NCBI GenBank assembly: GCA_012728375.1
Contig: JAAYFF010000026.1
Span: forward strand, 1 to 43,577
Source of the DNA: Bacillota bacterium
Lineage (GTDB): Bacteria > Bacillota > Dethiobacteria > DTU022 > UBA8154
Reading direction: 5' to 3'
DNA: 43,577 nucleotides
In this document: positions 1-43,577 of the stretch, piece after piece
How positions within the stretch are numbered: position 1 is the first letter of the stretch
How the letters are laid out: each line of letters starts with the position of its first letter
The notes under the pieces: model-generated
Told to the model about the DNA's origin: nothing
Databases searched by the model: none
What the model saw: only the letters and a program-made list of their open reading frames with translations
Program-made: the position numbers and the translations under genes

Positions 1-94
1 GTAGTAGGTAGGTGGTAGTAGGTAGTAGGTAGGTGGTAGTAGGTAGTAGGTAGGTGGTAGTAGGTAGTGGGTAGGTGGTAGTAGGTAGGTAGGT
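1..94. repeat. 21-bp tandem repeat array, cut by the window edge
   Basis: Four 21-bp units run from 1 to 84 with the core GTAGTAGGTAGGTG followed by GTAGTAG, and a partial fifth reaches about 94. The fourth unit differs by one base (GTAGTGGG). The + strand has no C at all until position 113, so the two strands are extremely asymmetric. Every + frame is closed by TAG, while the minus strand is open in all frames. The true left end lies outside the window. It is probably a minisatellite with no coding role. Confidence 0.85.
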
Positions 95-133
95 AAAGAG
101 GATTTGGATTTTCTTTGTAACACTTAAAAGTAA

Positions 134-170
134 AAGCGCGGCTCATGTTATTACCGGATGAGCCGCGCTT
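134..170 (-). terminator. Rho-independent terminator of the Ldh-family gene
   Basis: Perfect 13-bp inverted repeat (134-146 with 158-170, arm AAGCGCGGCTCAT) with an 11-nt loop. On the minus strand it is followed by a T-rich run (TTTTACTTTT). It sits 27 bp beyond the stop of the minus-strand dehydrogenase gene. Confidence 0.85.
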
Positions 171-197
171 AATAATAACCATAAGCCTCAACAAAGG

Positions 198-1295
198 CTA
201 TACAGTGCAAGCTTCAGGTGGCCTAATATTATGTTTAAGGCATAAATCGGTAAGCTCTTCCCAAACTTTTCTATGGATCGGGACACCGTCTTTTAAGTTC
301 TTTTCCCACTTTGAAAACTCTTTTTCACCGGCAATATAAATTTTATCGCACCCATCAGCAAGGGGAGCTGTTTTTAATTCTTCAATAAACCTGTCCATCC
401 GCTCTTTGAATTCCGACATCTCCATGAAAGCCTCCACCTGAAGAGCAGCAACAAAGTGGCCGACCCCACACGGTTCGGGCCGGACTCTTGCGTTTAAGAC
501 ACCTGCCAGGAAAGATGAACCTGTCAGTACTCCGGAGAGGATGTCAATGGCAGCAGACAGGCCATATCCTTTATAGCCGCCGGTTTCTTCGGGGCCCCCC
601 AGGGGGAAGAGCCCCCCGCCTTCGAAAATTTCGGCAGGGTCAGATGTTGGCATACCATGGCTGTCTGCACCCCATTCGGGGGGAACTTTCAGCTCTTTAC
701 GCCGGTAAACCTCTATCTTGCCAATTGGTACAACGCTGGTTGCCATATCGAGGACAAAAGGTTGATATTTCCCTGCCGGTACTGCTATGCTGAGGGGATT
801 CGTCCCCAGAAGGCGCTTTTTAGAAAATGTGGGCATGACTAAAGGTTGAGAGTTGGAGATGCAGATTCCAATCATTCCCTCTTGCAGGGCCATCATGGAA
901 TAATACCCGGCGATGCCAAAATGATTGCTGTTTTTGACACCCCCGATGCCGATACCAAATTTCCCGGCCAGTTCGATGCATTTTTTCATGGCTGTATAGC
1001 AGGCCACATGCCCAAGACCGTTATCAGCATCCAGGCTAAAAATAGCCCCAAAGTTGCTGGAGATTTGAAGGCTGGGCCGGGGGTTCATATAACCTTTCTG
1101 TAACCTTGAGATGTAGTAAGGAAAAAGGCGGCCAATCCCATGGGATTCCACTCCTCTCAAATCCGCGGTAACAAGCACATCGCTTACAATACTGGCGTGA
1201 TCGGGGGGGACATTGTATTCCTCTAAAAGCTCTGCAGCAATCTTCTTTAACATAGTAGCAGGTACTTTTATATAGTCTTTGGCTTCCTTTGCCAT
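198..1295 (-). CDS. Malate/L-lactate/sulfolactate dehydrogenase family oxidoreductase (Ldh_2)
   Basis: A 365-aa NAD(P)-dependent 2-hydroxyacid dehydrogenase of the Ldh_2 family (MDH/YlbC/AllD/ComC type), which is unrelated to the classical Rossmann LDH/MDH. Family marks are SHGIGR (residues 51-56), NSNHFG (122-127), GTNPLSIAVPA (164-174), DMATS and GGYKGYGL. The full family length is present. The start is an ATG with GGAGGA seven bases upstream. It is a single-gene unit with a terminator at 134-170. Members act on malate, lactate, sulfolactate, ureidoglycolate or similar acids; the substrate cannot be read from sequence. In an anaerobe a malate or lactate role is plausible. Confidence 0.9.
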   Translation of the reverse strand: MAKEAKDYIKVPATMLKKIAAELLEEYNVPPDHASIVSDVLVTADLRGVESHGIGRLFPYYISRLQKGYMNPRPSLQISSNFGAIFSLDADNGLGHVACYTAMKKCIELAGKFGIGIGGVKNSNHFGIAGYYSMMALQEGMIGICISNSQPLVMPTFSKKRLLGTNPLSIAVPAGKYQPFVLDMATSVVPIGKIEVYRRKELKVPPEWGADSHGMPTSDPAEIFEGGGLFPLGGPEETGGYKGYGLSAAIDILSGVLTGSSFLAGVLNARVRPEPCGVGHFVAALQVEAFMEMSEFKERMDRFIEELKTAPLADGCDKIYIAGEKEFSKWEKNLKDGVPIHRKVWEELTDLCLKHNIRPPEACTV

Positions 1296-1549
1296 TTTCG
1301 CATCCTCCTATGTAATGTTTAGACGTCTTTTTTTGGCATTAATTATTATATATTATCCTAAAGAATTTATTTTTGCAAAGAGTAAATTTCTAAAGACTTA
1401 CGTTAAACCACTCTGTTAATCGTTGCCGGAAGTTTTGTCTATTCCCCGGTAAATGAAGTACCGCTATTTTAGTAATTTATTTTTGCCTTTACGGACGATC
1501 TGAAATGCCGAGTTGTTCTTTTAGAGCCGTTTGTTACGTATGAATGTAA

Positions 1550-2755
1550 TTACTTCTCAATTTCCGCCAATATATGCGGGAATATGGCGATGCTTCTATC
1601 CAAGATTCCCTGCATATATGAAATCAGAATGCCATAATTGGTTATCGGCACATGCTGATCCATAGCACATTTTTGACGGTATTTCATCTCTCTTTCGTTG
1701 AGCATGCAGCCCCCGCAGTGAACAATCAGCTTGTATGGAGACAGATCATCAGGAAATTCAGTACCTGATGTAAATTTAAAATTCAGCTGCTTTTTGGAAT
1801 AATCTTTCATCCAGCGCGGCAGCTTTACCGTGCCTATATCGTCGCACTGTCGGTGATGTGTGCATCCTTCAGAAATGAGAACAGTATCGCCATCCTGAAG
1901 GAAATCAAGCGTTTTTACACCTTTTACAGCAATTTCAAGGTCGCCTTTGTATCTAGCAAAAAGGATGGAAAACGAAGTCAGAAAAATATCCTTCGGCGTA
2001 TCAGTAGACACCTTCGCAAACACCTGACTGTCCGTAATAACAAGTTTTGGCTTTTTACCGAGGTTTTCAAGGGTTTCGCGGAATTCAGGATCTTTTACTA
2101 CAATAGCAGTAGCACCGGCATCCAGAATATCACGGATAGTCTGCTGTTGAGGCAGTATTAGCCGTCCCTTTGGAGCAGACTTGTCAATCGGTGTAACAAG
2201 CATAACAAAATCCGACGGCTCAATAAGGTCACCCACTATTTTCCTTTTAGGTTCTTCCGTTTCTGCCAAAGCTGCAATTTTTTCCTTCAGCGTTTCAATA
2301 TTGTACCCTGTTTTTGCGCTGACAACGATTGCATTATCGGTTTCAGGCGGTTCTTGTGCCAGTAAATCGGCTTTATTGTAGACAACGATATAATTGATCT
2401 TCTTTTCATCAAACAGGGCGATCAGCTCTTCATCTTCCTTTGATTTACCACTGACAGAATCTATTACCAGAACGGCAACATCGGTTTTGTTAAGTACCTG
2501 GCGGCTTTTTTTCACGCGCAGCTCTCCCAAAGCTCCTTCATCATCAATTCCAGGTGTATCGATGATCATAACGGGGCCAATAGGAAGCAGTTCCATGGAT
2601 TTGTATACCGGGTCGGTGGTTGTACCTTTTACATGGGAAACAACAGCAAGATCCTGCCCCGTGACGGCATTTACAAGACTCGATTTACCTGAGTTTCTCT
2701 TCCCGAAAAAGCCTATGTGAATACGATTTGCTGACGGCGTTGTATTTAGTCCCAT
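1550..2755 (-). CDS. hydF: [FeFe]-hydrogenase maturation GTPase HydF
   Basis: 401-aa scaffold/carrier protein on which the 2Fe subcluster of the H-cluster is assembled before transfer to apo-hydrogenase. The N-terminal GTPase domain has the P-loop GKRNSGKS (residues 18-25), GTTTDP, DTPG and NKAD motifs. The C-terminal cluster domain has C-x-H at 298-300 and HCGGC at 346-350, which are the expected [4Fe-4S] ligands. I chose the ATG at 2755, which has AAAGGG about eight bases upstream; an in-frame GTG at 2764 overlaps that site. Last gene of the TM1266-hydE-hydG-hydF operon, 12 bp after hydG. Confidence 0.96.
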   Translation of the reverse strand: MGLNTTPSANRIHIGFFGKRNSGKSSLVNAVTGQDLAVVSHVKGTTTDPVYKSMELLPIGPVMIIDTPGIDDEGALGELRVKKSRQVLNKTDVAVLVIDSVSGKSKEDEELIALFDEKKINYIVVYNKADLLAQEPPETDNAIVVSAKTGYNIETLKEKIAALAETEEPKRKIVGDLIEPSDFVMLVTPIDKSAPKGRLILPQQQTIRDILDAGATAIVVKDPEFRETLENLGKKPKLVITDSQVFAKVSTDTPKDIFLTSFSILFARYKGDLEIAVKGVKTLDFLQDGDTVLISEGCTHHRQCDDIGTVKLPRWMKDYSKKQLNFKFTSGTEFPDDLSPYKLIVHCGGCMLNEREMKYRQKCAMDQHVPITNYGILISYMQGILDRSIAIFPHILAEIEK

Positions 2756-2767
2756 GCAGCTCACCCT

Positions 2768-4186
2768 TTAAAACCTGAAATCACGAATTCCGTTACCGAT
2801 TTTTACCAGTTTTTCTTCTACAATCTTTTTGACCTTATCATTGGGAATTTTCGCCAACTCTTTTTGGATAAGCGCCTCGCCGACTGCCTTTGTTTCTGGT
2901 TTAGCATAATCTTCCAGATACTCTTTCAGTGTCATGATGGCATTTAGGTGGCAGAAGTTCTGAATCTGCCCGCTCTTGCAGATACTCATAAATCTGTCGC
3001 CGGTCCGGCCTTCCCTATAGCAGGCAGTACAAAAGCTTGGGACATAGCCAAGTTCCATCAGCCATTTAACAACTTCATCAAGGGTTCTCGTGTCATTTAT
3101 ATCAAATTGTGCAGAATTTTCATCTTCCGGTTCGGGCTCGTAATATCCTCCAACACTTGTCTTGGAACCACCACTGATCTGGGAAACACCCAGACTGAGT
3201 ACCCGTTCCCTTGTTGCCCTGGTTTCCCTGGTTGATACGATTATTCCCGTATATGGCACAGAAATACGAATGCACGCGATAATTTTAGCGAATATATCAT
3301 CATTTATTGCGTTGACAAATACCGACATATCAATGTCATCAGCAGGACGGATTCTTGGTACACTGATAGTATGCGGGCCAACACCGAATACCGCTTCAAG
3401 GTGCTCTGCATGCATCAGCAAAGCTGCAAATTCATAGCGATAGTTTTCAAGTCCAAACAATACACCCAGGCCGACATCGTCTATGCCGCCAAGCATAGCT
3501 CTGTCCATTGCTTCGGTGTGATAGGCATAATTATGCTTTGGACCGGTCGGATGTAATTTTTCATAGCTTTCCTTATGGTAAGTCTCCTGAAAGAGTATAT
3601 AAGTACCTATACCTGCTGCTTTAAGCTTTTTATAATTTTCAACCGTGGTTGCAGCAATATTGACATTAACGCGGCGGATTGCGCCATTTTTATGCTTGAT
3701 ACTGTAAATTGTGTCAATACACTCAAGTATATACTCAATGGGATTGTTTACAGGGTCTTCTCCGGCTTCTATTGCAAGGCGTTTATGGCCCATATCCTGA
3801 AGTGCGATAACTTCCCGGCGAACATCCTCCTGTGTCATTTTCTTTCTGGTGATGTGTTGGTTCTTCTTATGATACGGACAGTAAACACAGCCATTTATGC
3901 AATAGTTGGAAAGGTATAAAGGCGCAAACAATACAATACGGTTGCCGTAAAAATCGTTTTTGATCTGCTTGGCAAGTTCATAGATCTCTTCATTTTTACC
4001 GGGGATCTCACACGCAAGCAACACCGAAGCCTCCCTGTGAGAAAGTCCTTTGCGAAGCTTCGCCTTCTCAATAATACTGTCAATAAGCTCAGCATTATTT
4101 TTGTTCTTTTCCGCATACCTAAGCGTTTCAAGAACTTCTTCATGTGAAATAAACTCTTCAGCTTTTGATGATTTTGGATTGTACAT
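2768..4186 (-). CDS. hydG: [FeFe]-hydrogenase H-cluster radical SAM maturase HydG
   Basis: 472-aa radical SAM enzyme that cleaves tyrosine to make the CO and CN ligands of the H-cluster. The SAM-cluster motif C-x3-C-x2-C is at Cys96, Cys100 and Cys103. The HydG-specific auxiliary cluster motif C-x2-C-x22-C is intact at Cys386, Cys389 and Cys412, and this separates it from ThiH. Length is normal for HydG. AGAGG lies eight bases before the ATG. It sits between hydE and hydF in one transcription unit. Confidence 0.97.
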   Translation of the reverse strand: MYNPKSSKAEEFISHEEVLETLRYAEKNKNNAELIDSIIEKAKLRKGLSHREASVLLACEIPGKNEEIYELAKQIKNDFYGNRIVLFAPLYLSNYCINGCVYCPYHKKNQHITRKKMTQEDVRREVIALQDMGHKRLAIEAGEDPVNNPIEYILECIDTIYSIKHKNGAIRRVNVNIAATTVENYKKLKAAGIGTYILFQETYHKESYEKLHPTGPKHNYAYHTEAMDRAMLGGIDDVGLGVLFGLENYRYEFAALLMHAEHLEAVFGVGPHTISVPRIRPADDIDMSVFVNAINDDIFAKIIACIRISVPYTGIIVSTRETRATRERVLSLGVSQISGGSKTSVGGYYEPEPEDENSAQFDINDTRTLDEVVKWLMELGYVPSFCTACYREGRTGDRFMSICKSGQIQNFCHLNAIMTLKEYLEDYAKPETKAVGEALIQKELAKIPNDKVKKIVEEKLVKIGNGIRDFRF

Positions 4187-4247
4187 AATAAAACCTCTTT
4201 CTTATTCGGGTCAGAAATATATCTTTCCCTTCAGTAATAGAAGCATT

Positions 4248-5291
4248 TTAAAGAATAGATTTATGATCTCCTCGGGAGATAGTTACATGATAACCTATAC
4301 CTTCCATTCGTTTTTTCATACGGCATAGGCAATCTGCAGCTTCATCCCCCGTGCAGATTTTGTTGTCATAGAGCAAATATTTTTGCCTTACACTTTTAGG
4401 TGAAAGATTGGGCATAATTACATTTGCTCCGGCAAGAATACCAAGTTCCCTGCCTTTGGGATGAATTGTCCCAAGTGCAGTGGTAGCAGGTAGCAGAACG
4501 GGCGGAAGCATTAAACGAATAATACCGACCAAAAACAATGTCAGTTCAAGCGTTCCCGCTTCCTTATCCGCAAACGGCGTTCCGCGGTGTGGTATAAACG
4601 GACCGATGCCAACCATGTGGGGATTTAGTTGCTTAATAAACAATAAATCCTCAACAAGGCAATCGGTGGTTTGAAAGGGAGAGCCCACCATGAATCCACA
4701 TCCAACCTGATAACCTATATCTTTTAAATTATATAGGCACTGCTTTCTACTATCAAGGGAAAGTGCTTTGGGATGTAGTTTTCCGTAATGTTCAGCATTT
4801 GCCGTTTCATGTCGCAGCAGATAACGCTCTGCACCGGCATCAAAAAACGCCTTATAGCTTTCATAGCTTTTTTCCCCTATAGAAAGGGTAACAGCACAGT
4901 CCGGGTAACTGGTTTTGATGGAACGGATAATATCAATTATTTTATCATCCGTAAAATACCCGTCTTCACCCCCTTGCAGCACAAAAGTACGAAAGCCGAG
5001 GTCATATCCGACCGAACAGCACTCAAGGATCTGCTCCTTTGTCAAACGGTACCGCTCCGCTCTGCAGTTACTTTTTCGAATACCGCAATAATAGCAATCA
5101 TTTTTGCAATAGTTTGTAAACTCTATCAGCCCCCGTATATACACATCATACCCATAGTTTTCAATCCGGACGGCTCTTGCTTTTTCAAAAAGATATTCCG
5201 ATAGTTCAGAATTCCGATTATCAATCAGCTCTTTGTATTCTGCCGGTGAAAGATTACTTGTTTTATAAAGCTTATCAATGAGCTGCTTCAT
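4248..5291 (-). CDS. hydE: [FeFe]-hydrogenase H-cluster radical SAM maturase HydE
   Basis: 347-aa radical SAM enzyme of the BioB/PylB-like group that acts in assembly of the di-iron subcluster. The SAM-cluster cysteines are C62-x3-C66-x2-C69 in the context NYCKNDCYYCG. LQGGED and a HydE-like C-terminus follow. I chose the ATG at 5291 because AGAGG sits six bases upstream; the track also allows TTG at 5294. It overlaps the upstream TM1266-like gene by 17 bp, which suggests translational coupling. hydG follows after 61 bp. Confidence 0.95.
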   Translation of the reverse strand: MKQLIDKLYKTSNLSPAEYKELIDNRNSELSEYLFEKARAVRIENYGYDVYIRGLIEFTNYCKNDCYYCGIRKSNCRAERYRLTKEQILECCSVGYDLGFRTFVLQGGEDGYFTDDKIIDIIRSIKTSYPDCAVTLSIGEKSYESYKAFFDAGAERYLLRHETANAEHYGKLHPKALSLDSRKQCLYNLKDIGYQVGCGFMVGSPFQTTDCLVEDLLFIKQLNPHMVGIGPFIPHRGTPFADKEAGTLELTLFLVGIIRLMLPPVLLPATTALGTIHPKGRELGILAGANVIMPNLSPKSVRQKYLLYDNKICTGDEAADCLCRMKKRMEGIGYHVTISRGDHKSIL

Positions 5292-5562
5292 CAAATACCT
5301 CTTTTTTCGCCTTACCGGTTACTTTTGAATATAGTACTTTTGTGCTTACCCCAGGCAGCCTTCCGAGTTTCCCCGAAAGTGCACTGATTATGTCCTGAGG
5401 TGCATCAACCGCAATACTTATTATACTGATACCTTTTTCACGGTATGGCAAACCCATTCTACCGATAATGAATTTTCCATAGTCATGTAAAATGCTATTA
5501 AGTTTTTCAACTGAATTACCATCTTCAACAATAATCCCGATAATAGCGACTCTTGTTTCCAT
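5275..5562 (-). CDS. TM1266-family putative iron-only hydrogenase system regulator
   Basis: A 95-aa protein of the TM1266 family: small, ACT-like alpha/beta fold, and commonly encoded beside [FeFe]-hydrogenase maturase genes. Typical features are the opening METRVAIIGIIVED, the YGKFIIGRMGLPY segment and a C-terminal half with ISALSGKLGRLPGVSTK. First gene of the hyd operon. The regulatory role is inferred by the family name and is not proved. The ATG at 5562 has AGG eight bases upstream; the in-frame TTG at 5568 is too close to that site. Confidence 0.88.
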   Translation of the reverse strand: METRVAIIGIIVEDGNSVEKLNSILHDYGKFIIGRMGLPYREKGISIISIAVDAPQDIISALSGKLGRLPGVSTKVLYSKVTGKAKKEVFDEAAH

Positions 5563-5642
5563 TTTCAAAACCTACATTAAATAATAAATAATTTGTTGTT
5601 TCTGCTTTATCATTAAGATTGCTCTTTCGGCTCACAAACCAT

Positions 5643-5671
5643 ATTTTATTGTTTTTTTACCTGTTTGTCAA
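5643..5671 (-). promoter_or_regulatory. Sigma-A promoter of the hyd maturation operon
   Basis: On the minus strand TTGACA (5671-5666) is separated by 17 bp from TAAAAT (5648-5643). Transcription would start near 5636, leaving a leader of about 75 nt before the first gene. I see no clear Rex-type palindrome in the leader. The rest of 5563-5865 shows no gene. Confidence 0.7.
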
Positions 5672-5865
5672 AGTAATCTAAAATATTCAGAAAACTATAA
5701 ATCGCACACAAAAGCTGCTTGAAAAGGCGACTGTCCATAAGAATTAATTCACTGTGAAATTCAAGTCTGGCGTGAAGGTGGATGTGGAAGAATAAGGGGA
5801 AAAAAGCAAGGCACTATACGAATTAGTACGCAGGGTGCCCGCAATTACTCTAAAAAATAAAAGGG

Positions 5866-6135
5866 TTATTCCGTAAGACGTTTTACTCCCGGCACTTCAT
5901 AAGTGCACTCAATATGGCCTGTGTGCGGGAACATGTCCACCCGCTGGGCTTCTAGCGGTGTGTAGCCTTTTTGATGAAGTATTTTCAAATCCCAAGCCAG
6001 TGTGGCGGGGTTGCAGGATACATAGACGATTCTTTGCGGCTGCATTTTTGCCAATGTATTCAGTAAGGCAGCATCGCACCCGTTATGGGGAGGGCCGACT
6101 ACAGCTACATCGGCCTTTTCGCCATCTTTAAGCAA
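5866..6135 (-). pseudogene. C-terminal remnant of a TrmA/RlmD-family 23S rRNA uracil-5-methyltransferase
   Basis: The last 88 or so codons of a 128-codon reading frame match the C-terminus of RNA uracil-C5 methyltransferases: the nucleophile motif [10 protein letters not shown], then [11 protein letters not shown]. The upstream 40 codons do not resemble the family, and the SAM-binding and TRAM parts (about 300 residues) are absent. The usual DPPRxGC motif has become GPPHNGC, so two normally invariant residues are changed. This is a truncated and decaying gene, not a functional enzyme. Confidence 0.8.
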
Positions 6136-6280
6136 TTTGGGGACGATCCAAAACCTATGCAAGAAGATTGACGAGCTAACTGGATGGATGATCAAGGCGT
6201 TAAATATAACTATTCTTGGCACTGCTGGGGAGTTATAATATGGTATATCCAATCATTTCCGAGGTGAGGAGGTGTCAAAT

Positions 6281-6637
6281 ATGAACAATATCAAAGTCAG
6301 TGAAAACTTTACGCTCAGAGAGTTTCAATGCAAATGCGGCTGCCAGCAGGTAAAACTGCACAGTGAGTTGCTCAAGCGGTTACAGGCCCTCCGGACAGAG
6401 ACAAGAAGGGCCGTAGTTGTTAACTCGGGCTATAGGTGCCCAGCGCACAACAAGAAGGTAAGCGGGGCTGTGAGCAGCCAGCACTTAAAGGGCACAGCGG
6501 CAGATATAGTTATTGTGGGACTGCCTATTGCGGAACAGAGGAAGATTTGCGAAAAATACTTTGCCGACGGCGGCATAGGGTATGCCGCTACCTATACGCA
6601 TGTTGATATCGGTCCGAAAAGAAGATGGACGTACTGA
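6281..6637 (+). CDS. M15-family D-Ala-D-Ala carboxypeptidase-like peptidase (Peptidase_M15_3)
   Basis: 118-aa zinc peptidase domain of the type used by phage endolysins and cell-wall enzymes. An N-terminal SENFTLREFQC segment with nearby CKCGC leads into SGYRCPAHN, then the zinc motif SQHLKGTAADI and the second histidine in HVDIG. The ATG at 6281 has GGAGGTG seven bases upstream, so I prefer it over the GTG at 6272. The stop overlaps the start of the next frameshifted holin-like gene (ATGA), the usual lysin/holin arrangement of phage-derived cassettes. No signal peptide is present. Confidence 0.85.
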   Translation: MNNIKVSENFTLREFQCKCGCQQVKLHSELLKRLQALRTETRRAVVVNSGYRCPAHNKKVSGAVSSQHLKGTAADIVIVGLPIAEQRKICEKYFADGGIGYAATYTHVDIGPKRRWTY

Positions 6638-6785
6638 TGAGTTTTCAAAGGGAATTGTCACGCTGGTAATCCTTTTAAACGTGGCCTTTACGGTGGCGAT
6701 ATTATACACATTTCTAAAAATTGGCGATGAGCCATATTTCCCAGGTAAGCGCAGGATTCGACTAGTAACAAACAATACCCTTTGA
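6637..6785 (+). pseudogene. Frameshifted holin-like small membrane protein
   Basis: An ATG overlapping the M15 stop opens MSFQRELSRW and then hits TAA at 6667-6669. In another frame of the same stretch the reading continues as VILLNVAFTVAILYTFLKIG, a single membrane helix, up to a stop at 6783-6785. Joined by a frameshift near 6660, the two halves look like one short membrane protein coupled to the peptidase. The family assignment (holin-like) is inferred from size, the helix and position only. Confidence 0.45.
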
Positions 6786-7092
6786 GAATAGTTTTGTTAC
6801 TTGTGTGTTACTTATAGACCGATTTGGCTTGTTGTAAAATTATATATTTTAAATGTAAAAATCCAGAAATATACAATATTTGATACAGGGACAACTGAAG
6901 CTATAAATAGAAACCTCTCTTATGGAGACTGCAAGTGTTGGCTTCAATCATCGTAATAAATCGAAATAGCAGAATGATTATAAATGATTATAAAGGGAAA
7001 TCCCAAGGTACAGGCTGTTAATGATTTTTGTAAAAGAAAACTACCTACAACTTATAAATTTAGTTTACCCTGATCAATTCTCTTGGTTAGTG
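6786..7092. other. Noncoding stretch before tRNA-Pro
   Basis: AT-rich DNA with no credible reading frame. It contains a short tandem duplication (ATGATTATAA twice, about 6974-6993). I see no recognisable riboswitch or terminator. It may be the worn remainder of the phage-like cassette on its left. Confidence 0.5.
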
Positions 7093-7121
7093 TTGACACT
7101 TTACTTTTAAACTGCTATAAT
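7093..7121 (+). promoter_or_regulatory. Consensus sigma-A promoter of tRNA-Pro
   Basis: TTGACA (7093-7098), a 17-bp spacer and TATAAT (7116-7121) match the consensus at every position. The tRNA begins eight bases after the -10 box, as expected for a stable RNA gene. Confidence 0.9.
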
Positions 7122-7129
7122 TAGGCGTG

Positions 7130-7206
7130 CGGGGCGTGGCGCAGCTTGGTAGCGCGCTTGACTGGGGGTCAAGAGGTCGCAGGTTCAAATCCTGTCGCTC
7201 CGACCA
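7130..7206 (+). tRNA. tRNA-Pro (anticodon GGG)
   Basis: 77-nt tRNA with encoded CCA (7204-7206). The acceptor stem CGGGGCG pairs with CGCTCCG with one G-U pair. The anticodon stem CTTGA/TCAAG (7157-7161 and 7169-7173) encloses the loop CTGGGGG, giving anticodon GGG at 7164-7166, which reads CCC and CCU. The T arm contains GGTTCAAATCC. A reading frame overlapping it is spurious. Confidence 0.95.
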
Positions 7207-7538
7207 CGAAAACATCGGCACTCGTAAAGAGTGCCGTTAACATAATAAAGCCAAAAACGGTCAGAAGTACAATAAGTGTTGTAATTCGGGTAAAATTTTA
7301 CAATATAAGCAAGCAAAACCGGGAGCGGCAACTCCCGGCTGAAAAAATAAAATCTGATTAAGTCCTTTTTAAAGGGCTTATTTTTTATGCAAGACGCTAA
7401 ACTTGGCTCTTTAGCTTTTCTGATACACCGATCTCCAAGGCGTATTTTCCTTTCTTTTAGGCTTTTTCGGCCTATGTTTTTTGTGGCAATTTGCCTTGCA
7501 GTAATTTTTTTTGTTTGACAAAAAAATGTGAGTAATCA
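7207..7538. other. Noncoding stretch with several stem-loops downstream of tRNA-Pro
   Basis: No gene is visible. It holds a perfect 8-bp hairpin at 7216-7236 (CGGCACTC/GAGTGCCG, 5-nt loop) that lacks a T run, a 12-bp palindrome GTAAAATTTTAC at 7290-7301, a hairpin CCGGGAG/CTCCCGG at 7319-7338, the terminator at 7360-7387 and a small TAGGC/GCCTA hairpin near 7460 followed by TTTTTT. The first hairpin may mark tRNA 3'-end processing or pausing. Confidence 0.5.
7360..7387 (+). terminator. Rho-independent terminator after tRNA-Pro
   Basis: AAGTCCTTT pairs with AAAGGGCTT and is followed by ATTTTTTAT. It is the only hairpin in this stretch with a clear T run, so it likely ends the tRNA transcript. 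Confidence 0.6.
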
Positions 7539-7566
7539 TTGACTTTTTTACCTTATTTGTTACAAT
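7539..7566 (+). promoter_or_regulatory. Probable promoter of the polyamine operon
   Basis: TTGACT (7539-7544), 16-bp spacer, TACAAT (7561-7566). It lies 40 bp before the SAM decarboxylase start. The match is good but not perfect. Confidence 0.5.
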
Positions 7567-7605
7567 TTATTTTGACATTTAAACGGAAAAAAAGGGGGTA
7601 TATAA

Positions 7606-7992
7606 TTGAACGCTTTAGGCCGTCATGTTTTAGCCGAACTTTACGGCTGTTCACCGGAGATACTTAACAATCAGGCCCAAATAGAAGAAATTATGGTAAA
7701 TGCCGCTCTGGAGGCAGGCGCTGAAATCAGGGAAGTTGTTTTTCACCAGTTCAGTCCCCAGGGAGTAAGCGGCGTCGTAGTCATTTCTGAATCGCATTTA
7801 GCCATTCATACGTGGCCTGAGTACGGGTATGCTGCAGTAGACGTTTTTACATGCGGTACGTCAGTCGACCCATGGGTTTCTTGTCATTACTTAAAGAAGC
7901 TTTTTAAATCGAAACGTATGGCGGCCAAAGAAATACAACGGGGTGTTTTTGAGATGGAAATTCAAGAAAACCAGCAAGTATCTGCTGTGTAA
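7606..7992 (+). CDS. speH: S-adenosylmethionine decarboxylase proenzyme (class 1B)
   Basis: 128-aa pyruvoyl enzyme that makes decarboxylated SAM, the aminopropyl donor for polyamines. It self-cleaves between Glu62 and Ser63 in [12 protein letters not shown]. Ser63, His68 and Cys83 fall exactly at the positions of the Thermotoga-type enzyme. TTG start with AGGGGGT about seven bases upstream. It is followed after 36 bp by the aminopropyltransferase, so both steps are co-expressed. Confidence 0.96.
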
Positions 7993-8028
7993 TATCCTTG
8001 AAAAAATTATTAAAGGGAGGGATTAATT

Positions 8029-8943
8029 GTGCCATCCCGTGCCTGGAAATGGTTTATTGAATACACACATCCTACGCAGGCTCATATGCACGGAGTGGAC
8101 AGATACATCTATAGTGGGAAAACAGCTTTTCAAAGAGTAGAAATTATTGATACAGATTTTTTCGGGCGTTGCTTGATACTCGACGGAAAAATTCAATCAT
8201 CCCAGTTTGATGAGTATATCTATCATGAAGCGCTCATCCATCCTGCCATGGTTCTTCACCCGGAACCAAAAAAAATTTTTGTTGCAGGAGGCGGAGAAGG
8301 GGCTGTCTTAAGAGAAATACTCAAACACCGCTCTGTTGAAAAACTGGTTATGGTTGATATCGATAAAGAAACCGTGGAATTATGCAAACAGTACCTTCCC
8401 CAGTGGAGTCAAGGTACTTTCGAAGATCCGAGAGTTGAAGTGCTGTATATGGATGCCAGAAAGTACTTGGAAGAAAATACGGAGCAATGGGATATTATCT
8501 TCCTTGATCTTCCGGAGCCCCTTGATAACGGACCCTGTTACCTTCTTTTTACCACCGAATTTTATAAAACTGTCGCTGAGCGCCTTAGACCTGGGGGACA
8601 TATCGCCCTTCAGGCCGATAATCTAAACCCCAAGTTGTTCCAATGCCACGCTGCAATTTACAATACACTAAAAAGACATTTCAAAATTGTAGATTCCTAC
8701 GGAACATACATTCCTTCATTTGACACAGAGTGGGGTTTTATTTTTGCTTCCCAAACAGTCAGCGCGTTGGATTTCAGTAATGAAAAAATTAACAGCATCC
8801 TTGAAGAAAGAGAGATAACGGATTTGCGCTTTTATGACGGGTTAACACATCAGGCGCTCTTTTCCCTGACAAAAGATATACGTTTTCTTCGTTCCCAAAG
8901 TAACCGCATTATTGAAGATAACAATCCACTTTTTTCTACCTGA
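8029..8943 (+). CDS. speE: Polyamine aminopropyltransferase (spermidine/thermospermine synthase family)
   Basis: 304-aa enzyme transferring an aminopropyl group from decarboxylated SAM to an amine acceptor. The N-terminal beta domain is followed by [17 protein letters not shown] (51-67), the dcSAM site [12 protein letters not shown] (85-96) and Asp110/Asp112. The catalytic loop reads [11 protein letters not shown] (160-170), not the DSTDPxGPA of typical bacterial spermidine synthases. This loop resembles the DLADPxxGGPC of thermospermine synthases (ACL5 type), so the product may not be spermidine. GTG start behind AAGGGAGGG. Confidence 0.88.
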
Positions 8944-8972
8944 ACACTTTTAAAAATGGAGGTAAACAATTA

Positions 8973-9422
8973 ATGGAACAAACTTTTTCCATGATAAAGC
9001 CTGATGCAGTTCAAAGAAATTTAATCGGTGAAATTATTGGGCGTTTTGAGAAAAAAGGGCTTAAGCTGGTCGCTTTAAAATTAATGAGAATAAGCAAGGA
9101 ATTGGCGGAGCGCCATTATGCCGAGCACCGGGGAAAGCCTTTTTTTGATGATCTGGTTTCTTTTATTACCTCTGGCCCTGTTGTAGCCATGATTTGGGAA
9201 GGCCTAAATGCAATCCAGGTCGTTCGCTCAATGATGGGAAAAACTGACCCTCAGGAGGCATTACCGGGGACTATTCGTGGAGATTTCGGGCTTTTCACCG
9301 GGAACAATATTGTCCACGGTTCTGATTCACCGGAAAGCGCGGCCAGGGAAATCAGCCTTTTCTTCTCCCAGGATGAAATTGTATCGTATGAAAAAGAACT
9401 TGATAAATGGATATATGGATAA
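8973..9422 (+). CDS. ndk: Nucleoside diphosphate kinase
   Basis: 149-aa kinase that balances NTP pools by phosphate transfer through a phospho-histidine. The active-site His115 is in [21 protein letters not shown] and RGDFG motifs are present and length is normal. ATG start with GGAGG nearby. It follows speE by 29 bp and ends just before a strong terminator, so it is probably the last gene of this unit. Confidence 0.97.
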
Positions 9423-9436
9423 GGGAAAACATATCA

Positions 9437-9477
9437 TAGCTGAAAGCCCACTGGTTTAGGGGCTTTCAGCTATTTTT
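9437..9477 (+). terminator. Rho-independent terminator after ndk
   Basis: Perfect 13-bp stem (TAGCTGAAAGCCC with GGGCTTTCAGCTA, 9437-9449 and 9460-9472), 10-nt loop, followed by TTTTTC. Confidence 0.92.
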
Positions 9478-9601
9478 CTCATTTTTTAGAAAGGAAGGGG
9501 AATCCCCCTTTTTTTTATTTTAGGTTAACCTCGGCCAAACATAAATATATAATAATAGTATGTTTGCGTAATTTTTAAAAAATGATGTGGGGTATGTACT
9601 T

Positions 9602-10957
9602 TTGCTTAAGAAAAACTTCCGAAAAAAAGGAATTCTATGGCTGACCGTTTTCTTAATTGTATTTTTTTTCTTTGCTGCCGGAGAATTTTTATATTTTCGT
9701 GAAAGGTCGGCAGCCGGTCTTTTTGTCGGTGAGTATTACATCGGAGGGAAAACATTTCAGGAAATTGAAAAAATAATCAAAGACATAGACCTGAAAATGG
9801 AAAAAGAAAAAATCCGCCTTATCCTTCCCGATGGTCGAGGAACAGTCCTTCATTCCCTGTCTGAAATGGGTTTAAAAATAGACGGGGAACGGCTAATGAG
9901 AGAAATTAAAACCCTTAGCAGGCCATTCAACTATCCGGAGAAATTTCATATTTTCAGGGACGGATTAATGATACCTGCTTATTTTATCGTGGATAACGAT
10001 AAGATGCATCTTGTTTTTTCTCGCATCAATAATGAGCTTTACCGTTCACCCGTAGATGCTGAGGTACGGGCTGAAAAGGGTGCTTTACGATTTCGTCCCG
10101 CTCTTAAGGGGCAAAAAGCAAAAACCGCTCATTTAAGCGAAGAAATTCAGAAAAGGTGTTCTTCCTGGCCGGCTTTTCCTCTGGATATCAATATTGAAAC
10201 GGAACCGCTTTATCCGCAAATTACCATATCGGATATTTTGGCCTCAGGAATTAAAGAAAAAATCGCAGCAGCAAGCACACAATTTAGCCTGGAAAACCAA
10301 AACAGAGTCCACAATATCTCGCTTGCAGCTAAAAAAATAGATAATTTTCTGCTTACCCCCGGGGCAGTTTTTTCGTTTAATCAGGTTGTAGGGGAGGCAT
10401 CGCTAAAGAACGGTTTTAAAGAAGCCCCGGTTATTGTCAATGAGCAATTCGTCATGGGAGCGGGAGGAGGCATATGCCAGGTCTCATCCACCATTTACAA
10501 TGCGGCATTAAAGGCTGGTTTAAGAATTATAGAACGCCATAATCACAGATTATCCGTTTCCTATCTCCCCCCCGGCCTGGATGCTACCGTGGCTTATGAT
10601 TACCTTGACTTAAAATTTCAAAACAACTTGAAAACTAATATTTTGATTCATGCTTATGTGGCTAAAAACTGCTTAAATGTGTATTTTTTGGGAGACCCGG
10701 AACAGCTGATGGAAGTTAAAATTTTTACCCAAAACCAGCAGTTAGTTCCTCCACCCGTTCATTTCCGGAATTCCGAGGATAAACCCTCTTCCTACCGGGA
10801 AAAAATTCAGGAGGGAAAACCGGGAGTAACGGTGGAAGTGTACAGAGTCTTTTACAGGGGGGGACAAGAGTTTAAAAGGGAATACTTGGGCAAGGATTCT
10901 TATTCTCCTGTTCCCGAAGTCTGGGAAATTGGGATGCTCCGCGATGAAATATCCTGA
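9602..10957 (+). CDS. VanW family protein (YoaR-like, membrane-anchored)
   Basis: A 451-aa single-pass membrane protein with a large extracellular part. A hydrophobic anchor follows a KKNFRKK start. Residues of roughly 40-210 resemble the peptidoglycan-binding-like N-terminal region of YoaR proteins. The VanW domain spans about 220-355 with TPGAVFSFNQVVGE and the Cys-containing GAGGGICQVSSTIYNA. The C-terminal 65 residues look like a G5 domain. I prefer TTG at 9602, which has GGGGT eight bases upstream; a GTG at 9587 has no good site. The exact biochemical role is unknown; the family is associated with the cell wall of Gram-positives. Confidence 0.87.
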   Translation: MLKKNFRKKGILWLTVFLIVFFFFAAGEFLYFRERSAAGLFVGEYYIGGKTFQEIEKIIKDIDLKMEKEKIRLILPDGRGTVLHSLSEMGLKIDGERLMREIKTLSRPFNYPEKFHIFRDGLMIPAYFIVDNDKMHLVFSRINNELYRSPVDAEVRAEKGALRFRPALKGQKAKTAHLSEEIQKRCSSWPAFPLDINIETEPLYPQITISDILASGIKEKIAAASTQFSLENQNRVHNISLAAKKIDNFLLTPGAVFSFNQVVGEASLKNGFKEAPVIVNEQFVMGAGGGICQVSSTIYNAALKAGLRIIERHNHRLSVSYLPPGLDATVAYDYLDLKFQNNLKTNILIHAYVAKNCLNVYFLGDPEQLMEVKIFTQNQQLVPPPVHFRNSEDKPSSYREKIQEGKPGVTVEVYRVFYRGGQEFKREYLGKDSYSPVPEVWEIGMLRDEIS

Positions 10958-11028
10958 CCCCTTACTTTCAATACTTTGTTTATAAAGTAGTATTTTTTTG
11001 GGTATAATCCATTGAAAGAGCACAATCA

Positions 11029-11064
11029 GAAAGCCTCTTTTTTAATTTAAAGAGGCTTTCTTTT
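11029..11064 (+). terminator. Rho-independent terminator after the VanW gene
   Basis: Perfect 12-bp stem (GAAAGCCTCTTT with AAAGAGGCTTTC), 8-nt loop, followed by TTTTG. Confidence 0.85.
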
Positions 11065-11178
11065 GCCGAAGCATTTTAAAGAAGAAAATTAGAAAGGGCT
11101 TGCCAAAGCAGGATTTTTGCTGAAAAAGAAGAAATAAAACAAAACGGTATAATAATGGAAATCAGTGAGGTGGCTAAA

Positions 11179-12642
11179 ATGACAGTAAGGGTCAGATTTG
11201 CGCCCAGTCCAACTGGAGAGCTGCATATTGGCGGAGTTAGAACAGCGCTATTCAACTGGCTTTTTGCACGGAATCAAGGCGGCAAAATGATCCTGCGCAT
11301 TGACGATACCGATCAGCAACGATCTTCTGATAAATTTTTGCAAACAATTCTGGACTCAATGGAATGGCTCGGCCTGGACTGGGATGAAGGCCCCCGAAAG
11401 GACGGGGAATTCGGCCCTTACTTTCAAACTCAGCGCCTGCCAATTTATCAGGAGGAAGTACAAAAACTTCTGGATAGCGGCAAAGCTTATTATTGCTTTT
11501 GTTCTGCGGAAGAATTGGCCAAGCAAAAGGAAAGAAACGCACAAAAAGGACTTCCTCCCAGATACAGCGGAGCCTGCCGCAATTTATCCCCGCAAGAAAT
11601 TGAGGAGAAAAAAAAGACCTGCCGAAGCTTTGTCATTCGCCTTCGAGTCCCTGAAGAGGGAGTGACTGTGGTAAACGATCTTATCAGGGGCAGGGTAACT
11701 TTTGAAAATAAGATCTTTGACGATTTCATTATCGTCAAATCTGACGGCTTTCCCACTTACAACTTTGCCTCTGCCATTGACGATGCCAAGATGAAAATTA
11801 CTCATGTGATCCGGGCTGAAGAGCATCTTTCCAATACACCCCGTCAGCAAATTATTTGCCGGCAATTGGGAATCCCTATCCCTGTTTATGCCCATGTTCC
11901 CATGATCCTAGCGCCGGATCACAGCAAACTCAGCAAAAGGCACGGGGCAACTTCCGTCCAGGAATACAGGGATATGGGCATCCTTCCCGAAGCCCTAATA
12001 AACTATCTGGCACTCCTCGGGTGGTCACCGGGAGGAGACAGGGAAATCATGACTATAGAAGAGATGATTTCGCTTTTTTCCCTGGAGAAAGTAGGGAAAA
12101 ACGCCTCTATCTATGATCTAAAAAAATTAACCTGGCTCAACAGCCATTACCTGAGAACCAAAGAAAAAAGTATAATCGGGGAAATGGCAGTACCGTTTTT
12201 GCAAAAGAAAAAATTAATATCCGGCGTACAGACAGAGGAGGACCGGAAGTACATAGAAAAGGTAGTGGATCTGGTCAGGGAAAAAGTGAAAACCCTTCAA
12301 GAAATCGCTGATGCCTCTGAATTTTTTTTCAGCGAAAATTTTCCCTATGACCAGGCAGAGGTCGCCAAGCATTTTGGCAGGGAAGGGGCAGAATTAGTTA
12401 TTAAGGAAATCATAAAAGCCTTGCAGGAGGTAGAACCTTTCCAGAAAGAAACGATCAATCTCAAGCTGAAAAACCTTGGCAAAAGTCTTAACCTCCCGCT
12501 TTCGAAAATAAACATACCCGCAAGGCTTGCCTTAACAGGGCGTACCATGGGACCCGAACTTTTAGAAATAATGGTTCTCCTGGGAAAAGAAAAAGTTATC
12601 GAAAGGCTTAAAAAGGCGGAAGCTCTCTGTCAGAAGGCGTAG
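11179..12642 (+). CDS. gltX: Glutamyl-tRNA synthetase
   Basis: 487-aa class I aminoacyl-tRNA synthetase. The HIGH-type motif is in FAPSPTGELHIGG near the N-terminus, the KMSKS-type motif is KLSKR, and CFC with a later Cys forms the usual small zinc-knuckle region. The ATG at 11179 has GAGGTGG six bases upstream and gives the usual start MTVRVRFAPSPTG; the ATG at 11155 adds eight unlikely residues and sits on a TATAAT box. The gene ends convergently with the glycosyltransferase, overlapping by 13 bp. Confidence 0.96.
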   Translation: MTVRVRFAPSPTGELHIGGVRTALFNWLFARNQGGKMILRIDDTDQQRSSDKFLQTILDSMEWLGLDWDEGPRKDGEFGPYFQTQRLPIYQEEVQKLLDSGKAYYCFCSAEELAKQKERNAQKGLPPRYSGACRNLSPQEIEEKKKTCRSFVIRLRVPEEGVTVVNDLIRGRVTFENKIFDDFIIVKSDGFPTYNFASAIDDAKMKITHVIRAEEHLSNTPRQQIICRQLGIPIPVYAHVPMILAPDHSKLSKRHGATSVQEYRDMGILPEALINYLALLGWSPGGDREIMTIEEMISLFSLEKVGKNASIYDLKKLTWLNSHYLRTKEKSIIGEMAVPFLQKKKLISGVQTEEDRKYIEKVVDLVREKVKTLQEIADASEFFFSENFPYDQAEVAKHFGREGAELVIKEIIKALQEVEPFQKETINLKLKNLGKSLNLPLSKINIPARLALTGRTMGPELLEIMVLLGKEKVIERLKKAEALCQKA

Positions 12643-13802
12643 GTTCTTTCTTTGGCACGCTTGTATTGAAAGGCGCTGTAGTAGGAATCCAACATTTTGG
12701 AGACAAAAATTTCGGTGGAAAAGCGCAAAGCGTTTAATCTTCCCCTTTGCCCCATTGAAATGGAAGCCTCCTCGTTATCCAGCAGATAAAGAACATGTTC
12801 TACAAAATCGTTTAAAGTATGAGCGAGATAGCCGTCTTTACCGTGAAAGATCGTCTCTGCCATACATGGTGAATACAGCGCTACCAGAGGCAGGCCGGCA
12901 ATTTTTGCTTCAGCAAGCACCATGCCTTGTGTTTCCGTTTTTGAAGCAAATATAAAAATATTCGCCCCGGCATAACAATTTTGTAATTCCTGGTGATCAA
13001 CCCGTCCGGTAAAGAAAATATACGGTTGCAGACCTCTATCCCGGACAAGTTGTTTTAAGCAGGCTTCTTCCGGACCGGTTCCGACAAGGACGAAGACGGT
13101 ATCTTTTCTCCTTTTGGCTATTTCTTCCATAGCTTCAATGAGGAAGACAATATTTTTTTCTTTTCCCAGCCTGCCCACATAAAGTAAGATTTTACTTTTG
13201 GGGTTGAGAACAAATTTTTCTTTGAGCCACCGAGGATCCCCTGTGCAGTATTGCAGGGGAAGACCTGTCGGCACCACGCTGACAGGCGTCCGGACACCGC
13301 TGCGTATGATCAGCTCGCTGACAAATTGAGAAGGTGCAATGATCAAATCGCAACGGTTACAAAAATTTTTGTTCCACCATCTGATAACTTCGGAAGCTAT
13401 TTTTCTTCCAAAGGGAAGATAGTGGGCATAGCTGTGATAAAGAGTATGGTGTGTAAAAATCAGAGGAAGATTAAAGCGCCTTGCTGTCGTTGCTCCCAAG
13501 GAGCCCATCAAAAACGGGGTATGGACATGAATAATATTTAGGTCCAGCGAACGGACGGTGTTGGACAAACGGGGAGAAAAAGGAAGGGGAAGGGCAAAAT
13601 CGCGATGTGTGGGGGCAGGTATGGATAAAAACCGGTAAGTATTCTGATCCCCTGATTTTTGAGAATAGGCAGGACAAAAAATAAAGGAACTGTGTCCCAT
13701 TTTATTGAGCTCTTCGCTCAAGATCTGAATCGAGCGCACAACTCCGCTGATATAAGGTGTATAACTGTCGGTAAAAAAACCTATTTTTAAACGGTCTCCC
13801 AT
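12630..13802 (-). CDS. GT4 family glycosyltransferase (diacylglycerol/phosphatidyl-inositol glycosyltransferase-like)
   Basis: 390-aa retaining glycosyltransferase with GT-B fold. The N-terminal KIGFFTDSYTPYISGVVRSI segment with FTHHTLYHSYAHYLP is typical of enzymes glycosylating diacylglycerol or related lipid acceptors. The C-terminal nucleotide-sugar domain has YVGRLGKEKN and the E-x7-E motif in KTETQGMVLAEA. The acceptor is an inference. I take the ATG at 13802; an in-frame ATG at 13817 is possible and would overlap the divergent neighbour. A short shared upstream stretch separates it from the cyclophilin-like gene. Confidence 0.88.
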   Translation of the reverse strand: MGDRLKIGFFTDSYTPYISGVVRSIQILSEELNKMGHSSFIFCPAYSQKSGDQNTYRFLSIPAPTHRDFALPLPFSPRLSNTVRSLDLNIIHVHTPFLMGSLGATTARRFNLPLIFTHHTLYHSYAHYLPFGRKIASEVIRWWNKNFCNRCDLIIAPSQFVSELIIRSGVRTPVSVVPTGLPLQYCTGDPRWLKEKFVLNPKSKILLYVGRLGKEKNIVFLIEAMEEIAKRRKDTVFVLVGTGPEEACLKQLVRDRGLQPYIFFTGRVDHQELQNCYAGANIFIFASKTETQGMVLAEAKIAGLPLVALYSPCMAETIFHGKDGYLAHTLNDFVEHVLYLLDNEEASISMGQRGRLNALRFSTEIFVSKMLDSYYSAFQYKRAKERTYAF

Positions 13803-13871
13803 TTTAATATGTCCCATAAAGATATTATGCCCTTTATGAAAGAGGCTAAAACATGCAAGAAGGTGAAGCTA

Positions 13872-14246
13872 GTGAAGATCAGAATTACAATTGATAAAAA
13901 ACTATCCTTGGAAGGATTTTTAAACTCAACGGCAACGGCAAAGAAAATTTATGAATCCTTGCCCATAACCGGGGAAGGAAGTACCTGGGGAGGGGAAATT
14001 TATTTTTCTTCACAGGTAACCGCTCCTTTGGAGGAAAACGCCAGGGATGTTTTAGAAGCGGGAGAAATTGCCTATTGGCCTCCCATGCGGGCGATCTGCC
14101 TTTTCTATGGTCCCACTCCTGCCAGCCACGGCAATGAAATTCGTGCAGCAGGTCCCGTGAATGTTGTCGGGAAAATAACGGATGACCTTTCTTTATTAAA
14201 AGAGATCAAAGGTACAGCAGCAGTGCTCATTGAAAAAAGTGAATAA
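13872..14246 (+). CDS. Cyclophilin-like fold protein (TM1367 family)
   Basis: 124-aa protein of the Cyclophil_like family (PF04126-type), a compact beta-barrel with cyclophilin-like fold and no established activity. The signature stretch includes GGEIYFSS, AGEIAYWPPMRAICLFYGP and a final PVNVVGKI. The longer frame from 13809 adds 21 residues with no family resemblance. A GTG at 13872 has GGTG six bases upstream and matches the usual start (KIRITI), so I chose it. Confidence 0.8.
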   Translation: MKIRITIDKKLSLEGFLNSTATAKKIYESLPITGEGSTWGGEIYFSSQVTAPLEENARDVLEAGEIAYWPPMRAICLFYGPTPASHGNEIRAAGPVNVVGKITDDLSLLKEIKGTAAVLIEKSE

Positions 14247-14311
14247 CCCTTAAGCCGCGGCAGATCCGCGAAAAGCAGTTTCCGGCAGTCCCGGGAAGGG
14301 GGCTTATCCCT

Positions 14312-14899
14312 TTGCACCTTATTAATTTTATTAACTCAATTAAAAACAGTTTTATCTACAAAAGCCGCGTTATACCCGAAGAACAAAAAGGGCAAACTTT
14401 TCATCATAAAAAGTTGCCTGATTTCGAAGGGACAACGCTGCGGAATGCCGCGGAATATTTGCAGCGGGAAGAAAAAGAAAGTGTAATAACCAGGCATACG
14501 TTGATCAACAATTCGGAAGGAACACCCACTCCTTTAACTGTAAGGATTCCTCCGTACGCTTTAAAAAAGAAGGAAGACGCAGGCAAAAAAAAACACGATG
14601 TGGATTCGCATACTTTTCTCTTTGATCTTATCATAGAGACAGAAAACCTCGGTCCTGTTCTTCTGCGTCTTGAAGGGGAAAGCAGGCTTTACTACTGTTC
14701 CCTGTATACAAAGTCGGAAGAAATAGCGACCTTTCTTTGCGAGGATTTTGAAGAGATCCGGCTGCTTCTAGACGGCTTTTTACAGAAAACCCGCCTGGCT
14801 GTTAACTTTTTAAGCTGGAGTATTTTTTCTCCGGAAGAAAAAGAAAGCCTGAAAAGCAGCCTCAAAAAGGAACATTTTAGTCTAGATACAAGGGTATAA
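14312..14899 (+). CDS. Uncharacterised protein, possible YlqG/FliK-C-terminal-like partner of FlhX
   Basis: 195-aa soluble protein that I do not recognise with certainty. The middle (about 98-160: FLFDLIIETENLGPVLLRLEG, then a pattern of strands and an LLLDGFLQKTRLAV helix) resembles the C-terminal domain of flagellar hook-length proteins. The gene right after it is an FlhB-C-terminal-like protein, as in the Bacillus ylqG-ylqH pair. The function is inferred from this pairing. TTG start with a GGGGG-containing site upstream; the start is uncertain. Confidence 0.5.
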   Translation: MHLINFINSIKNSFIYKSRVIPEEQKGQTFHHKKLPDFEGTTLRNAAEYLQREEKESVITRHTLINNSEGTPTPLTVRIPPYALKKKEDAGKKKHDVDSHTFLFDLIIETENLGPVLLRLEGESRLYYCSLYTKSEEIATFLCEDFEEIRLLLDGFLQKTRLAVNFLSWSIFSPEEKESLKSSLKKEHFSLDTRV

Positions 14900-14928
14900 T
14901 TGCTCCCTCCAGGAAGGACGGAAGTTTT

Positions 14929-15213
14929 TTGGACAACAAGAAAAAGCCGAAGATTGCCGTAGCCCTTCGCTACAGGAACAACCAGGACAGGACGCCTGTG
15001 GTAACGGCTTCAGGACAGGGAAGAATGGCGGAAAAAATAATTGCCCTGGCCAGAGAACACAAAATTCCCGTTGAGGAGAATGCCTCCCTTGCCGAAGCTT
15101 TGCGCAAACTCACACCAGGGCAGGAAATACCGGCGGAGCTGTACGAAGCAGTAGCTATCCTGCTGGCGTATATAATGGAAATGGATACCCGGCGGGCCCA
15201 TAAGAAACGTTAA
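14929..15213 (+). CDS. FlhX/YlqH-type protein (FlhB cytoplasmic C-terminal domain homologue)
   Basis: 94-aa stand-alone homologue of the FlhB/EscU C-terminal domain. It has the IAVALRY start, PVVTASGQGRMAEKIIALA and the helix motif HKIPVEENASLAEAL typical of FlhB_C. The NPTH self-cleavage site of full FlhB is absent, as in other FlhX proteins. FlhX can stand in for the FlhB C-terminus in flagellar export in some bacteria. TTG start preceded by AGGAAGG. No flagellar genes lie in the window. Confidence 0.8.
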   Translation: MDNKKKPKIAVALRYRNNQDRTPVVTASGQGRMAEKIIALAREHKIPVEENASLAEALRKLTPGQEIPAELYEAVAILLAYIMEMDTRRAHKKR

Positions 15214-15327
15214 AAAGGTGCCTAAAGCGTTTTTTACTTGACGATGAATCAGCGACTTTATCGTTCTTTTCCTCAGACCTTCCGAATATATATACAGGGA
15301 AGTTTAATCATACGGGAGGTCGAACAA

Positions 15328-15606
15328 TTGGACGAGATTACCATATACGGTATGGCCCTGGTGCCTGTAATTATGGGTTTAGTCGAGCTTCTAAAACGGG
15401 TTGGGATTCCAAAAAGATTTAGCCCCATTTTTGCCATCCTCATCGGCATACTCTGCGGCTTTTATTACCTTGCGCCAGATGACCCCAAAAAAGCTGTTTT
15501 TCTGGGAATTGTAATCGCTCTCTCCTCCATAGGTCTGTACTCCGGAACGAAAAATACTGTCGAAGGGTTCCGGGAAAACGGAAACCACAAATCGTTAAAA
15601 GCCTAG
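15328..15606 (+). CDS. Small holin-like membrane protein
   Basis: 92-aa protein with two or three hydrophobic segments (MALVPVIMGLVELL; FAILIGILCGFYYL; AVFLGIVIALSSIGLY) and a short charged tail. This is typical of phage-derived holin-like proteins common in clostridia. A TTG at 15328 has GGGAGGT seven bases upstream; the longer frame from 15238 adds 30 residues with no site. Function not proven. Confidence 0.65.
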   Translation: MDEITIYGMALVPVIMGLVELLKRVGIPKRFSPIFAILIGILCGFYYLAPDDPKKAVFLGIVIALSSIGLYSGTKNTVEGFRENGNHKSLKA

Positions 15607-15653
15607 AAACGCCCACCATAAAGAAGGTTGTTCCCGGGCGTGACTTAGAAGGA

Positions 15654-15686
15654 ATCCTCAAGTTTTGCTTGGGGATGTCTTTTTTT
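15654..15686 (+). terminator. Rho-independent terminator after the holin-like gene
   Basis: ATCCTCAAG (15654-15662) pairs with CTTGGGGAT (15668-15676) with one T-G pair and a 5-nt loop, followed by GTCTTTTTTT. Confidence 0.88.
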
Positions 15687-15784
15687 GGAGAAATTTTCAA
15701 CTTGAATTCAAATAAAGGTTACTCTATCCTGAAGTGGAGGACTGTTTTTTCAAAAAACAGCACATTATAAAAGGACAGGTAAAA

Positions 15785-18103
15785 ATGTTCGGGCGAAAAA
15801 AGACGCTCTTATATAAGGTTAAAAATATCTTTTTAAAGGTTGCTTTATTTCTGGTTGTAATCCTGTTAGTAACCGCCGGAACCCTTACAGTAGTCCATTC
15901 TTCAGTTGTTGATATCCCCGATTTTACGCAATGGGAAAAATATGCTCCCCTGGCATCCCTTTTTTATGACCGCCACGGGGAGGAAATAACCGCGCTTTAT
16001 GGAGAGCAGAACCGCATCTATATTCCCCTGGAAGAAATACCCCTGCATGTGCAGCAGGCTTTTATTGCCATTGAAGATGAAAGGTTTTATAAGCATTTCG
16101 GAATCGACCCGTTGAGTATAGTCAGAGCTTTTTTCGCGAACTTGCGCCAGGGACAATGGAGCATCGAGCAAGGCGGAAGCACGATAACACAGCAATTGGT
16201 AAAAAACGCTTATTTAAGTCCGGAAAAAACTCTGAGCCGCAAAATTAAGGAAGCCTACCTGGCTATACAATTAGAAAGGCAGTTTTCCAAAAGTGAAATT
16301 CTGGAAATGTATCTTAACCAAATCTATTTTGCCCACGGAGCTTACGGGATTGAAGCAGCATCGCGAAATTACTTCAACAAAAGCGCCGGTGAGTTAACTG
16401 TTGCTGAAGCGGCATTGCTGGCCGGCATCCCCCGCTCGCCAAACAATTATTCCCCTTTTATTAATTTTGACAGCGCCCAGCAAAGGAAAAACCTGGTTTT
16501 ACACAAGATGTATGAAAACCGCTTCCTGACTGAAGAGCAATGGGAAGAAGCAAAAAAACAAGAAATAATACTGCATGAATTTCCAACCCGGGAATACCCC
16601 CATCCATACTTTCTCGACTACGTCATTCATCATGAGCTTGCGGATATTTTAAGCGGCCTTCCCCGGTTCGGCAGCCGCGAGGAAGCCTACAAAGCCGTTT
16701 ATACAATGGGTTTAAAAATTTATACAACAATGGATAAAAAGATCCAATCCGCAGCGGAAACTGTTCTTAACGATGAGACCCTTTATCCTCAAAACAAGCG
16801 CGTGGACATGGATCTTATGAAACAGCTTCTTAAAGAAAAGGATTATGAGGGCTACCCCGATGAAGTGTTTTCTTCTACGGGGATTCTCCAGCCGCAGGCA
16901 GCATCAGTCATCGCGGATCCCTCAACCGGGGAAGTATTGGCCTTGGTTGGAGGAAGAGAATATAACTCGCAAAACCAGGATTTGCGTTACCTGAGCCCCA
17001 GGCAGCCGGGTTCTGCCATTAAGCCTCTCGCGGTTTATGCTCCGGCACTGGAAGAAGAACTAATTCTGCCCGGTTCTATTGTGGACGATGCCCCGCTGAT
17101 TGTGGGAGATTGGGCTCCCGAAAATTTTAGCCGCGATTTCCTGGGGCTTATAACCGTCCGTGAAGCCTTAATCCGCTCACAAAACGTCCCGGCCGTCAGA
17201 ATATTTTCTGAGCTGACGCCTCAAAAGGGATTGGAATATGCCCAAAAAATGGGCCTGACAACTCTCAAGCCCGATGATAATAACCTGGCTGCCGCACTGG
17301 GAGGTCTGACCGAAGGAGTAACAGCCTTTGACATGGCCCAGGCTTACGCAGTGCCGGCCAACGAGGGGGTCCGCGTCAACCTTCATACCGTGGAGAGAAT
17401 TGAAGATCGAAACGGAGTAGTTCTTTATGAAGCCCGGCGGGAACCGGAAGCCTTGCTACGGCCACAAACATCCTACCTTTTAAACGATATGCTGCAAGAG
17501 ACAGCATTGGGGGGTACAGCGGAAGGATTAAATACCGAAAGGCCTTTGGCAGCCAAGACGGGAACGACGAGTGAAAACAGGGACGCTTATCTTGTGGCCT
17601 ACACCCCAAACATTGTTGTCTCAATTTGGTTAGGGCACGATATCCCCAAGCTGGGGCGTATCAATGGAGGCAGCAAAGCGACTCTTCCCTTTATGAATTC
17701 CCTTCTTGAACACATTTATGAGGTAATACCACCCGCCGAATTTCGTAAACCTGCCGACATCTCGGAACCGATCAGCATATGCAGCAAATGCGGATTGCTG
17801 CCTGGACCGTACTGCCCCGGCGAATCAATCGTCCGGGAAATATTCCCCGCCGGTCATATACCCCTGGAAACCTGCAACTGCCATGTTCTGATGAATATAT
17901 GCCAAACAAGCGGCCTTTTGCCCGGCGACTTTTGCCCGCAGGTTGCCGGGGTCTTCTTGCTCCGCCCTGATTTTTTAACTACTGATGGCCGCTGGAAGGG
18001 CGGACCGGGCAGAAGGCCTGAAGATGCTGCACTTATGCCTCCATCGCACTACTGTCAAGAACACAGAAGTTGGTGGCAGAACTTCAGGTTCTGGAACTTT
18101 TAA
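15785..18103 (+). CDS. Class A penicillin-binding protein (transglycosylase/transpeptidase, PBP1A family)
   Basis: 772-aa bifunctional peptidoglycan synthase. A short cytoplasmic tail and one membrane helix precede the GT51 domain, with catalytic Glu97 in EDERFYKHFGID and GGSTITQQLVKN. The transpeptidase domain has S410-A-I-K413, SQN (465-467) and KTGT (591-594). The C-terminus carries a duplicated Cys motif (CGLLPGPYCP and SGLLPGDFCP) found in some Firmicute PBPs. The ATG at 15785 has AGGACAGG upstream and the normal basic start MFGRKK; the GTG at 15734 is unlikely. It stands alone between two terminators. Confidence 0.95.
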   Translation: MFGRKKTLLYKVKNIFLKVALFLVVILLVTAGTLTVVHSSVVDIPDFTQWEKYAPLASLFYDRHGEEITALYGEQNRIYIPLEEIPLHVQQAFIAIEDERFYKHFGIDPLSIVRAFFANLRQGQWSIEQGGSTITQQLVKNAYLSPEKTLSRKIKEAYLAIQLERQFSKSEILEMYLNQIYFAHGAYGIEAASRNYFNKSAGELTVAEAALLAGIPRSPNNYSPFINFDSAQQRKNLVLHKMYENRFLTEEQWEEAKKQEIILHEFPTREYPHPYFLDYVIHHELADILSGLPRFGSREEAYKAVYTMGLKIYTTMDKKIQSAAETVLNDETLYPQNKRVDMDLMKQLLKEKDYEGYPDEVFSSTGILQPQAASVIADPSTGEVLALVGGREYNSQNQDLRYLSPRQPGSAIKPLAVYAPALEEELILPGSIVDDAPLIVGDWAPENFSRDFLGLITVREALIRSQNVPAVRIFSELTPQKGLEYAQKMGLTTLKPDDNNLAAALGGLTEGVTAFDMAQAYAVPANEGVRVNLHTVERIEDRNGVVLYEARREPEALLRPQTSYLLNDMLQETALGGTAEGLNTERPLAAKTGTTSENRDAYLVAYTPNIVVSIWLGHDIPKLGRINGGSKATLPFMNSLLEHIYEVIPPAEFRKPADISEPISICSKCGLLPGPYCPGESIVREIFPAGHIPLETCNCHVLMNICQTSGLLPGDFCPQVAGVFLLRPDFLTTDGRWKGGPGRRPEDAALMPPSHYCQEHRSWWQNFRFWNF

Positions 18104-18110
18104 ACACAAA

Positions 18111-18138
18111 ACCCCCGGATGCGCTAAAGCCCGGGGGT
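18111..18138. terminator. Terminator shared by the PBP gene and the Coat-F genes
   Basis: ACCCCCGG (18111-18118) pairs with CCGGGGGT (18131-18138). The T run (TTTTGTGTTT) follows on the minus strand, so it works best for the two spore-coat genes; it lies only 8 bp after the PBP stop and may block read-through both ways. Confidence 0.75.
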
Positions 18139-18173
18139 AAATGCATTACTTTCAAATATTTGCAATTTATTGG

Positions 18174-18419
18174 CTACTGCCGAAAAAGAGAGCTGACCTG
18201 CTGGATTTCCTCCGCTGTTGCCTGCTGGGCGGCTTTATAATAACCTTTTTGTTCGGCAATTTTATAAAGATCATATTGAAACTGTTCATCAGAATTTCTG
18301 ATTTGTTGTATTGTTTGCCTCAGATTTTGATCGGAACACTGGGCAATAATACCGGCATAATCCGTCAAACTGCTGTTAACCATGGACAGGATATCATTTA
18401 CCATATCCTTTTCTTGCAT
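18174..18419 (-). CDS. Coat F domain spore coat protein
   Basis: 81-aa helical protein of the Coat-F family: MQEKDMVNDILSMVNSSLTD, then a run of Gln-rich helices with QFQYDLYKIAEQKGYYKAA. Coat-F proteins are ferritin-like helical proteins of the spore coat. AAAGGAG lies eight bases before the ATG. It is the second gene of a two-gene unit after a related 60-aa gene; a terminator follows. Confidence 0.85.
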   Translation of the reverse strand: MQEKDMVNDILSMVNSSLTDYAGIIAQCSDQNLRQTIQQIRNSDEQFQYDLYKIAEQKGYYKAAQQATAEEIQQVSSLFRQ

Positions 18420-18432
18420 TCTTTCATCTCCT

Positions 18433-18615
18433 TTAATGTAGAAATGAGATCAGCTTTTGTTTAGTCGTTCTTGCTGATTGAGCTGATTGTTGAAACATCT
18501 GCTTTATCTGAGGATCGACAGACTGCTGCGCATATTCTTCCAGTTTTTGGGCGGCAGTTTCGTGGGAATAGATCAGATGTCTTAAATTTTGTAACTCCTG
18601 TTTATTAATTGGCAC
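18433..18615 (-). CDS. Small Coat-F-associated spore protein
   Basis: 60-aa Gln-rich helical protein (LQNLRHLIYSHETAAQKLEEY) with the composition and length of the small N-terminal Coat-F-like partner proteins often encoded beside a full Coat-F gene. GTG start behind AAGGAGG. It lies 13 bp upstream of the 81-aa coat gene and is probably co-transcribed in the developing spore or mother cell. No sigma-E/K promoter was firmly recognised. Confidence 0.7.
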   Translation of the reverse strand: MPINKQELQNLRHLIYSHETAAQKLEEYAQQSVDPQIKQMFQQSAQSARTTKQKLISFLH

Positions 18616-18746
18616 CGAAAAACCTCCTTACTGATTTTTGTGCAGGACAGTACTATTTTTCCGCTTCCCGAACTGTTTATACTTGAAGTTATTACCATAG
18701 CATTATCATTGTCTTCTGATCAGTTACTAAAAATTTTTAAAAGTAG

Positions 18747-18775
18747 TTGACGGGATTAAGTTCCTATGCTATAAT
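18747..18775 (+). promoter_or_regulatory. Sigma-A promoter of the aromatic amino acid operon
   Basis: TTGACG (18747-18752), 17-bp spacer, TATAAT (18770-18775). Start of transcription would be near 18782, giving a leader of about 580 nt before aroF. Confidence 0.85.
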
Positions 18776-18800
18776 TTATTTTAATATAATTTTAGCAAAA

Positions 18801-19326
18801 GATGATGAAAAAGGAAAGTAAGCCGGTATTGTTTACCACAGAGATGATGGGGTCGTCGGCTGAAAGCCCTTCAGTATAACAACCGGACGAAGTTCCCTTT
18901 GGAGTCGCGGGCTGAAACCGATAAGCGCGGATATTCGGCAATTTAATAGGTTTGGCTGCAAGAAAGTAAAAAGCAATGATGGAGAGAAGTAAGCAGCGTA
19001 TGGGCTCCAGAGAGCCGGGGGGCGGTGAAACCCGGCGTCCTAAGTTGCTGAAATACACTCTTGAGCAGCAAACCGAAAGCTGATATAGCATATTGGTAAG
19101 TAGGCTTTGACGGAGTCTTCCACCGTTAAAAGGAAGGGGGTATAAGGCTGGGATAATTTTCAGTCCGTACCTGACGCCGCTTCAGAAAAGCAGCTCTTTT
19201 AAAGGGGTATCAGGCTGGAAATTCCGGTCCGTACCTTGAAAAGAGCGGGGCATTTTTATTTTGCCCAACCAGGGTGGTACCGCGAAAAGCTAAAAAGCTT
19301 TCGTCCCTAAGGACGAAAGCTTTTTT
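18801..19326 (+). promoter_or_regulatory. T-box leader with two specifier stems (Phe TTC and Tyr TAC) and one antiterminator
   Basis: Unit 1 (about 18801-18960) has AGTAAGCCGG, CAGAGAT, the GGCTGAAAGCC hairpin, then GAA-G-TTC (specifier 18893-18895) and TTTGGAGTC. Unit 2 (about 18976-19130) has AGTAAGCAGC, CAGAGAGCCGGGG, GGTGAAACCCGG, then GAA-A-TAC (specifier 19054-19056) and CTCTTGAG. The spacing GAA-N-codon is identical in both. The conserved T-box AGGGTGGTACCGCG occurs once (19271-19284), before the terminator at 19292-19326. Two similar hairpins, 19139-19171 and 19206-19235 (both GGTAT-AGGCTGG to GTCCGTACC), lie between unit 2 and the T-box. Uncharged tRNA-Phe or tRNA-Tyr would promote read-through into aroF. 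Pairings were read by eye and not folded by program. Confidence 0.85.
19292..19326 (+). terminator. Regulated intrinsic terminator of the T-box leader
   Basis: AAAAAGCTTTCGTCC (19292-19306) pairs with GGACGAAAGCTTTTTT (19311-19326) over a 4-nt loop and ends in a T run. Its upstream side lies just after the T-box sequence, so the antiterminator and this hairpin are mutually exclusive. Confidence 0.92.
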
Positions 19327-19362
19327 AGTTGGCTAAGTTCTTCTTAATAAGGAGGATAAAAA

Positions 19363-20376
19363 ATGTTAGTCGTGATGAATCCCGGTGTGACAGATAATGA
19401 GATTAACGAGGTGGAAAAACAACTGAAAGGCTTTGGCTTTAGCGTGCATGGGCCGAAGGGGAACAACCGCCGTATTTTCAGAATATCGGGGGAAAGCGAT
19501 GTTGACACCACAATTATTGAAAAAACAATCCCCTATGTCGAAAAAATAGTTTTTCCCCATTATCCTTTTGAACTGGCCAGCAGGGATTATCAAGAAGAAA
19601 AGACCGTCTTTAAAGTAGGAGACGTCGAAATAGGTGCACAAAAAACGATAATTATGGCAGGACCATGCGCGGTGGAAGGAAGGGAATCTTACCTCCGGAC
19701 AGCTAAAGCAGTAAAAGAGGCAGGAGCTCATATTCTAAGAGGGGGAGCATATAAACCCCGTTCTTCCCCGTACGCTTTCCAGGGACTGGAGGAAGAGGGC
19801 TTGAAAATAATGGCTGAAGCAAGGGAAATGACCGGGCTGCCCATTATTACAGAAGTCCTGGACCAGTACTCTGTGGAAATTGTCGCTGAATATGCCGATA
19901 TCCTCCAGGTAGGAACGCGCAATATGCAAAACTTCAGGTTGCTGAAAGAACTTGGGCAGCTGAGAAAACCTGTTTTGCTTAAAAGGGGAATGTCGGCAAC
20001 TATTGAAGAGTGGCTAATGGCAGCGGAATATCTTCTCAGTGAAGGAAACAACAAAGTGATTCTCTGCGAAAGGGGAATCAGAACCTTTGAAACATATACG
20101 CGAAACACCCTTGATATCAGTGCAGTACCTGTCGCCAAAGAGCTGAGCCACCTCCCTGTATTTGTCGACCCCAGTCACGGAACAGGGCTTTGGAGATGCG
20201 TTCCCCCCATGAGCATGGCAGCCATAGCTGCCGGAGCAGACGGGCTGCTGATCGAAGTACATCCTTCACCAAAGGAAGCGTTATGTGACGGTCCGCAGTC
20301 GCTGATGCCGGATAAATTTGCCCAATTGGTTAATTCCTTAAAAAAGGTGGCAGAAACAGTTGGCCGAACTCTCTAG
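19363..20376 (+). CDS. aroF: 3-deoxy-7-phosphoheptulonate (DAHP) synthase
   Basis: 337-aa enzyme condensing PEP and erythrose-4-phosphate, the entry step of the shikimate pathway. The first ~70 residues form the ferredoxin-like/ACT-like regulatory domain ([19 protein letters not shown]), followed by the KDO8P-synthase-like barrel with [44 protein letters not shown] and VDPSHGTG. This is the Thermotoga-like AroA-beta type, where the N-terminal domain mediates feedback inhibition by Tyr/Phe. AAGGAGG lies seven bases before the ATG. First gene behind the T-box. Confidence 0.96.
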
Positions 20377-21241
20377 GAAGAAGAATATTGTAAAAAAATG
20401 CTGCATCATCGGGCTGGGATTAATCGGAGGCTCCCTGGGACTTGCCTTCGGCAAATACGGCATTGCCTTCGAACGGTGGGGAAATGACGCCGACCCCCGG
20501 GCAATGGAAAAGGCTGTAAAAAGTGGTGCTGTGGATAAGACAGCTCCGTTGCCTGAAGCTCTTGAGGGGGCAGAACTGGTAATTTTAGCGGCTCCTGTGG
20601 GCAAAATCCCGGCTCTACTGGAAGAAATTGCCCCCCATGTTGTAGATAATAAGACCCTGGTCACTGATGTAGGCAGCAGCAAGAGAGCAATTGTTGCAGC
20701 CATGCAAAGGGTGCTCCCGGGCCTCTGCCTTGGGGGGCACCCTATGGCCGGCTCCGAACTTTCGGGCATCGAAGCTGCCGACCCTGATCTTTTTACAAAA
20801 GCCGTCTATTTTTTAATTCCTGACGCCGATACTCCGACGCACAAAGTAGAATTAATGGAAAAGATAATTTTAGCCATCCGCGCGCGGCCAATGCTGATAA
20901 ATGCTGAAGAACACGACAGAATAATGGCTCCGCTCAGCCATCTTCCCAAACTGATTTCTTCCGGGCTTGTCAACGTTTTGGGCAGGTACCGCGAAGAGTA
21001 CCGGGCAATTTTTTCTCTGGCAGGCACCGGTTTTAAAGAAACCACCCGCATAGCCGCCGGAAATCCCCAGCTCTGGCTGGATATCTTTGAAAGCAATAAA
21101 GATAATTTAAAGGAGGCGCTGTCATTATTTCTGCAGGAAATTCAAACAATGATCGTCTATCTCGATGAGGAAGACAAAAGCGGTTTGTACGGATCGCTGC
21201 AAAAGGCGGCTTCTTTAAGAAGCCATTTGCCTGGAAAATAA
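20360..21241 (+). CDS. tyrA: Prephenate dehydrogenase
   Basis: 293-aa NAD(P)-dependent enzyme making 4-hydroxyphenylpyruvate from prephenate for tyrosine synthesis. The Rossmann motif is [23 protein letters not shown] and [12 protein letters not shown] are typical of TyrA. There is no C-terminal ACT domain, so feedback control by tyrosine through such a domain is unlikely. TTG start overlaps the end of aroF by 17 bp; AAGGTGG lies about eleven bases before it. Confidence 0.94.
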
Positions 21242-21260
21242 ATAGGGGAGGAGATGGCAA

Positions 21261-22550
21261 GTGGAGATGATCATTAAGCCTGCTGAAAAAATTGAAGGAC
21301 AAACGAGGGTCCCGGGAGATAAATCTATTTCACACAGGGCGCTGATTCTTTCTTCATTAACGGAGGGGACAGTTGAAATCGAAGGTCTCCTTAAGTCGGC
21401 CGATACTATGTCCACTTTAAAATGTTTACAAGAACTGGGCGTGGAGTTTGAGGAAAACGGAAGGACGGTTAAGGTCAAGGGCAAAGGCCTGCGCGGCTTT
21501 GCTGAGCCGGACAATGTCCTTGATGCAGGGAATTCAGGAACGACGGCGCGCCTTCTGACGGGCTTGCTCTCCGGGCAACCCTTTCATTCAGTTTTAACCG
21601 GTGACGATTCCTTGCGCAGGCGTCCCATGAAAAGAGTAACAGAACCCCTCAGAAAAATGGGCGCCTCTATCAGCGGTAGGCAAAACGGTGAACTTTTACC
21701 CCTGGCGATTAGAGGTAACGACTTACTGCCCATCAGCTATACCCTTCCCGTGGCCAGCGCGCAGGTAAAGTCCGCTTTACTAATTGCAGCTCTTTTTGCC
21801 GGAGGGGCTTCCGAAATAATAGACTATTATCAAACCAGAGACCATACCGAAAGGGCGCTGCGCTACTTAAACGCAGATATAAAAAAAACCGGAAAATACC
21901 ATATTGTCATCAAAAGTCCTACCAACCTTCGGGGGGAAAGGTTTCAAATACCAGGAGACATTTCAGCAGCAGCTTTCTTTATTGTCGCGGCAGCGCTGGC
22001 TCCGCGGGGGGAATTGTATCTGGAAGAAGTGGGCGTAAACCCTTCGAGAACCGGCATCATTGATCTATTGAGGGAAATGGGGGCTCAAATCAGCATACAC
22101 AACAGGAGAGAATATAACTGCGAACCCGTTGCTGATTTGCTGGTGAAAGGAAGCAGACCTTTAAGGGGAATTTCCGTAGGCAAAGAGGCAATCCCGCGCC
22201 TGGTGGATGAGATACCCGTTCTCGCGGTGGCCGGACTTTTTGCCCATGGAGAGACGGTGATTCAAGGTGCTGAAGAGCTGCGCCTGAAAGAATCTGACCG
22301 GCTGAAATCCATCTTTCTCGAGCTAAAGAAAATGGGAGCTTTGATCGAAGAACTGCCGGACGGCTTAATTATTCGGGGCTGCGCAAGGCTATCCGGTGCC
22401 GAACTGGAAAGCCACGGCGACCACCGCATTGCCATGGCCCTCTCTGTAGCAACCCTTTTTGCTGAAAGTGAATCGGTTATAAAAGGGGCAGAAACGGTAA
22501 GCATCTCATTTCCCGACTTTTTTACTGTTTTAAATGAACTCACCTGTTGA
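21261..22550 (+). CDS. aroA: 3-phosphoshikimate 1-carboxyvinyltransferase (EPSP synthase)
   Basis: 429-aa two-domain enzyme joining PEP to shikimate-3-phosphate. DKSISHRALI near the N-terminus, DAGNSGTTARLLTGLL (PEP/glyphosate loop), RRRPMKRV, LKESDRL and the C-terminal DHRIAMA are all intact. In the loop, the residue after NSGTT is Ala, which is common to class I and II forms. GTG start behind GGGGAGGAG; it lies 19 bp after tyrA. Confidence 0.97.
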   Translation: MEMIIKPAEKIEGQTRVPGDKSISHRALILSSLTEGTVEIEGLLKSADTMSTLKCLQELGVEFEENGRTVKVKGKGLRGFAEPDNVLDAGNSGTTARLLTGLLSGQPFHSVLTGDDSLRRRPMKRVTEPLRKMGASISGRQNGELLPLAIRGNDLLPISYTLPVASAQVKSALLIAALFAGGASEIIDYYQTRDHTERALRYLNADIKKTGKYHIVIKSPTNLRGERFQIPGDISAAAFFIVAAALAPRGELYLEEVGVNPSRTGIIDLLREMGAQISIHNRREYNCEPVADLLVKGSRPLRGISVGKEAIPRLVDEIPVLAVAGLFAHGETVIQGAEELRLKESDRLKSIFLELKKMGALIEELPDGLIIRGCARLSGAELESHGDHRIAMALSVATLFAESESVIKGAETVSISFPDFFTVLNELTC

Positions 22551-22622
22551 TGATAGTCCCTGGAATTTGCAAAAAGCTGTTGTCAGCCGAAATAACTGAA
22601 AATGAGAAAGGAAGGAGGAAGG

Positions 22623-22661
22623 GTGCAAGCACGTTTTACAGTGCTTTGGAAAAGCTGCTAA
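22623..22661 (+). other. Possible minicistron upstream of aroC
   Basis: The best ribosome binding site in this gap, AAGGAGGAAG, is followed by GTG at 22623 opening a 12-codon frame (MQARFTVLWKSC) that stops at 22659-22661, in frame with aroC. aroC itself has only weak sites. The mRNA here can also form AAGCAC/GTGCTT. Reinitiation from this minicistron could drive aroC translation. Alternatively it is chance. Confidence 0.3.
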
Positions 22662-22688
22662 AGCTTGTTCTACCCTTTTGAGAAAAAG

Positions 22689-23870
22689 ATGCGCTTTCTT
22701 ACAGCAGGTGAATCACATGGACCCGCGCTGATGGGGATAATCGAAGGAATTCCTGCAGGGCTGCCCGTTAATGAAGACTATATTAACGGGCAATTGTCCA
22801 GGCGACAGGGAGGTTACGGCCGGGGAGCGCGTATGTCCATTGAAAAAGACAGGGTCAAATTTCTTTCCGGGGTCCGTTTTGGCAAAACTACCGGCAGCCC
22901 CCTGGCGCTGCTCATTGAAAACAAGGATTGGGCAAACTGGGAAAAAGTGCTCTCCCAGCGCTCCGGCGACGAGTCCCGGGAAAGGGAAATAACAACCCCC
23001 CGCCCGGGTCATGCCGATCTCGCCGGTGGGATTAAATACCGCCACAGCGACCTCCGCAATGTGCTTGAGCGCGCCAGCGCCAGGGAAACGGCCATGAGGG
23101 TTGCCATTGGTTCGTTATCAGCCCTATTTTTGGAACATTTTGACATATATACGGTTGCTTTTGTCACAGAGATCGGAGGCGTGCGGGCTGACAGCCGCAT
23201 TTATAAGGATTGGAACGCGGCAGAAATCAAAAAAAACAGGAGTCCCCTTCTTTATTGCCTGGACAAAAACGCTGAAAGCTTAATGGTTGAACGGATCGAC
23301 CAGGCGAAAAGGGAAGGAGACTCCTTGGGAGGAGTTTTTGAAATACACGTGCAAGGAGCACCTGCAGGCCTCGGCAGCCATGTTCACTGGGACAGGCGGC
23401 TCGACTGCATCCTGGCGGGCGCGCTGATGAGCATCCCCGCGATAAAAGGTGTAGAGATAGGTTTAGGGTTTGAGGCTGCAGCCAGGAAAGGTTCGGAAAC
23501 CCATGATGAACTTTTCCTTGATGAAAAGGGCAGAATTGCCAGGGCAACCAACCGCGCCGGCGGGCTGGAGGGGGGTATTACCAACGGCGAAACCATCATC
23601 CTGCGTGCTGCCATGAAACCCATTCCCACATTGATGAAACCCCTTTCCAGCGTGGATCTCTCGACTCATTCCCTTAATCCGGCCGCGGTGGAACGTTCCG
23701 ACGTATGCGCGGTTCCTGCTGCTTCAGTTGTGGGCGAAGCCGTCGTTTCCTGGGAAATGGCCAAAGCCTTTTTGCAAAAATTTTCCGGGGACTCCTTACC
23801 GGAGGTGGAAAGGGCGTACAGCGAATATCAAAATGTACTCAAAGATTATCTGGAGGTAAAGGATGATTAA
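22689..23870 (+). CDS. aroC: Chorismate synthase
   Basis: 393-aa FMN-dependent enzyme converting EPSP to chorismate. Family marks: MRFLTAGESHGPALMGIIEGIPAGLP region start, RRQGGYGRGARM, TPRPGHADLAGGIKY, DLRNVLERASARETAMRVA and the C-terminal NGETIILRAAMKPIPT. The ATG at 22689 gives the standard N-terminus but has only a weak GAG site; TTG at 22665 is an in-frame alternative eight codons upstream. It overlaps aroB by 8 bp. Confidence 0.96.
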   Translation: MRFLTAGESHGPALMGIIEGIPAGLPVNEDYINGQLSRRQGGYGRGARMSIEKDRVKFLSGVRFGKTTGSPLALLIENKDWANWEKVLSQRSGDESREREITTPRPGHADLAGGIKYRHSDLRNVLERASARETAMRVAIGSLSALFLEHFDIYTVAFVTEIGGVRADSRIYKDWNAAEIKKNRSPLLYCLDKNAESLMVERIDQAKREGDSLGGVFEIHVQGAPAGLGSHVHWDRRLDCILAGALMSIPAIKGVEIGLGFEAAARKGSETHDELFLDEKGRIARATNRAGGLEGGITNGETIILRAAMKPIPTLMKPLSSVDLSTHSLNPAAVERSDVCAVPAASVVGEAVVSWEMAKAFLQKFSGDSLPEVERAYSEYQNVLKDYLEVKDD

Positions 23871-24990
23871 AGTTGAGATTAAAACAACGCAAAACAGATA
23901 TCCCGTTTACCTCCGGCAGGGAATCCTGCCCCTTACAGGACGGTTTCTCCGGGGCTGTTTTTCACCCTGTCCCGTCCTGCTGATCACAGACAGAAACGTC
24001 TTTGGACATTACGGGGAAATTTGCAGAAAAAGCCTGTTGCAGGAAGGTTTCAAGCCTATCGTTGCCGTGGTGGAAGGCGGGGAAAAGGACAAATCTTTAA
24101 AATCGGCATCCAAGTTGTACAGTTACGCCATGGAAGAAGGCTTGGACAGAAAATCCGTTGTGCTGGCGTTGGGGGGAGGAGTAACCGGAGATCTGGCAGG
24201 GTTTGTCGCAGCCACTTATATGAGGGGCCTCCCTTTCGTTCAGGTCCCCACAACGCTCCTTGCCATGGTGGACAGCAGCGTCGGCGGCAAGGTCGCGGTT
24301 AACCATCCCCGGGGGAAAAATATGATCGGTGCGTTTTATCAACCTTCCCTGGTCCTGGCTGACCCGGTTGTCTTAAAAACTCTCCCCCAAAGGGAATTTA
24401 CAGCCGGGCTTGCCGAGCTGATTAAATACGGAATAATTCTTGATAAATCCCTTTTCCGGCAGTTTGAACATTTTGCCTTAACTTGCAATAAACAGCCCCA
24501 AGAAGGACAGGAAAGCATTTTTCTGCAATTAAACAATACTTTCACCCTCCTTAGATTTATAGCCAAGGCAGTTCTTATCAAAGGAAGGGTGGTCGCGCAG
24601 GATGAAAAGGAAAACGGCCTGAGGAGGATTTTAAATTTTGGGCATACTTTTGGTCATGCCCTGGAAATGGCCACCTCCTATGAATATTATCTTCACGGCG
24701 AGGCTGTGGCTGTGGGGATGATAGCAGCCACCCGGCTGGCTGCCAGGCTGAAAATACTCGGAGAAAAAACGGCTGAACGCATCTTGGCTCTTCTGTTCCG
24801 CTTGAATCCGCCTCCGCCGCCACCCGGTTTGACGGCAGAATCAGTATTAAATGCCTTGCCGGCCGATAAAAAAAAGGAGGGAAGGGAACTGGTCTTCATC
24901 CTCCCTTCTGCAATCGGGAAAACAACAGTCTGCAAATCACCTCCCGTGGAGGAGCTGTCAGCCGCAATAAATGAATATCTAAAGAATTAG
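23863..24990 (+). CDS. aroB: 3-dehydroquinate synthase
   Basis: 375-aa NAD- and metal-dependent enzyme turning DAHP into 3-dehydroquinate. GGGVTGDLAGFVAATYMRG, VPTTLLAMVDSSVGGKVAVN, KNMIGAFYQP and the metal-binding FGHTFGHALE and HGEAVAVGM are all present. Two Pro-rich stretches near residue 315 (NPPPPPPG) are slightly unusual but lie in a surface loop region. It overlaps aroC by 8 bp (GGAGG inside aroC as its site). Confidence 0.97.
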   Translation: MIKVEIKTTQNRYPVYLRQGILPLTGRFLRGCFSPCPVLLITDRNVFGHYGEICRKSLLQEGFKPIVAVVEGGEKDKSLKSASKLYSYAMEEGLDRKSVVLALGGGVTGDLAGFVAATYMRGLPFVQVPTTLLAMVDSSVGGKVAVNHPRGKNMIGAFYQPSLVLADPVVLKTLPQREFTAGLAELIKYGIILDKSLFRQFEHFALTCNKQPQEGQESIFLQLNNTFTLLRFIAKAVLIKGRVVAQDEKENGLRRILNFGHTFGHALEMATSYEYYLHGEAVAVGMIAATRLAARLKILGEKTAERILALLFRLNPPPPPPGLTAESVLNALPADKKKEGRELVFILPSAIGKTTVCKSPPVEELSAAINEYLKN

Positions 24991-25042
24991 TAACTGCTCA
25001 GAGGTTCTGTATAACAGATTATCTTTTAAACTGAGCAGTTAC
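24990..25042 (+). repeat. Inverted repeat between aroB and aroE
   Basis: GTAACTGCTCAG (24990-25001) and CTGAGCAGTTAC (25031-25042) are perfect 12-bp inverted copies with a 29-nt loop that itself holds TCTGT/ACAGA. The stem starts at the last base of the aroB stop. There is no T run after it, so it is more likely an mRNA stabilising or processing element than a terminator. Confidence 0.6.
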
Positions 25043-25076
25043 AAAAATTATGAAGTATATTGGAAGGGGTAAAAAA

Positions 25077-25961
25077 ATGTTTGATGGTCAAACAAAAATA
25101 ACGGGCATCTTCGGCGACCCTGTGGCACACTCTTTATCTCCGGCCATGCAAAACGCGGCCTTTAAGTCAAAGGGCTTAAATTATGTGTATCTTCCTTTTC
25201 CCGTTCGCAGGGAACATCTCCCTGAAGCCGCCAGGGCTCTTATTCCATTGGGTCTGGCAGGCATTAATGTTACCTCTCCCCATAAAGAAACAATTATTCC
25301 CTTTCTCCATGAACTTTCCTCCGAAGCAGAATTTATGGGAGCAGTAAATACCGTTGCCGCTCGGGACGGCCGATTAAAGGGCTTTAATACCGACGTTGTC
25401 GGGTTTCTTTACCTGCTACAAAATTTGGCACCCCTTTCAGTAAAAGGGGAGAAGGTCTGCCTTCTAGGGGCAGGGGGAGCTGCCAGGGCGGTCTCTGTGG
25501 CGCTGGCCCGGTCCAAAGTTGGACACGTGGCCATTTGTTGCCGCACAATGGAAAAGGGAGGGGCTATACGGGAAATGTTAAGTAAAAACGGGCTGCTCAG
25601 CCTGAAGGAAACAAGCGTATGGCTGCTGAACGGGGATACTTTTCCGGAAGTGTTGGGAGACAGTGCCTTTATTATTAACGCTCTGAGCGTCGATCCCGTT
25701 GAAAAAGGTTTGCTTCCCGCCAACAAAAGATATGACGGTTTAAAAGCAGCCATTGACGTGCGCTATACCCCCCCGGAAACTCCTTTCCTGAAATGGGCCT
25801 CCTCTGCAAATAAAGGATGCCGGACGGTAAACGGGCTGGATATGCTGCTCGGGCAGGGTACAGCAACCTTTGAAATTTTTACAGGCCTGAAAGCACCGTT
25901 TCAGGTCATGAAAGAGGCTTTGCAAAAACAGCTGGCCGGTAAACCGGGTGAAAATGAATGA
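25077..25961 (+). CDS. aroE: Shikimate 5-dehydrogenase
   Basis: 294-aa NADP-dependent enzyme reducing 3-dehydroshikimate. Substrate-binding HSLSPAMQNAAF, catalytic Lys in INVTSPHKETI, FNTDVVGF and the nucleotide loop LLGAGGAARAVSVAL are intact. The ATG at 25077 has GGAAGGGG seven bases upstream and gives the usual length; the ATG at 25050 adds nine residues. The stop overlaps the aroK start (ATGA). Confidence 0.95.
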   Translation: MFDGQTKITGIFGDPVAHSLSPAMQNAAFKSKGLNYVYLPFPVRREHLPEAARALIPLGLAGINVTSPHKETIIPFLHELSSEAEFMGAVNTVAARDGRLKGFNTDVVGFLYLLQNLAPLSVKGEKVCLLGAGGAARAVSVALARSKVGHVAICCRTMEKGGAIREMLSKNGLLSLKETSVWLLNGDTFPEVLGDSAFIINALSVDPVEKGLLPANKRYDGLKAAIDVRYTPPETPFLKWASSANKGCRTVNGLDMLLGQGTATFEIFTGLKAPFQVMKEALQKQLAGKPGENE

Positions 25962-26542
25962 AATTTGCCGAACTAATTGCATCTGAGGGCTGCCATTTAA
26001 CGAAAGGGAAGTTGCCGGCCAATATTTTCCTGACGGGGTTTATGGGTGCGGGTAAAACCAGTGTAGGAAAACTTTTGGCCCCCCGGCTTGGAATTGATTG
26101 CTATGATACGGACGAAATTATAGCTGCCGCGTCGGGAATGAGTATCCCTGAAATCTTTACAAGCAAAGGGGAAGCCTTTTTCCGCAATATGGAAAGCGAG
26201 CTGCTGAAATTGCTGGGAGAAAAACCGCCCGGAACCTGCGTTGTCTCCACAGGAGGCGGAGCCGTGCTGCGACGGGAAAACACAACGGCAATGCGCAGAA
26301 ATGGGCTTATTGTTTTTCTCCATATTACAGCTGAGGAGGCCTGCAAAAGGATAGGCCAAAGCAAAAACAGACCTCTATTAAATACCGCTGATCCTCTGAG
26401 GTTCATCAGAGAGCTGCTGGAAAAACGCACGCCTTTTTACAGCAATGCGGATCTCGTCGTGGAAACTTCGGGTTTAACTGTTGCCGAAACAGTAGACAAG
26501 GTCATTAAAGCCCTCAAGGAGTGGAAAAATGAACAAAAATAA
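25958..26542 (+). CDS. aroK: Shikimate kinase
   Basis: 194-aa ATP-dependent kinase making shikimate-3-phosphate. The Walker A loop is [12 protein letters not shown], followed by DTDEII (substrate-binding Asp), [24 protein letters not shown] and the lid with RPLL. The first ~20 residues before NIFLTGF are an extension not needed by the family, so the real start might be internal; the ATG used overlaps aroE by 4 bp, which supports coupling. Confidence 0.94.
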
Positions 26543-27383
26543 AAAACTGCTGGTCCTTCACGGCCCCAACCTGAACCTGCTAGGAAAAAGGGAGCCGCAA
26601 ATATATGGAAAGCTAACCCTGGAAGAGCTTAATAACCTGATCTATCGGGAAGCTGAAAGACTGGGAGTGTCGGTAGATTGTCATCAGTCCAATCATGAAG
26701 GCAGCTTAATCGATCTTATTCACGGTGCGGAGTCCAAATATGACGGTATTGTTTTTAATCCCGGGGCTTTTACCCACTACAGCATAGCCCTGCGGGATGC
26801 TGTGGCAGGAGTAACAGTTCCAACCATTGAAGTCCACCTTTCCAACATATCCAGCCGGGAAGATTTTCGCCACCGCTCTGTAATTGCCCCGGTAGCCTGG
26901 GGACAAATTAGCGGTTTGGGGCCGCAGGGTTACCTGCTGGCAATGCGAGCTCTTGTTGACAGAGGAAAAGAGGTTTTTTCCCCGGAAGGAAGCGAAGAAA
27001 CTGCCGGGAAACAGCTTATCAGCAAAACAAGGGCGGTCAGGGGTGCCATCGATGTAAGCTCGAACGGTGAAAATGAAATTCTTGAGGCAACGGAGGAACT
27101 GCTTCAGGAGATGGTTACAAGAAATAGTATTAACAAGAGCGATATAGCAGCAGTAATTTTTTCCGTAACCAGCGATCTGAACGCCGTCTTCCCGGCAAAA
27201 GCGGCGCGCCGGATGGGTTGGAGAGATGTTCCGTTGTTCGATGTTGTAGAAATTGATGTGCCCGGAGCGCTGCCCCGCTGCATCAGGGTGCTGATGCTCA
27301 TTAATACAAATAAGGGTATTCATGAAATTAAACACGTTTATTTAAAAGGCGCCGCTGTTTTGAGGAAGGATCTCCGGCAGTAA
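26529..27383 (+). CDS. Fused type II 3-dehydroquinate dehydratase and AroH-type chorismate mutase
   Basis: 284 aa, two enzymes in one chain. Residues 1-148 are a complete type II dehydroquinase: [14 protein letters not shown] with Arg21 and catalytic Tyr26, [10 protein letters not shown], His103 in [11 protein letters not shown], and Arg114. A linker of about 17 residues follows. Residues 166-284 are a complete AroH chorismate mutase: Arg171 (like Arg7 of the Bacillus enzyme), [11 protein letters not shown] with Phe221 and Lys224, Glu241, Arg253 and Tyr271. The position of Bacillus Cys75 is Asp238. There is no stop or frameshift between the parts. It overlaps aroK by 14 bp and closes the operon. 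Confidence 0.93.
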
Positions 27384-27413
27384 AAAAGCCCCGGATATTT
27401 CCGGGGCCTTTTA
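27383..27413. terminator. Bidirectional terminator between the aro operon and the LysM gene
   Basis: GCCCCGG (27388-27394) pairs with CCGGGGC (27401-27407), flanked by AAAAAA on the left and TTTT on the right, so it can end transcripts from both sides. It begins at the stop of the last aro gene. Confidence 0.88.
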
Positions 27414-27418
27414 TAACC

Positions 27419-28489
27419 TTAAAAACAATTTAGAGGCACGTTGATGATCTGACCGACAAAAATAATATCGGGATCCTCAATTTGCGGATTGGCATTAAGA
27501 ATAGCTTGAACGCTGACACCGGTACGTCTGGCTATGCTGCTCAAGGTCTCCCCTGCTGAAACATAGATTTGAATGGTATCCGGCGGCGGATCCGGGGGAA
27601 GGGGAGGCGTAACCACCAAATTAATAACTTGATTGACAAAAATCTGATCCGGATCGTCAATTTGAGGATTTTGTGCAAGCAATAACGGCACCGTCAGCCC
27701 GAAACGGCGTGCAATAGAAAAAAGGGTATCTCCAGGTCTGACAAGGTACTGTGCCCGGGCGGAACCAGGATCCGGCGGCCTGGGAGGATCCGCGGGAATG
27801 GCAATTATTTGGCCGGGGAAAATTATATTTGGGTTGACGATCCCCGGATTAACGGCAAGGATTTCCGACACCGTAACTCCAAAAATCTCTGCAAGTTCAA
27901 AAAGCGTATCACCTTCAATAGCTACGATATTCAAAAGCCTGTCATTCTCTTTACGTCCAACCGGTACATTAATAATTTGTCCGGCAAAGATAATATTCGG
28001 ATCCCGGATTTGCGGATTTGCGGCAATAATCGCATCCACGCTTACACCGGTACGCCGGGAAATACTAAAAAGGGTTTCCCCTCCTGAAACATAAATCTGG
28101 ATCGTTTTCGAAGTCGGCGGTGCCGGTAGCGGAGGCGTTACGGGCAAATTGATGACCTGATTGACAAAAATCAGATTTGGATTTGTAATTTGCGGGTTAG
28201 CTGCAATAAGCGCATCTAGACTTATTCCAAACTGCCGGGCGATGAAAAAGAGCGTATCTCCTGCCCGGACCAGATACTGGGCTCTGGAAAAACCCGGATC
28301 AGGGGGTACCGGTGCATCAGCGGGGATAGATATAATCTGGCCGGGGAAAATGGTATTCGGATCCTTGATGCCGGGGTTAGCTGCCAGGATTTCTTCAACA
28401 GATACTCCGAAAATTCCGGCAAGGAAAAAAAGTGTATCAGATGGTCTGACAACTATATTAACATGGTTAACATGCGGTCTTCGGTGCAA
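27419..28489 (-). CDS. Six-LysM repeat protein, probably spore-associated
   Basis: 356-aa protein made almost only of LysM domains: about 12-56, 71-116, 132-176, 187-232, 247-292 and 308-352. They form two copies of a three-domain block with a 175-residue period; the linkers repeat too (Pro-rich PADxPxPPDPG and PVTPPLPxPP). LysM domains bind N-acetylglucosamine polymers. There is no signal peptide or membrane helix and it begins MHRRPHVNHVNIVV, so export is unlikely by Sec; in spore formers such proteins usually sit on the spore (SafA-like). TTG start with AAAGGAGG eight bases upstream. Confidence 0.85.
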   Translation of the reverse strand: MHRRPHVNHVNIVVRPSDTLFFLAGIFGVSVEEILAANPGIKDPNTIFPGQIISIPADAPVPPDPGFSRAQYLVRAGDTLFFIARQFGISLDALIAANPQITNPNLIFVNQVINLPVTPPLPAPPTSKTIQIYVSGGETLFSISRRTGVSVDAIIAANPQIRDPNIIFAGQIINVPVGRKENDRLLNIVAIEGDTLFELAEIFGVTVSEILAVNPGIVNPNIIFPGQIIAIPADPPRPPDPGSARAQYLVRPGDTLFSIARRFGLTVPLLLAQNPQIDDPDQIFVNQVINLVVTPPLPPDPPPDTIQIYVSAGETLSSIARRTGVSVQAILNANPQIEDPDIIFVGQIINVPLNCF

Positions 28490-28580
28490 TATTTTTCCTC
28501 CTTTCTGTTATGTTTTAACTGCTATACTAAGTTACGCTTGAGAAAGTAAAATGTGCAGAAAAATGTAGCTAATTTTTCCC

Positions 28581-28610
28581 TTGACAAGCTTATTGAGTGT
28601 AATTTATAAT
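28581..28610 (+). promoter_or_regulatory. Sigma-A promoter of the acetyl-CoA synthetase gene
   Basis: TTGACA (28581-28586), 18-bp spacer, TATAAT (28605-28610). The presumed start is followed at once by ACGGGC-ATT-GCCCGT (28615-28629), a hairpin at the very 5' end of the mRNA that may stabilise it. The leader before the ATG is about 120 nt. Confidence 0.75.
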
Positions 28611-28735
28611 CATAACGGGCATTGCCCGTGTTTCGGCTTAGCCCCTATCTTATTTGCTGTACTAATTGGCATTTAAATTCAGTGCTGTCGGCAGTAATGC
28701 AAGTTTTTCAATAAAAATATTATAGGAGGTTAATT

Positions 28736-30730
28736 ATGGGAGAAATTAAGTCGATGGCGGACGAAAACCGGATGTTTCCACCACCAAAGGAATTCGTTGA
28801 CCAAGCTTACGTAAAGAGCAGGGAAGAGTACGAAAAAATGTGGAAGCAGTCCGTTGAGGACCCGGAAACCTTCTGGGGCAACCTGGCAAAGGACCTTTAT
28901 TGGTACAAACCATGGTTTAAAGTCAACAGAGAGGACTTTGCCAAAGCGGAAGTGGAATGGTTCATCGGCGGCAAAACAAACCTTTCCTATAACTGCCTTG
29001 ATTACCAGATTGAAAAAGGAAAGGGCGACAAGGTTGCCATTATCTTTCAAGGTGAACCGGAAGATGATGTAAAGAAAATTACTTACAAAGAAATGCTGTC
29101 ACTGGTCTCCAAATTTGCCAATGTTCTGAAGAAAAAAGGCGTGCGCAAAGGAGACCGTGTTGCTATTTATCTGCCCATGATCTGGCAGCTTCCCGTTGCC
29201 ATGCTGGCCTGCACCAGAATTGGCGCCATCCATACAATCGTTTTCGGCGGTTTTTCTGCTGAGGCTCTTAGAGATCGGATTCTCGACGCAGGCGCAAAAA
29301 TACTTATCACCGCGAATGGTTACTGGCGTTCCGGCAAGCACGTGAGCTCCAAGGCCAATGCTGACAAAGCACTCGAGCTCTGCTTGGCAGAAGGTCATAC
29401 CGTTGATAAAGTTATTGTCGTAAGAAGACTTGAAGATTTGGATGTCCCGATGAAAGAAGGAAGGGATACCTGGTTTGAAGATGAAATGGCAGCTACAGAT
29501 ATAGACGATGTCTGCCCGGCAGTGATGATGGATGCTGAAGATCCTCTCTTCATTCTCTATACCTCCGGTTCAACAGGAAAACCCAAGGGAGCGCTTCATA
29601 CAACCGGCGGGTACATGGTTTATGCTTATGCAACAGTCAAATACGTCTTTGATATAAAAGACACGGACGTTTACTTCTGTACTGCGGATATCGGCTGGGT
29701 TACCGGCCACTCCTACGTCGTTTACGGACCCATGTTAAACGGCGCTACTTCCATCGTTTATGAATCTGTTCCCACATTCCCGAAACCCGACAGATTCTGG
29801 CAAATCATTGAGAAATTTAAAGTCAATGTCTTCTACACAGCACCTACCGCTGTCAGGGCACTGATGAAAGAGGGCGAGCAATGGCCTCAGGGAAGGGATC
29901 TTTCCTCCTTAAGGCTTCTCGCTTCTGTGGGTGAGCCCTTTAACCCTGAAGCATGGTTGTGGTTCCACAAGTACATTGGAGGAGAAAAGTGCCCCATAAC
30001 GGATACATGGTGGCAGACCGAAACCGGCGGCCATATGATTTGCTCGCTGCCCGGAGCAATACCCACCAAACCAGGCGCAGCAGGACTGCCGTTCTTTGGT
30101 GTGAAGGCAGTTGTCCTGAAGCCCAGATCATCAGGTGATGAACCTGCCGTTGAGTGCGATGTAAACGAAGGCGGCGAGCTTTGCATGGCCCGTTCATGGC
30201 CTGGTATGATGAGAGGCGTCTTTGGAGACCCCGAAAGATTTTACAACACATACTTTATTCAGCAGCCCGGTTATTATTTCTCCGGTGACGGGGCGAGAAA
30301 AGACGAAGACGGGTATTTCTGGCTCCTCGGACGTGTGGACGATGTTGTTAACGTATCCGGTCACAGGTTGGGAACTGCTGAGATCGAGGCAGCTCTTAAT
30401 TCATATGAGGGCGTTGCCGAATCGGCGGTTGTCGGTTTCCCCCACGACATTAAAGGGGAAGACCTGTATGCATACGTCATTCTGAAAACAGGCGTTCAAC
30501 CTAGCGACGATCTTAAAAAAGCGCTGGTCGCACATGTGAGAAAGGAGATCGGTCCCATCGCATCTCCCGGTAAGATTCAGTTCGTTTCAGGTCTGCCTAA
30601 GACAAGGTCAGGCAAGATCATGAGAAGAATCTTAAGAAAAGTTGCTTCCGGCGAAATAGATCAGCTTGGAGATACCACAACACTTGCCGATCCTTCTATC
30701 GTAGACGAAATTGTAGCAGGCAGACAATAA
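28736..30730 (+). CDS. acs: Acetyl-CoA synthetase, AMP-forming
   Basis: 664-aa ANL-superfamily enzyme making acetyl-CoA from acetate, ATP and CoA with AMP and PPi. The N-terminal ACAS_N segment has EYEKMWKQSVEDPETFWG; the core has the P-loop YTSGSTGKPKG, DTWWQTETGGHM and YFSGDGARKDEDGYFWLLGR, and the C-terminal hinge ends PKTRSGKIMRR whose Lys is the known acetylation target. Length is normal. AGGAGG lies before the ATG. It is monocistronic between a promoter and a terminator. Confidence 0.96.
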   Translation: MGEIKSMADENRMFPPPKEFVDQAYVKSREEYEKMWKQSVEDPETFWGNLAKDLYWYKPWFKVNREDFAKAEVEWFIGGKTNLSYNCLDYQIEKGKGDKVAIIFQGEPEDDVKKITYKEMLSLVSKFANVLKKKGVRKGDRVAIYLPMIWQLPVAMLACTRIGAIHTIVFGGFSAEALRDRILDAGAKILITANGYWRSGKHVSSKANADKALELCLAEGHTVDKVIVVRRLEDLDVPMKEGRDTWFEDEMAATDIDDVCPAVMMDAEDPLFILYTSGSTGKPKGALHTTGGYMVYAYATVKYVFDIKDTDVYFCTADIGWVTGHSYVVYGPMLNGATSIVYESVPTFPKPDRFWQIIEKFKVNVFYTAPTAVRALMKEGEQWPQGRDLSSLRLLASVGEPFNPEAWLWFHKYIGGEKCPITDTWWQTETGGHMICSLPGAIPTKPGAAGLPFFGVKAVVLKPRSSGDEPAVECDVNEGGELCMARSWPGMMRGVFGDPERFYNTYFIQQPGYYFSGDGARKDEDGYFWLLGRVDDVVNVSGHRLGTAEIEAALNSYEGVAESAVVGFPHDIKGEDLYAYVILKTGVQPSDDLKKALVAHVRKEIGPIASPGKIQFVSGLPKTRSGKIMRRILRKVASGEIDQLGDTTTLADPSIVDEIVAGRQ

Positions 30731-30747
30731 AAGGGAAAAACATCTTG

Positions 30748-30787
30748 AAAAAAAGGCTGTTGCCAGCAAGGGCAGCAGCCTTTTTTT
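30748..30787 (+). terminator. Rho-independent terminator after acs
   Basis: AAGGCTGTTGCC pairs with GGGCAGCAGCCTT around a 5-nt loop; runs of A on the left and seven T on the right. Strong intrinsic terminator. Confidence 0.92.
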
Positions 30788-30910
30788 GTTATAAAATAAT
30801 TCAACCGGCACTAATCAGTGGAACCATTTCCAGGCTTTTGTTATAATAATAACATACTTCTATGAGCATTACGGGGAACACTTGTTGAAAAGGAGGAAAT
30901 AATATAAGTA

Positions 30911-32980
30911 ATGAATACGCTATTGAACGAAATTGTTAGCAGGGCAGAGAGCGAAGGAAGAACTTACCTTATGGAACACGAGTGCAAAGAAATTCTGGCC
31001 GGGGAAGGAATCGCTACTACCGGTATTTCCGTCGCCCGGTCCGCGGTTGAAGCTGTGGAAATAAGTAATAAAATTGGATACCCTGTAGTGCTGAAAGTTT
31101 TATCCCCGGAAGTAATTCATAAATCCGATCTTGGGGGGGTAAAGTTAAATATCAAGGATGCTGCCGGTGTGGAGAGGGCTTACGAGGAGATTACCAAGGC
31201 CTTTTCCGGCAATAAAGTAATAGGGGTCGCGGTGCAAAAAATGGCTCCCTCCGGGCTTGAAGCCATCATCGGCGTGAGCAGGGATCCTGCTTTTGGACCT
31301 GTTTTAATGTTCGGATTGGGCGGGGTTTTTGTGGAGGTACTTAAGGATGTATCTTTTCGAATCCTGCCGGTAACAGAGGCGGATATTGATGAAATGCTTC
31401 AAGAAATACGGGGTTACAAATTGCTGCAGGGGTACAGGGGAACAGAGGTAGATCTCCGCGCTCTGAAGGACCTTCTGTTCAAGATATCCGACCTGGTGAT
31501 GAGATGCCCCGAGATCAGCGAGCTCGATTTAAATCCCGTCTTTCTTTATCCCCAGGGCTATATAACCGTTGATGCCCGCATAATTCTGGGAAAACCGGAA
31601 AAAACTTTACCCGCAGTAACCTCGGACCAAAATAAAAACACCCTGCAAAAACTTTTTTATCCGGAAAGCATTGCCGTTGTCGGTGCATCGGACAAGCCCG
31701 GCAAGCTGGGCTGGAACATTTTTCATAATCTGCTGTATCATCGCTTTGCCGGCAAGCTCTATCCCGTTAACGTTAAAGCAAAAACAGTCCAGGGGGTTCC
31801 GGCGTACTCCAAAATCGAGGACATAGAAGATACAGTGGATTCAGCGATCATTATGGTCCCAGCGGCTCAAACCTTGCAGGCTTTTGAGGAATGCTGCCGC
31901 AAAGGAATTAAAATGATTGTTATTGAGTCGGCAGGATTTGCCGAAACCGGTGAGGATGGGAAAAGCGTGGAAAAGGAGCTTAAGCGCTTGGCGGAGTCTT
32001 ACAACTGCCGTTTTGTGGGCCCGAATTGCTCCGGTATTATCAATACTCATCATAATGTGGTCCAATCCATCGGGCAGGTAGGAGACCTGCGCAAAGGAAA
32101 TATCGGTCTTGTCGCCCAGGCAGGTGTTTATGCCGCAGGCATGCTCTGGGGCATCAGGCATACTATGGACTTTGCCGTTGTGGCTACCATCGGCAATAAG
32201 GCCGATATTAACGAAACTGACATTCTGGAATACCTAGGAGAAGATAAAAATATCGAAGTGATTTGCATGTATCTGGAGGACGTGAAAAGCGGCCGTAAAT
32301 TTATTGACGTAGCCAGGAAAATCACTGCACAAAAACCGGTCATCGTGCTGAAATCGGGGCGTACAGAAGCCGGGAAAAAGGCCGTCTCCTCACATACTGC
32401 CTCCCTGGCCGGCAATGATCTCATTTACGATGCTGCTTTCAGGCAGGCGGGCATTATCCGCGCCCGGGACAATGATCATATGTTCGGCCTGGCAAAGGCC
32501 TTTTCCAAGCAGCCCTTTCCTTCCGGGGATGGTGTCTTGGTGATGTCCTATACGGGTTCGCTGGGAGTAGCGGCTGCAGACGCTCTTTCCCTTAACAAAA
32601 TGAGGTTGGCAGAACTGGACGACGAAACCCGCAGATATTTAAGAGAAATTTTACCCCCATACGTGGCCTGCAACAATCCGGCAGACTACACTTTTGATAT
32701 GAATGCCGCGCAGGTGAGGGACACTATTGAAATCGGGCTGCGCAGCAAAGATATCAGCAGCTTTATTGCAATTCTTCAGGCTGAAATCCTGGATACCTAT
32801 GTTCAAGAATTAAAAAAGATCGATTTCCAGGGAAAACCCATTCTCTGTTGTGTACCATGCAAAGAATTTGTTATGAACGAAGTAATTGCCCTGGAACAGG
32901 CCGGCTTTCCTGTCTACTCCACGCCTGAGGAAGCCGTCGAAGCCCTCGCGGTAATGTACAACTTCAAGCGCAAATTATAA
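30911..32980 (+). CDS. Acyl-CoA synthetase (ADP-forming), fused subunits, ATP-grasp domain first
   Basis: 689-aa NDP-forming acyl-CoA synthetase that can make ATP from acyl-CoA. Residues 1-225 are the ATP-grasp (beta-like) part with GYPVVLKVLSPEVIHKSDLGG. From about 240 come the CoA-binding fold (PESIAVVGASDKPGKLG) and the succinyl-CoA-ligase-like part, with the phospho-His near 495 in SSHTASLAG. The beta-then-alpha order is found in one branch of these fused proteins. The substrate (acetate, propionate or other acid) is not visible. It is separate from acs by a terminator. Confidence 0.92.
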   Translation: MNTLLNEIVSRAESEGRTYLMEHECKEILAGEGIATTGISVARSAVEAVEISNKIGYPVVLKVLSPEVIHKSDLGGVKLNIKDAAGVERAYEEITKAFSGNKVIGVAVQKMAPSGLEAIIGVSRDPAFGPVLMFGLGGVFVEVLKDVSFRILPVTEADIDEMLQEIRGYKLLQGYRGTEVDLRALKDLLFKISDLVMRCPEISELDLNPVFLYPQGYITVDARIILGKPEKTLPAVTSDQNKNTLQKLFYPESIAVVGASDKPGKLGWNIFHNLLYHRFAGKLYPVNVKAKTVQGVPAYSKIEDIEDTVDSAIIMVPAAQTLQAFEECCRKGIKMIVIESAGFAETGEDGKSVEKELKRLAESYNCRFVGPNCSGIINTHHNVVQSIGQVGDLRKGNIGLVAQAGVYAAGMLWGIRHTMDFAVVATIGNKADINETDILEYLGEDKNIEVICMYLEDVKSGRKFIDVARKITAQKPVIVLKSGRTEAGKKAVSSHTASLAGNDLIYDAAFRQAGIIRARDNDHMFGLAKAFSKQPFPSGDGVLVMSYTGSLGVAAADALSLNKMRLAELDDETRRYLREILPPYVACNNPADYTFDMNAAQVRDTIEIGLRSKDISSFIAILQAEILDTYVQELKKIDFQGKPILCCVPCKEFVMNEVIALEQAGFPVYSTPEEAVEALAVMYNFKRKL

Positions 32981-33041
32981 TACCTAATTTATATTTAATA
33001 GGAAGTATTAGGGCAAAGGGGAAGGAGGTGATTATCGAAAA

Positions 33042-34133
33042 ATGAGCAAAATGTTTGAGCAAACGGCAATAAAAAATCTGGTATTGCCTAATCGCTTTGT
33101 CCGCTCAGCAACATATGAAGGAATGGCTACCGAAGAAGGAGCTGTAACTTCTGCCCTTGTTAAGATAATGGTGGAACTCGTCAAAGGGGGCATTGGCCTA
33201 ATTATTACGAGCCATGCCTATGTCAGCCCGGAAGGCCAGGCAGGCCTCCGGCAAATGGGCATTTATAAAGACGAACTCATTCCCGGGCTTCGAGAAATGG
33301 TTGAAGCTGTTCATGAGCACGGCGGGAAAATTATCATGCAGATTTCCCATGCCGGAATTTTTTCCACTTATAAAATGAGCGGCCAAACACCGCTGGCTGT
33401 TTCGGGATTACCCGGCAGACCTTACCATGAATTAACGGAGCGGGACATTCAACGGTTGATTGCCGCTTTTGCCGATGGGGCAGACAGGGCCAAGGCCGCG
33501 GGATTCGACGGAGTACAACTGCATTCGGCCCACGGCTATTTGCTCAGCCAGTTCCTTTCACCGCTTTTTAACCGGCGGGAGGACGAATACGGGGGAAATA
33601 TTGAAAACAGAGCACGCATTCATCTGGAAGTATGCAAAGCTATCAGAAAGACCGTTGGCGAAAATTACCCCGTATTGATAAAATTAAACTGCAGCGATTT
33701 TGCCGATAATGGCCTTACGGCAAATGAATCGCTGCAAGTTGCTCGTATGCTTGCCGCTGCAGGTCTAAGCGCAATTGAACTAAGCGGTGGCCTGCTCACG
33801 AGCAGCGACTTATCTCCAAGCCGGGTAAAAATAAAAAACGAGGAAGACGAAGCATATTTCAGGGAACAAGCGCAAAACTTTAAGCATATCCATATCCCTC
33901 TTATTCTGGTTGGCGGTATACGCTCTTTTTCGGTAGCTGAACGTTTAGTTGAAGACGGGGTTGCGGATTATATCTCTATGAGCCGCCCGCTTATCAGGGA
34001 ACCCGGTTTAATAAACCGCTGGAAATCCGGAAACATAAGCCGGGCAGAGTGTATATCGTGCAATGGGTGCTTTAGAACCATGGGCTCCATCAGTGGTGTA
34101 TACTGTGAAGCCAAGGGCAGGGGCAGAGGATAA
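33042..34133 (+). CDS. NADH:flavin oxidoreductase, Old Yellow Enzyme family
   Basis: 363-aa FMN barrel enzyme reducing activated alkenes or related compounds. NRFVRSATYEGMA at the N-terminus, QISHAG, GFDGVQLHSAHGYLLSQFLSP, NRREDEYGG and a C-terminal VGGIRS with phosphate-binding residues mark the family. After the barrel comes ECISCNGCF with Cys337, Cys340, Cys343 and a later Cys355, the 4Fe-4S site of the 2-enoate reductase/trimethylamine dehydrogenase branch; the large FAD/NAD C-terminal half of that branch is missing. AAGGAGGTGA precedes the ATG at a longer-than-normal distance. Confidence 0.9.
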   Translation: MSKMFEQTAIKNLVLPNRFVRSATYEGMATEEGAVTSALVKIMVELVKGGIGLIITSHAYVSPEGQAGLRQMGIYKDELIPGLREMVEAVHEHGGKIIMQISHAGIFSTYKMSGQTPLAVSGLPGRPYHELTERDIQRLIAAFADGADRAKAAGFDGVQLHSAHGYLLSQFLSPLFNRREDEYGGNIENRARIHLEVCKAIRKTVGENYPVLIKLNCSDFADNGLTANESLQVARMLAAAGLSAIELSGGLLTSSDLSPSRVKIKNEEDEAYFREQAQNFKHIHIPLILVGGIRSFSVAERLVEDGVADYISMSRPLIREPGLINRWKSGNISRAECISCNGCFRTMGSISGVYCEAKGRGRG

Positions 34134-34136
34134 TCC

Positions 34137-34404
34137 GTGAAAATATCCCGCTACATGACCCCTTTTACAAAACAGGGCCTGGCCCTCGAGGGGCAGCCTG
34201 CCCCTCAACTGTATTTCCACCGACCCCTTGGAACCCTTACCGCTTTTAAAGCAGGATTTGTCCTGGATGTTGGAAGAACGGGCCTTTCCTCCGGAAAACA
34301 ACAAGGGGGTTAGCGCCCCCGCCCCCATCTCCTGGGACAGGGGGTTTAGCGAAATACCACCGGTGCTTATCGCCCGGCTGATCTTACAGGCGCCGCAGGA
34401 ATAG
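34137..34404 (+). pseudogene. C-terminal remnant of a class I SAM-dependent methyltransferase
   Basis: This gap of 389 bp between two genes holds coding debris. One frame from GTG 34137 reads ISRYMTPFT, then EGQPAPQLYFHRPLGTL and AFKAGFVLDV, stopping at 34311. A shifted frame continues with EERAFPPE, PISWDRGFSEIPPVLIARL and a stop at 34402. Together they match, in order, the end of methyltransferases with the pattern QLYFHRPL-(x)-FKAGFVLDGLEEPAF-(x)-W-EIPPVL. No N-terminal SAM fold is left. At least one frameshift, plus a deletion in the LSVLL region, separates the pieces. Confidence 0.7.
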
Positions 34405-34522
34405 GGTCGATCCGGCCGGGAAAAATAACTAAAGGTCTAAACAGCCCCGGATTGGGGAAAGGATATCCCCCAAAATGCAGACGTAATCCGGCAGAAAAAT
34501 ACGACAAGGAGAGAGATAAAAC

Positions 34523-35098
34523 ATGGAAAAAAAGCCTACAAGGGAAGAAGCATTGGCACTCTTAAAAAAATACAATCAAAATGAAGCTTTAATTAAACAT
34601 GCTCTGGCAGTAGAGGCGGTAATGGCCCAGTTTGCCGAAAAATTTGGTGAGGATGTTGAGAAGTGGCGTGTGATTGGGCTTATCCATGATATTGACTATG
34701 AAAAATATCCAGATGAACACTGCCACAAAGCCCGTGAAATTCTTGCGGAAGAGGGCTGGCCGGAAGAATATATCAGAGCAGTGCAAAGCCATGGCTGGAA
34801 AATTTGCACCGATGTGGAGCCCGTGGAAAGGATGGAAAAGGTCCTCTATACCATTGACGAGCTTACCGGCCTTATCACGGCCACAGTGCTGCTGCGCCCC
34901 AGTAAGAGCATCTTGGATTTAACAGCCAAGTCAGTGAAAAAGAAGTGGAAGCAAAAAGGCTTTGCCGCGGGTGTAAAGCGGGAAATTATTGAAGAAGGCG
35001 CACAACTTCTAGGGATGGATCTTAACGAAGTCATCGAAGAAAGCATTAAAGGGATGCAGAACGTGGCAGCTGAACTGGGCTTGAAGGGAAGCCTTTAA
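34523..35098 (+). CDS. HD domain (HDIG) hydrolase-like protein
   Basis: 191-aa protein with a metal-dependent HD fold: KHALAVEAVMAQFA supplies the first His, GLIHDIDYEKYPDEH the HD pair, and QSHGWKI a further His. Proteins of this size are common in clostridia and are annotated as HD phosphohydrolases; substrate unknown. AAGGAGAG lies before the ATG. It stands between two methyltransferase remnants. Confidence 0.85.
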   Translation: MEKKPTREEALALLKKYNQNEALIKHALAVEAVMAQFAEKFGEDVEKWRVIGLIHDIDYEKYPDEHCHKAREILAEEGWPEEYIRAVQSHGWKICTDVEPVERMEKVLYTIDELTGLITATVLLRPSKSILDLTAKSVKKKWKQKGFAAGVKREIIEEGAQLLGMDLNEVIEESIKGMQNVAAELGLKGSL

Positions 35099-35200
35099 AG
35101 GAAAACTTTAAACAATCCGAAAAGGACGAGCTATAAAAACTGCCCGCAGGATAGTTTTGGCGTTCACGGAAGTAAGATATAAGGGGGGCTGGTTTTACCC

Positions 35201-35488
35201 ATGGCTGAATTATATTATTATGATGAATTGAAACAAATTGGGGTAGATTATGCGGATAAAAAACAGGTTGAAGAATATGATGCCCAGATGCAAAAGTTCA
35301 GAGATATAAAAAAAGAGATAGAGGAAATTTCAACCGCTATTAATTTAAAGGCAGAACAGGTAATTGTTGAAATTGGCACGGGGACCGGAGAGTTTGCCAT
35401 AGAAGCGTCTAAATACTGTATCAATATGGCAAACTACTTTAACAAGTTTTTAGCAACTTACATATGCACAAAGAAAAAAACCGGTTAG
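35201..35488 (+). pseudogene. N-terminal remnant of a class I SAM-dependent methyltransferase
   Basis: The first ~73 residues of this 95-codon frame match a small methyltransferase family: QIGVDYADKKQVEEYDAQM, KFRDIKKEIEEI, then SAM motif I as VEIGTGTGEFAIEASKYC. Homology stops there; the remaining 22 codons are unrelated and end at 35488. The catalytic part is deleted, so the protein cannot be a working methyltransferase. Confidence 0.7.
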
Positions 35489-35503
35489 CATTCACTTTCT
35501 CTT

Positions 35504-35704
35504 TTATGTCTTCCAAAGTTCAAACCAGGCTGTTTCCGCATCTTCAGACCATAACTCGTCTTCGCGGGGAATGAGCTGGATTTCACCGTCAATTTCTTTC
35601 CACTCACCAATGGCCGAAGGGGTTACCTGTTTAAGAAACTCGGCTTTTTCCTGCGAAGTTAACAGGGCAAATTCCTCGGAAAGTCTTTTAACTTTAGGGG
35701 ACAT
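35504..35704 (-). CDS. Small acidic protein of unknown function
   Basis: 66-aa hypothetical protein. It has a helical N-terminal half (LSEEFALLTSQEKAEFLKQV) and an acidic tail rich in Trp and Glu (EWKEI, ELWSEDAETAWFELW). It looks like an antitoxin-sized regulator, but no toxin is next to it, so I make no functional claim. I took the ATG at 35704, which has AGAGGTG eight bases upstream, instead of the longer frame from 35725. Confidence 0.6.
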   Translation of the reverse strand: MSPKVKRLSEEFALLTSQEKAEFLKQVTPSAIGEWKEIDGEIQLIPREDELWSEDAETAWFELWKT

Positions 35705-35985
35705 GAGCAAATCACCTCTAAACAAGTTTGCAAGATAATTTATCTTATTTTATGACATTTATTACGTTCTATTTCAAACCATTTTCAGGAAGCTTCGGCA
35801 TCATTGAGAGTTAGCAGTTCGCTCATTAAAAACCCCGGGAAGCTAGCCATAGCTCTATTATAAGGCATGATAATAAATAATGCAAAGCGGGGGACGCTCC
35901 GGAAAAAGCTATCGTCGTCTCATATTGCTAAAGAGCCTTGATCTTGGAATTATATTCTTATAACTGCTGCCAGGGAGGCAAATTT

Positions 35986-36489
35986 ATGCTGACGCATAAG
36001 TTTACATCAGAAGCTGTTGAGGCATGGAAAGCCGTCTATGATGAATACAGAGCGAAACTTTATCCAAATAGAAAAACAGCTTTAGAATTAATAAAATATC
36101 TTAAGCAAAAGTATCCGGTAACGGAGCAAACTGAAGAAAAATTAAGACAGGTTGTTGTGGGCAATGTGATACAAAACGAGTGTTATTTAAATAAACTGCC
36201 TAACGGCAAAACGCCTGTTGCAAAGGTGTTTTACGTCGAAAACACGGGATCAGGAAAGCTTCTTTATGAAAAACAAGATGATGAGTTCAAAGGATGCAAA
36301 ATTATTGTTGGAGTAGAAATTGAAACAGTGTTTTGTATGGTTGAAGGAAGCAGCATGTTGTGGGATGAATTATTTGCTTTCAGAGGTTTAGACGACGATG
36401 ATTTGAATAACTATTATTTGGTCGCAGAATACGTTGCTTGTCTGAAAAAATTTGATATGCTGGACAGCGTATTAACACGAACTAATTAG
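35986..36489 (+). CDS. Hypothetical protein
   Basis: 167-aa soluble protein that I do not recognise. It starts MLTHKFTSEAVEAWKAVYDEYR, continues with a helical segment (TALELIKYLKQKYPVTEQTEEKLRQVVVGNVIQNE) and a beta-rich middle with VAKVFYVEN and KIIVGVEIET, and ends with an acidic helical tail. No membrane helix or signal. The ATG at 35986 has AGGGAGG about eight bases upstream; the frame from 35938 adds 16 residues. The 281 bp on its left (35705-35985) show nothing I can name. Confidence 0.7.
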   Translation: MLTHKFTSEAVEAWKAVYDEYRAKLYPNRKTALELIKYLKQKYPVTEQTEEKLRQVVVGNVIQNECYLNKLPNGKTPVAKVFYVENTGSGKLLYEKQDDEFKGCKIIVGVEIETVFCMVEGSSMLWDELFAFRGLDDDDLNNYYLVAEYVACLKKFDMLDSVLTRTN

Positions 36490-36511
36490 CAAAAAAAAAG
36501 AGGTGTAAAAT

Positions 36512-36718
36512 ATGGCTGAAAGCATGAAATGCTTTATTGAAAAAAATATGAAAAATTGTCCGTGTACTTACGAACCCTGCTCGCGGAAAGGCAAGTGTTG
36601 CGAGTGCATTACCTATCACTGGAAGCACCGTGAGCTGCCTGCCTGTTTGTTTCCGCCGGAAGTAGAAAAAACCTACAACCGTTCTCTGGATAAATTTATC
36701 AAGACATATAATCGTTAG
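36512..36718 (+). CDS. DUF6485 family cysteine-rich protein
   Basis: 68-aa protein with seven cysteines in 40 residues: CFIEKNMKNCPCTYEPC then KGKCCECITYHWKHRELPAC. The pattern is that of DUF6485, a small conserved family in anaerobes probably binding a metal or Fe-S cluster; function unknown. AGAGGTG before the ATG. It follows the unknown 167-aa gene by 22 bp and may be co-transcribed. Confidence 0.8.
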   Translation: MAESMKCFIEKNMKNCPCTYEPCSRKGKCCECITYHWKHRELPACLFPPEVEKTYNRSLDKFIKTYNR

Positions 36719-36743
36719 GAAATAACCGGTTCAAATTCCTAGC

Positions 36744-37475
36744 TTAAATGTCCTCAAAATTAACTTGCCTCAGAAATTGCTTTAAATCATGATTATCTAT
36801 CTGATTAAAAATATAATCCGGTGTACCTTGTGCTTCAATTTTACCTTTATTCAAAAAAACAATTCTTGAAGCAAAACGGCGAACAGCGTTAATTTGGTGA
36901 GTTACGATCAACATGGTTTGGCCTTCTTTTGCCAAATCTTTGATGGTTTCAAAAACTTCATGGGCAAGCTCAGGATCAAGAGAAGATGTGGGCTCATCAA
37001 AAATAATTATTTCAGGCTCCATAGCCAAGGCCCGGGCGATGGCAAGCCTTTGTTTTTGCCCGCCGGATAAACTATTGGGATACTGCTCAAATTTATCTAA
37101 AATATGCACCTTATTCAACAGATCTTTGGCTTTTTGAGCAGCAAGCTCCTTTTTCATTTTTAAAATTGTCCTCAAAGGCATACTTATATTTTGCCCTACA
37201 GTATAATGAGGAAACAGATTGAAGTTTTGAAAAACCATGCCGACTTTTCCATTGGTGCTTGCCGTATTTACTACCGGGACACCATCCAACAAAATCTCTC
37301 CGCCGCTTACCGGTTCCAAGCCCGCAATGCAGCGCACCAAGGTGCTCTTACCGCTGCCGCTCGCACCGATAATGGCCACAACTTCTCCTGATTCTACCTG
37401 CATATCTAACGAATGCAGGACTTTTATATCACCAAAGCTTTTTGACAAATTACTTATTTTAATCAGTTCACCCAT
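36744..37475 (-). CDS. Polar amino-acid ABC transporter ATP-binding protein (GlnQ type)
   Basis: 243-aa ATPase driving amino-acid import. Walker A GASGSGKST, signature LSGGQKQRLAIARALA, Walker B IIIFDEPTSSLDPE and the H-loop VTHQ are intact. Family length is normal. The ATG at 37475 has AAAGGAG nine bases upstream, so I prefer it over 37499. It overlaps the permease gene by 13 bp and is last in the binding protein-permease-ATPase set. Confidence 0.94.
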   Translation of the reverse strand: MGELIKISNLSKSFGDIKVLHSLDMQVESGEVVAIIGASGSGKSTLVRCIAGLEPVSGGEILLDGVPVVNTASTNGKVGMVFQNFNLFPHYTVGQNISMPLRTILKMKKELAAQKAKDLLNKVHILDKFEQYPNSLSGGQKQRLAIARALAMEPEIIIFDEPTSSLDPELAHEVFETIKDLAKEGQTMLIVTHQINAVRRFASRIVFLNKGKIEAQGTPDYIFNQIDNHDLKQFLRQVNFEDI

Positions 37476-38128
37476 ATTGAGAGTCTCCTTTCCAGGCATT
37501 TCGCAAAAAAGGTTACCGAATAAGTCATTACAAAATAAATAATTGCCATGGTAATATAAATTTCGAAGGGATGATAGGTTTTGGCATAAATTTGATTGCC
37601 AAGCTTGGTCAGCTCTACCACCGGCAAAACCGAAATTAAGGAAGTTTCTTTGATCATCGATGAAAAGCCGTTCATAAAAGACGGAACAGCAATTCGTAAA
37701 GCTTGAGGCAAAATAATATGCATGGTGGTTTGAAGAGAATTATAGCCCAACATCGCCGATGCCTCATACTGTCCCCTGTCAACGGAAAGAATGGCGGCAC
37801 GCACCACCTCGGACAAATAGGCACCGCTATTTAAGCCCATCGTTACAATCGAAGCTGTCATCGGACCTATTTTAATGCCGAAAGAGGGAAGACCATAATA
37901 AACTATAAAAAGTTGAACCAACAATGGCGTACCCCGGAAAAATTCAACATACGCCGCAAGCAGGAAATGAACAGCTTTGCAAAGCTTTCTGGTACGTAAG
38001 CTGCCGGCAATAATGGATAATATTATCGCCAAAATAAAACCACCGATGCCAACTTTCAATGTGATGGCAACAGCTTCCGGGAAAAGATTAAAATAAGGTG
38101 CTATCACCCAAAAATCCAAATTCCTCAT
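37463..38128 (-). CDS. Polar amino-acid ABC transporter permease (HisM/GlnP type)
   Basis: 221-aa membrane protein with about five helices. FRGTPLLVQLFIVYYGLP and the cytoplasmic coupling loop (GYNSLQTTMHIILPQALRIAVP, with a conserved Gly-Ala/Pro pattern) are typical of amino-acid permeases of the HAAT group. The ATG at 38128 has GAGAGGGGG upstream and gives the normal start MRNLDFW; the longer frame to 38242 runs through a stem-loop and is rejected. One permease only, so it probably forms a homodimer. Confidence 0.93.
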   Translation of the reverse strand: MRNLDFWVIAPYFNLFPEAVAITLKVGIGGFILAIILSIIAGSLRTRKLCKAVHFLLAAYVEFFRGTPLLVQLFIVYYGLPSFGIKIGPMTASIVTMGLNSGAYLSEVVRAAILSVDRGQYEASAMLGYNSLQTTMHIILPQALRIAVPSFMNGFSSMIKETSLISVLPVVELTKLGNQIYAKTYHPFEIYITMAIIYFVMTYSVTFFAKCLERRLSIWVN

Positions 38129-38172
38129 ACTAAAAAACCCCCTCTCCTCAAAAAAGAGCCTTAAAAGAAACT

Positions 38173-38239
38173 GCCTTCTTCGCCCCGGAGAACAACAGGA
38201 CCCCTTCAAGGTATTCCTGTTTACGGAGCGACAGAAGGC
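38173..38239 (-). promoter_or_regulatory. Long imperfect stem-loop between binding-protein and permease genes
   Basis: Outer arms GCCTTCT...GCCCCGG (38173-38188) pair imperfectly with CGGAGCGACAGAAGGC (38224-38239), and inner arms AACAGGA (38194-38200) with TCCTGTT (38215-38221) pair perfectly. No T run follows at once. It probably protects the upstream binding-protein mRNA or partly ends it, giving more binding protein than permease. Confidence 0.55.
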
Positions 38240-38321
38240 CACCTATGGAATTAATTTGATGTTTTAAGGTATATCAGGTTTCTATAACCGTAAACAGCTA
38301 CATATCACATTAGCTTTTGTT

Positions 38322-39152
38322 TTAATCAGCAGCCAGCCATTCTACAGCGATCCGGTCATATATGCCGTTTTCTTTTAATTCAGCAACGACTTCATTGATT
38401 TTATTAATCAAGCTAACCGAACCCAGTTTAGCTACAACAGCAAGGCCCACTTCTTGAAGAGGGTCATTGATAACCTTGAACCCGGGATTATTTTTAATTA
38501 GTTCATTGGCATAGGTTAAACTTACAACAACAGCATCAATTCTTCCGTTGGCAAGCTCTGCGAAAGCTTCAGCGTTTCTGGCATAGCGGTTAAGGGCGGC
38601 AACCTCAATCCCATGATTGGGCAGATCTTCGGCAGCATGTGCAGCAGAGCAGGCATCTTGCACTCCAACTATTTTGCCGGCTAAATCTTCTTTGCTTTTT
38701 ATATCATTGTTATCAGAACGTACAACAATAACATCAGACATCACATAATAATTTTCACTAAGTTCAACAGCGTCAGTTGCTGCTGTTGCTTCTTCAGGGG
38801 ACATAGCAGATATAATAACATCAAAATCGCCGTTGTTTAATCCGGCAATCAGGCCTTCCCATGGTGTATTGACAAATTCAGCCTCGATGCCTAATTCTTC
38901 AGCGATTGCATTTGCCAAACCGGGATCAAAGCCAACAATTTCACCGCTTTCGTCAATACTTTCAAACGGAGGATACTCAGGGCATAAACCAACACGTAAA
39001 ACGCCTTTGTCAAGGACTGTTTGCAAAGAAGCGTCTACTTCATCAGCTTCTTCCCCGTAGCCGGCGCTTTCATCAGTACCACCGCAGCCTGCCAGAACAA
39101 ATACAGACAAAACAAGAAACAGAACCATCGCTAAAAACTTAAATCTTTTCAA
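38322..39152 (-). CDS. Polar amino-acid ABC transporter substrate-binding lipoprotein
   Basis: 276-aa extracellular lipoprotein of binding-protein family 3. A basic start (KRFKF) and hydrophobic helix lead to the lipobox LAGC with Cys23. GVLRVGLCPEYPPFESID, GFDPGLANAIAEELG and FDVIISAMSPEE mark the SBP_bac_3 fold; the usual alpha-amino-acid Arg after AMS-type motif is replaced by PEEATAATDAV, so ligand preference is unclear. The TTG at 39152 has GGGGGAG upstream; the longer frame starts in noncoding DNA. Confidence 0.93.
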   Translation of the reverse strand: MKRFKFLAMVLFLVLSVFVLAGCGGTDESAGYGEEADEVDASLQTVLDKGVLRVGLCPEYPPFESIDESGEIVGFDPGLANAIAEELGIEAEFVNTPWEGLIAGLNNGDFDVIISAMSPEEATAATDAVELSENYYVMSDVIVVRSDNNDIKSKEDLAGKIVGVQDACSAAHAAEDLPNHGIEVAALNRYARNAEAFAELANGRIDAVVVSLTYANELIKNNPGFKVINDPLQEVGLAVVAKLGSVSLINKINEVVAELKENGIYDRIAVEWLAAD

Positions 39153-39215
39153 ATCGTCTCCCCCTTTATTTTTGATGATGTTATGTATAAACAACGGGCT
39201 TGCAGAATCAACCGC

Positions 39216-39236
39216 AAAAAAAGCCCGGTTCCCGGG
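39216..39236 (-). terminator. Terminator of the TudS-like gene
   Basis: On the minus strand CCCGG-GAA-CCGGG is followed by CTTTTTTT. It lies directly after the stop at 39242. Downstream, TTGATT and TATACA about 16 bp apart form a possible promoter for the ABC binding protein. Confidence 0.7.
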
Positions 39237-39241
39237 AAAAG

Positions 39242-39811
39242 TTATAAATTTAAAAAACAAGCCTCGGGATTACTCTCATCAACCGCGATAAACCTAACAC
39301 TTACGCCTGTTTCCAAAAGCATTTCCTGCAAAATATCCATCATCACGCCCGCTTCATTCAAAATATCAAGAGAAGCAATCTTTGCAGGCAACTCAAAACC
39401 CTCGCCAATTTCTCCGCCCCAATTTCCGGTGCAAGTATAATTAACCCCGCAAGTAGGGCTGCCGTCTACGCCGATTACCGCTGCTATTTCATAACCGTTT
39501 TCGGAAAAATCCAACACTTGCTCTACAATAGGTTTCAGCAAGCTGCGGCATTTAGAGCGAAACCCGGGAAAATTCAATTGGTTCTTGACCTGCCCCCAGC
39601 GATTGATACCAAAACAGCTTTGCTCTACGCAAGGCAGTTGGATTATGCCAAAACCGCTACTTAGCAATCCTGTTACAATCTGCTTGCAGCCGGCGGGCAC
39701 TGTGGCAAGACCGTAAACCTTTGCATTTACATTTAAAATGCAATGTGCCAACAAAACAATTTTTTTGTTTCTTTTCAAAATTACACCACCCGCTTCCCCT
39801 GTTAACCTCAT
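39242..39811 (-). CDS. TudS-related putative desulfidase (CD3072 family)
   Basis: 189-aa protein related to TudS/DUF523 thiouracil desulfidases that carry a catalytic [4Fe-4S] cluster. Candidate cluster ligands are Cys24 (LLAHCILN), Cys61 (LPCVEQSC) and Cys121 (GSPTCGVN), spaced like the three TudS ligands. VIGVDGSPTCGVNYTC is the family mark. Members may remove sulfur from thiolated bases or act in other sulfur chemistry; not proven. The start could also be a TTG a few codons later. Confidence 0.82.
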   Translation of the reverse strand: MRLTGEAGGVILKRNKKIVLLAHCILNVNAKVYGLATVPAGCKQIVTGLLSSGFGIIQLPCVEQSCFGINRWGQVKNQLNFPGFRSKCRSLLKPIVEQVLDFSENGYEIAAVIGVDGSPTCGVNYTCTGNWGGEIGEGFELPAKIASLDILNEAGVMMDILQEMLLETGVSVRFIAVDESNPEACFLNL

Positions 39812-39944
39812 AAATCTTAAACCATCCCTTTTTGATTGTCTAATAGAAGTAATCTATTTGTTTGGGTATTAATATAAAGAATATCTATTAAAGCAGTAAA
39901 AAACTAAGCGTTTCACCAGCCTTGGTTCAGATGTAAAAGGATAT

Positions 39945-40715
39945 TTGCCGCACTTGACGAATATTGAGGTTAATAATCTCTTTTTATATAATTATAAGAC
40001 TATGATTATTAAAGAAATAAAGGCAAAAACCATACTTTCTGCATCCAAGGTATACGATTGGACAATTAACCCGTATGTGGGCTGCCAGCATGCCTGCTCA
40101 TATTGCTATGCACGTTTTATGAGAAGGTTTGCGAAGCACAGGGAACCATGGGGAACATTTGTCGATGTCAAGATAAACGCAGCCGATCTGCTTGGTAGAG
40201 AGATAACGAGGAAAAATCCCGGGAAAATATGGGTAAGTGGTGTGTGCGACCCGTACCAACCTCTGGAGGCAGAATATAAAATAACCAGGCAGTGCCTGGA
40301 AATACTGGCACAAAATAAATGGCCTGTAATAATTCAAACACGTTCTCCGTTAGTTCTAAGGGATATTGATATTCTGAAAGAAATGCAAGCTTTGGAAGTA
40401 GGCCTTTCAATTACAACGGCAGAAGAAGACATAAGAAAGCTATTTGAGCCTAGTGCACCGCCAATAATGGAAAGAATAAAAGCATTGGATGAGTTGCATC
40501 AGGCCGGCCTTAAGACTTACGCTATGATTGCACCAATGCTTCCGGGAGCGGATGGCCTAGCGGAACTCCTTAAAGGAAAAATTGATTATCTGATAATTGA
40601 TAGAATGAATTATCACTATGCCGACTGGATATACCGGAAATACGGTCTGGAAGATAAACTCACTGACCGGTTCTTTCATCTAACCAGGAATAAACTGGAA
40701 AATATTTGTAAATAA
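39945..40715 (+). CDS. SplB-like radical SAM protein (COG1533)
   Basis: 256-aa radical SAM protein of the spore-photoproduct-lyase-related COG1533 group. The cluster motif is C47-QHA-C51-SY-C54 in VGCQHACSYCYA, preceded by KAKTILSASKVYDWTINPY. GVCDPYQPLE and LSITTAEEDIRKLFEPSAPP are typical. The Cys of true SplB that repairs spore photoproduct is not evident, so function is unknown. The start is uncertain: TTG 39945 has AAAAGGA close by, while ATG 40002 gives the usual N-terminus but no site. Confidence 0.85.
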   Translation: MPHLTNIEVNNLFLYNYKTMIIKEIKAKTILSASKVYDWTINPYVGCQHACSYCYARFMRRFAKHREPWGTFVDVKINAADLLGREITRKNPGKIWVSGVCDPYQPLEAEYKITRQCLEILAQNKWPVIIQTRSPLVLRDIDILKEMQALEVGLSITTAEEDIRKLFEPSAPPIMERIKALDELHQAGLKTYAMIAPMLPGADGLAELLKGKIDYLIIDRMNYHYADWIYRKYGLEDKLTDRFFHLTRNKLENICK

Positions 40716-40786
40716 AAGATAAGGACAAGATATTGATAAAAAAAATCCCGCGTGCCTTTCAGGTACTAATAATGGAGGCCTCGGCT

Positions 40787-41131
40787 ATGGAGGTATTCTT
40801 TTGGATAGTTGACTTGCAAATTCCATTTATGATGATTGTTATTGGCCTGATTTTTCGCAAATGGGCTCCAAAGAAAATCAATTCTGTTACCGGTTATCGA
40901 ACCAAAAGATCAATGGCTTCTCAAGAAGCCTGGGAATATGCCAACCGCCGTTTTGCAGAATTATGGCTAAAGATAGGTTGTTTGCTGTTAGCACTTATTA
41001 TTTTAATTAAACTGCTGTTTCCGTTTAATTCGGCCAAGCTGTCTCTCATCATAAACTTATGCGTGGTTGCAATCATGTTACTTAGTACCCTTATTGTTGA
41101 AAGGGAACTGAAGGAAAAATTCAACTACTAA
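40787..41131 (+). CDS. SdpI-like family membrane protein
   Basis: 114-aa protein with three hydrophobic helices. After the first helix comes the conserved KINSVTGYRTKRSMASQEAW and ANRRFAELWLKIG segment of the SdpI/YhfL family. SdpI confers immunity to a Bacillus killing factor, but most homologues have unknown roles. GGAGG lies eight bases before the ATG at 40787; a longer frame opens at 40733. Confidence 0.82.
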   Translation: MEVFFWIVDLQIPFMMIVIGLIFRKWAPKKINSVTGYRTKRSMASQEAWEYANRRFAELWLKIGCLLLALIILIKLLFPFNSAKLSLIINLCVVAIMLLSTLIVERELKEKFNY

Positions 41132-41181
41132 GCTATAATACATAATTTCCCGTACCCTTTTGCTTAATAACATCTTACATG

Positions 41182-41215
41182 GCCCCGGCAGTTCTGCTGC
41201 CGGGGCTGCTTTTAT
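41182..41215 (+). terminator. Rho-independent terminator after the SdpI-like gene
   Basis: Perfect GCCCCGGCAG/CTGCCGGGGC stem with a 5-nt loop, followed by TGCTTTTATT. Confidence 0.88.
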
Positions 41216-41218
41216 TAA

Positions 41219-41340
41219 ACGATGAGACACTTTTGAGAAAAATTTCACATTGTGGAATTAAATTTCAGAAATAAAAAGGAAGGGGCCTTTTAATAGAATA
41301 TGTAATGGAATATTTTATCATAATATGAAATTTTGCCGCT
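41219..41340 (+). repeat. Diverged direct repeat, copy 1
   Basis: About 120 bp beginning ACGATGAGACAC and ending TTTTGCCGCT. It matches copy 2 at 41472-41582 along its whole length with small gaps (shared ATTGTGGAAT/TTTGTGGAAT, GTAATGGAA, TTTATCAT). In one frame both copies read D-E-x-L-L, then C-G-I-x-F, so the repeat looks like decayed coding DNA. Confidence 0.65.
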
Positions 41341-41378
41341 CTCCATCTTAAAGGACTCAAAAGCGCTCCCGAGAATGA

Positions 41379-41489
41379 CAGCAAGAAAAAGAAATAGTTC
41401 CGGCTGCCATCGACGAAGAAGGCATTGAGAACATGGCCGAGTTCGGCCATCTCTGTCGTACAGATTATTACACGATGAAATACTCTTGA
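41379..41489 (+). pseudogene. Unidentified gene-end remnant
   Basis: A 36-codon frame between stops, QQEKEIVPAAIDEEGIENM then AEFGHLCRTDYYTMKYS, has the composition of a real protein C-terminus and no start codon with a site. I do not recognise the family. It ends inside repeat copy 2. Confidence 0.35.
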
Positions 41490-41582
41490 ACAAAAATTCA
41501 CTTTGTGGAATCACATTTCATAAAGATTATGAAAAACAGGGTACGTAATGGAACAATTTATCATGATACGGAATTTGCCGCT
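41472..41582 (+). repeat. Diverged direct repeat, copy 2
   Basis: About 110 bp beginning ACGATGAAATAC and ending TTTGCCGCT, offset 253 bp from copy 1. It is followed by the nucleotidyltransferase fragment, whereas copy 1 is followed by the unidentified gene-end remnant. Confidence 0.65.
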
Positions 41583-41628
41583 ATTGTTTGCTGTAAAGAC
41601 GAAAAAGAAAATGAAATAATCGTTTCCG

Positions 41629-41718
41629 ATGAACATTGCTGCTGTAGTTTTAGCCGGCGGCTATTCTTCCCGCATGGGAGCTTTCAAACCATTGTTAAAG
41701 TCTTCTGGCAGTGCTTAA
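41629..41718 (+). pseudogene. Truncated MobA/MocA-like nucleotidyltransferase N-terminus
   Basis: The 29-codon frame MNIAAVVLAGGYSSRMGAF then KPLLK shows the nucleotide-binding loop LAGGxSSRMGxxK of molybdenum-cofactor-type nucleotidyltransferases, and stops five codons later. Another frame after it reads LKPLQVRVITNRRLPF, which may be further debris of the same gene. More than 80 per cent of the enzyme is missing. Confidence 0.7.
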
Positions 41719-41799
41719 GCCACTGCAGGTGAGGGTAATTACAAATAGAAGATTGCCGTTCTATTCTGGAGAGATATAAATGAAATCGCGGAAAATCTA

Positions 41800-42177
41800 T
41801 TGGAGATTAAACTTATCATTGGTCAGTTAAACGCCATTGTAAACGGTGAGGACCGCACTTTGGATGCTGAACCCTTTCTTAAGCCGGAAATCAACAGGAC
41901 AATGGTGCCTATACGTTTTATTGGTGAAGCTTTTGGCGTAGAGGTAATATGGGTGGATGAAAGAAGGCAGGTTGTGCTTAAAAAATCAGAAAAGATCATT
42001 ATCCTTACGATTGATTCAGATAAAATGCTGGTTAATAATAGTGAAAAAGTTTTGGATTGCCCAGCAGAGATGCTGCCACCGGGAAGGACATTTGTACCCC
42101 TTCGCTTTGTAAGCGAAAATTTGGGTGCAAAAGTGTTTTACAATACTGATAAAAGAGAAATTACAATTGTAAAGTAA
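41800..42177 (+). CDS. Stalk-domain protein (copper amine oxidase N-terminal-like), 5' end probably lost
   Basis: 125-aa frame forming one Cu_amine_oxidN1/stalk domain: IIGQLNAIVNG, then NRTMVPIRFIGEAFGVEVIW and GRTFVPLRFVSENLGAKVFY. These domains normally follow a signal peptide on secreted surface proteins; none is here, the start would be a TTG with no good site, and the frame runs upstream only to a TAG at 41746. It is likely a 5'-truncated gene in the same decayed region. Confidence 0.65.
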   Translation: MEIKLIIGQLNAIVNGEDRTLDAEPFLKPEINRTMVPIRFIGEAFGVEVIWVDERRQVVLKKSEKIIILTIDSDKMLVNNSEKVLDCPAEMLPPGRTFVPLRFVSENLGAKVFYNTDKREITIVK

Positions 42178-42311
42178 TTTCTTAATAATAAATAGTAAGG
42201 ATTGGCATATGGGCTTAGAATTAAGTATCTTTTAAATTCCTGCCGTAAAATAAAAATTATGCAGGATTTTGTCGAGAAAATGAAGAATATAAATTCTCGA
42301 AGTAAAATAAG

Positions 42312-42354
42312 AAAAATCTAATAGTAAGAAATATATGCTATTGGATTTTTTTAT
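42312..42354 (+). terminator. Terminator-like hairpin before the deacetylase gene
   Basis: AAAAATCTAATAG (42312-42324) pairs with CTATTGGATTTTT (42338-42350), followed by TTATTT. It would end transcripts from the stalk-domain frame. Nothing else is seen between 42178 and 42374. Confidence 0.7.
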
Positions 42355-42374
42355 TTGACAGGTGAGAAAAGACA

Positions 42375-43452
42375 ATGAAACATATTATTCATACCACAAT
42401 AATATTCATCTTTATAACAATATGTATTACAAAAGTAGCAGCAGAAGAAAATAATTTTGAGCAGAAAATACAACATACAAATGAGCATAATCACATTAAT
42501 GTAATTTATACTAGAAACAATATAGAGATGATCTCAATAAGAGACATAGCAAAGATATTAAATACACAAATTACATGGTATGAAGAAAGTAGAATAATTA
42601 AAACTCCTAATTTTAATATTTGCTTAATAGATAAAAAATATTTTAACGGGGAAAATGTCTTTAATTTTAAGCACGTAGATATCCATCACAATGGTAGAAC
42701 ATTTTTAACCTTAGCAGATATAGAAAATATATTTAACATAAGGATAAATTTAGAACAAAAAATATTGAATAAAGAAGATAAGGAGCTGAAATTAAGCGTA
42801 GATGATTTAACACAAATTTATTACAAATATTCAGACAAAGTACATAAATTAATACCTATTTTAATGTATCATGTAATAGATGAAATGCCTTCCGAAGGCC
42901 TGGAGGGATTATTCACATCACCAGATAAATTTAAAGAGCAATTAGATTGGCTAAAAAGCAGCGGATATAATACAGTAACAATGAAAGAAGTTCTGGATCA
43001 TTGGAATTTAAGTCAACCAATATTAGAGAATCCTATCGTTTTAACTTTCGATGACGGGCGTCTAGACGGATACACTACCGTCTTACCTCTATTAATTGAA
43101 AGGGACATGGTAGGTTCTTTTTATATCATGCCAAAATTCGTAGGTTCATAACATCCATATGACAGAAGAAAATCTAAAGGAGATGAGCAGGTATGGTATG
43201 GAAATAGATTCTCACTCATATTCTCATGCTAACTTAACGGAAATATCTGATGAACAGTTAAAAAGAGAGATATACGACACAAAAGAATATTTAGAAAACC
43301 TATTAAACATAAACTCTAGAGTATTCTGCTATCCTTACGGAAAAACAAACTATAGAGTAATTGAAGAATTAAAAAAATACGGGTATGAAGCAGCACTAAC
43401 TACGCTTTATGGGCGGGCAGACATTAATCAAGATAGCTCATTAGCCCCTTAA
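42375..43452 (+). pseudogene. Polysaccharide deacetylase with stalk-like domain, frameshifted and 3'-truncated
   Basis: Reading frame 1 (42375-43151, 258 aa) has a signal peptide (KHIIHTTIIFIFITICITKVAA), a degenerate stalk-like domain and the start of a NodB-type deacetylase domain with the metal motif LTFDDG. It stops at TAA after KFVGS. The domain continues in another frame at 43159 with EMSRYGMEIDSHSYSHANL, containing the H-S-x-x-H metal ligands, and FCYPYGKTN. Dropping one T near 43149 joins them as VGSNIHMTEENL. The end runs into IS sequence at about 43440, so the last part is missing too. Much more AT-rich than the rest of the window. Confidence 0.8.
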
Positions 43453-43577
43453 CTCATTTGGACAAGTAGTCTTAACTTGGTAAAATATTATAGGAGGGAG
43501 ATCCAAATGAGTAAACGGAGGCAACATTCAATCGAGACGAAGCTGAAGGTTGTCAAAGAGGTATTAGAAACCGGTAA
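43441..43577 (+). mobile_element. Left end of an IS3-like insertion sequence, cut by the window edge
   Basis: Family homology of the deacetylase stops near 43440 and a transposase orfA begins 65 bp later with its own AGGAGGG site, as in IS3/IS150 elements. The exact terminal inverted repeat cannot be fixed without the other end; the boundary is estimated to about 15 bp. Confidence 0.65.
43507..43577 (+). CDS. IS3-family transposase OrfA, 5' part
   Basis: The frame opens MSKRRQHSIETKLKVVKEVL and runs off the window. This is the N-terminal helix-turn-helix of IS3/IS150 OrfA proteins (K-x-S/H-x-E-x-K-L-x-x-V-x-x-x-L). AGGAGGG lies eight bases before the ATG. Only 23 codons are visible. Confidence 0.8.
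   Translation, partial: MSKRRQHSIETKLKVVKEVLETG

Follow-up and report, generated by a model that had tools for sequence, protein, structure and literature searches.

T-boxes usually pair one tRNA with one switch. In the described mechanism the specifier reads an uncharged tRNA, a bulge captures the 3' end of that tRNA and the antiterminator is favoured (PMC7583486). A canonical T-box of the Rfam family RF00230 comprises a stem I with AGUA, AGAGA and specifier elements, stems II and III, a UGGN bulge and a terminator/antiterminator. All of these are present in the leader described here, which lies in a 43,577-nucleotide stretch of contig JAAYFF010000026.1 (the window, meaning the whole stretch of DNA that was analysed), but this leader also has, in front, an additional stem I whose specifier differs, the rear being shared. 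Fully tandem T-boxes, known from trp, thrS and other operons (PMC12452182), likewise set several sensors ahead of one operon; in them, however, each unit has its own terminator/antiterminator, whereas the leader of the window has one T-box, one terminator and two stem I units. A 2025 survey finds that contiguous T-boxes tend towards complete tandem units and expects their ligands to be identical (PMC12452182), whereas two different tRNAs would be read in the window. Partially tandem T-boxes are acknowledged in a 2020 review, in which their mode of action is called unknown and their kind is left unstated (PMC7583486); the leader of the window resembles them in that T-box modules are partly duplicated.

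Two further systems invite comparison. The B. cereus lysK T box is a single leader shown to respond to two uncharged tRNAs, those for Lys and Asn; its published abstract does not mention two recognition arms (PMC2916919), whereas in the window each tRNA would have an arm of its own. Adjacent-aptamer riboswitches, of which the glycine riboswitches are the main family (PMC12452182), also place two sensors ahead of one expression platform, and this two-sensor anatomy fits; these riboswitches, however, sense one small molecule, in contrast to the two different tRNAs of the window, and the working limit set in that survey is fewer than 20 nt between aptamers (PMC12452182), where the 14 composite leaders have spacers of 45-105 nt. 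Our literature search, whose scope did not include the two main T-box surveys, turned up no earlier account of one antiterminator combined with two stem I units that differ in specifier, and we do not claim priority for the composite leader. It extends the acknowledged partially tandem T-boxes to an arrangement of two different sensors and one switch.

Anatomy of the composite leader

The composite leader spans 18782-19330, and its stem II, stem III, antiterminator with T-box sequence and terminator are common to both stem I units (Table 1). An earlier note, made from the letters of the window, had claimed a Phe and a Tyr stem I unit with identical spacing of the specifier codon and a single antiterminator, and the RF00230 matches described below agree with it: the specifier context is GAA-G-UUC in unit 1 (18889-18895) and GAA-A-UAC in unit 2 (19050-19056). 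The T-box sequence occurs once in the leader, one strong terminator hairpin is found 3' of it, as had also been claimed, and no T-box-like or terminator-like match is present in the 60 nt between the units. Because the promoter-like site lies 5' of unit 1, both units should sit in the transcript; two promoter-like sites were observed against 1.2 expected in shuffles.

Table 1. Features of the composite leader and of the operon that follows it.
Feature	Position in window	Strand	Basis or remark
Promoter-like site TTGACG-17-TATAAT	18747-18775	+	11/12 matches; 5' of units 1 and 2
Unit 1: T-box stem I, Phe specifier UUC at 18893-18895	18796-18906	+	RF00230 match, covariation over 14 homologues
Inter-unit spacer, 60 nt; 5' half of stem II (GCGGGCUGAA) retained	18907-18966	+	
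Unit 2: T-box stem I, Tyr specifier UAC at 19054-19056	18967-19067	+	RF00230 match, alignment, pair counts
Stem II region with AGUA element, shared rear module	19068-19105	+	cmscan alignment
Stem III, single	about 19106-19129	+	cmscan alignment, fold
Linker hairpin 1, GGGUAU...CCGUACC	19138-19172	+	fold z=-2.4; present in homologues
Linker hairpin 2, second copy of hairpin 1 type	19204-19237	+	fold z=-2.4
Antiterminator with T-box sequence AGGGUGGUACCGCG at 19271-19284	19241-19284	+	
Intrinsic terminator hairpin and U tract	19288-19330	+	fold z=-6.1
aroF-type DAHP synthase, first gene of operon	19363-20376	+	
tyrA, aroA, aroC, aroB, aroE, aroK, dehydroquinase II-chorismate mutase fusion	20360-27383	+	apparently one operon
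Class II dehydroquinase/type I chorismate mutase fusion, end of operon	26529-27383		

With the RF00230 model, the two expected stem I hits were obtained. At the Rfam gathering cut-off cmscan called one T-box, at 18967-19311 and with specifier UAC; unit 2 and the rear module scored 129.1 bits against a gathering score of 93, covered model positions 1-219 and included the T-box sequence and terminator/antiterminator required of the family. The second hit appeared when 18796-18966 was searched alone, with a match to model positions 1-143 at 46.8 bits (E=1.6e-9), and unit 1 was also recovered in a whole-genome search with the same model (E=5.2e-9). Taken alone, unit 1 thus has the stem I with specifier loop of the family, but its 46.8 bits stand below the gathering score of 93 and it is without an antiterminator of its own. 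Annotation at the Rfam cut-off therefore overlooks extra sensors such as unit 1. A custom stem I model scored unit 1 at 80.6 bits and unit 2 at 86.7 bits, values that are not independent because its 15 training sequences included both units.

Folded without constraints, 18782-19330 includes the stem I helices of unit 1. Over the whole leader, minimum energy gives the terminator state only, and this fold is for that reason uninformative on the antiterminator. When folded alone, unit 1 showed no energy excess over shuffles (z=-0.48), and its support thus comes from homology and covariation, not from stability.

On one point the earlier note has to be corrected. It had taken two related hairpins 3' of unit 2 as a sign that stem III was duplicated, a reading we reject: stem III is single, and the doubled element is a linker hairpin, placed 3' of stem III and 5' of the antiterminator. 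This linker hairpin is doubled in 13 of the 14 composites, doubled in some single-sensor leaders and single in others. A link between its doubling and the second sensor is not supported, for leaders L007 (from the same genome as the window), L167 and L173 are Tyr-only yet have two linker hairpins; the hairpins are thus not tied to a second stem I. L007 (1501-1844) stands ahead of a gene for a TRAP-type transporter binding protein and may, for this reason, precede a tyrosine uptake system.

Conservation, covariation and origin

Using the DNA of 18796-19067 as query against 71 genomes of the order, we found composites at 14 loci in 10 genomes, the window included, all of them in one Bacillota order (near Dethiobacter); widening the search to 98 genomes of the class added no composite outside the order. 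The 13 further full-length composites are found once each in G004, G009, G013, G034 and G046 and twice each in G012, G016, G017 and G019. In every composite leader the gene is preceded by one T-box and two matches to stem I, and the specifiers are invariant, with UUC in unit 1 followed by UAC in unit 2 in 14/14. The gene downstream is aroF in 9/14 (window counted) and a second aroA, encoding EPSP synthase, in 4/14; for the composite L190 the contig ends ahead of the downstream gene. Chance or an assembly artefact is ruled out, as ten genomes carry the arrangement. The composite leader is real and conserved, and because the two-arm design recurs in ten related species it is probably a natural two-input sensor, not a sequencing oddity. 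The leader is very probably functional.

To assess covariation, the 14 unit 1 sequences were set against a stem I structure written by hand. Paired bases occupied 95.6% of cells, and two-sided (compensatory) changes were seen in 11 of the 21 pairs, amounting to 28 cells compared with a mean of 8.0 in shuffles that ignore relatedness (0/500 shuffles as high). Shifting the partners by 1-3 columns abolished this signal. Several distinct base-pair exchanges occur among the unit 1 sequences, including a clean AGAG/CUCU to AAAG/CUUU exchange in the basal helix of four leaders. Unit 2 was 95.0% paired, with fewer changes than unit 1. By these comparative measures, selection maintains unit 1 as a stem I. 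Both outcomes that had been named in advance as grounds for giving up the two-sensor reading failed to appear: two specifier loops are placed, the first in a stem I with compensatory changes, and neither specifier varies among homologues.

It could be argued that unit 1 is a decoy, or a relic of an earlier Phe T-box, without a role in switching; it has no stem III or antiterminator, and it has been lost in the relative L177. A relic would decay, however, whereas the specifier of unit 1 is invariant in 14 loci and its helices are strongly compensated, and we regard such an explanation as very improbable.

The two units differ in their affinities. Unit 1 has a mean identity of 0.48 to unit 2, 0.60 to other Phe stem I units and 0.47 to other Tyr units, and unit 2 is closest to Tyr stem I units (identity 0.69). 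In a stem I tree, which rests on about 100 nt and has weak deep branches, the unit 1 sequences fall among the Phe T-boxes of the clade, some of which are oriented divergently from aroF, and the unit 2 sequences fall among the Tyr T-boxes. Tandem duplication of unit 2 followed by a specifier change is ruled out by these identities (0.48 versus 0.60) and by the grouping in the tree. Because unit 1 groups with Phe and unit 2 with Tyr T-boxes, the leader arose by fusion of two sensors and not by mutation of a copied one, and on sequence grounds it looks like a Phe sensor joined 5' of a Tyr T-box.

Among the other aroF leaders with a match (80 loci examined), nearly all have specifiers for either Phe or Tyr and not for both. 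Five relatives with the same rear module have one stem I, four of them being Phe-only (L130, L165, L170 and L204) and one Tyr-only (L177). L165 (G021, before aroA) matches the composite but is without the stem I of unit 2; it keeps unit 1, apparent leftovers of the beginning of unit 2 (AAUUAAGUAAAGCG) and a rear module with both linker hairpins. L170 (G022) and L204 (G014) are ahead of aroA genes and L130 (G020) is ahead of aroF. In L177 (G050, aroF) the Tyr unit is intact and the stem I of unit 1 is missing, although the first bases of unit 1 and the spacer that follows it remain. With both Phe-only and Tyr-only relatives in existence, each sensor occurs with such a rear module in the absence of the other. 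G014 holds a Phe-only leader (L204, on C53) and a Tyr-only leader (L167, on C212), each ahead of an aroA-like gene; the paralogues look as though they had shared out the two sensors.

Proposed coupling of two sensors to one switch

The genes downstream bear out the earlier suggestion that the operon feeds both amino acids. As read from its genes, which run from DAHP synthase to the dehydroquinase/chorismate mutase fusion and include tyrA, the operon makes prephenate, the common precursor of Phe and Tyr, and continues towards Tyr by way of tyrA. ARAGORN was run on loci covering the best 30 of the 39 tRNA matches in the source genome, and among these best 30 it identified one tRNA-Phe (GAA) and one tRNA-Tyr (GUA). 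Both have A73 before CCA, and the single T-box bulge, UGGU, fits both.

We moderately favour a mechanism in which two independent stem I arms feed one switch and either uncharged tRNA suffices. Unit 1 would bind uncharged tRNA-Phe and unit 2 uncharged tRNA-Tyr, and the ACCA end of the bound tRNA would be presented to the sole UGGU bulge, stabilising the antiterminator and allowing transcription to enter the aroF-tyrA-aro operon. As the two tRNAs would compete for one bulge, the expected logic is OR-like, and under such logic a shortage of either amino acid would turn on the prephenate pathway. In favour are two stem I matches with one T-box, both specifiers kept in all 14 composites, the compensatory changes in unit 1, the relatives with either stem I alone on the same rear module, the A73 of both tRNAs and the gene content of the operon, and all of the evidence is compatible with the sensing of two tRNAs by a single leader. 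That the tRNA of unit 1 reaches the shared antiterminator, and that the logic is OR, we infer. The coupling of unit 1 to the switch is not obvious, because this unit has no complete stem II and is about 340 nt away from the antiterminator, a distance that includes the whole of unit 2. Nor are the single-sensor relatives proof of action across unit 2, because their unit 1 adjoins the rear module.

One way of bridging this distance would be a nested sensor, in which the stem II 5' strand of unit 1 pairs with the 3' strand of the shared stem II so that unit 2 is looped out, the two arms being mutually exclusive folds. A GCAGGCUGAA-like 5' strand is indeed kept 3' of unit 1 in 14/14 composites, its own 3' half being gone, and the duplex of this strand with the shared 3' strand, at a predicted -6.8 to -10.2 kcal/mol, beats that of unit 2 in 13/14. 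Moreover, the 3' strand CUUUGAC has become CGUGGAC or CGUUAAC in the Phe-only leaders L165 and L170, a change towards the unit 1 strand GUGCGCU. The duplex energies are not significant per leader, however (the fraction of shuffles as good is 0.04-0.29), the change in L165 shifts the predicted energy merely from -7.5 to -7.9, and the 3' strand is nearly invariant in the composites, which therefore offer no covariation to test. We consider nesting rather unlikely and take the borrowing of the shared stem II 3' strand by unit 1, as modelled, as a lead only. More tentatively than the mechanism of independent arms, we also entertain a two-input tRNA gate in which the arms compete through the shared stem II strand and the one antiterminator, either tRNA completing the T-box.

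Cooperative or AND-like control would assign the switching to unit 2 with tRNA-Tyr, while tRNA-Phe on unit 1 would modulate folding or pausing, so that full induction would require both shortages. Such a division of labour is suggested by the fact that unit 2 adjoins the complete rear module and makes a full T-box by itself while unit 1 has no complete stem II, and tandem riboswitch gates with AND-like logic have been reported (cited in PMC7583486). It is opposed by the Phe-only relatives of four genomes, whose rear module is the same, so that a Phe stem I can drive the switch, and by the single T-box bulge, which holds one tRNA end at a time; we judge it distinctly unlikely.

Whichever form the coupling takes, the 14 composite leaders and the single-sensor relatives with the same rear module make up a natural test set. 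They raise the questions of whether a tRNA bound several hundred nucleotides upstream can serve an antiterminator, and of how a single leader combines the signals of two amino acids that share a pathway.

Other arrangements in related leaders

Different partial duplications are found 5' of other aroF genes. L050, L069, L070, L074 and L087 have one Phe stem I and then two antiterminator-terminator modules about 110-135 nt apart, the mirror image of the composite of the window. T-boxes with duplicated terminator-antiterminator elements were reportedly described by Vitreschak in 2008; that class would duplicate the switch, as do L050, L069 and L074, whereas the leader of the window duplicates the sensor. 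In L052 and L059, also 5' of aroF, stem I is matched twice and the T-box sequence occurs twice, at a distance of about 350 nt; a single aroF gene is apparently preceded here by a tandem pair of complete Phe T-boxes.

In L185 (874-2172) and L187 the gene under the composite leader is a second aroA, and the products are EPSP synthase paralogues in which the conserved N-terminal motif GDKSISHRAL is replaced by GDTDIALGAL; judging from this replacement, EPSP synthase activity may possibly be changed or lost. In L196 a Trp-type (UGG) T-box (3860-4340) is found directly 3' of aroF and is followed by an apparent trpE fragment.
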